A DNA stretch of 35,171 nucleotides from Lentisphaeria bacterium (GTDB lineage: Bacteria; Verrucomicrobiota; Lentisphaeria; Victivallales; UBA1829): contig JAGAEF010000335.1 of the NCBI GenBank assembly GCA_017613255.1, positions 1 through 35,171 on the forward strand, read 5' to 3'. A program made the translations under genes and the position numbers. This document shows positions 1-35,171 of this stretch, one piece after another (position 1 is the first letter of the stretch; each line of letters begins with the position of its first letter). Below the pieces are notes generated by a model. The model searched no databases. It saw only the letters and a program-made list of their open reading frames with translations, and was not told the DNA's origin.

Positions 1-98
1 AATTCAAACTTGAAACCGCCGTGTACGGACCCGTACGCACGGTGGTGTGAGAGGTCGGGACTGGCGAGGCTATCCCTCAAAAGTCCCTCCTACTCGAT
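1..98 (+). mobile_element. Group II intron, 3' end only (domains V and VI)
   Basis: Bases 15-46 fold as a domain V hairpin: an 8-bp lower stem (16-23 with 38-45), a 2-nt CG bulge at 36-37 on the 3' strand, a 4-bp upper stem (24-27 with 32-35) and a 4-nt loop. The CGC near the base is the usual position of the catalytic triad. Bases about 51-98 form domain VI, with a GGGACT/AGTCCC stem and an unpaired A seven bases from the end as branch-point candidate. The last bases, CCTACTCGAT, match the common 3' terminus of bacterial group II introns. The window starts inside the intron, so the reverse transcriptase ORF, if there is one, lies off the left edge. The intron ends 13 bp from the stop of the oppositely oriented phosphatase gene. 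Confidence 0.85.
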
Positions 99-111
99 GT
101 CTGCGCTTTTT

Positions 112-915
112 TCAGAAGGAGCGCTTCGGGTAGCCCGCCTCCAGAAGGATTTCGGAAGCGTGCAGGAAATCCCTCTGCAAATGGGCCGGATCGTGGGCGT
201 CGGCATTGACGATGACGGGAATGCGTCTTTTGGCCGCCTCCCGGAGGATGGGGAGGGAGGGATACTGTTCATTGCACTCCTTGTGCCAGCCGGCGGTATT
301 GAGTTCCATGCCCATTCCCGTTTTCGCGACGTTGTCCAGAACTCTCAATGCATGGGGGAAATAGCGGACGTTGTCGATGAGCCCGAATTTTTTGGGGAGA
401 TCCAGATGCCCCAGAAAGGAAAACTCCTTCCGCAGGGCCGCCGCCTCCAGTTTTTCGTAGTATTTTTCGCAGATCTTTTCTTTCTCCTCTTCGGTGAGAT
501 TTTGCCAGTCCAGGATGCTGTGGTCGATGGGGAAGGTATCGGCATAATGGACGGACCCGATGAGATAATCCAGCGGGAGCGCGGCAAGCTTGGGAAGAAG
601 ACAGTCCGCGTTTTCGAAGAAGAAATCCACTTCCAGACCGATCTTCAGCGAGAAGGAATCATCCTCCAGCTGCTCTCGCAGTTTCAGGAGGGTTTTCCTG
701 TAGTCGTTCAGTCTGGAAAGCTCCATGCTCCAGACTTCCGAACCGTAGCCTTTCCCCGGGGCGGCCACATAGTGGTCGGAAAGCCCCAGAACTCTTATCC
801 CCGCTTCCTTGCCTTTTCTGCACACCTCTTCCAGCTCGGCGCTTCCGTCGCTCCAGCAGCTGTGATTGTGAAGAGAAACACTTAAATCCGGTCCCGGATA
901 GGAAAATTGCAGCAT
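112..915 (-). CDS. PHP-family histidinol-phosphatase
   Basis: 267 residues. Hydrolyses L-histidinol phosphate to histidinol (step 8 of histidine biosynthesis) if the family assignment holds. Seen: the metal-binding HNH motif at residues 16-18 near the N-terminus, SDHY around residue 47, GLEVDF, GSVHY, GHLDL, and the closing NADAHD motif at 237-242. These are the usual metal ligands of PHP phosphatases of the HisJ/HisK type, and the length is typical. The ATG at 915 is preferred over an upstream in-frame ATG at 966, because AAGGAG lies just before it and overlaps the tcdA stop, and because the family N-terminus begins here. Last gene of the rmuC-rnm-tatD-tcdA run, 4 bp after tcdA. No other his genes are in view. 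A general PHP phosphoesterase is the alternative. Confidence 0.85.
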   Translation of the reverse strand: MLQFSYPGPDLSVSLHNHSCWSDGSAELEEVCRKGKEAGIRVLGLSDHYVAAPGKGYGSEVWSMELSRLNDYRKTLLKLREQLEDDSFSLKIGLEVDFFFENADCLLPKLAALPLDYLIGSVHYADTFPIDHSILDWQNLTEEEKEKICEKYYEKLEAAALRKEFSFLGHLDLPKKFGLIDNVRYFPHALRVLDNVAKTGMGMELNTAGWHKECNEQYPSLPILREAAKRRIPVIVNADAHDPAHLQRDFLHASEILLEAGYPKRSF

Positions 916-919
916 TTTT

Positions 920-1711
920 TTACTCCTTGTCGGTTTCGTTGACGGATCGTTCCGGGGACGGAACAAATCTCTCCCTTTTCAGCAGTTCCTCCACCACCGC
1001 CGCCGTACAGCGGCAGGCAAAGGCCGCGGGCATATAGGAGATGGTCCCCGTATTGGAACGCTTGTTGGCGGAAAAACATTCCGTCACGGCGCTCCGGATG
1101 GTGTTTTCCGTGGAAAAGACCGCCTTGTAGCCTTTGAAATAATGTTCCTTCCTCAGCTGACGGCGAATGGAGGCGGCAAGGGGGCAGTTGTACGTTTTCC
1201 CGATGTCGGCTACCGTGATCCTGGAAGGATCCAGTCTCGCCCCGGACCCCATGCAGCTTACCAGAGGAATACGGTTTTTCAGACAGACTTTCGCCAGAAG
1301 CAGTTTGGGGGCGATCGTATCGATGGCGTCCAGCACGCAGTCGTATTTTTCCGCAAGCAGAAGCTGTACCATTTTCTCCTCTTTCAGGTACTCCCTGCAT
1401 ACGGTCAGCTTCAGTTCCGGGTGGATGTCCAGAAGTCTTTCCGCCATGACCTCCGCCTTGCTTCTGCCGACGGTGCTGGTCAATGCCGCGCACTGGCGGT
1501 TGCGGTTGGTCGCTTCCACCGTGTCTCCGTCGGCAATGGTCATTTTCCCGATCCCGGCGCGGCAGAGAAGTTCCGCGGCCAGTCCGCCTACTCCTCCCAG
1601 CCCGATGACCAGAACGGAACTCTTTCTCAGCTTTTCCGCTCTCTCCTTTCCCAGAAGAAGATCGGTCCTTGCCTGCCAATGTGTCTCGTTTTTTTCTTCG
1701 TTTTTTTCCAT
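920..1711 (-). CDS. tcdA: tRNA threonylcarbamoyladenosine dehydratase (TcdA)
   Basis: 263 residues. ThiF/MoeB/E1-like ATP-dependent enzyme that cyclises t6A37 of tRNA to ct6A. Seen: a nucleotide-binding glycine motif GLGGVG at residues 37-42, then NRNRQC, VGRSKAEVMAER, DAIDT and a GSGARLDPSRI segment that matches the TcdA/CsdL subgroup (GAGGxIDPTQI in E. coli) better than ThiF or MoeB. NTGTISYMPA near the C-terminus also fits. The ATG at 1711 has GAGG a few bases upstream and sits 7 bp after the tatD stop, so the gene is almost certainly co-transcribed with its neighbours. E. coli TcdA works with the CsdA/CsdE sulfur carriers; none is visible here. Confidence 0.88.
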   Translation of the reverse strand: MEKNEEKNETHWQARTDLLLGKERAEKLRKSSVLVIGLGGVGGLAAELLCRAGIGKMTIADGDTVEATNRNRQCAALTSTVGRSKAEVMAERLLDIHPELKLTVCREYLKEEKMVQLLLAEKYDCVLDAIDTIAPKLLLAKVCLKNRIPLVSCMGSGARLDPSRITVADIGKTYNCPLAASIRRQLRKEHYFKGYKAVFSTENTIRSAVTECFSANKRSNTGTISYMPAAFACRCTAAVVEELLKRERFVPSPERSVNETDKE

Positions 1712-1718
1712 ATTTTCC

Positions 1719-2387
1719 TCAAAGAGTATCCAGTTGGAAGAACGCTCCGAAAAGGGTCCGGACCCTTTTTTTCAGTTCTTCCCCGGGGATTTTGCAGGAT
1801 TTCGCCGCAAGAACAAAAAGTTCTTTCAGGTCCTCCTGCGCGTCGTCGGTTTCCAGAAGGAAAGGCAGCTCCCGCATTTGTGCGGCCCGTTCCGGCATTG
1901 TTCGGATCAGCGGAGGAGCAAGGGAGAGGGTGAAAGAGTGCCGCACAAGCTCCTGTGCAAGGGAGAAATTGCCCCGGAACGAGTGGATGAGCCACTTGCG
2001 TCCTTTCGCGGGAAAACGTTTCGCGCAATCGTAAAGGATGTCCCACGCCTTTACGCAATGGACGATGAGAGGCTTCTTCAACTCCTCCGCCAGCTCCGCC
2101 TGCCGCAGAAAAAGCGCCTTCTGCTTTTCCATTGCCACGGGAACGTTCTTATCCAGACCGCACTCGCCTATGGCGGAAAGGGAGGGGAAGCGTTGCACGC
2201 TTTTCCGGAGCAGCGCAAAACCATTTTCTTTCAGCGACTCCGCCGGATGGATCCCCAGAGAAAAGAGGTAATTTTTCCCCTCCGCAGGGAGTTTTTCCGT
2301 TTCAAAAGGAAGATTCACGCAGGCAAGAATTGACGGGTCTTCCGGCAGACAATGGGTATGGGCGTCGGTACAGGGGATTTCGTTCAT
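1719..2387 (-). CDS. tatD: TatD-family metal-dependent hydrolase (DNase-like)
   Basis: 222 residues. TIM-barrel amidohydrolase-superfamily enzyme; TatD proteins are 3'-5' exonucleases or DNases. Seen: DAHTHC at residues 8-13 (HxH metal site), SLGIHP, IGECGLD, LIVHCVKAW, WLIHSFRGN and LLETDDAQED, in the TatD order. It is shorter than the usual ~255-265 residues, with the early loops trimmed; key metal-site motifs are all present. The ATG at 2387 overlaps the stop of the upstream rnm gene by 4 bp (ATGA), which fixes the start and implies translational coupling. Sits in a nucleic-acid maintenance run with rmuC and rnm. Confidence 0.88.
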   Translation of the reverse strand: MNEIPCTDAHTHCLPEDPSILACVNLPFETEKLPAEGKNYLFSLGIHPAESLKENGFALLRKSVQRFPSLSAIGECGLDKNVPVAMEKQKALFLRQAELAEELKKPLIVHCVKAWDILYDCAKRFPAKGRKWLIHSFRGNFSLAQELVRHSFTLSLAPPLIRTMPERAAQMRELPFLLETDDAQEDLKELFVLAAKSCKIPGEELKKRVRTLFGAFFQLDTL

Positions 2388-3259
2388 GAGGACTTCTCCT
2401 CCTCCTCCCGTTTCGCAAGCCATCTTTCCTCCAGCGCGGCAAGGAGCCCGTCGGGAACGGCAAGATTTCCCGTGCCGATCCCCAGAGAGATTTCCGGAAT
2501 GTTTCCGCCGTGATAGTCGCTCCCCCCGGAGGGAAGAAGCGCAAACTCTTCCGCCAGAGACGAAACCATTTCGTGCTGGGCAGGCGTGAACTGGGAGTAA
2601 TAGGTCTCCACGCCGTCCAGTCCTTCCGGGACCAGCTGGGCAAGACACTTTTTCACGTGACTTCTTCCCCCGCCTCCGCCGTTCTGGCTTACCGGGTGGG
2701 CCCAGATGGCCAGCCCCCCCGCTTCGTGAACGGCCGCTATGGCCTCTCCGGGGGAGGACAGTTCCCGGGGGACATAGGCGCGCTTGCCCCGCTTGAGACA
2801 CTGTTCGAAAACCTCCCGGGAGGTCTTGAAATACCCTTTGCGGATCAGCGCCTGGGCGAAATGGGGCCGTCCCACGCTCTCCCCTTCCGCCTCCTCTTCC
2901 ACCTCCTCTTTCGTGAGGGAAAAACCCATGGCGTTGAGGCGGATGAGCATCTCTTCGTTGCGTTTGCTCCGGTTCTGCCGCATCTTCTCCAGAAAGGCGG
3001 CAAGCACAGGCGAATCGGGATCGATGAACAAGCCCACAATATGCAGTTCCCGGTTGTTCCCCCTGCTGGAAAGTTCCACGCCGGGGACGGTTTTCAGGGG
3101 GGCATTTTTCCCCGCCTCCAGAAATTCCGCAAGTCCGGAAACCGTGTCGTGATCGGTAAGCGCTATTCCGGAAAGGCCCGCCTTTACGGCGCGTTCCACC
3201 AGAAGGGCGGGAGAGTCCTTCCCGTCGGAGGCGGTGCTGTGGGTATGCAGATCGATCAT
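2384..3259 (-). CDS. rnm: PHP-domain 5'-3' exoribonuclease / nucleoside bisphosphate phosphatase (RNase AM, TrpH/YciV type)
   Basis: 291 residues. The family removes 5' nucleotides from short RNA oligonucleotides and 3',5'-bisphosphonucleotides, and in E. coli trims 5' ends of rRNA. Seen: DLHTHS at residues 3-8, ALTDHDT, PGVELSS, the ELHIVGLFID segment, an insertion domain with VGRPHFAQALI, AIWAHP, and GSDYHGG near the C-terminus; this set is typical of YciV/TrpH. Length is normal. The ATG at 3259 overlaps the rmuC stop by 4 bp, and its own stop overlaps the tatD start by 4 bp. The family is clear; the exact substrate is inferred from studied homologues. Confidence 0.85.
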   Translation of the reverse strand: MIDLHTHSTASDGKDSPALLVERAVKAGLSGIALTDHDTVSGLAEFLEAGKNAPLKTVPGVELSSRGNNRELHIVGLFIDPDSPVLAAFLEKMRQNRSKRNEEMLIRLNAMGFSLTKEEVEEEAEGESVGRPHFAQALIRKGYFKTSREVFEQCLKRGKRAYVPRELSSPGEAIAAVHEAGGLAIWAHPVSQNGGGGGRSHVKKCLAQLVPEGLDGVETYYSQFTPAQHEMVSSLAEEFALLPSGGSDYHGGNIPEISLGIGTGNLAVPDGLLAALEERWLAKREEEEKSS

Positions 3260-4878
3260 GGGGAATCCGTCCCGGAAGAGGAGGCTTCTCCGGAGAAGAG
3301 ACTTTCCCCGTTTTCATCCGGAGAGACTTCTGAGGACGCTTCTTCCAGCGCAAGGGGCGTATCCCCGGGGATGAGCCGGTCCGGGAGACGCTGCTCCTTG
3401 CTTTTCTTCACCCCCAGACGGACCAGCCTTTCCGCCGCCTTCACCACGCTTCTCGTCCCCTTGCCTTCCCCTTTCAGGCGGTTCACGGCCTTCCGGTAGG
3501 TGTCCATGGTCTTTTCCAGATCGTTTCCCACATCGTTGAGCTCCTTGTAGAAGGCGTAGAGCCGGTCCAGAAGCATGGTGGCCGTCTCCAGGATCTCCTT
3601 CTGGTTTCTCGTCTGCTCCTCTCTTGTCCACGCAATATGGATGAGCCGGAGAAGCGCGATGAGGTTGGTGGGGGAAATGATCATCACCTTTTTCCGGAAG
3701 GCCTCCTCCCACAGGGAGGGCGCTTCCGTCATGGCCAGCCGGAAAGGTCCTTCATTGGGGATGAACATGATGACGAAGTCGATGGTCTCCCTTTCGGCGA
3801 GGCGCAGATAGGAGCTGTAGTTCTTTTCCGAGAGCTCCTCCACGTGTTTGCGCACGCTCTGGATATGCCGTGCAAGGGCGTTTTTCCTTGCTTCTTCGGT
3901 TTCCGCGTTCATATAGTCCACATAGGCCGTGAGACTCACCTTGCTGTCCAGGATCAGGTCCTTGCCGTCGGGGTAGTGGATGATGACGTCCGGACGCATC
4001 TTCCGGTTCTGCTCGTTGACCACCGCGTTGCCCGCATTGTCCCGCAAGGTTTCCTGACACTCGTAATGGACCCCCTTGACCAGTCCGCTCCGGCTGAGAA
4101 GGTCCTCCAGCAGGAACTCTCCGAAATTGCCCTGGGTCTTCTGTTCCCCTTTCAGCGCCTTTGCCAGATTGTCCGCGTCCAGCCCGATCTTCCTTGTCTC
4201 TTCCGCCATCTTGGAAAGCTCCGTGCGGAGGGCCGAGTGCAGCTCCACCCCTTTTTCCCTGCTTTCTTCCACTTCCTTGCGGAAAAGGAGCATTTTTTCG
4301 TTGAGAGGGGCAAGGAGGTTTTCCCACTGTTCCTTGTTGGAGTTCTGCAGGGAGGAGGCGTTTTCCGCAAGGATCTTTTCCGAAAGACCCTTGAACTCCT
4401 CCTTGAGAAGTTCGGCGCGGCCCTGAAACCGTTTTTCCAGCTCTTCCTTTGCCTCCTCATAGGTCTTCTTCATGGTGTCCATGGCGGCGTGCAGGGCGTT
4501 TTTTTCCGCTTCGGAGGTCTTTTTCGTCTCCTCCAGAATGCGGGAAGCGCTTTCCCTTTCCATCTTGAGCTTTTCCTCCAGATTCCTTTCGGCAACGGCA
4601 AGTTCCTTTGCATGGGCGGAAAGCAGGGACTCCCGTTCATTACGGGCGTTGTTTTTCGCGTTCTCCAGCTCCTTTTCCGTCCTTGCCAGATCCAGTTCCC
4701 TGCCGTGGAGCGCTTCCTGAAGCTGTTTTTTCTCTTCCTCCAGTCCGTTGAAATCTTCCAGAGGACGCGTGGCGGAGAGAAGGGAAGCGTATTTCGATCT
4801 CATGTGGAAAAAGGCGGCCCCGAAAAGGACGGCGGCGCAGAGAAAGATTCCGGAAGCAATGCAGATGAAGGTAAACAC
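3256..4878 (-). CDS. rmuC: RmuC family protein (DNA recombination/genome stability)
   Basis: 540 residues. RmuC proteins carry a restriction-endonuclease-like core and limit DNA inversions in E. coli; the biochemical role is unsettled. Seen: one N-terminal membrane segment (about residues 4-26, hydrophobic with Ala/Phe), a long charged coiled coil (about 40-230, many E/K/R/A heptads), then the RmuC core with KGEQKTQGNFGE, RPDVIIHYPDGKDLILDSKVSL (D..D.K pattern) and FVIMFIPNEGPF. The C-terminal 60 residues are Ser/Glu-rich and low complexity. The start is GTG at 4878, preceded by AGGAG at good spacing. It heads a run of genes linked by 4-bp overlaps or gaps under 10 bp. Confidence 0.9.
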   Translation of the reverse strand: MFTFICIASGIFLCAAVLFGAAFFHMRSKYASLLSATRPLEDFNGLEEEKKQLQEALHGRELDLARTEKELENAKNNARNERESLLSAHAKELAVAERNLEEKLKMERESASRILEETKKTSEAEKNALHAAMDTMKKTYEEAKEELEKRFQGRAELLKEEFKGLSEKILAENASSLQNSNKEQWENLLAPLNEKMLLFRKEVEESREKGVELHSALRTELSKMAEETRKIGLDADNLAKALKGEQKTQGNFGEFLLEDLLSRSGLVKGVHYECQETLRDNAGNAVVNEQNRKMRPDVIIHYPDGKDLILDSKVSLTAYVDYMNAETEEARKNALARHIQSVRKHVEELSEKNYSSYLRLAERETIDFVIMFIPNEGPFRLAMTEAPSLWEEAFRKKVMIISPTNLIALLRLIHIAWTREEQTRNQKEILETATMLLDRLYAFYKELNDVGNDLEKTMDTYRKAVNRLKGEGKGTRSVVKAAERLVRLGVKKSKEQRLPDRLIPGDTPLALEEASSEVSPDENGESLFSGEASSSGTDSP

Positions 4879-4920
4879 TTTTTCTCCTGTTCTTTTTTTC
4901 CCGCGCCCGGCGGGAGAAAC

Positions 4921-6009
4921 CTATTTCAGCGGGAGCCCGTTTTCGTCCAGCTCCACGACTTTCCTGAGTTTTCCGGAAAGCTCCATAGCCTCCGCAAGGC
5001 CCTGCACCTTTGCCGCCGTGCGCAGATCCGCCGAAACTTTCGCCCCGTCCCGGACGGTGCGGACGAAGTCGTACATGATGTTTTCGCTGGCAAAGCTCAG
5101 CTGATGGAAATCGTACTTGACCTGCCTGGACTGGGCGAATTTTTCGTACTGGGAGGAAAAATCCGTGGCGGGATCCTCCGGGAAGGCCCCCCATTCGGAG
5201 GTGCGGAATCTGGGTTTCCCGTTGATCTGCAGATTGTAGGGCATGAGTTCCAGCCGGATGCTGTAGTTTTCGAAATGGAAGCGGTAGGAAAGTTCCGCGT
5301 AATGTACCATGCTGGAATAGTGGAACCTGCCCGTGCTCCCGGAGGAAAACTCCAGATTGGCGATAAGATCGTCTGGGCTGGGGTAGGGGCGGTCCACCAC
5401 CTTGGTTGTAATGGCGCTGACCCTTTTCACGTTCCCGCCCACCAGAAGCATCACATCCAGCATATGACAGCAGTGGAAGGGGATCTGGGAGACCTTCATG
5501 CGGAAGTTGTCCGGCGACTGCCACAAACAGTAGTTCATCTCCGTGGCTCCGTGATGGAACCAGTTGCAGTCCACGGAGAAGAGCCGCCCGCCCTCGTGGG
5601 ACCGGATATAGTCCAACGCCTCCAGCGAGGAGGGGAGATACCTGCGCATGAATCCCACCTGCACCGGGACGGAATATTTTTCCGCCAGAAGGGCAAGATC
5701 CAGGACCTCCTGTCCCGTGAAGGCCACGGGCTTTTCGATGAATATGGGTTTGCCTGCGGGAATGACGGTGCGCAGGACTTTGGCGTGATCCAGAGGGGAA
5801 AGACTGATGAGAAACGCGTCCACATCGGGAGCGGAAAGAAGTTCTTCTGCATTTCTGCATACGCTTCCGCCGTATTTCTTCACAAGCGCCGCGGCGGATT
5901 CCTCCCGGAGATCGAAGGCTCTCGAAACCGTGTAGAATTCGTCTTTCCAAAGGGAATCCAGAAGGGCCTGCGTCCTTCTGCCGCAGCCGTACAAACCAAG
6001 CCGGATCAT
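4921..6009 (-). CDS. Gfo/Idh/MocA family oxidoreductase
   Basis: 362 residues. NAD(P)-dependent dehydrogenase of the glucose-fructose oxidoreductase/inositol dehydrogenase family; substrate unknown, probably a sugar or sugar derivative. Seen: Rossmann motif GLYGCGRR at residues 5-12, acidic residue after beta-2 (FDLRE), and the family EKP motif at 92-94, whose Lys93 is the usual catalytic residue. The C-terminal domain is the expected alpha/beta sheet fold. The ATG at 6009 is chosen because AGGAGG sits 6 bases upstream; an in-frame upstream ATG at 6126 would add a non-family leader and overlap the previous gene. It has its own promoter (6086-6113). rmuC follows after 42 bp, so rmuC may be read from here. 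Confidence 0.88.
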   Translation of the reverse strand: MIRLGLYGCGRRTQALLDSLWKDEFYTVSRAFDLREESAAALVKKYGGSVCRNAEELLSAPDVDAFLISLSPLDHAKVLRTVIPAGKPIFIEKPVAFTGQEVLDLALLAEKYSVPVQVGFMRRYLPSSLEALDYIRSHEGGRLFSVDCNWFHHGATEMNYCLWQSPDNFRMKVSQIPFHCCHMLDVMLLVGGNVKRVSAITTKVVDRPYPSPDDLIANLEFSSGSTGRFHYSSMVHYAELSYRFHFENYSIRLELMPYNLQINGKPRFRTSEWGAFPEDPATDFSSQYEKFAQSRQVKYDFHQLSFASENIMYDFVRTVRDGAKVSADLRTAAKVQGLAEAMELSGKLRKVVELDENGLPLK

Positions 6010-6043
6010 GATAGCCTCCTGTATATTGTGTTCCGTGACATGA

Positions 6044-6074
6044 GAAAAGTCCCGCCCGCCGGAAACGGACGGGC
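6044..6074 (-). terminator. GC-rich hairpin in the leader of the 4921-6009 gene, possible attenuator or terminator
   Basis: On the minus strand GCCCGTCCG and CCGGCGGGC (6066-6074 and 6054-6062) pair around a TTT loop with one mismatch, followed by GGGACTTTTC. The T run is short. It lies just downstream of the predicted transcription start, so it could stabilise the mRNA 5' end, attenuate the gene, or stop read-through from the DUF4838 gene. Confidence 0.4.
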
Positions 6075-6085
6075 AAGCTGCAGTA

Positions 6086-6113
6086 AATATACCTCTTCCC
6101 CCTGCTTTTGCAA
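6086..6113 (-). promoter_or_regulatory. Putative sigma70-type promoter for the 4921-6009 oxidoreductase
   Basis: Minus strand TTGCAA (6108-6113), 16-bp spacer, TATATT (6086-6091). The start would be near 6079, giving a leader of about 70 bases with a hairpin at its 5' end. The same spacing recurs at other promoters of this window. Confidence 0.55.
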
Positions 6114-6122
6114 GGGGAAAAA

Positions 6123-9077
6123 TCACTTTTTCACGCTTTCCTTTTCTTCCTGCGTGATGAGCACGGAATCCACATAGATTTCGGAGTCTTTCTCCGGAAC
6201 GGCCTCCAATGCAAACTTGGTCACCTCATACGGGGGAAGTTTTGTCATAATGACGATCTCCTTCCAGTCGGCGTGATCGAAGGGATACTTGCCTATCGTG
6301 AGGCTTGCCCGATGCTTTCTGCGCTGATTTTTTCCCTTGCTTTCGTCATAGCAGTACCAGGCGGGAATGAAGACGCCTTTCCCTTTGGCCCGGATGCGGA
6401 TCTTCACAAAGGAAGCGTTCCTTCCCCAGTAGTCGTTGGTCAGGATCCCCTTGAGCTTCACATAGGCGTTTTTCGGGTCTTTGCCGTCCCGGATGAATTC
6501 CAGTTCCCCGCCCGGTCCTGCGGGATACCAGTAAGCGGGGAGGATGGAGTCCTTCACCTTCCAGCGGCCGTTTTTGTCCGTATATTTGCGGGTCCCCGCC
6601 TCGTTCAGCGTCCAGTTGGGGAAGGTGCGGGGGGTGATTTTTTCGTACCGGTCGTTGGATTTCCTTGCGGCAACGAAGTTCACCGCCTGAAACGCTTCGA
6701 CGCTGTGGGGTTTGCCCATGCTCCAGGTGGAGGATTCGTTTTCGGACGCGTTCTTCATCTTTCTTGCCCGCAGGACGTTGACCTTCCAGAACTGCCCGTC
6801 GAAGCACTTTTCCCCGATGGGGCCCGTGGGGATCTTCGCCTCCAGCACCCAGCGGTCCTTCAGGACTCTTGTCTTGACCTGGATCTGGGAATCCCATTTC
6901 ACATTGCTGTCCGCCCCCGGCTGGACAAATTGATCGAAGACCGTGCCCAGGGAGTTGACGATGATCTGATAAAAGTTCCTTCCCAGATCGGGATAGGAAA
7001 GAAAGATCTCCAGCGTGCTGTCGTTCCAAAGTTTCCCGTCCTTTTCCCGGATGGAGGCAAGCATTTCGCCCGGCTTGGGCTCCATGGCTTCTATGCCGAA
7101 ATAGATGGCGTCGGGTTCATGCACCACCCGGACCGCCGTGGGATATTTTGCGGGCTTTCCGTCATAGTCGATGGTCTTGAAGCCGGAAATGACGTCCGCA
7201 TTCTTCCAGTCGGCTTCATCCAGAACGCCGTCGATCCTGATCTCGTTTTTCTTCCGGTAGGAGCGGAACTCCCGGATGTTCTTCCGGTAGTTTTCCCGGT
7301 ATTTTTTCCAGGTGAGTTCGAAGATCTTTTTGTCCGTCTGCACGTGTTTGAGCGCCCGTTTGTCCGGATCGGTCTTTGCCGCCTTTTCCGCGGAATTGAG
7401 ACAGGCCAGAAGCCCGTCGTAGACCGCAGGGTGATCGATCCCCCGTCCCAGAAGGGCTTTGGACGCGTGTCCGTGGCCGTGACAGCCGGGAGTCTCCCGG
7501 TAGGCTTTGTTGAGCAGTTTGCGGTACTTCTGCATCCCGTTCTTCCAGGCCTTCCCGTAATAGAGGGAGCCGGACTCCTCATAGATGGCGTCCACGTCGG
7601 CATCCACGTCCCAGCACAGCTGGGAGAAGGCGTACAGGACCTGCCACTGGGCGTGCCACTCCAGACGGACCATGGGAAGATCGTCATACCGTTTGTGATA
7701 GGTCCCGTCCACGGGGGAGAGCTGCGGGCGCAGTCCCCGTATGCCCAGAACGTGATAGTAGTGCTTGATGTCGTGAAGATACACTTCGTCGATGGGAACG
7801 CACTGCCGTCCCATATCGTCGATCTGGGCGTAGGTGACCAGATTGTACCCGTGCTTTTGGGCAAGGCGCGCCCAGTCCTTGTGCTTGATGTAGTAGTCCT
7901 GACTGTTGACGACACAGTTTGGGTCGTCGATGAAATGGCGGTAGCAGAGCCGGTTGAAGGAAAGCTCCACGGTCTGAAGCCCCTTGTGGGGCAGGATGGA
8001 GGTGGGGGCCGCCTGATAGTTCTGATAGGCTATGGAGTTGATGAGGGCGCCGGGGATCGCTTTGAGAGTGCGGTCCACAAGCTGATTGATGAAGGTCCAG
8101 TACCTTGTGGTCATACCCTTGTCGTCGCGATCGATCTTTTTGCAGTTTTCGCACTCGCACCAGCCGGTGCCGTCGTTGTTGACGAGGCGGAAACGGCCGC
8201 CGGGGGTCTGCATGGTGTTTTTCCTGATCTCTTCGATGAGATGGTCCGACATGAGGCGGATGACATCCTCATTGCTGGTGCAGGGCTGATATTTATGCCC
8301 TTCCAGGAAGGTCCTTTTCCCGTCGATGAGGGGGAAGTATTCGGGGTGTTCCTTATAGAGGCGGTGCAGTTCGGCAAGATGATCCTTCCATTTCGTGATG
8401 TGTGCGCCGTACCCGGTAAGAAGATTGGAGAAGCAGTGCCCGCCGTCCTGAATGATGGCGCCCCGTTCCAGAAGCCCTTCCTTCAGGGCGGGGTTCAGGA
8501 TGACTTCGGCTATGTCGAAGATCCGGAGATTGTTCCGCACCATCCAGTCGAAGGAGCCCCATTTCCGGCTGTTGTTGTTGGCCGCCCCCCAGTTGATGTT
8601 GCGGAAGGTGAAGGAGGGATTGGAGACAAATTCGCCCGCGGGCATTTTGATATCCTTCTTCACCGTGAAATACTCCCCGTCGGGGAGGGGAGTGAGCCAG
8701 CGGATCCCACCGTATTTCTTCAGGATATAGTAGGCCCCGTAGAGAAAGGCGATGGGGTCCTTTCCGCTGATGACGACTTCCTTTTTGTTCGCATCGATCT
8801 TGAAGCCCTCTTCCTCCACCCTTTTGTCTTTGGTGAGTTCGAAGCGGACACTTACCTTTCCTTCTTCGGGTTTCTTTGCGATCTCGGGCGCCTTGCCGTC
8901 GGCGATCCTGGCAAGATACTTGGCGAATTCCTTTGCCGCGTGCTGTTCCACCTTTCCGGCGTTTTCTTTTACGAGGATGGTGCAGGCGGGCTTCCCGTCC
9001 TTCATGAAAAAGATCTCATCCTTTGCCGAAAGAAGGAAGGCTGCTCCCAGAAGGAGGAATACGAAAAGTTTTTTCAT
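6123..9077 (-). CDS. Secreted DUF4838 domain protein with CBM9-like domain
   Basis: 984 residues. Likely a secreted or periplasmic carbohydrate-active protein; no activity is established for DUF4838 to my knowledge. Seen: a signal peptide (MKKLF, hydrophobic core, cleavage near LLSA/KDE at about residue 18); an alpha-glucuronidase-N-terminal-like domain (about 25-165: TILVKENAGKVEQHAAKEFAKYL is typical of that fold); the DUF4838 region (about 170-600) with WCECENCKK, SIAYQNY and TYAQIDDMGRQ; a CBM9-like beta-sandwich (about 611-790, beginning RIDGVLDEADW and containing NDSTLEIFL); and a C-terminal beta domain of about 190 residues. The start at 9077 has GGAG upstream. It lies 21 bp after an oxidoreductase gene on the same strand and is probably co-transcribed with it from the promoter at 10304. 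Confidence 0.85.
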   Translation of the reverse strand: MKKLFVFLLLGAAFLLSAKDEIFFMKDGKPACTILVKENAGKVEQHAAKEFAKYLARIADGKAPEIAKKPEEGKVSVRFELTKDKRVEEEGFKIDANKKEVVISGKDPIAFLYGAYYILKKYGGIRWLTPLPDGEYFTVKKDIKMPAGEFVSNPSFTFRNINWGAANNNSRKWGSFDWMVRNNLRIFDIAEVILNPALKEGLLERGAIIQDGGHCFSNLLTGYGAHITKWKDHLAELHRLYKEHPEYFPLIDGKRTFLEGHKYQPCTSNEDVIRLMSDHLIEEIRKNTMQTPGGRFRLVNNDGTGWCECENCKKIDRDDKGMTTRYWTFINQLVDRTLKAIPGALINSIAYQNYQAAPTSILPHKGLQTVELSFNRLCYRHFIDDPNCVVNSQDYYIKHKDWARLAQKHGYNLVTYAQIDDMGRQCVPIDEVYLHDIKHYYHVLGIRGLRPQLSPVDGTYHKRYDDLPMVRLEWHAQWQVLYAFSQLCWDVDADVDAIYEESGSLYYGKAWKNGMQKYRKLLNKAYRETPGCHGHGHASKALLGRGIDHPAVYDGLLACLNSAEKAAKTDPDKRALKHVQTDKKIFELTWKKYRENYRKNIREFRSYRKKNEIRIDGVLDEADWKNADVISGFKTIDYDGKPAKYPTAVRVVHEPDAIYFGIEAMEPKPGEMLASIREKDGKLWNDSTLEIFLSYPDLGRNFYQIIVNSLGTVFDQFVQPGADSNVKWDSQIQVKTRVLKDRWVLEAKIPTGPIGEKCFDGQFWKVNVLRARKMKNASENESSTWSMGKPHSVEAFQAVNFVAARKSNDRYEKITPRTFPNWTLNEAGTRKYTDKNGRWKVKDSILPAYWYPAGPGGELEFIRDGKDPKNAYVKLKGILTNDYWGRNASFVKIRIRAKGKGVFIPAWYCYDESKGKNQRRKHRASLTIGKYPFDHADWKEIVIMTKLPPYEVTKFALEAVPEKDSEIYVDSVLITQEEKESVKK

Positions 9078-9098
9078 CGTTTTTTCTCCGGTTGTCGT

Positions 9099-10244
9099 TT
9101 ACATATCGATTTTCGCTATATCGGAAGCAAACTCCTCCTCCCACGGATAGTGGATGGTGAGCTTTTCCCCTTTGAGGGCGGCGGACTTTGCCGCATAGAT
9201 CCCCGGAAGGGTCATGAGAAGCCCGTCCCGCAGGCTGATGGGGAAGTCCTTGTCCCCTCTCTGGAAAGCGGAGAACATGTGATCGAAAAGCGCATAGTCC
9301 GCGCCCCCGTGGCCGCCGGCGTTGGGGTTGTCCTTGTATTCGTTGGGCATCATGCCCACCTGAAGTTCCGTGAGATCTCTTGCCCCGTAGAACTCATCGG
9401 ACTGGAAACGGACTTTTTCCGGCGTGGCGCCCCGGTCGCCGATGCGCTCGAAATAGCCCTTGGTCCCGAACACCCGGTAGGAGTGGTGGCCGAAGAAGGC
9501 CCGGCAGCTGCCGTTGCGCAGAAGCCGGATGGTGACGCCGGATTCCGTCTGGAACAAGGCGGCCTGCATATCGTCTTTCAGCGCATTGGGATTGATGTGG
9601 GTCCCGGTCCCCACGCACACCACGTACCGGAGAACTTCCTTCATGATGCGCAGCAGCGGCCCCAGGGAGTGGGTGCAGTAGCGGATGGGAACCAGAGTCT
9701 TCCGCCACGGGCTGTGGACCAGAATGGGATTGGTGGCCGCCGGTTCCCGGGAGGCGTGGATGTATTCGGCTTCCATGTAGTAGGGTTCCCCCAGAAGTCC
9801 TTTCTTATACAGGTCCACCAGCGTGTTGATGAAGCCCCACTCGTTGGTGTTGGCGCCGGTCATGAGTTTCGCCTTGGAAGCGCTCTGGGCGTCCCAGAGC
9901 CTTTTCGCCTCGTCCAGACTTGCCACGGAGGGGATGTCGGAAAAGACGTTGATGTCCCTTTTCAGCGCCTTGATGCAGAAATCCGCGTGCACGTCCGCCC
10001 CGGTTTCCACGAGAACGAAGTCCAGATCGTTTTCGGCGATCATGTCTTCATACTTCTCATAGAATTTCACATTGGGATAGAGCGCCTTGAGGGGGGAATC
10101 CTGAAGCCACTGCTTTTCCGACCAGAGCAGGGGGTCAATGTCGCAGGCGGCGACGAATTCGGTGGGGAAACGGTCCGCCGCCAGACGCGCCATATGGCGT
10201 CCTCTGTGTCCCAGTCCCACGACGGCAAATCTTGCTTTCTTCAT
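9099..10244 (-). CDS. Gfo/Idh/MocA family oxidoreductase, EKP motif altered
   Basis: 381 residues. NAD(P)-binding Rossmann domain with VVGLGHRGR at residues 8-16 and acidic CDID after beta-2. The C-terminal domain contains HSPWRKTLVPIRYCTHSLGPLL, and a PNAGGHGGADYALFDHMF segment with clustered His and Asp. Where the family normally has EKP, this protein has D-I-P at residues 103-105, so the usual catalytic lysine is missing. The start at 10244 is favoured by GAAGGAG 6 bases upstream; the in-frame ATG at 10262 would place that site inside the gene. First gene of the unit with the DUF4838 protein. The substrate cannot be told from sequence. Confidence 0.82.
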   Translation of the reverse strand: MKKARFAVVGLGHRGRHMARLAADRFPTEFVAACDIDPLLWSEKQWLQDSPLKALYPNVKFYEKYEDMIAENDLDFVLVETGADVHADFCIKALKRDINVFSDIPSVASLDEAKRLWDAQSASKAKLMTGANTNEWGFINTLVDLYKKGLLGEPYYMEAEYIHASREPAATNPILVHSPWRKTLVPIRYCTHSLGPLLRIMKEVLRYVVCVGTGTHINPNALKDDMQAALFQTESGVTIRLLRNGSCRAFFGHHSYRVFGTKGYFERIGDRGATPEKVRFQSDEFYGARDLTELQVGMMPNEYKDNPNAGGHGGADYALFDHMFSAFQRGDKDFPISLRDGLLMTLPGIYAAKSAALKGEKLTIHYPWEEEFASDIAKIDM

Positions 10245-10303
10245 TTTTTGCTCCTTCTTCATTTTGTTTCGGTATTTTCAGGGAAAATGCTGTTCGGAAA
10301 GTA

Positions 10304-10331
10304 ACTATAGACGCGTTTTCGGAAAAAACAA
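10304..10331 (-). promoter_or_regulatory. Putative promoter of the oxidoreductase-DUF4838 unit
   Basis: Minus strand TTGTTT (10326-10331), 16-bp spacer, TATAGT (10304-10309). Start would be near 10297, about 50 bases before the ATG at 10244. Confidence 0.5.
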
Positions 10332-10393
10332 GGCGTTTCACAGGGGAAAAGTCCAAAAAAAGCGGGAAAAGGAAAAATGCGCCGGAGATGGCG

Positions 10394-10435
10394 GAAAAAA
10401 CAAAAGGGACATGCGGAATTTCCGCACATCCCTTT
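10394..10435 (-). terminator. Rho-independent terminator of the 10481-10924 gene
   Basis: Minus strand: AAAGGGA/TCCCTTT outer stem, CA/TG internal loop, TGCGGA/TCCGCA inner stem with a 3-base loop, then TTTGTTTTTT. The 10263-10480 gap between genes otherwise holds only this element and the 10304 promoter. Confidence 0.8.
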
Positions 10436-10480
10436 GTGTTCCGTCAAAAGGAATCTCCCGGCGTCCCGGTCCGGCAAAGA

Positions 10481-10924
10481 TCACTTCTTCCAGGACTTGC
10501 TTTTGGTGGACTTCTTCGTCTTTTTCCCTTCGGCGGCCTCTTCCTTCTCGGCTTTTTTCGCATCCTCGGCGATCTTCTTGAGCCTCTTCTTTCTTTCCAG
10601 CTCCTCCTTGACCTCCAACTGCTGTTCCTTGTCGGCGGCAATGGCTTTGGCTTTTGCTCCCTGGATCAGCTCGGCGCGTCTGTTCACCTGCGCCATGAAG
10701 GGGAAGTCCTTGGGAAAATCTTTGACCTGAACGACGGCCGTCTTCTCTCCCTTTTCATAATAGACCACGATCCCCCAGGGGCCCGTTTTGGAATCGGTCA
10801 CGGGGGCCACACTGCCCAGCCCGCTGAAATCCTTGAGAAGGGTGCCGTTTTTCAACTGGAGATCTTCCCCGAAAAGAGCGAAAGCACTGAGAACGAGAAG
10901 AAGCAGTACAGGAATCTTTTTCAT
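10481..10924 (-). CDS. Small secreted lysine-rich protein, function unknown
   Basis: 147 residues, not recognised. Seen: a clear signal peptide (MKKIPVLLLLVLSAFALFG, cleavage near residue 19-20), a short domain of about 70 residues (DLQLKNGTLLKDFSGLGS, then VTDSKTGPWGIVVYYEKG) that looks like a small beta-sheet domain, and a C-terminal half that is almost entirely charged (K, E, A), probably a single long helix ending in a Lys/Ser tail. The ATG at 10924 was chosen over 11005 because the signal peptide starts here. A strong promoter (11017-11044) and terminator flank it, so it is a single-gene unit. The basic tail might bind nucleic acid, cell wall or acidic polymers; this is a guess. Confidence 0.75.
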   Translation of the reverse strand: MKKIPVLLLLVLSAFALFGEDLQLKNGTLLKDFSGLGSVAPVTDSKTGPWGIVVYYEKGEKTAVVQVKDFPKDFPFMAQVNRRAELIQGAKAKAIAADKEQQLEVKEELERKKRLKKIAEDAKKAEKEEAAEGKKTKKSTKSKSWKK

Positions 10925-11016
10925 TTTTTCACCTTTTTTCCGTTTTTCCGCCGGGGGACTTTTTTTCTGCCGAAACCGCCTGCGGGGCCCCGTATGATGC
11001 CGCACTTGACGGAGCT

Positions 11017-11044
11017 AATATAACACCGGGGGAAAAAAAGTCAA
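11017..11044 (-). promoter_or_regulatory. Promoter of the small secreted protein gene
   Basis: Minus strand TTGACT (11039-11044), 16-bp spacer, TATATT (11017-11022): close to the sigma70 consensus. Back to back with the plus-strand promoter at 11053, leaving 8 bp between the two -35 boxes. Confidence 0.7.
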
Positions 11045-11052
11045 GAAATTTC

Positions 11053-11080
11053 TTGCATTACGGAAAGAAAATGGTACATT
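11053..11080 (+). promoter_or_regulatory. Promoter of the isomerase-metG unit
   Basis: TTGCAT (11053-11058), 16-bp spacer, TACATT (11075-11080). Leader of about 70 bases before the ATG at 11157. Confidence 0.55.
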
Positions 11081-11156
11081 AATGGGGAAAAACTCTCTTT
11101 TTCCGCATTTCCGCGGCAAAAGAACAAACTGACGAAACCAAGGAAAGGGTGTTCCC

Positions 11157-11915
11157 ATGAAATTCGGCGTTGCGGATTACGGCATGAACGTGTGGTACGG
11201 AGGAAACTGGGATCTTCGGGGCAGACTGGAAGACCTGAAGGGCATCGGTATGGACGGCATCGAGTGCCTGAGCTGTCAGGATGCGGCGGACGCGGTGTAC
11301 AAGGCGGCGGAATTCCGCCGCCTGGGCATGGATTTCGCCACGGTGGAGTGCGGCTCTTCCCGGTCCTATCATATGCTTCTCACGGCGGCCTTCGGCAAGG
11401 AATACGTCTGGCTTGCCCCCGGGGACATGAGCAGAAGAACCCCCTTCGACGTCTTCTGCCGCAGAGCCAACGCCTATGTGGAAGGCGCCGCCAAGCTGGG
11501 GATCAAGGCCGCTCTCCACAACCATCTGGGCACCAGAGTACAGGATCAGCAGGAGATCTTCGACTTCATGAACGCCGTTCCCGGCGCCTATCTGCTTCTG
11601 GACGTGGGCCATGTCCACGGCGCGGGCGGAAACAATACGGAGATCATCGAAAAATTCCATGACAGGATCATTGCCGTCCATTTCAAGGACGTGTTCATCA
11701 AGGACGAGTCCAAAGGTCTGGACGACTGGGGCAACCGCCTCCGTTTCTGCGAACTTGGCGGCGGCAACAGCAATTTCGATCTGGAAGGCCCCTGCGAGGC
11801 CCTGAAGAAATACCGTTATGACAAATGGGTCCTTGTGGAGCATGATACCCATCTGCGGGATCCCCTCATCGACCTGAAAAAATCCCTGGATATCCTCAAA
11901 GGGATCTTCAAGTAA
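11157..11915 (+). CDS. Sugar phosphate isomerase/epimerase family protein (xylose-isomerase-like TIM barrel)
   Basis: 252 residues. AP-endonuclease-2/xylose-isomerase-like TIM barrel. Members interconvert ketoses, inosose or hydroxypyruvate-type compounds using a divalent metal. Seen: GVADYGMN start strand, TVECGSS (candidate Glu ligand near residue 64), ALHNHLG (about 120-126), LLLDVGHVHGAGG (Asp/His ligands), IIAVHFKDV and WVLVEHDTH (terminal acidic ligand). All are in the usual family order; the length is slightly short. AAGGAAAGGG lies 8-10 bases before the ATG. metG follows after 29 bp and is probably co-transcribed, a combination with no obvious functional logic. The substrate is unknown; the nearby oxidoreductases suggest a cyclitol or sugar pathway. 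Confidence 0.8.
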   Translation: MKFGVADYGMNVWYGGNWDLRGRLEDLKGIGMDGIECLSCQDAADAVYKAAEFRRLGMDFATVECGSSRSYHMLLTAAFGKEYVWLAPGDMSRRTPFDVFCRRANAYVEGAAKLGIKAALHNHLGTRVQDQQEIFDFMNAVPGAYLLLDVGHVHGAGGNNTEIIEKFHDRIIAVHFKDVFIKDESKGLDDWGNRLRFCELGGGNSNFDLEGPCEALKKYRYDKWVLVEHDTHLRDPLIDLKKSLDILKGIFK

Positions 11916-11944
11916 GAAATCCTCCCCGGGAGGAAAGGAGTCTT

Positions 11945-13909
11945 ATGAGCACTTTTTATGTGACCACCCCCATCTACTACGTAAACGACAAGCCCCATAT
12001 CGGGCACGCCTACACCACCATTCTCGCGGACATTCTCGCCCGTTTCCACCGGGCCATGGGGGACGATACCTTCTTCCTCACCGGGACCGATGAACACGGC
12101 CAGAAGGTGCAGAAGGCGGCGGAAGCGCGTCACCTCACGCCCCAGGAGCACTGCGACGACACGGTCAAGCGCTTTCAGGAGCTCTGGGAGCGTCTGGGAA
12201 TCTCCAACGACGATTTCCTGCGTACCACCCAGGAGCGGCACAAGAAGGTCGTGCGGGCCATCCTGCAGGACCTTTACGACAGGGACCTCATCTACAAAAG
12301 AGAGTACAAGGGCCACTACTGCGTCCCCTGCGAAAGGTTCTTCACGGACAAGGACCTGCTGGAAGGCGGCCTCTGCCCCGACTGCAAACGGCCCACCGGG
12401 GAGATCTGCGAAACGAACTACTTCTTCCGCATGGGGCAGTACCGAGACTTCCTAGTGGAGTATATCCAGACGCATCCCGGGTTCATCCTGCCGGATTTCC
12501 GGGCCAACGAGACTCTGGGATTCCTGAAGAAGGATCTGGAGGATCTGTGCATCTCCCGGCCCAAATCCAGACTCTCCTGGGGCATCGAACTGCCCTTCGA
12601 TCCCGACTACGTGTGCTACGTCTGGTTCGACGCCCTCATCAACTACATTTCCGCCATCGGCTACCGGGGCGGGGAGGAGGCCAAATTCGCCAAGTACTGG
12701 GCGGAAAGTCTCCACCTTATCGGCAAGGACATCCTCACCACCCATACGGTGTACTGGCCCACCATGCTCCATGCCATGAATCTTCCCATGCCCAAACACA
12801 TTTTCGCCCACGGCTGGTGGCTTACGGGCAACGCCAAGATGAGCAAGTCCGCCGGGAACGTGGTCAATCCCATGGATATGATCGGCAAGTTCGGCGTGGA
12901 TCCCTTCCGGTACTGTCTTACCGCGGGCATGGTTCCCGGGCAGGACGCCTCCTTCACGGAAGAATCCTTCATCCTGCGGTACAATACCGATCTGGCCAAC
13001 GATCTGGGCAACATGCTCAGCCGCGTGGTCAAGATGGCCTTCAAGTATTTCCAAGGGAAAGTGCCTCCCTGCGGAACGCTTGAGGAGATCGATAACGAAC
13101 TGCTTTCGGAAGCGGAAAAGGCCGTTCCCGCCGTAAGGGAGGCCGTGGAGAACATCAAGCTGGACAAAGGTCTGGAGGCCGCCATGAACGTGGTCCGCGC
13201 CGCCAACCGCTATATGGAAAAGACCGCCCCCTGGACTCTGGCCAAGAAGGGGGAAACGGAGCGGCTCGCCACGGTGCTGTACACCGCCGCCGAGTCTCTG
13301 CGCATCGTTTCCGCACTGCTTCTTCCGGTCATGCCGGAAAAGATGAAGGAACTGCGTCTTTCTCTGGGATTCGCCCCGGAGGAGGCGGCAAAGGCGGATT
13401 ATGCCGCACTGGCTTCCTCCCGTCTCGTATCGGGGACTCCCATGCGGGATACTCCTCCCCTCTTCCCCCGCATCCTGGCGGAAAAAGGGGACGCTCCCTG
13501 CTGCCGGAAAGGGGAAGCTCCCGCAAAGAAGGAGACTCCTGCCGCCGGAAAGCAGGAGGAAAAGGCCGCCGAAGAAAACGCCAACGTGGTGACCGTGGAG
13601 GATTTCTTCCGCACGGAGCTCAAGACGGCGGAGGTGCTGGAGGCGAAAAAGCTGGAAAACTCCGACAAGCTTCTCCTGCTGAAGATCAAGGTGGGCGAAG
13701 AGGTGCGGGAGATCGTTTCGGGCATAGCCAAACACTATACGCCGGAAGAGATGGTGGGCCGCACCATCGTCATCGTGGCCAATCTCAAGCCTGCGAAGAT
13801 CCGGGGCGTGGTCTCCAACGGGATGCTCCTTGCCGCCAAGGACGGGGACACCCTGAAGCTGGTCACCATCGACGGCGGCTCCTTCAAGAGCGGGATCCCC
13901 GTAGGCTGA
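11945..13909 (+). CDS. metG: Methionyl-tRNA synthetase
   Basis: 654 residues. Charges initiator and elongator tRNA-Met. Seen: the class I HIGH motif at residues 18-21, a zinc-knuckle region with CVPCERFF and GLCPDC (two CxxC pairs), WFDALINY, KMSKS at 298-302, an anticodon-binding helical region, an Ala/Lys/Glu-rich linker (about 515-550), and a C-terminal Trbp111/EMAP-like tRNA-binding domain (about 553-654, VEDFFRTELKTAEVLEAK and NLKPAKIRGVVSNGM). This is the long dimeric form. AGGAG sits 4 bases upstream of the ATG. A small CCTCC/GGAGG hairpin (11921-11933) ends 2 bases before the ribosome binding site and could pair with it. A terminator follows. Confidence 0.97.
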   Translation: MSTFYVTTPIYYVNDKPHIGHAYTTILADILARFHRAMGDDTFFLTGTDEHGQKVQKAAEARHLTPQEHCDDTVKRFQELWERLGISNDDFLRTTQERHKKVVRAILQDLYDRDLIYKREYKGHYCVPCERFFTDKDLLEGGLCPDCKRPTGEICETNYFFRMGQYRDFLVEYIQTHPGFILPDFRANETLGFLKKDLEDLCISRPKSRLSWGIELPFDPDYVCYVWFDALINYISAIGYRGGEEAKFAKYWAESLHLIGKDILTTHTVYWPTMLHAMNLPMPKHIFAHGWWLTGNAKMSKSAGNVVNPMDMIGKFGVDPFRYCLTAGMVPGQDASFTEESFILRYNTDLANDLGNMLSRVVKMAFKYFQGKVPPCGTLEEIDNELLSEAEKAVPAVREAVENIKLDKGLEAAMNVVRAANRYMEKTAPWTLAKKGETERLATVLYTAAESLRIVSALLLPVMPEKMKELRLSLGFAPEEAAKADYAALASSRLVSGTPMRDTPPLFPRILAEKGDAPCCRKGEAPAKKETPAAGKQEEKAAEENANVVTVEDFFRTELKTAEVLEAKKLENSDKLLLLKIKVGEEVREIVSGIAKHYTPEEMVGRTIVIVANLKPAKIRGVVSNGMLLAAKDGDTLKLVTIDGGSFKSGIPVG

Positions 13910-13946
13910 AAAACTTTTTTTCGATTTTTTGAGGCGGTCCTCCTGT

Positions 13947-13972
13947 AAAAAGGCGGGGCCGCCTTTTGTTTT
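13947..13972 (+). terminator. Rho-independent terminator after metG
   Basis: AAAAGGCGG and CCGCCTTTT (13948-13956 region and 13959-13967 region) form a 9-bp perfect stem followed by a GTTTT run. Confidence 0.8.
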
Positions 13973-14002
13973 GGAAAACACGAGAAAAAGTGGTTTTCAG
14001 AC

Positions 14003-14030
14003 TTGAAAACACAAAAAAAGTGTGTATATT
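14003..14030 (+). promoter_or_regulatory. Promoter of hicAB
   Basis: TTGAAA (14003-14008), 16-bp spacer, TATATT (14025-14030). The spacer contains CACAAAAAAAGTG, a short inverted repeat (CAC/GTG) that could be part of an operator bound by HicB; that part is inference. Confidence 0.65.
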
Positions 14031-14056
14031 GAATATCGCGGCAGGGAGAATGACGG

Positions 14057-14245
14057 ATGAGCAGCTACAATGAATTTTTCAAGTTTCTGATCGCGAACGG
14101 ATGCAAAGTGGTGAGATCAGGCGCGGGGAGCTGTAAAATGATGATCGGACCGAACGGGAAAAGTTTTCCGTTTCACAACCACGGCGCAAAGGAAATGCCG
14201 AAAGGAACTCAGCAGAGCATAAAGAAACAGGCAGGGATCAAATAA
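14057..14245 (+). CDS. hicA: HicA-type mRNA interferase toxin, catalytic His apparently missing
   Basis: 62 residues, normal HicA length. HicA toxins have a double-stranded-RNA-binding fold and cleave mRNA. Seen: NEFFKFLIANGCKVVR (alpha-1 and beta-1), FPFHNHGAKEMPKGT (matches the HH/GNKEIPKGT block of the family) and the closing IKKQAGIK helix. In the segment that normally reads GSHH or GSNH, with the catalytic histidine, residues 21-28 here read SGAGSCKM; no His is present. AGGGAG lies 8 bases before the ATG at 14057. The partner hicB follows after 42 bp. Either the toxin is inactive or another residue serves. Confidence 0.82.
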   Translation: MSSYNEFFKFLIANGCKVVRSGAGSCKMMIGPNGKSFPFHNHGAKEMPKGTQQSIKKQAGIK

Positions 14246-14287
14246 GAGCTCGGGGGACAGGTCTTATCGATCGAAAGGAGGAGCATC

Positions 14288-14689
14288 ATGGAGAAGAAAA
14301 CCTATTTTCTGGCGGTTTATGAAAACGAACTGGGGACGTTCAGCGGCAAGTTCCCGGACTTCGAGTGCGTTTGTGATGACGGGGATACTTTGGAAGAATT
14401 GATTTACAACGCGAAGGAACTTTTGAATTTTACCGTTGCCTACATGGTCGATCACAAACAGCCGCTTCCGGAACCCTCCGAGGGAAGAGCGGTCCGGGAT
14501 AAATTGCCGGAAGAGCCGTTCTGTCTGGTTCCGGTCAGCGTTTATCCCCCGGTGAAGACCGAGCGGATCAATATTGCCGCGCCGGGGGACAAGATCGCCG
14601 AAATCACCGATTACGCGAAAAAAAGCAAGTTGTCCCGCTCCGAACTGATGGTCAACGCCACATTGGAATACATCCGTTCCAATCCCTGA
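14288..14689 (+). CDS. hicB: HicB-type antitoxin
   Basis: 133 residues. Neutralises HicA and usually represses the operon. Seen: an N-terminal partial RNase-H-like fold with YFLAVYENELGTFSGKFPDFECVCDDGDTLEE pattern (the FPDxxGCxxxGDTLEEA block of HicB, split here only for length) followed by NAKELL, a Pro/Glu-rich middle, and a C-terminal ribbon-helix-helix type segment (about 98-131, with KLSRSELMVNATLEYI) as DNA-binding part. AAAGGAGGAG is 4-5 bases before the ATG. The order toxin then antitoxin is the common HicAB order. Confidence 0.88.
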   Translation: MEKKTYFLAVYENELGTFSGKFPDFECVCDDGDTLEELIYNAKELLNFTVAYMVDHKQPLPEPSEGRAVRDKLPEEPFCLVPVSVYPPVKTERINIAAPGDKIAEITDYAKKSKLSRSELMVNATLEYIRSNP

Positions 14690-14740
14690 CGCATACAGAT
14701 TCTTCCCATACCCGACACGCATTCCCGGCAGGTTTTTCCC

Positions 14741-14767
14741 TTCCGGGATTTTGTTTCCCGGAAACAT
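14741..14767 (+). terminator. Weak terminator-like hairpin after hicB
   Basis: TTCCGGGA (14741-14748) pairs with TCCCGGAA (14756-14763) around a 7-base loop and is followed by ACATTTT. The T run is short, so read-through into the regulator gene is possible. Confidence 0.4.
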
Positions 14768-14809
14768 TTTCCCTTGTTCGCTGTCTTTCTTACCGGCGAA
14801 AGGGGGAAT

Positions 14810-15511
14810 ATGGGCGGAGAAAGCGGCAAAAGGGAATTCGGCATCCGGAGCGTGGAAAAGGCGCTGACGCTTCTGGATCTCCTGCTTGCTTCCCCGGAAG
14901 AAGGGATCCGTCTGCATCTTCTCGCCTCCCGGGCGAAGATCCCCCCGGCCACGGCAAGGAATCTCCTGCGCACCATGGAAAAGAGTTTCCATGCGGAGCG
15001 GGAAAATCACCTCTACAGGCCCGGCAGGGCCCTTGTCCGGCACTTCCGCAGGGAGCTTTTCAACAGGGAAGAGAAGCTTGTTCTTGCGGAATATGTGCGG
15101 AAAATCAGTACGCAGTGCGGGGAGACCTGCTGTCTTTTCTGCGGGGAAGTTTCAGCTTCTTTCCCGGAGGAGGAGGGGGCTTTTCCGAAACTCACGGAAA
15201 CCTTCTCTCACGGGGGAAGCAAAGGGGTCGTTGCCGGGGAGGAGGCGGCAAGAGCCTCCCTCTTTTCCCCTTCGCCCGCAAGAGCGCTTTTTCTTGCACC
15301 CCTCCGTGAGGCGGAGGGATCGCGCTTCCGGGAGGGCAAGGCGTGCGGAAACGCTCTCTGGAGTCTGTGTTTCCTTCTGGATACGGGACTCCGGAAGGAT
15401 CTTTGCGCCGTTCTCGCCCTCTTTCTTCCCGCAGGCAGGGCCACGGGGGAAAAACGCGCCGCCCTGAAGGATTTTCTTCTTTCCCGTGCCGGGAGCGGGC
15501 TTTTCCGGTAG
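14810..15511 (+). CDS. IclR-like winged-helix transcriptional regulator, divergent effector domain
   Basis: 233 residues. Seen: an N-terminal winged helix-turn-helix (about 8-70: IRSVEKALTLLDLLL, then LASRAKIPPATARNLLRTMEK, then LYRPGRAL), in the IclR arrangement. The C-terminal half is shorter and unlike the usual IclR ligand domain: it has a CGETCCLFCGEVSASF segment with four Cys and two charged, Ala/Arg-rich stretches. The ATG at 14810 is preceded by AAAGGGGG; an in-frame upstream start at 14774 is possible but lacks such a site. It is transcribed towards the unknown 483-residue gene and ends 4 bp from it, so it may regulate that gene or the sugar genes nearby. Confidence 0.7.
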   Translation: MGGESGKREFGIRSVEKALTLLDLLLASPEEGIRLHLLASRAKIPPATARNLLRTMEKSFHAERENHLYRPGRALVRHFRRELFNREEKLVLAEYVRKISTQCGETCCLFCGEVSASFPEEEGAFPKLTETFSHGGSKGVVAGEEAARASLFSPSPARALFLAPLREAEGSRFREGKACGNALWSLCFLLDTGLRKDLCAVLALFLPAGRATGEKRAALKDFLLSRAGSGLFR

Positions 15512-15515
15512 GAAA

Positions 15516-16967
15516 TCACCCTTTGAGGACGATCCCGCCCCCGTTTTCCGCATGGAAAAGGAGAGAACGCCCCTTTTGGACAAAGGAAACCCCTTCGTCG
15601 CCTTCCGCAAGGGCAAAAGCCCTGCTTGCGTACCGTTCCGGGAGGGAAACAATGTATTCGGCGATCTTTTCCGGGAAGAAAACGTAAAGGAAGTACCCGT
15701 CCTCTTCCTCATGCTGAAAACAGCAGATGCCCCGTTCGTCCGGGAGAAAATACTGATGGAAGGCGTGGAGAGTAAAACTTTCCCCCGCCTTCACCGACGC
15801 TTTCTCGAAGGCGTAGGGGTAGATCTTGCCGCTTCTGTAGAGATAGAGGAAAGTCTCCCCCCGTTCCGCTTCCTTCCCCCTTGCGGTGATCCCGCAGCTG
15901 GGGGAGTAGCCCAGCGCCACCCCCAGTTCCCGCTTCCCGCCGTTTCCGAAGAGATCCATGAAACAGTTGGGGATCCTGTCCGGGGAGAGGGCGTCCTGTT
16001 TGGTGAAGAAATGGGAGACCGAACTCTTTTCCGGGAATTTCCACGGGAGGAGGGGATCCGTTTCGATCCCGGAAATCCCGCTTCTTTTCAGCCCGGGGAC
16101 CAGTTTTTCATGGAGGGAAAAGGGGACTTCGCTGTAGTACTGGATCATGCCGTACCGGAGGGATTCGGAAAAATCCCGCAGGAAGGTGACTTTGTTCCGG
16201 ATCCTGCGGCAGCTTCCCGGCTGGAAGAAGGTGGTCATTTCGCACTTGATCGCGCCGGGAAGGGCGGGATCGTGGGGGGAGACATATTTCCCGGGATGAC
16301 TTTTTGCGTGGATAAGCAGATCGTCCGGCAGGATCAGGTCCATATCCCAGAAAAGCTCCGCAAAGGAGCATTCGCAGACCTCTCCCTCCCCGATCTCCCG
16401 CTTCCCGTCGGCAAGCAGACGGATCGAATTGTATCTCTGATGGGGGGAGAGCTGGCCGCCGGGGACGCCGTTCATCATGATTTTTTCCACCTTTTCCGGG
16501 AGAAAAGTCTTTCCTTCCAGATGGAGAGATCCGGTCACGGCTGCGCAGAACGCTTTTCCCTCATCCGGGACGTCGCTGTGAAGGAAGAAGGTGCATAAGT
16601 CCTGAATGGAAAGGAGAACGAATCTTTCCCCCGCGTCGTCGGTAAGGACCTTTCCCAGATCCTCCTGAAAAAGCCAGTGGCGCAGCATGGTGACCCGGAA
16701 GGTGAAGGGGCTCCCGTGATTCGCCCCGATGATTCCGTGATGCCCGGCCACCCAGGGGGCGTGATTGTCCCAGCTTTTTGCGAAAAGGCGGCCCTTGTTC
16801 CACTCCTCCAGAGGGAGCTCTTTGGGCAGGAAGAAACTGTTTTCGTTGCCCTCGATGAATCGGGTCGCGATGTTGTCGGTTTCCGAAAAGGCGCTCAAAA
16901 CGAAAACGCTTCTGCGGTCCTTTTTGACGAGGATCTTTTCCCTGTCGTCAAGATAATGTTTTTCCAT
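15516..16967 (-). CDS. Conserved-looking protein of unknown function (483 residues)
   Basis: 483 residues, not recognised. No signal peptide or membrane segment, so probably cytoplasmic. It is rich in aromatic residues and predicted beta strands, with a His-rich N-terminal cluster HAPWVAGHHGIIGANHG at about residues 69-85, a HQRYNSIRLLADG segment, and a cupin-like or beta-sandwich feel in the C-terminal half (KAGESFTLHAFHQYFLPDERG). This could be a sugar-modifying enzyme, but no catalytic motif was identified. The ATG at 16967 has AAGGAGAGGA upstream; the in-frame ATG at 17048 would extend past the predicted promoter -10. Single gene, convergent with the IclR-like regulator with a 4-bp gap and no terminator between them. 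Confidence 0.8.
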   Translation of the reverse strand: MEKHYLDDREKILVKKDRRSVFVLSAFSETDNIATRFIEGNENSFFLPKELPLEEWNKGRLFAKSWDNHAPWVAGHHGIIGANHGSPFTFRVTMLRHWLFQEDLGKVLTDDAGERFVLLSIQDLCTFFLHSDVPDEGKAFCAAVTGSLHLEGKTFLPEKVEKIMMNGVPGGQLSPHQRYNSIRLLADGKREIGEGEVCECSFAELFWDMDLILPDDLLIHAKSHPGKYVSPHDPALPGAIKCEMTTFFQPGSCRRIRNKVTFLRDFSESLRYGMIQYYSEVPFSLHEKLVPGLKRSGISGIETDPLLPWKFPEKSSVSHFFTKQDALSPDRIPNCFMDLFGNGGKRELGVALGYSPSCGITARGKEAERGETFLYLYRSGKIYPYAFEKASVKAGESFTLHAFHQYFLPDERGICCFQHEEEDGYFLYVFFPEKIAEYIVSLPERYASRAFALAEGDEGVSFVQKGRSLLFHAENGGGIVLKG

Positions 16968-17015
16968 TTTTCCTCTCCTTTTCTGTCCCGGCCGGGGGTG
17001 TGTTCGATGCCGTAA

Positions 17016-17044
17016 AATATAGAAGAAGAGCGCCGATTTTTCAA
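17016..17044 (-). promoter_or_regulatory. Promoter of the unknown 483-residue gene
   Basis: Minus strand TTGAAA (17039-17044), 17-bp spacer, TATATT (17016-17021); start near 17009, about 40 bases before the ATG at 16967. Confidence 0.6.
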
Positions 17045-17115
17045 GCACGGAAGGGGAAAAAGGGACTTTTCCGGGTCCGGAACGAAAAAAAAGGTAAAAA
17101 TTTTTTCATTCCCGT

Positions 17116-17144
17116 TTGCAATTTGCCCGAACGCGTTATATCTT
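17116..17144 (+). promoter_or_regulatory. Putative promoter upstream of the 17198 ORF
   Basis: TTGCAA (17116-17121), 17-bp spacer, TATCTT (17139-17144); TATATC at 17137 with 15-bp spacing is an alternative -10. Confidence 0.4.
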
Positions 17145-17197
17145 ATCCCCTGAAGAAGCATGGATTGCTTCGGAAACCATCACTCGGGAAAGTGAAA

Positions 17198-17587
17198 ATG
17201 CAGTTGAGATCTGGATACGATCCGGAGATTTCGGCGTGCATTTCTTTTGCGGAACGTTCCGTGGAAGGAATGTATTTTCTGAAAGACTCCCTTGATGCGG
17301 ACGCGCCGTTTTTCGCCGTCTCTTCCGCCTGTGCGTGCGTGCAGGAGGACTTTTTCTACATTCCCGCCGCCCCCTTCGATCTGGGCAGGATCATCTCGAT
17401 CCGAATTCAGAATACGGTTTCCGTCTATACCTTGAATTCCTCTTTCCCGAGGTTCATGGATTTTGTGGTCAGCGTCTCCTCCCGCCTCTTTTCCGCAGCT
17501 CTTTCCCGAGTGGAAACCTTCGTGCGCAGGAGCGTGACCGTGTACAGAAAGTTCATTGCCCGCAGACCATGCGTGCTGAGGCTGTGA
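17198..17587 (+). CDS. Possible small hypothetical protein (129 residues)
   Basis: Open frame of 129 residues from the ATG at 17198, with a weak GGGAAAG site upstream and a promoter-like element at 17116-17144. Codon choice is compatible with this genome (many GTG, CTG, TCC, ATC). The product has a mixed N-terminal half with several Cys (SSACACVQEDFFYI) and a Ser/Arg/Val-rich C-terminal half ending in a basic stretch. No family is recognised. The frame stays open upstream to 17000, but that part crosses the divergent promoters and reads as non-coding. It may instead be a long leader of the giant gene. Confidence 0.35.
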   Translation: MQLRSGYDPEISACISFAERSVEGMYFLKDSLDADAPFFAVSSACACVQEDFFYIPAAPFDLGRIISIRIQNTVSVYTLNSSFPRFMDFVVSVSSRLFSAALSRVETFVRRSVTVYRKFIARRPCVLRL

Positions 17588-17682
17588 GAAGAATATGAGA
17601 ACGTTGCAAAAATACAGAACAGGATCAGGGCGCTCTGCGCTTTTCCGGAACGCGTTTCGGAAGGTTGCGGCGCGCCGTGGGC

Positions 17683-17711
17683 TTGTTCTGTGTTTTTGTG
17701 AAAAATAACAT
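17683..17711 (+). promoter_or_regulatory. Putative promoter of the giant gene
   Basis: TTGTTC (17683-17688), 17-bp spacer, TAACAT (17706-17711). The start would be near 17718, giving a leader of about 24 bases with AAAGGACAGG before the ATG at 17742. Confidence 0.4.
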
Positions 17712-17741
17712 TTTGATTGGAAGAAAGGACAGGTTCTTATC

Positions 17742-20700
17742 ATGACGAAGAAGAAGACCGCAGGCATCATCAGACTGGAAGAAAGAGTGCTTTTCGAAGC
17801 CGCCGCCGCTCCCGAGATCGCCGCGCTTGTTGCCGCCGAAGGGCAGGAAGGCGGGGACGGAAACGGAGAGGATGCGTCTTCCGATAACGATAATCTGGAA
17901 AAGACCGCCGCGGCGGCCGCCCTTGCCGCGGGTCCCGACGGCGCCGCCATCGGGGATGCCCCCGTGACGGAGAACGGCGTGGAAACTGCCGAGGGCGTGG
18001 GGGAGGATGCCGGGAACGATGGGGATTCTTCTTCCGACGATTCCGGAGATGCCGACGATGCCGGGCAGGCGCAGGAAGCGCTTCTTCCCGATCCTGTGGA
18101 AGGTCTGGAGATCGGGAACACGGATTCCGTGGTGGACGGCACGCCTGCGGCCTCCGCGGACGATCTGGATCTCGATGATCCCTCCTCCATCGTCATCGAA
18201 AACGGCAGCAGCGAAGTCATCACCGTGGAAGGGAATTCTTCCGCCGAAGCGGATCAGGCGGAGCCTGACGCAGAAGAGATCGCCGCCGAGATCAACGCCA
18301 ATTCCGCCGCCGCGGCAGCGGAGGCTGCGGAAGCGGCGGATGGTTCTTCCGAAGCGGCCCCGGAGCGGCACGAGCTGGTCATCGTCAACGCCACCACAGA
18401 TAATCTGGATGCGCTTCTCGGCGAAGTGGAAGAGGGGCGGGACGTTCTTGTTCTGGAAGCCGATTCCGCCGATCCTCTGGCGGACATCCAGGCCTATATG
18501 GAGGGGAAGGATTACACCTATGACGCCGTGCATATCGTGACCCACGGCAATCAATCCGGGCTTCTTCTGGGCGGAAGTCTCATTGAGGACGGTTCTTCCT
18601 TCGGCGTGATGAAAAGTTCCCTTTCCGACGGCGCGGATATTTTGATCTACGGCTGCAACACGGCTGCCGGGGAAGCGGGACACTCCTTCCTGCAGGACAT
18701 TGCCGACGCCACCGGAGCGGACATTGCCGCCTCCACGGATATGACCAGCTCCTCCCACTTCGGCGGCAACTGGAATCTGGAGTACGCCATCGGCGACGTG
18801 AATGTCGATTCCCTGACGGTTTCCGATGCCTGGGTGGGAAAACTGGCTACTATTAACATTGACGGCAAGGGAGGCACCGAAGGTGTTTACAAGGACCTGA
18901 ATGATTATTGGACGAAGAACAAACTTACCCCGGGTTCCCTGTACGAATTCGATACCGTCATACTCATGGCCGATGTCACGGAAAGTTATACTGGAGATAT
19001 CAGCCTCTATGATGATAAGGGTGGTATATCCGGCGGGGAGGTCCGGTTCCTCTCCAACGGTGCAGACAGGTTTACCTACACGATTTCCGATTCCCAGACG
19101 ATTTATGTGGGCGGAAAAACCAACAGTGACTCCGAAGTGCCCCTTGCTTTGGGATACGCTTCCGGGGCGAACAACGTGGCCATCAAGGGGACCATTGCCG
19201 TAGGCTTGAATGACACGCTCTACCTGAACAAGTCTGTAATTACGGGAACCGTCGGGCTTGGAGAAAATGCGCTTCTTTCCACGGAAGGGGGCTTTCTCAA
19301 GGCATCCGTCCAGAGTCTGAACATCGTTGCCAACACTTACGCAACCATCAACAATATCGATCTGTCCGTGTTGCGGAATCTGACGGATGCCACTGCCAAC
19401 GGCTGTGAACTGCGGATCGGCGATGGGGCCTCCGTAAATGTGGAAATCGCCGCGACCTTTACCAAGGGAACGATCACTCTTGGCGACAATACCCAATTCG
19501 GCACCAAATCCGGAACGGTAAACTACCTTACACTCGGCGATGATGTCACGCTCAAACTTCTGAATTACAACGGTACGCCGCTTCACGGCGAGGTCAGCGT
19601 GACCCATGATGTTGCCGTTTCCGGAACGACCGTCACCATGAACGACTTCTCTCTTCTCGGCACGGTGAATCTTTCCAACGCGGGGGAGATCAAAGGTACA
19701 TCCGGAGAGCTGGGCACGCTTCGTGTCATCGGAACGGGCACAGTTACCAACAAAGCTCTTTCGGCGGACAACCTTTCTTCCAACGGCGCCGTCACGCTGA
19801 CCGTGGGGACAGGCGGCAAGCTGATCGTCGGAAGGGAAATCGACTACAGCGACGATACCATCGTCCTTGATTCGGGAACCTTCGGCGCCAAAGGCAACCT
19901 GAAGACTCTGGACATAAACGGGACCGGCACCCTGACAGGCAGCGAGCTTGCCATAACCGATACCGTAGACGTGGATGCGGGAGAAAGTCTGAGCCTGCTC
20001 GACGATTCCTACATTTCCGGTACCGTGGCGCTTTCCGGCGCCATAACCGGAAATTCCGGAAGCATCAGAACCCTTGTCGTGAACACCTCCGGGGAAAGAA
20101 CGATCAACAACAGTGATCTGACCGTCACGGAGCTGGACGGCAGCAGCGGAACGGTGACGTTGACCGTTCAGGGCGGTCTGACCGTCCCCTCCAGCGGCCA
20201 GTTCGATTTTGGGGACGATACCATCCATCTCAACGGCGGTTCTCTTACGGCGTACGGCACATTGGATAAGCTGACCATAGGCGCCAACGGCGGAACTCTG
20301 AAAGATGGAGATCTCACGGTCGGCGATGCCGCCGGGATCACTATTGATTACGCTGCGGACGTGTACGTCGAGGGAAATGCGAAACTGACAGCCGCTTCTC
20401 TGGTAAACAACGGGACTATCGCCGGGAGCGGGGCCGGGGCCGTTCTGGATTTTACCGGGGATGTGACCAACTCCGGCACGATGGCCGACAGCGTATCGTT
20501 GCGCATCACCGGGGATCTGACCAATACGGTTACCGGCGTTATCGGGCCCGTGTTTTCCGTTTCGGGAAATGTGGATAACTCCGGCTGGGTGGACGTGATC
20601 CGTGAAGTGGGAGGCGATCTCGTCAACCGGATCGGCGGGACCATCATGGAACAGGGAAAAGTTTCGGGCGTTCTGGACAACCTCGGGTATATCGGCACGC

Positions 20701-23700
20701 TGTACAACGTTGCGGATCCCACCAAGGTGAATAACAACGGGACCATCGACACGCTGATGATTACTGTTACCGGGGAAAATGCGGCCACGGGACTTACCTT
20801 CACCACGGTCAATGAGGCCTTCGACGTGCTTGCCAATCCGGGTTCCGCCCAGTCGATCAACGGCAACGATCCTTTGAGCTACGGGTTCAGTTTCGCCCTC
20901 AATCCCTATGTGTATTCCGACAGCGATACCTTCCGCGCCGACAACGACGTGGTCAGCCTTGAGAAGGCCACCACCCTTACCGCGGGTTCCGGTCAGACCA
21001 AGGACATCGTTCTTGATACCACACTGCAGTTCGCCAGCATGCCCGCCGCCGCTTCCACGGTGATCGGCTATAGCCTCTACGGGACGGCGACCCTTACGGA
21101 TCTTATCATCGGCAGCGGCGTTTCCGTGACGCTGAAAGGGGCCTCCTCCACCTACACCTTCGATAATGTGGGCGTCAAGATCGCCAATGGCGGGACGCTC
21201 AAAGCGGACAAGACCAATCTTGTTTTTACCGGGAACGGCGTAAGGGCAACCTACGAGTTCCTCTCCTCCGACGCCTATCTGATGACCGGAGCCGTGTACG
21301 GAACCGACGGCATGGGCGGCGTCTCCGTTTTCAACGAAGGCAAAATGAGCATTGACGGTTCCAAGGTGACCTTCACGAGGGAAGCTCTGGCGGGAACGCT
21401 CTTCCCCTCCATCGACAGATACCTGACCTACGGGATCAAGAACGACGGCACCGACGCTTCCATCACCATTTCCGGGGGAAGTGAGATCACTTTCGATCTG
21501 GGAAGCGCGGCGGACAACATCGACTCCCGGGCGGATGACGCATACGCCGTCTGGAATGTCAACGGACTTCTCCGTGTGGAGGACTCCACTATTACCATAA
21601 ACACCCACCGCGCCGGAGCCTTCGACGGGATCGATCCCGTCAAGAGCGTGGCATTGTTCAACGAAAGCGCCTTGAAGGACAAAAACGCCGTGGACGGACT
21701 GAGTTTTTCCGACGCTATGGCGGATGCGGATGTGGCAGTGGAGAATTCCAAGATCCTTGCCAACGGGAACCGGGAGGGCGTTTACGGCGTTCTCAACTCC
21801 GGGGACGCCTACGTCGAAGACTCCTGGATTCTTGCCCAGGGCGAGTATATCGTAAGCGGGATCAAGAACAACGCTTCCGGCCATATGGAGTTCAATGTGG
21901 CGGATCCCAACTATACCACAGAGGCTGCTCTGGATAAATATTTTGCCGACAAAGGGGTCGATTTCGCCAAGTACCAGGATAACCCCGGCGGACTGATCTC
22001 CGACTACATTCTCCCCGGAGTAAGCGGGAAAAACATCACCGGAACCTCCGGAAATGTGGAAAACACCTCCTCCGTCTTCAATGCGGGACAGCTTTATATC
22101 CATTACTCGGGTTCGGTTCCGGAAGGAAAGAATCCCTGGGTCGGGAGCAGTACCGGCTACACCTATGTGGATGTGCCCGTCCTTCTCCTCTACGGCGAAG
22201 TTTATACGCTGGGAACCGCCGAGGACGGACATGAACTCGTCCTTACCGACCTCAACCACGTTACCGTGGCAGGCAAGAGCAATGAGGCAACTTCCCTCAT
22301 CGAAAGCAGCCGTACCGCCACCGTCCTGCTTAACGACGTTTCCGCAACGACGCTGGTCAACGACGGTTCCCAGGTCCATGTGACCGGGACCTACGACAAG
22401 AGCATCTTTTCCGTGTACAGTGCAACAAGCAATCTGCTCAACTGGACGAATACGGTCGTTTCCCGCATCGAAAACAATGCGGAAAGTTCCCTCTACTCCA
22501 TGAAGGACGGCGAAATGTTCTTCGGGATCGCCGCCACGGAGGGAGACTCCAATTTGTTCCATGTGAACAAGACACGCTACGACAACCGGGTGGAATTCGC
22601 CTCCGATGTCTCCTACACCATCCTCAACGAAGCCCGCATGACCATCAGCAACTTCATGGGGCTGGGAACGGATGAAAACCATCCGGTCTCCATCAAGAAC
22701 ACCGACAGAGCGCAGACCGTCAACGGGAGCGATTACCGCGTCATCGGCACGATGCTGATCGAAAATCCCATCGATACGCAGAAGGAAGTCAATGGACAGA
22801 TGGTGAACGTTACCGATGCCAACGGAAATCCCATCTCTCTTACGGACGACAACGGCAACGTGACCATGTACGTGGACTACCGCAGCGGAACGATTTTCGA
22901 GGCGGATCCCGCCGTGCAGGATCTGGGAATCGTGAATACCGGAGCGGTCCTCACCATCAACAATGTGAATGTCCTCAACACCAATGCTTCTTCCGTGGCC
23001 GTCACCAACCACGGCGGCGTATTCAGCATGACAAGCGGTTCTCTTATGGGGACCTATTCCGGGCTGGACAACATCGAACGGGTTTCCGCGACGGTCGGTG
23101 CCGGTTCCGATTACGCGATCACCCTGAAAATCGAGCAGAGCACCGCCAATTTGAACGATATCACCGTTATCGCCGGAAGCAATTTCGGCGTGAGGAATAC
23201 GGGGGAATTCAACCTGAACAACACCGATACGGCGCTTATCACCAATGATTTCAATCTTGCCGTGGAAAAAGGCTCCGTTCTGGATGCCCTGTTCACCCCC
23301 TTCCGGGTCGCCGATATTCCCGGGGCGAGCGAGGCCATCGGTATTGCCAACTACACCATTGCCTCCGCCATGTGGATGGAGACCATTGCCGCCGCCAACG
23401 GGGTCCCGGTACGAGTCCACTTCACCATTGACGTTTCTTCCTACCGGAATTACACTCCCTACTCCTACGAAGACCTCACCGGCGCGAAAACCACGGCTGC
23501 CGCATCATGGAAGGTGAATCTGCTGAACACGGGCGGGGATCTTCTGGGGACCAAATCCTACACCCCCTCCAGCCACGCGGTCGAAGGCAGTTCTCCCGCG
23601 ATAACGCACTATGCCTACGGCAAGAACTTCACCAACTCCACCGTCAAGGCGGACAATGTGCAGTTCCGTCTTTCTCAGGCGATGGCCGACACCATTGCCG

Positions 23701-26700
23701 TTTACAACGAGGCAACCGCAACGGTTACTTCCATCAAATCCTTCGAGAACTATCTGGATTCCATCCACAACGTGGGGATCGACAACAAGAAAGCCGCTTC
23801 TTCGTGGGAAGCCTGGCTTTACGTCAATTCCAACTGGGACGGCACGGATCTGAATATGCTGAAGGACACCGGGTACTTCATCAACGGGGCTGACGGCGGG
23901 ACCGACAGTTCCGGGACCGAGGGCGAAGGGGACGGAGACGGCGAAGACGATATTGTGACTACCGGCTCTGACGGCCAGAAAAGAGAATCCCGCGCCTATC
24001 TCTCCTTCAGCTGCAAGATCAATGCTTCCAGCGTGGAAAACTCCGACATCCTCACTCTGGAAGGTCTTGACGGAACAGGTGAAATGTCCATAAGCGGTTC
24101 GTCCTACCGGGTGACACCCAGTGCGACGCTGACCCTGCTGAACCTTATCGTCACCTCCCCGGAAAACACCACCTATGCCATTGAGAACAGGGGTACGCTC
24201 ATTGTCGAGAATACCTTCGAGCTCCTGGAAAACGGGAGCACCAATTCCAGCGGTGCCTATATCAGCGCGAAGAAGGGAACGGCCATTCTGAACAAAGCCG
24301 ATCTCACCCTGATCAACGCCACCGTCAAGAACAGTGTCAACGGCATCGAGAACGCCGGGGGGACCCTGTACATGGTCAACTCCCAGCTTCTGGACAACTC
24401 CGGCTGGGCGTTGAAAAGCACCTCCGGCCAGAGTTATATTCTGGACAGCTCCATCGTCTTCAACGCCAACGGCGTCAACGTTGAAGGCGGCACCGTCACG
24501 CTGGAAAACTCCATTCTCGTCAACAGCGGCATGAAGACCGACGGAACCTATTTTACCGCCGACGGCGTCAACTACAGCGGCAACATCAATGCGGACAACA
24601 CAAACGTGGTGGGCAGTGCCGACGATGCGGCCTCCAATACGCTTCTGCTGGGAAGGATATACACGTACAACAAGGAGACCGGCTCCTACTTCCAGTCGGT
24701 GGAAATCAACCGCCTGAATCTGTCCATCTCTTCCGCCAATCCCGCGCTTTCCGGCGGCGTTTATATTGCCGTGAAATTCGATGAGGAAGGAGCCGTCACC
24801 GGGTACGAAATCAGTACGGATTCCTCGGGATTCAGTGAAGGCTACGTCTTTGTCTCAACCGACAAGGACGGGTACAGCAGACTGCCCGATACGGGAAGTT
24901 CCTCCATCATCATCGGCGCCACAAGCTACCACACCGTTGTGCCGCCCGAACCCCCCGAGCCTCCCGGACCGGTCACCTATGTGGTCAACACCTTTACCGA
25001 CGATGTCAACCCGGCCAACTCCCTCTTCTCCCTGCGGGAAGCCTTCGCTCTCGCGGAGACCTCTCAGGGCAGCAGCTTTACGGTAACCTTCGACGTGTCC
25101 GCCCTGCTGGCCGAAGGCGGCTACACCTTCGTGCTGAACAACGTCATCGGCATGGCCACCGGATCCATCGTCGTGGACTTCGCCGCCCTCGCGTCCTCCC
25201 TGGGACACGATGTGGTGATTACCATCAGCGATACCTTCGCCAGTGATACGATGTTCGGCTTCGGCAACACGGCCGGGGTCACCGGTCCCGACGTGAGTAT
25301 TTCCGGCGTCACCATCGACGGCTCCAAGTCCACCACCGGCAACGTGGCCGTGATCCTGGCAGGCGCCACGCTCTCCCTCAAAGACGTGAACGTGTACGGC
25401 GGCGCAGGATACTATCTGGAAATCGAAAACTCCGGCAGCTCTTCCTCCAGCTCCTCCTCCACGTCCACCACTGACTCGGAAAGCGAATCCACTGCGGACT
25501 CCTCCAGCACGGATTCCAGTACGGACTCCTCCGGCAGTGATCTCAAGAGCGGGTATTACGGCGGAGCGTTCCTCGTCATGGGGACTCTTTCCATCAGCGG
25601 AGAGGGCGTCTACTCCGGCGGCAGCAAGGTTACCCGCGGCGGCATCATCGCCTCCGAGAACGGCATCGTGAATGTCACGGGCAACATCACCTTCCAGAGC
25701 GGCAAAGCTTCCGAAATGGGCGGATTCCTCCTCCAGGCCGGGGAAAAATCGGTCAGCAACATCGGAGACGAGAACAGCAACATCATCATTACGGGAATGG
25801 ATGCCCCCGAAGGCGCGGTGGTCGCCCAGCTGCACGGCGAAACCAACCTCATCAACGTGGTGGTCCGGAACAACGGCAAGATGGATTCCGAAACCCATAC
25901 CGCCGCTTCCAAGGAGCTTTTCGCCGCCACCGGGGATTTCACGGTGGTCAACGCTTCCATCTACGACAACACCGCGGAAGCGATCTTCGGCCTCTACAGC
26001 GTGGAGGATGGTTCCAGCGAAGAATTTCTGGAAAGAGTCTTCCTCGTGGACTCCAGTCTCGTTCAAAACTCCTCGGGATTCGTGCAGGACAAGGACGGCA
26101 ACCTGGAGTACGACAGCGACGGCTACGGAAAGCTGGATTACGCCACGAAGCTCTGGTCGGAGGGCAAAAAGACGGTGGTAACGGACAGCAACGGGAATAC
26201 CACCACCACGTATACGGGCGGCTCCAAGGGAGACGTCTATATCCTCAACAGCCTGATCGATGTGGATCTGAACGGGGATTACGAGGGCATCAATTTGTCC
26301 ATCGTCAGCACCCTTACCGGAGAAAAGGGCTGGGAAGCCTTCTCCTATGACGGGTACGGCGAACTTCAGCTGGATCCCGAAACGGGCGTGCCCATCATTA
26401 CCGACAGCGCGTCCGCCGGGGGAGTCATTGCCGCGGTCTATACCGATTCCAACGGAAGGCGGGCGCTGGCCTACCGGACGCTGGATGATACCGTCTGGCG
26501 GGGAATGGACGGCGCCGCCGTCTCCCAGTTCGAGCCGGACATCGACAGCATCATCCGCTCCGATGCCATCGGAGAAATCTCCGTTTCCGGAAACGGCAGT
26601 CACCGTTACCTGGCCCAGAGCAATATCACCATCGGCGCCTACTCCCGCGCCTATGCCGATACTCTGACGGCCACGGGGATCGTCGTGACGACCAACATCG

Positions 26701-29369
26701 ACGAACTGGACGGCAACATGGATATCTCCCTGCGGGAGGCCGCCAAGTACGCCAGAAAGCTCTATGAGCAGACCGGAACGGTCTTCACCATCACCTTTGC
26801 CGACGGGCTCCAGCAGCGGGGGGATGTGCTTCTGGATTCCACGCTGGTCCTGGATTCCCCCGTGACCATCGACGGCGGTTCGGACATCACCGTTTCCGCG
26901 GGCGGCTTCATAGGCGACTCCATGTTCCGCGTCACGGGGACGGAGATCACTCTTACGAACATTACCCTGAACGGGGAAAACAACGTGGCCTACGATGAGA
27001 ACGGCAGTATCGCCGGACTCGCCGCTCAGGGCGGCATTCTCCATGTGGAAAAGGGCGGTTCCATTTCCGTTTCCGGCGTGACCTTCGAAAACGGTTACGC
27101 CTGGGAGGGCGGCGCAGTCTACAATCAGGGAGAATTCGCCGTTACGGGAAGCTCGTTTACCGACAACAGCGCCCTTCTGGGCGGCGCCATCTACAGCGAA
27201 AGCAGTCTCACGGTGACGGATAGCGTGTTCTCCGGCAACTATGCTTACGACGGTGCGGCGATCTACGGAAAGGGCAGCGTCAGCGTGAGTTCTTCCCAGT
27301 TCACCGGCAACGATGGAACCCTTTCGGTGGTCAGGGGGACGGACGTGAATGTTTCCGGAAGCACGTTTGCTTCCAACAGCGCCGGAAATGCCATGGTGAA
27401 CGGGACGAACAGCGTGAACGTTTCCGGAAGCACGTTCAATGCCAATACGGCGGAAATTCTGGTCGGCGCTCCCAGCGTGAACGTTTCCGGAAGCACGTTC
27501 AGTGCCAACGAAACGACGGTCCTTCTGGACGGGACGACCCTGAACGTTTCCGGAAGCACGTTTACGTCCAACAAGGCGGAAAACCTCCTTGTGGGTTCCA
27601 GCGTAAATGTAACGGGAAGCACCTTTACGGGCAATGAGGCCGCGGAGAATCTCCTTGCGGGTTCCAGTGTGAACGTTTCCGGAAGCACGTTTACGTCCAA
27701 CAAGGCGGAAAATCTTCTTTCCGGGGCCGACATCAGCGTTTCCGGAAGCACGTTTGCCTCCAATGAACTTTCCGAAGCTCTGGCGGATGCCTCCGGGAAC
27801 GTGAGCGTTGCGGGAAGCACGTTCACGTCCAACAAGGCGGAAAATCTTCTTTCCGGGACGAGTGTGAGCGTTTCCGGCAGCACCTTTACCGAAAACGCCT
27901 TCGACTATCTCATCAACGCCCCCGGGGACGTCCGGATCTCCGACAGCGCCTTCGTCCGGAACACGGCGGAGGAATCCCTCGTGAGCGGGGAGGCCCGGAT
28001 CACGGTTTCGGGAAGCCGCTTCGAAGACAACCGCGCCATGTGGGCCCTTCTGGAGACTGCCGGAGACGTGACGGTTTCGGGAAGCCGCTTCGAAGGCAAC
28101 AGCGTGGAGAACGGCTCCCTTGTCGATGCCTACGGCGCCGAAAGTTCCGTGAGCGTGACGAACAGCACCTTCGCAAATAACGAGGTTGCCGATGCCATTG
28201 TGTTCGCCACTGCCGGGATCTTCCTGGACGAAGTTTCCCTCACCAACAACATCGGCTCCTATGCCTTGCAGAGCGATGGCAACATCGCGGTCATTTCCAC
28301 GACCATTGCCGATACCGAGGGCGACGGGACCGTGAAGGTTTCCGCGGGAGAGAATGCCTACATCCTCAACTCCACGGTCGCGGATGTTTCCGGCGACGCG
28401 GGAGTTCTGGTGGAAGGAAGCAATGTTTATGTGGTGAACAGCATCGTGGTTTCCAACGATACGGCGGACGTGACCTCCGGGACGCTCTCCGCCGCCTACT
28501 CCTACATGAGCAGCGGAAGCGGCGACCATGTGACCGGTAACTGGAGTTACGACGATGCCTTTGCCGGAAACACCGTCTCCGCAGACGGCACGCTTCACCC
28601 GGTGGAGTCTCTTGCCTCCCAGCGCGGCTCCTTCGTCATGTATTCGGTGAATGGGGACGGCTCCCTCAACGTGGCCTACTCCGACACCTATTCGGATCAG
28701 GTCATTTCCACCGGATACTACTACGATCCGCGGGTGAACCAGAACTGGACGACCCTTACCGCCAGCGCTCCCGTCAACGGGACGGTGGTGCGGTATGCGC
28801 ATGAGCAGGAAGTCACCATGCCCGGCATAGGCTCCTACTGGAACGGCTCCTACTCCGTGGATTACGGACCCGGTCTCAACTCGGAATTCATCGATGCCTC
28901 CTACAACGGCGTGTTCGGGTACTACGGCATGAACAATTACGCTCTGGCCGTTTCCGGATTGTCCGGCGGCATTGCCCTTGCGGGCAGCATGATCTGGCCC
29001 GAGACGGTCTCCTTCGACCCGATTCGGGATGCGGGCACCCGTTCCGGATTCCGGGTCTCCGAGCGCATGGATCTGGGCGGCATCCCCTCCGCGGGAACGT
29101 ACATAACCGAAACGGTGGAGGCCTCCGGGGACGATCTGGAGAGCGAGTACTACATGACGCCCACCACCGCCGACGGGCTTCCTCTGATCCCCGAACAGAC
29201 CGCCGAAGAAGGCGATCTGGAACCCGAGGGACTGGAGGCGACCCTTGCGGAGATCTCCGAAAGCTTCGGAGACGGCGTGGAGAAGGTTGCTTCCCTCTTC
29301 AAGCACGCGGACGTGTTCAAGGACGACTTCGACAAGGCCCTTGAGGAGCTTCTGGGCATCAAGGCCTGA
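17742..29369 (+). CDS. Giant DUF4347 / LEPR-XLL-like beta-helix repeat protein (3875 residues)
   Basis: Probably a secreted or surface adhesin-like protein. In order: an N-terminal IIRLEERVLFEAAAAPE motif (about 10-26), matching the LEPR-XLL-type start of giant DUF4347 proteins; an acidic Ala/Asp/Glu/Ser linker (about 30-205); DUF4347 (about 207-376) with VTHGN (His268) and IYGCNTAAGEAG (Cys305); then more than 2000 residues of Thr/Gly/Asn-rich beta-helix-like rungs; an SLREA segment near residue 2430; a Ser/Thr/Asp spacer (about 2565-2602); a second SLREA segment near 2996; fourteen ~21-residue rungs (3180-3492) of the type NVSGSTFTSN; and a C-terminal region with an acidic stretch and a final amphipathic helix (DDFDKALEELLGIKA). 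No classical signal peptide, sortase motif, autotransporter barrel or PEP-CTERM was seen. The large antisense open frames here are a composition effect. Terminator at 29392. Confidence 0.9.
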   Translation: MTKKKTAGIIRLEERVLFEAAAAPEIAALVAAEGQEGGDGNGEDASSDNDNLEKTAAAAALAAGPDGAAIGDAPVTENGVETAEGVGEDAGNDGDSSSDDSGDADDAGQAQEALLPDPVEGLEIGNTDSVVDGTPAASADDLDLDDPSSIVIENGSSEVITVEGNSSAEADQAEPDAEEIAAEINANSAAAAAEAAEAADGSSEAAPERHELVIVNATTDNLDALLGEVEEGRDVLVLEADSADPLADIQAYMEGKDYTYDAVHIVTHGNQSGLLLGGSLIEDGSSFGVMKSSLSDGADILIYGCNTAAGEAGHSFLQDIADATGADIAASTDMTSSSHFGGNWNLEYAIGDVNVDSLTVSDAWVGKLATINIDGKGGTEGVYKDLNDYWTKNKLTPGSLYEFDTVILMADVTESYTGDISLYDDKGGISGGEVRFLSNGADRFTYTISDSQTIYVGGKTNSDSEVPLALGYASGANNVAIKGTIAVGLNDTLYLNKSVITGTVGLGENALLSTEGGFLKASVQSLNIVANTYATINNIDLSVLRNLTDATANGCELRIGDGASVNVEIAATFTKGTITLGDNTQFGTKSGTVNYLTLGDDVTLKLLNYNGTPLHGEVSVTHDVAVSGTTVTMNDFSLLGTVNLSNAGEIKGTSGELGTLRVIGTGTVTNKALSADNLSSNGAVTLTVGTGGKLIVGREIDYSDDTIVLDSGTFGAKGNLKTLDINGTGTLTGSELAITDTVDVDAGESLSLLDDSYISGTVALSGAITGNSGSIRTLVVNTSGERTINNSDLTVTELDGSSGTVTLTVQGGLTVPSSGQFDFGDDTIHLNGGSLTAYGTLDKLTIGANGGTLKDGDLTVGDAAGITIDYAADVYVEGNAKLTAASLVNNGTIAGSGAGAVLDFTGDVTNSGTMADSVSLRITGDLTNTVTGVIGPVFSVSGNVDNSGWVDVIREVGGDLVNRIGGTIMEQGKVSGVLDNLGYIGTLYNVADPTKVNNNGTIDTLMITVTGENAATGLTFTTVNEAFDVLANPGSAQSINGNDPLSYGFSFALNPYVYSDSDTFRADNDVVSLEKATTLTAGSGQTKDIVLDTTLQFASMPAAASTVIGYSLYGTATLTDLIIGSGVSVTLKGASSTYTFDNVGVKIANGGTLKADKTNLVFTGNGVRATYEFLSSDAYLMTGAVYGTDGMGGVSVFNEGKMSIDGSKVTFTREALAGTLFPSIDRYLTYGIKNDGTDASITISGGSEITFDLGSAADNIDSRADDAYAVWNVNGLLRVEDSTITINTHRAGAFDGIDPVKSVALFNESALKDKNAVDGLSFSDAMADADVAVENSKILANGNREGVYGVLNSGDAYVEDSWILAQGEYIVSGIKNNASGHMEFNVADPNYTTEAALDKYFADKGVDFAKYQDNPGGLISDYILPGVSGKNITGTSGNVENTSSVFNAGQLYIHYSGSVPEGKNPWVGSSTGYTYVDVPVLLLYGEVYTLGTAEDGHELVLTDLNHVTVAGKSNEATSLIESSRTATVLLNDVSATTLVNDGSQVHVTGTYDKSIFSVYSATSNLLNWTNTVVSRIENNAESSLYSMKDGEMFFGIAATEGDSNLFHVNKTRYDNRVEFASDVSYTILNEARMTISNFMGLGTDENHPVSIKNTDRAQTVNGSDYRVIGTMLIENPIDTQKEVNGQMVNVTDANGNPISLTDDNGNVTMYVDYRSGTIFEADPAVQDLGIVNTGAVLTINNVNVLNTNASSVAVTNHGGVFSMTSGSLMGTYSGLDNIERVSATVGAGSDYAITLKIEQSTANLNDITVIAGSNFGVRNTGEFNLNNTDTALITNDFNLAVEKGSVLDALFTPFRVADIPGASEAIGIANYTIASAMWMETIAAANGVPVRVHFTIDVSSYRNYTPYSYEDLTGAKTTAAASWKVNLLNTGGDLLGTKSYTPSSHAVEGSSPAITHYAYGKNFTNSTVKADNVQFRLSQAMADTIAVYNEATATVTSIKSFENYLDSIHNVGIDNKKAASSWEAWLYVNSNWDGTDLNMLKDTGYFINGADGGTDSSGTEGEGDGDGEDDIVTTGSDGQKRESRAYLSFSCKINASSVENSDILTLEGLDGTGEMSISGSSYRVTPSATLTLLNLIVTSPENTTYAIENRGTLIVENTFELLENGSTNSSGAYISAKKGTAILNKADLTLINATVKNSVNGIENAGGTLYMVNSQLLDNSGWALKSTSGQSYILDSSIVFNANGVNVEGGTVTLENSILVNSGMKTDGTYFTADGVNYSGNINADNTNVVGSADDAASNTLLLGRIYTYNKETGSYFQSVEINRLNLSISSANPALSGGVYIAVKFDEEGAVTGYEISTDSSGFSEGYVFVSTDKDGYSRLPDTGSSSIIIGATSYHTVVPPEPPEPPGPVTYVVNTFTDDVNPANSLFSLREAFALAETSQGSSFTVTFDVSALLAEGGYTFVLNNVIGMATGSIVVDFAALASSLGHDVVITISDTFASDTMFGFGNTAGVTGPDVSISGVTIDGSKSTTGNVAVILAGATLSLKDVNVYGGAGYYLEIENSGSSSSSSSSTSTTDSESESTADSSSTDSSTDSSGSDLKSGYYGGAFLVMGTLSISGEGVYSGGSKVTRGGIIASENGIVNVTGNITFQSGKASEMGGFLLQAGEKSVSNIGDENSNIIITGMDAPEGAVVAQLHGETNLINVVVRNNGKMDSETHTAASKELFAATGDFTVVNASIYDNTAEAIFGLYSVEDGSSEEFLERVFLVDSSLVQNSSGFVQDKDGNLEYDSDGYGKLDYATKLWSEGKKTVVTDSNGNTTTTYTGGSKGDVYILNSLIDVDLNGDYEGINLSIVSTLTGEKGWEAFSYDGYGELQLDPETGVPIITDSASAGGVIAAVYTDSNGRRALAYRTLDDTVWRGMDGAAVSQFEPDIDSIIRSDAIGEISVSGNGSHRYLAQSNITIGAYSRAYADTLTATGIVVTTNIDELDGNMDISLREAAKYARKLYEQTGTVFTITFADGLQQRGDVLLDSTLVLDSPVTIDGGSDITVSAGGFIGDSMFRVTGTEITLTNITLNGENNVAYDENGSIAGLAAQGGILHVEKGGSISVSGVTFENGYAWEGGAVYNQGEFAVTGSSFTDNSALLGGAIYSESSLTVTDSVFSGNYAYDGAAIYGKGSVSVSSSQFTGNDGTLSVVRGTDVNVSGSTFASNSAGNAMVNGTNSVNVSGSTFNANTAEILVGAPSVNVSGSTFSANETTVLLDGTTLNVSGSTFTSNKAENLLVGSSVNVTGSTFTGNEAAENLLAGSSVNVSGSTFTSNKAENLLSGADISVSGSTFASNELSEALADASGNVSVAGSTFTSNKAENLLSGTSVSVSGSTFTENAFDYLINAPGDVRISDSAFVRNTAEESLVSGEARITVSGSRFEDNRAMWALLETAGDVTVSGSRFEGNSVENGSLVDAYGAESSVSVTNSTFANNEVADAIVFATAGIFLDEVSLTNNIGSYALQSDGNIAVISTTIADTEGDGTVKVSAGENAYILNSTVADVSGDAGVLVEGSNVYVVNSIVVSNDTADVTSGTLSAAYSYMSSGSGDHVTGNWSYDDAFAGNTVSADGTLHPVESLASQRGSFVMYSVNGDGSLNVAYSDTYSDQVISTGYYYDPRVNQNWTTLTASAPVNGTVVRYAHEQEVTMPGIGSYWNGSYSVDYGPGLNSEFIDASYNGVFGYYGMNNYALAVSGLSGGIALAGSMIWPETVSFDPIRDAGTRSGFRVSERMDLGGIPSAGTYITETVEASGDDLESEYYMTPTTADGLPLIPEQTAEEGDLEPEGLEATLAEISESFGDGVEKVASLFKHADVFKDDFDKALEELLGIKA
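25434..25548 (+). repeat. Low-complexity Ser/Thr/Asp spacer inside the giant gene
   Basis: Encodes a run of Ser followed by Ser/Thr/Asp/Glu mixtures, at DNA level repeated TCC/AGC/TCT triplets. It separates two beta-helix blocks and is likely a flexible linker; slippage could change its length. Confidence 0.7.
27279..28217 (+). repeat. Array of fourteen ~63-bp in-frame repeats (beta-helix rungs)
   Basis: Units encode a (V/I)xVSGSTFxxNxAxxLL... rung. Unit starts at 27345, 27414, 27477, 27540, 27603, 27669, 27732, 27801 and 27864 are spaced 69, 63, 63, 63, 63, 63/66 and 69 bp; the core GTTTCCGGAAGCACGTT recurs almost unchanged. The units at 27540, 27669 and 27801 also share the following TCCAACAAGGCGGAAAA. 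Later units (27930-28217) have drifted. Confidence 0.9.
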
Positions 29370-29391
29370 CGGAAGGCTTCGAACTGAGCTG

Positions 29392-29425
29392 GGGAAAGGG
29401 TCTCTGATCCTTTCCCTTGCTTTTT
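29392..29425 (+). terminator. Terminator after the giant gene
   Basis: GGGAAAGG (29392-29399) pairs with CCTTTCCC (29409-29416) around a 9-base loop, followed by TTGCTTTTT. An alternative longer pairing of GCTGGGGAAA (29388-29397) with TTTCCCCAGC (29423-29432) excludes it. Confidence 0.65.
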
Positions 29426-29466
29426 CCCCAGCGGAAAGAAAAAGAGCGGAAAAAGGAGACAGAAGC

Positions 29467-31173
29467 ATGAACGGAAAAAAGAAAGCGGGACGGACTCTCA
29501 AGGAGATCCGGGACAAATACGCCCTTGAGCAGAATATGCGGGATGAGGAGACACCGGAAGCCGTCGCGGAAAGCGCTTCTTCCGGGAAAGAGAAGTCCTC
29601 TCTTCCCGTCATCGCCATCGTGGGGCGTCCCAACGTGGGCAAATCCTCCCTTTTCAACGCCATTCTCAAGAAACGCCTTGCCATCGTCCATTTTGACAGC
29701 GGCGTCACCAGGGACCGGGTCTCTTCCACGGGTGTGTGGGAGGGGAAGCGGTTCACCCTCATCGATACGGGGGGACTGGGGATGTTTTCCGGGGAGAAGA
29801 AAAAACTGGATTTCTGGGACAGCTCCATAGAAGCGCAGGTGGAAACCGCCGTGGAGTCCGCCGACACCGTGTTTTTCGTCACCGACGTGACTGCGGGACT
29901 TACCGAACTGGACAAGAGTATTGCCTCCCGGCTGAGAAGTGCCGGAAAAGAGGTCATCGTGGTGGTGAACAAGGCGGACAATCCGGGAACGGTCCAAAGC
30001 GCTTCCGAGTTCGCTTCTCTGGGGTTTCCCCGTCTTTTCCCCGTCTCCTCCCTGCACAGGAGCGGGCTGGATCCCCTCATGACCGAAGCGTTGAAAAACG
30101 TGAAGGCTGGCGGGGAGGAAGAGTCCGACGAGGCGGAACCCTTGCGCATTGCGGTGCTGGGGCGCCCCAACGTGGGAAAGTCCTCTCTGGTCAACAAGAT
30201 GCTGGGGGAGAAACGGGTCATCGTCAGCGACGTGGCGGGGACAACCCGGGACGCGGTGGATGTGGATTTCACTCTGGACTGCGCCGGGGAGAAGGTCCCC
30301 GCCGTGCTGGTGGATACCGCCGGACTGCGGAAGCGTTCCAAGATTTCCGAAGCGGTGGAGCACTACAGCATCATGCGCGCGGAACAGGCGCTGGAGTCCT
30401 GCGACATCGTTCTTTTTCTCATCGAAGCGCCTACGGGCGGCTCCACTTCCCAGGACAAGACCATTGCCGGAATGATCACGGAATCGGGCAAGGGGTGCAT
30501 CATCGTGGCCAACAAGTTCGATCTCTGCAAGGGGAAGGATCCCAAGACGTTCCAGAAGGAACTGCATGAAACCTTTCCCCGCATGAAATATGCGCCCCTT
30601 CTGCTCCTTTCCGCGAAAAACGGCTACAATCTGGAGGAGCTCTACTCCCTCATCGCCGATCTGCGGGCGACCATGAGCATGAAAGTGACCACTTCCATGC
30701 TCAACCGGGTCTTGTCCGACGCGCAGGCGAAAAACGCTCCCCCTCTTGTGGGCGGACACGCCTTCAAGATCTATTACGGGACCATGCTGGGCAATACGCC
30801 GCCCACCTTCTCTCTGTTCGTGAACAATCCTTCTTTCCTTTCGGAAAACTACCGGCTCTATATCGAAAATTCCATGCGCAATGCCTTTGAGTTCAAAGGA
30901 TTCCCCATCCGGGTGCTTTTGAAGGCAAGAAGAAGGGAATCTCTTTCGGATCTTCTTGCCAGAGGCGACAGGAAAGAGGCGTCCGAAAAGAAGAAAAAGC
31001 CCTCTTCTTCTCCCTCCGGAAAAGGGAAAAAGGGCAGTCCTTCCGCCGGGAAAAGACCCATGGCAAAAAAGGGCACCCGGCCGGGACACAGGCCGTCGGA
31101 AGGTCCCATTCGTTCCGGCAAGGGGCGCGCCATTGCGGCGGGAAGAAGGATCCACAGGGCAAAGAGAAAGTGA
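29467..31173 (+). CDS. der: Ribosome biogenesis GTPase Der (EngA)
   Basis: 568 residues. Double-GTPase needed for 50S subunit assembly. Seen: the first P-loop GRPNVGKSS at 53-61, DSGVTRDR, DTGGLG, NKAD; the second P-loop GRPNVGKSS at 232-240, DVAGTTRDA, DTAGL, NKFD; then a KH-like domain (about 400-490: LPLVGGHAFK-type block, here PPLVGGHAFKIYYGTM). The protein exceeds the usual ~440-490 residues because of a 46-residue charged N-terminal extension and a ~70-residue Lys/Arg/Ser-rich tail, which may contact rRNA. The ATG at 29467 has AAGGAG 7 bases upstream; the frame stays open upstream into the giant gene but without family sequence. dapF follows after 3 bp. Confidence 0.95.
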   Translation: MNGKKKAGRTLKEIRDKYALEQNMRDEETPEAVAESASSGKEKSSLPVIAIVGRPNVGKSSLFNAILKKRLAIVHFDSGVTRDRVSSTGVWEGKRFTLIDTGGLGMFSGEKKKLDFWDSSIEAQVETAVESADTVFFVTDVTAGLTELDKSIASRLRSAGKEVIVVVNKADNPGTVQSASEFASLGFPRLFPVSSLHRSGLDPLMTEALKNVKAGGEEESDEAEPLRIAVLGRPNVGKSSLVNKMLGEKRVIVSDVAGTTRDAVDVDFTLDCAGEKVPAVLVDTAGLRKRSKISEAVEHYSIMRAEQALESCDIVLFLIEAPTGGSTSQDKTIAGMITESGKGCIIVANKFDLCKGKDPKTFQKELHETFPRMKYAPLLLLSAKNGYNLEELYSLIADLRATMSMKVTTSMLNRVLSDAQAKNAPPLVGGHAFKIYYGTMLGNTPPTFSLFVNNPSFLSENYRLYIENSMRNAFEFKGFPIRVLLKARRRESLSDLLARGDRKEASEKKKKPSSSPSGKGKKGSPSAGKRPMAKKGTRPGHRPSEGPIRSGKGRAIAAGRRIHRAKRK

Positions 31174-31176
31174 AAA

Positions 31177-32064
31177 ATGGTTTTTGAATTTACGAAAATG
31201 CACGGCGCGGGCAATGATTTCATCCTTGCCCGGATGCCTTCTCTTTCCCCGGAGAAGCGGGAAAAAGTCTTCAGCAGGGAGAGAATCGCCTTTCTCTGCG
31301 ACCGGCATCTGGGGATCGGCGGAGACGGCCTCATTCTTGCGGAACCTCTGGCCACGAGGAGCGCAAAGGGGGCGGCCATGGCGGAAATGCACTATTTCAA
31401 CAGCGACGGCGGAAGCGCCGCCATGTGCGGCAACGGGCTCCGCTGCGCCGCCTCCTTCCTCTACCGGAAGGGCCTTCTGGGAAAAGAGAAGGAAATGTGC
31501 TTTCTTTCCGCGGGGATCGAAGCGGAATCGGAGATCCTGGACGAAGAGGGTAAACGGGTGAAGATCCATCTGGATGTGACGGAGGGATTCCGAAAATTCG
31601 AGGTGACGTTCGAGGGCCGTACCTTCCCGGTGTACAAAGGGGGCGTGGGAGTGCCTCACGCCGTGGCGGTGCTGAAGGAAGAAGAATGGAACACTCTGGA
31701 TGTAAGGAAATTGGGCTCCTTTCTGCGGTATCACTCTCTTTTTGCGCCGGAAGGGGCCAATGCGGACTTTCTCTTTTTCCCGGAAGGGGAAAGGGAAAAG
31801 AAAAGCCCCCGCGTTCTGATCCGCACCTACGAGCGGGGCGTGGAGGATGAAACCTTGTGCTGCGGGACGGGGTGCTCCTCCTCCGCCGTCGTATTGCGCA
31901 ACTTTTTCTCCTTTCCTGCCGAAATGCGCTTTTTTTGCAGGAAAGGGGATGAAATCGCCATTGAAATTCCCGAAGAAGGGAATACATTAAAGAGAGTGCA
32001 TCTTTCCGGCCCGGCGGAAACGGTTTTCGAGGGGAAGATGCTTCTGGATGAAACAGCAAACTGA
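31177..32064 (+). CDS. dapF: Diaminopimelate epimerase
   Basis: 295 residues. Converts LL- to meso-diaminopimelate for lysine and peptidoglycan synthesis, without a cofactor, using two cysteines. Seen: FTKMHGAGNDF at the N-terminus, MCGNGLRCAA with catalytic Cys84, the two-lobe repeat, GVPHAV, and ETLCCGTGCSSSA with catalytic Cys229. Length is slightly above the usual ~275. Starts 3 bp after der and has no separate terminator; it is followed by dapA after 41 bp. Ribosome binding is weak (GAGAAAG), so translation is probably coupled to der. Confidence 0.95.
   Translation: MVFEFTKMHGAGNDFILARMPSLSPEKREKVFSRERIAFLCDRHLGIGGDGLILAEPLATRSAKGAAMAEMHYFNSDGGSAAMCGNGLRCAASFLYRKGLLGKEKEMCFLSAGIEAESEILDEEGKRVKIHLDVTEGFRKFEVTFEGRTFPVYKGGVGVPHAVAVLKEEEWNTLDVRKLGSFLRYHSLFAPEGANADFLFFPEGEREKKSPRVLIRTYERGVEDETLCCGTGCSSSAVVLRNFFSFPAEMRFFCRKGDEIAIEIPEEGNTLKRVHLSGPAETVFEGKMLLDETAN
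31961..31988 (+). promoter_or_regulatory. Possible internal promoter for dapA inside dapF
   Basis: TTGAAA (31961-31966), 16-bp spacer, TACATT (31983-31988). The spacer is an inverted repeat (TTCCC, six bases, GGGAA), a possible operator. Being inside a coding region it may be chance. Confidence 0.3.
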
Positions 32065-32105
32065 ACAATAACAGCAAACTTGCGGAAGAAAAGGAACAAC
32101 TGACT

Positions 32106-32990
32106 ATGGAAATGCGCGGAGTGTACACGGCATTGGTCACGCCCTTCACGAAAGAAGGGAAAGTGGATTACGGAAAACTCAACGAACTTCTGGAGATCCA
32201 GATCGCCGGAGGCGTGGACGGGGTCGTCCCCGTGGGGACCACGGGAGAAAGCCCCACGCTGGATACCAAAGAACACATGAAGGTCATCGAAGAAACCGTC
32301 AAATGCGTTGCCGGGCGGTGCAAGGTCCTTGCGGGGACCGGGGCCAACTGCGCGGAAGAGGCCGTAGCCCTTACCCGGCACGCCGCCGAAGTGGGCGCGG
32401 ACTGCTCCCTGCAGGTGACTCCCTACTACAACAAGCCCACGCAGGAGGGGCTCTACAGGCACTTCTCCCTTGTGGCGGATACCTGCAAACTGCCCATCGT
32501 GCTCTACAACGTTCCCGGCAGGACGGGGGTCCCCATTGCGGCGGAAACCATCGCCAGACTTTCCAAAAACGCCAACGTGCTTGCCGTGAAGGAGGCGGGG
32601 GGATCCGTGGAGCGGGTCTCCGAGATCCTTTCCCTCTGCGACATCACGGTCATGTGCGGGGATGACTCCCTGACGGTCCCCATGATGTCCGTAGGCGCCA
32701 AAGGGGTCATCAGCGTGGCTTCCAACATCATTCCCGGCGACCTCAAGAAGATGACGGACTTCTGTGCGAAAGGGGATTTCGTTTCCGCGCTTGCCCTGCA
32801 CCGGAAATACTACAAGTTCTTCAAGGCTCTGTTCATCGAATCCAATCCCATCCCCGTGAAGGCGGCCATGGCGATCCTTGGGCAGATCGAAGAGATCTAC
32901 CGGCTGCCCCTCTGCGAAATGGCCAAAGCCAACCGGGACAAGCTGGAAGGCGTGATGAGAGAGTGCCTTGCGGGGCAGTTTTCGTTCTGA
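32106..32990 (+). CDS. dapA: 4-hydroxy-tetrahydrodipicolinate synthase
   Basis: 294 residues. Condenses pyruvate with aspartate semialdehyde, the first committed step to diaminopimelate and lysine. Seen: the TALVTPF start, GTTGESPTL (substrate loop), TPYYNKPTQEGLYRHF, YNVPGRTG with Tyr134, and AVKEAGG with the Schiff-base Lys162, in the same places as E. coli DapA (Tyr133, Lys161). Length normal. AAGGAA lies about 10 bases upstream; an ATG two codons later is an alternative start. It sits between dapF and two SGNH hydrolases, with a 9-bp gap to the first. Confidence 0.96.
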   Translation: MEMRGVYTALVTPFTKEGKVDYGKLNELLEIQIAGGVDGVVPVGTTGESPTLDTKEHMKVIEETVKCVAGRCKVLAGTGANCAEEAVALTRHAAEVGADCSLQVTPYYNKPTQEGLYRHFSLVADTCKLPIVLYNVPGRTGVPIAAETIARLSKNANVLAVKEAGGSVERVSEILSLCDITVMCGDDSLTVPMMSVGAKGVISVASNIIPGDLKKMTDFCAKGDFVSALALHRKYYKFFKALFIESNPIPVKAAMAILGQIEEIYRLPLCEMAKANRDKLEGVMRECLAGQFSF

Positions 32991-32999
32991 GGAGGAAAA

Positions 33000-33644
33000 A
33001 TGATCAACCGTATTCTGTTTCAGGGGGATTCCATTACCGACGTGGGAAGAGCAAGGGAGGATAATCTTCCTCTCGGACAGGGCCTGGGGACCGGCTACCC
33101 TCAGCTGGTGACCGCCCGCCTCATCACCGATTATCCTTCCAGACCCTGGATCATCGAGAACAAGGGGATCAGCGGGAACCGGGTGGTGGATCTGTACGCC
33201 CGCTGGAAGATCGACGCCCTGAATTTGCATCCCCAGCTCATCAGCATCCTCATCGGGGTCAACGATACCTGGCATGAATTCGGCAGGAAGAACGGAGTGG
33301 AGGTCCCCCGGTACGAAATGGTCTACAGAGAGCTTCTCCGCTGGACGAAAGAGGTCCTGCCTGAGGTCAAACTCGTTCTCATGGAGCCCTTCTGCTTCTG
33401 CTTCGGAGCGGTGGGGCCGGACTGGGTGCCGGAAGTGAAGGAAAGAGGTAAAATCGTCAAAAAACTTGCGGAAGAGTTCGACGCTCTTTTCCTTCCCTGT
33501 CAGGAGATCCTGGACAAGGCGCTGGAAAGGGCTCCTCAGGAGTTCTGGCTCCGGGACGGCGTGCATCCGGCTCTGGCCGGGCACCAGCTTCTGGCGGACG
33601 CCTGGATAGAGGCGACCAAAGAGCTTCTTCACGGCTCCCGGTAA
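33000..33644 (+). CDS. SGNH/GDSL-type hydrolase (first copy)
   Basis: 214 residues. Esterase or lipase-like hydrolase with the four SGNH blocks: GDSITD with nucleophile Ser11, ISGNR (Gly), IGVNDTW (Asn) and LRDGVHP (Asp/His). No signal peptide, so cytoplasmic as predicted. The YxxL.. and CFCFGA segment (FCFCFG, residues about 131-136) is Cys/Phe-rich and shared with the next gene. GAGGAGG lies 5 bases before the ATG. Probably acts on acetylated sugars; the substrate is unknown. Co-transcribed with dapA. Confidence 0.85.
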   Translation: MINRILFQGDSITDVGRAREDNLPLGQGLGTGYPQLVTARLITDYPSRPWIIENKGISGNRVVDLYARWKIDALNLHPQLISILIGVNDTWHEFGRKNGVEVPRYEMVYRELLRWTKEVLPEVKLVLMEPFCFCFGAVGPDWVPEVKERGKIVKKLAEEFDALFLPCQEILDKALERAPQEFWLRDGVHPALAGHQLLADAWIEATKELLHGSR

Positions 33645-33674
33645 GGCGGTTTTTCCGGAATTCGAGGAGAAAAA

Positions 33675-34307
33675 ATGATCAGTCGCATTCTGTTTCAGGG
33701 AGACTCCATCACGGACGCGGACAGGTCGCGGGAGGAGAATCTCCCCCTCGGCAAGGGGCTGGGGACCGGCTACCCTCATCTGGCGGTCTCCCGGCTCATC
33801 ACCGACGATCCCGGCAGACCCTGGGTCATCTGGAACCGTGGCATAAGCGGGAACCATGTCCCCGCCCTGTACGGCCGCTGGGAAAAAGACGCTCTGGACC
33901 TGAAGCCGGATCTCATCAGCATCCTCATCGGGATCAACGACACCAACAGAAAGTTCGGTGTGGAGATCTCCCGGTTCGAAAAGGTGTATTCCGACCTGCT
34001 TTCCTGGACGAAAAAGACCCTTCCGGAAACGGAAATGGTCCTTATGGAGCCCTTCTGCTTCTGTTTCGGAGAGGTGGACGAAGCGCGGGAAAAGGATGTG
34101 AAGGAAAGAGGAAAGATCGTGAAAAAACTTGCGGAGGAGTTCCATGCCCTCTTTCTGCCTTGCCAGAGCATTCTGGACAAGGCGCTGGAACGGGCGCCCA
34201 AGGAGTTCTGGCTCCGGGACGGGATGCATCCCAACCCGGCGGGGCATCAGCTTCTGGCGGACGCCTGGATAGAGGCCGCGAAGGACCTTCTCGGCCTTTC
34301 CCGGTAG
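33675..34307 (+). CDS. SGNH/GDSL-type hydrolase (second copy)
   Basis: 210 residues, close paralogue of the preceding gene: both share FQGDSIT, LGTGYP, MEPFCFCFG, VKERGKIVKKLAEEF and AGHQLLADAWIEA. Catalytic blocks intact (Ser11, ISGNH, IGINDT, DGMHP). Main differences lie in the middle loops (WEKDALDL versus WKIDALNL; a 4-residue deletion near VEISRFEKV and another before VKERG). Ribosome site GAGGAG upstream of the ATG. The tandem pair looks like a recent duplication after which the loops diverged; the substrates may therefore differ. Confidence 0.85.
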   Translation: MISRILFQGDSITDADRSREENLPLGKGLGTGYPHLAVSRLITDDPGRPWVIWNRGISGNHVPALYGRWEKDALDLKPDLISILIGINDTNRKFGVEISRFEKVYSDLLSWTKKTLPETEMVLMEPFCFCFGEVDEAREKDVKERGKIVKKLAEEFHALFLPCQSILDKALERAPKEFWLRDGMHPNPAGHQLLADAWIEAAKDLLGLSR

Positions 34308-34354
34308 GAAATACTTTTTTCGAAAGGTTTTTTCGCAAAAAAACGGGAGAAGGC

Positions 34355-34382
34355 TTGTTTTTTGAAAAAGGCGTGATATATT
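34355..34382 (+). promoter_or_regulatory. Promoter of the small basic protein gene
   Basis: TTGTTT (34355-34360), 16-bp spacer, TATATT (34377-34382). Predicted start near 34389. Confidence 0.65.
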
Positions 34383-34393
34383 AAATGGTCTTG

Positions 34394-34415
34394 AATCGGA
34401 CCGTCCTGTCCGGTT
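34394..34415 (+). other. Hairpin at the 5' end of the small-basic-protein mRNA
   Basis: AATCGGAC (34394-34401) pairs with GTCCGGTT (34408-34415) around a 6-base loop, only a few bases after the predicted transcription start. Could protect the mRNA 5' end. Confidence 0.5.
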
Positions 34416-34469
34416 CGGCTATTGCTGCGGAAGAACGCAACGGATAAACATAACAGCGGAGAAGAAAAA

Positions 34470-34628
34470 ATGTCCAGACATCCCAGTTTGAAAGGCACCG
34501 GAACCATCCGGAAAAAAAGAAATGTCCTCAAGCGTTTCGAGAGGATCAACCTCCTTACCGCCGACGGACGCTGGAAACCCGGTCAGAAGGTTCTCAACGG
34601 CCTTCCCAAGACCAAGCCCATCGACTGA
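34470..34628 (+). CDS. Small basic protein of the Verrucomicrobia/Chlamydiae family
   Basis: 52 residues, strongly basic. Seen: MSRHPSL start, KKRNVLKRFERI core and the closing LPKTKP motif, as in the family of small basic proteins of PVC bacteria (TIGR04137 from memory). The function is not known; the charge suggests RNA or ribosome association. The ATG at 34470 has GGAGAAG upstream and the family start; an in-frame ATG at 34422 would add an unrelated leader. It has its own promoter, 5' hairpin and terminator, which fits a highly expressed single gene. Confidence 0.85.
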   Translation: MSRHPSLKGTGTIRKKRNVLKRFERINLLTADGRWKPGQKVLNGLPKTKPID

Positions 34629-34642
34629 TGGAGACTGCATGG

Positions 34643-34659
34643 GTCCGCGATTCGCGGAC
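34643..34659 (+). other. Perfect short hairpin downstream of the small basic protein gene
   Basis: GTCCGCG and CGCGGAC pair around an ATT loop. No T run follows; it may protect the mRNA 3' end ahead of the terminator. Confidence 0.5.
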
Positions 34660-34668
34660 GGCAGAATG

Positions 34669-34702
34669 AAAACGGGGCGTCTCAGGACGGACCCGTTTTT
34701 TT
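34669..34702 (+). terminator. Rho-independent terminator of the small basic protein gene
   Basis: AAAACGGG (34669-34676) pairs with CCCGTTTT (34692-34699), with an inner CGTC/GACG stem, followed by a T run. Confidence 0.85.
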
Positions 34703-34733
34703 GTTTTCCGGAAAGAACAGTTGGAGAGGAATC

Positions 34734-35171
34734 ATGGCAAAAGGCACGCTCATACAGAAAATTCTCGAAAAACACATCGTTTCGGGCTCCCGCGTCCCGG
34801 GGGAGCCGGTTTCCATCCATATAGACCAGACCCTTACGCAGGACGCCACGGGGACCATGGCCTATCTGGAACTGGAGGCCATGAACATCGATCACGTGAA
34901 AACGGAGCTTTCCGTCTCCTACGTGGACCATAACATGATGCAGAACGGCCCGGAGAACCGGAACGATCACCTGTATCTGCAGAGCGTGGCCGCCGCCAAG
35001 GGCGTGATCTTCTCCCGCCCGGGGAACGGGATCTGCCATCAGGTGCATCTGGAGCGTTTCGGCGTGCCGGGGAAGACCCTTCTGGGGTCCGACTCCCATA
35101 CTCCCACCAACGGCGGCATCGGCATGATGGCCATCGGGGCGGGGGGGCTGGATGTGGCTCTTGCCATGGCC
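34734..35171 (+). CDS. Aconitate hydratase, Aquifex-type, N-terminal part only
   Basis: First 146 codons; the gene runs off the window end. Interconverts citrate and isocitrate through a 4Fe-4S centre. Seen: KGTLIQKILEKHIVSG, IDQTLTQDATGTMAYLELEAM, SVSYVDHN, SRPGNGICHQVHLE, and the aconitase-family signature LGSDSHTPTNGG. This pattern fits the single-chain Aquifex/Deltaproteobacterial-type aconitase rather than LeuC or AcnB. The cysteine cluster ligands lie beyond the edge. The ATG at 34734 has GGAGAGGA 3-4 bases upstream. Separated from the small basic protein gene by a terminator. Confidence 0.88.
   Translation, partial: MAKGTLIQKILEKHIVSGSRVPGEPVSIHIDQTLTQDATGTMAYLELEAMNIDHVKTELSVSYVDHNMMQNGPENRNDHLYLQSVAAAKGVIFSRPGNGICHQVHLERFGVPGKTLLGSDSHTPTNGGIGMMAIGAGGLDVALAMA

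What the first reader, a model, noticed from the sequence alone, without database searches (positions are those of the whole stretch)
18360..18870. DUF4347 domain has a His-Gly / Cys layout like clan CD peptidases
VTHGN (His268) followed by IYGCNTA (Cys305) resembles the HG...C pattern of CHAT and gingipain-type peptidases (for example SACNTA in CHAT proteins). If active, it could cleave its own acidic N-terminal linker or process the repeat region after export. This is pattern-based, not an established function of DUF4347.
Basis: inference. Interest (0 to 1): 0.6.

Follow-up and report, generated by a model that had tools for sequence, protein, structure and literature searches.

The report
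Caspase-like domain in giant surface protein
A domain of officially unknown function near the start of a giant, probably exported bacterial protein has the fold and the paired histidine and cysteine of caspase-like protein-cutting enzymes, so it is probably a built-in protease that processes its own protein, although no cutting has been shown.

Summary
P0001 (window 17742-29369, 3875 aa) carries Pfam DUF4347 at aa 212-358, with His268-Gly269 (18543-18548) and Cys305 (18654-18656). In a sample found by profile rather than by motif, Cys305 is 42/42 and His268 39/42 (26/26 in single-copy proteins). Second, upstream DUF4347 copies in related proteins keep the fold signature but have lost both residues (0/16).

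AlphaFold2 gives a confident model (pLDDT 93) with the caspase/haemoglobinase strand order; His and Cys follow strands 3 and 4 directly. For a relative with typical spacing, 46 of the 50 best PDB matches are clan CD. The best match of both models is Tce1 (9qpe), deposited as a DUF4347 protein; its published putative dyad His186/Cys240 aligns residue for residue with His268/Cys305. At sequence level the nearest peptidase family is C80, the self-cutting toxin domains, below Pfam's cut-off, rather than CHAT or gingipain.

I conclude it is a divergent clan CD cysteine peptidase domain, probably active and probably self-processing. Activity and cleavage site are not shown. An unexpected finding: a short LEPR-XLL-like motif near the N-terminus is linked to DUF4347 (20 of 22 sites in 41 related genomes), suggesting one N-terminal module.

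The parts
17742..29369 (+). P0001, giant protein of 3875 aa carrying DUF4347 near its N-terminus, then repeats, CSLREA signatures and a beta-helix region
   Evidence: Translation; Pfam and NCBIfam hits
17775..17803 (+). LEPR-XLL-like N-terminal motif, LEERVLFEAA (aa 12-21)
   Evidence: 20 of 22 such DNA sites in 41 related genomes lie just upstream of a DUF4347 domain, reversed-pattern control 0; present by strict pattern in 65 of 80 DUF4347 loci elsewhere; LEPR-8K model over cut-off in relatives L003, L018, L050, L059, L071, L075, below cut-off in the window lineage
17805..18362 (+). Acidic, alanine-rich linker (aa 22-207), probably disordered
   Evidence: Sequence; linker of relative L081 modelled at pLDDT 38-46
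18363..18869 (+). DUF4347 domain with caspase/haemoglobinase-type fold (aa 208-376)
   Evidence: PF14252 E 1.8e-34; AF2 pLDDT 92.9, pTM 0.89; Foldseek
18543..18548 (+). His268-Gly269, predicted catalytic histidine and adjacent glycine, just after strand 3
   Evidence: Conservation; aligned with His186 of Tce1
18636..18656 (+). DILIYGC: strand 4 followed by Cys305, predicted nucleophile
   Evidence: Cys 102/102 and 42/42; aligned with Cys240 of Tce1
18732..18782 (+). Other near-invariant positions of the fold: Ser331, Asp333, Trp344, Glu347 (between strands 5 and 6)
   Evidence: Conservation, retained in upstream copies that lost the dyad
18831..18848 (+). Domain end WVGKLA (aa 364-369), family consensus [WYF]xGxL(A); possible but unproven Leu-Ala cleavage site
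   Evidence: Aromatic 78/79, Leu 70, Ala 42; same-genus relative has WNYKFD instead
29223..29366 (+). C-terminal tail with FKxDFDxALExLLG, shared by DUF4347 giants of the same family

Best explanation
DUF4347 in this protein is a clan CD (caspase-like) cysteine peptidase domain, closest to the self-cutting C80 domains and to Tce1, with His268 and Cys305 as the dyad. It sits next to an LEPR-XLL-like motif at the start of a giant, probably exported repeat protein. The likeliest role is intramolecular processing: it cuts its own polypeptide near the domain's borders, separating the N-terminal LEPR/linker part from the repeat passenger once the protein has left the cytoplasm. Shown by computation: family membership, fold, dyad conservation, loss of the dyad in second copies, linkage to the LEPR motif. 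Inferred: activity, self- rather than trans-cleavage, the site, and the timing.
For: DUF4347 E 3e-32. AF2 model pLDDT 92.9: strands and helices in caspase order, small hairpin between strand 3 and helix 3, dyad two residues after strands 3 and 4; these are the clan CD criteria in PMC4357240. Foldseek: top hit Tce1 9qpe_G E 1.9e-5; a relative's model gives 46 of 50 top hits in clan CD (41 caspase, 4 legumain, Tce1; 4 are dehydrogenases). 15 of 81 members hit Peptidase_C80, best E 5e-4, in a consistent colinear register where examined. Tce1's proposed dyad His186/Cys240 falls on His268/Cys305 by residue numbering. Cys 42/42, His 39/42 in main copies; 0/16 in upstream copies that keep other signature residues where these can be aligned. 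Caspase-like domains in polymorphic toxins and large surface proteins are already proposed to be autoprocessing (PMC3482391).
Against: No activity shown for any DUF4347 protein; Tce1 had no measurable effect in E. coli or yeast. C80 hits are all below Pfam's cut-off, and the window's own domain gives none. Profile comparison with CHAT and C14 is not significant. Three main copies have lost His while keeping Cys, as has L005. The window lineage has a 6-7 residue shortening between His and Cys. No conserved cleavage site proven; the Leu-Ala at the domain end is Phe-Asp in the same-genus relative.
Confidence: 0.6

Rival explanations
1. A clan CD peptidase that is active but cuts other proteins (neighbour cells, host or competitor surface proteins), like gingipains or as proposed for the T6SS effectors Tce1 and Tce2.
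For: The nearest solved relative, Tce1, is an injected T6SS cargo; mutation of the predicted active-site Cys of the related Tce2 removes yeast toxicity.
Against: Here the domain is a fixed N-terminal part of giant repeat proteins, linked to one N-terminal motif in 20 of 22 cases, which fits cis-processing better.
Confidence: 0.15
2. A catalytically dead caspase-like fold kept as a structural or peptide-binding module, for example a plug, cap or LEPR-binding element of the export apparatus.
For: Upstream copies in relatives keep the fold but lack the dyad; some main copies lost His but keep Cys; PMC3482391 notes dead caspase repeats with presumed structural roles.
Against: In single-copy proteins such as this one His and Cys are 26/26, which a purely structural role does not need.
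Confidence: 0.2
3. Not clan CD: a Rossmann or flavodoxin-like alpha/beta domain whose HG and C motifs resemble clan CD by accident.
For: Foldseek of the window model also lists short-chain dehydrogenases and flavodoxins at E around 0.003-0.02.
Against: Typical-spacing model is dominated by caspases and legumain; top hit in both is Tce1; flavodoxin profile control is the worst of three (P 0.26 against 0.0034 CHAT, 0.063 C14); C80 matches are colinear.
Confidence: 0.04

Closest known systems
Tce1 (PA0256), P. aeruginosa H3-T6SS cargo, PDB 9qpe chain G
   Same: Deposited as a DUF4347 protein; best fold match (E 1.9e-5, TM 0.60); putative dyad His186/Cys240 aligns with His268/Cys305; same YGC block
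   Different: Small 310-aa injected effector, about 20% identity, no repeat passenger, no LEPR motif seen; His-Cys spacing 54 against 37
Peptidase family C80 (cysteine protease domains of MARTX and large clostridial toxins)
   Same: Weak but repeated colinear Pfam matches (15 of 81 relatives); Gly just before Cys; H-C spacing 45 (TcdB) or 49 (MARTX) against 43-44; built into giant secreted proteins
   Different: Below Pfam cut-off; Tyr instead of Val two before Cys; InsP6 site and beta-flap not identified; domain lies at the N-terminus, not in the interior; known C80 autoprocessing site lies N-terminal to the domain
CHAT (PF12770)
   Same: HG...C order; local alignment at the His motif
   Different: Profile comparison not significant (P 0.0034, probability 10%); single member hit at 11.6 bits against cut-off 24
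Caspases and legumain (C14, C13)
   Same: Fold and dyad position
   Different: No significant sequence relation to C14 (C13 not tested); one polypeptide, no small-subunit processing expected
LEPR-XLL (NF012209) giant proteins
   Same: Many DUF4347 proteins carry this N-terminal motif
   Different: Window motif (LEERVLFEAA) is a divergent version under the model's cut-off

Membership tests
DUF4347 (PF14252) | Profile match over gathering score | tested here: met
   112-119 bits against 24.6
Clan CD | His then Cys dyad at C-terminal ends of strands 3 and 4 | tested here: met
   Strand 3 = aa 260-266, His268; strand 4 = aa 294-303, Cys305 in the model; criterion from PMC4357240
Clan CD | Glycine adjacent to catalytic His | tested here: met
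   Gly269, 101/102 and 37/42
Clan CD | Caspase/haemoglobinase core: strands 1-4, helices 1-3, small sheet between strand 3 and helix 3 | tested here: met
   Model element order; Foldseek list
Clan CD | Side chains of His and Cys close enough to act together | not testable with these tools
   Model coordinates are not returned; alignment to the Tce1 dyad is indirect support
Clan CD | Peptidase activity with strict P1 preference | not testable with these tools
   Needs an assay
Peptidase C80 | Match over Pfam gathering score | tested here: not met
   Best relative 20.8 bits against 23.8; window none
Peptidase C80 | InsP6 pocket and beta-flap | not tested
   No coordinates or binding data
Peptidase C80 | Leu P1 autocleavage site N-terminal to the domain | tested here: inconclusive
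   By reading the sequence, no Leu in the window for roughly 60 residues before the domain; a Leu-Ala lies at the domain's end but is not kept in the same genus
CHAT (PF12770) | Match over gathering score | tested here: not met
   Window none; best member seen 11.6 bits against 24
Peptidase C14 | Profile similarity | tested here: not met
   hhalign P 0.063, probability 1%
Gingipain C25 | Profile similarity | tested here: inconclusive
   No C25 model among the Pfam hits listed for the 81 domains (25 of 40 families shown); no C25 profile comparison was made

The most novel reading that the evidence does not exclude
LEPR-XLL motif plus DUF4347 is one widespread N-terminal module of giant exported proteins: a built-in caspase-fold protease that matures or releases the giant protein, with the LEPR motif as its recognition or cleavage element. 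Dead second copies in many Lentisphaerota would form a pseudo-protease/protease pair.
Probability: 0.3. Interest if true: 0.75.

Novelty: new variant of a known kind. Interest (0 to 1): 0.52.

Why it matters
DUF4347 is widespread in giant proteins of Proteobacteria, Verrucomicrobiota/Lentisphaerota, cyanobacteria, Nitrospira and others, yet is still labelled unknown; I found four open-access papers that name it and none that gives its function. Recognising it as a caspase-fold peptidase gives a concrete, testable mechanism for how these very large surface proteins are matured or released, with two residues to mutate. It also gives a possible role for the equally unexplained LEPR-XLL motif.

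Tried and rejected
CHAT and gingipain as nearest relatives: profile comparison with CHAT and C14 not significant, no C25 model among the hits shown. A C80 alignment from the same phylum for direct profile comparison: no C80 matches in 231 genomes and no control rang; C80 toxins themselves were not fetched. LEPR motif docked in the active site: in the relative L081 it is modelled at pLDDT 61-65, above the linker (38-46) but not convincing. Leu-Ala at the domain end as the cleavage site: consensus in the family but Phe-Asp in the same-genus relative, so kept only as a candidate. Cleavage of the acidic linker: no conserved motif seen. Type I secretion partner: the own genome (81% complete) has no HlyD over the cut-off though the sister genome G001 does, and some DUF4347-bearing relatives lack it too; no secretion genes in the window among the genes scanned, so the export route stays open. 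Phage relatives by sequence: none.

Full report
1. What is there. The frame 17742-29369 (+) encodes P0001, 3875 aa. Pfam finds DUF4347 at aa 212-358 (E 3.1e-32) and a beta-helix near the C-terminus; NCBIfam finds CSLREA signatures. The window belongs to an unnamed, 81% complete genome; some of its closest named matches are Lentisphaeria, and I infer Lentisphaerota. This is its only DUF4347.

2. Is the pattern meaningful. In 102 domains Cys305 and Ser331 are invariant, Asp299 and Gly269 99%, Tyr303 98%, His268 97%. Part of that set was found with seeds containing the motifs, so I repeated the count on domains found only by the PF14252 profile in related genomes: main copies Cys 42/42, His 39/42; in single-copy proteins 26/26 and 26/26. 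In the window's genus the domain is under purifying selection (dN/dS about 0.20, dS near saturation).

3. A natural control. Many Lentisphaerota relatives carry a second DUF4347 copy upstream of the main one. These upstream copies have lost both residues (0/16 His, 0/16 Cys) while keeping Ser331, Trp344 and Glu347 wherever these can be aligned. So the fold signature and the dyad can be separated, and the dyad is kept in the main copy. Against a simple story, three main copies (L115, L116, L095), and also L005, have lost the His but keep the Cys.

4. Fold. AlphaFold2 with 81 sequences gives pLDDT 92.9, pTM 0.89. Element order is strand-helix-strand-helix-strand(His)-hairpin-helix-strand(Cys)-helix-strand-strand. 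Strand 3 is aa 260-266 with His268 right after it; strand 4 is aa 294-303 with Cys305 right after it. These are the clan CD criteria of PMC4357240. Foldseek's best PDB match is 9qpe chain G (E 1.9e-5), then a mixture of caspase-1 and unrelated alpha/beta proteins. For a relative with normal His-Cys spacing (L081), 46 of the 50 best matches are clan CD: 41 caspases, 4 legumain, 1 Tce1; the other four are dehydrogenases.

5. The solved relative. 9qpe chain G is named a DUF4347 domain-containing protein in the PDB copy. It is Tce1 (PA0256). Its authors proposed in 2026 that it is a cysteine protease with His186 and Cys240, by comparison with the toxin protease domain of family C80 (PMC13323088). 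In the chain these are positions 77 and 131, which align exactly with His268 and Cys305. Tce1 itself showed no activity in E. coli or yeast; for its relative Tce2, a Cys mutant lost yeast toxicity. The paper does not mention DUF4347.

6. Which peptidase family is nearest. 15 of 81 members give a weak Peptidase_C80 match, best E 5e-4; all those examined are in a consistent colinear register and all are below the gathering score. The His-Cys spacing is 43-44 in 80 relatives against 45 in TcdB and 49 in the MARTX domain (His91/Cys140). CHAT and C14 comparisons are not significant, though they rank above a flavodoxin control. I therefore file the domain as a divergent clan CD domain that is C80-like, not as a C80 member.

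7. Surroundings within the protein. aa 12-21 (LEERVLFEAA) resembles the LEPR-XLL motif. A DNA pattern for it finds 22 sites in 41 related genomes, of which 20 lie in front of a DUF4347 domain; the reversed pattern finds none. The two exceptions are G010:C18:38128 and G017:C323:5475. In proteobacteria and others 65 of 80 DUF4347 loci carry it by strict pattern, mostly 45-100 residues upstream, and the curated LEPR-8K model confirms it in six of eight tested. Several of the loci without it start with what looks like an ordinary signal peptide (for example L029, L057, L112), consistent with exported proteins. The family consensus ends with [WYF]xGxL(A) where the variable passenger starts. C80 proteases cut after Leu before a small residue at domain boundaries (PMC3153235), so Leu368-Ala369 is a candidate site, but it is Phe-Asp in the same-genus relative. 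The C-terminal tail is shared with other DUF4347 giants of the family.

8. Mechanism. Best supported: an in-chain caspase-fold protease that processes its own giant protein after export. The fold and dyad are well supported (about 0.95 and 0.85 in my judgement); activity about 0.7; self-processing about 0.5-0.6. Rivals are a protease with external targets, and a dead structural fold. Earlier work already placed caspase-like autoprocessing domains, some lacking the catalytic residues, in polymorphic toxins and large surface proteins (PMC3482391), so this is a new variant of a known kind, not a new category.

9. Limits. No coordinates were returned, so the side-chain distance was not measured. 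The related genomes in the unbiased set are all from one phylum. Pfam clan assignment and MEROPS could not be checked. The export route is unknown: HlyD is not over cut-off in this incomplete genome.

Noticed in passing
17775-17803; also L206-L226: LEPR-XLL-like motif linked to DUF4347 in related genomes (20 of 22 sites).
   Followed up: partly
L082, L114, L115, L102, L103, L117 and others: Upstream DUF4347 copies without the His/Cys dyad in Lentisphaerota; main copies L115, L116, L095 and L005 lost only the His.
   Followed up: yes
18543-18656 and L093: His-Cys spacing shortened to 37 residues in the window's genus, against 43-44 in all 80 other relatives of alignment A1.
   Followed up: partly
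29223-29366: C-terminal tail FKxDFDxALExLLG shared by DUF4347 giants; also a short similar stretch in three small open frames of G010. Possible sorting signal.
   Followed up: partly
24978-25043 (aa 2413-2434): CSLREA signature inside the giant protein; CSLREA-like or SLRxAI stretches also directly follow DUF4347 in several relatives (for example L019, L061, L070).
   Followed up: no
33000-33644 and 33675-34307: Two adjacent, similar GDSL-type esterase genes, probably a tandem duplication.
   Followed up: no
G010:C18:38128 and G017:C323:5475: LEPR-like motif without a detected DUF4347 domain.
   Followed up: no
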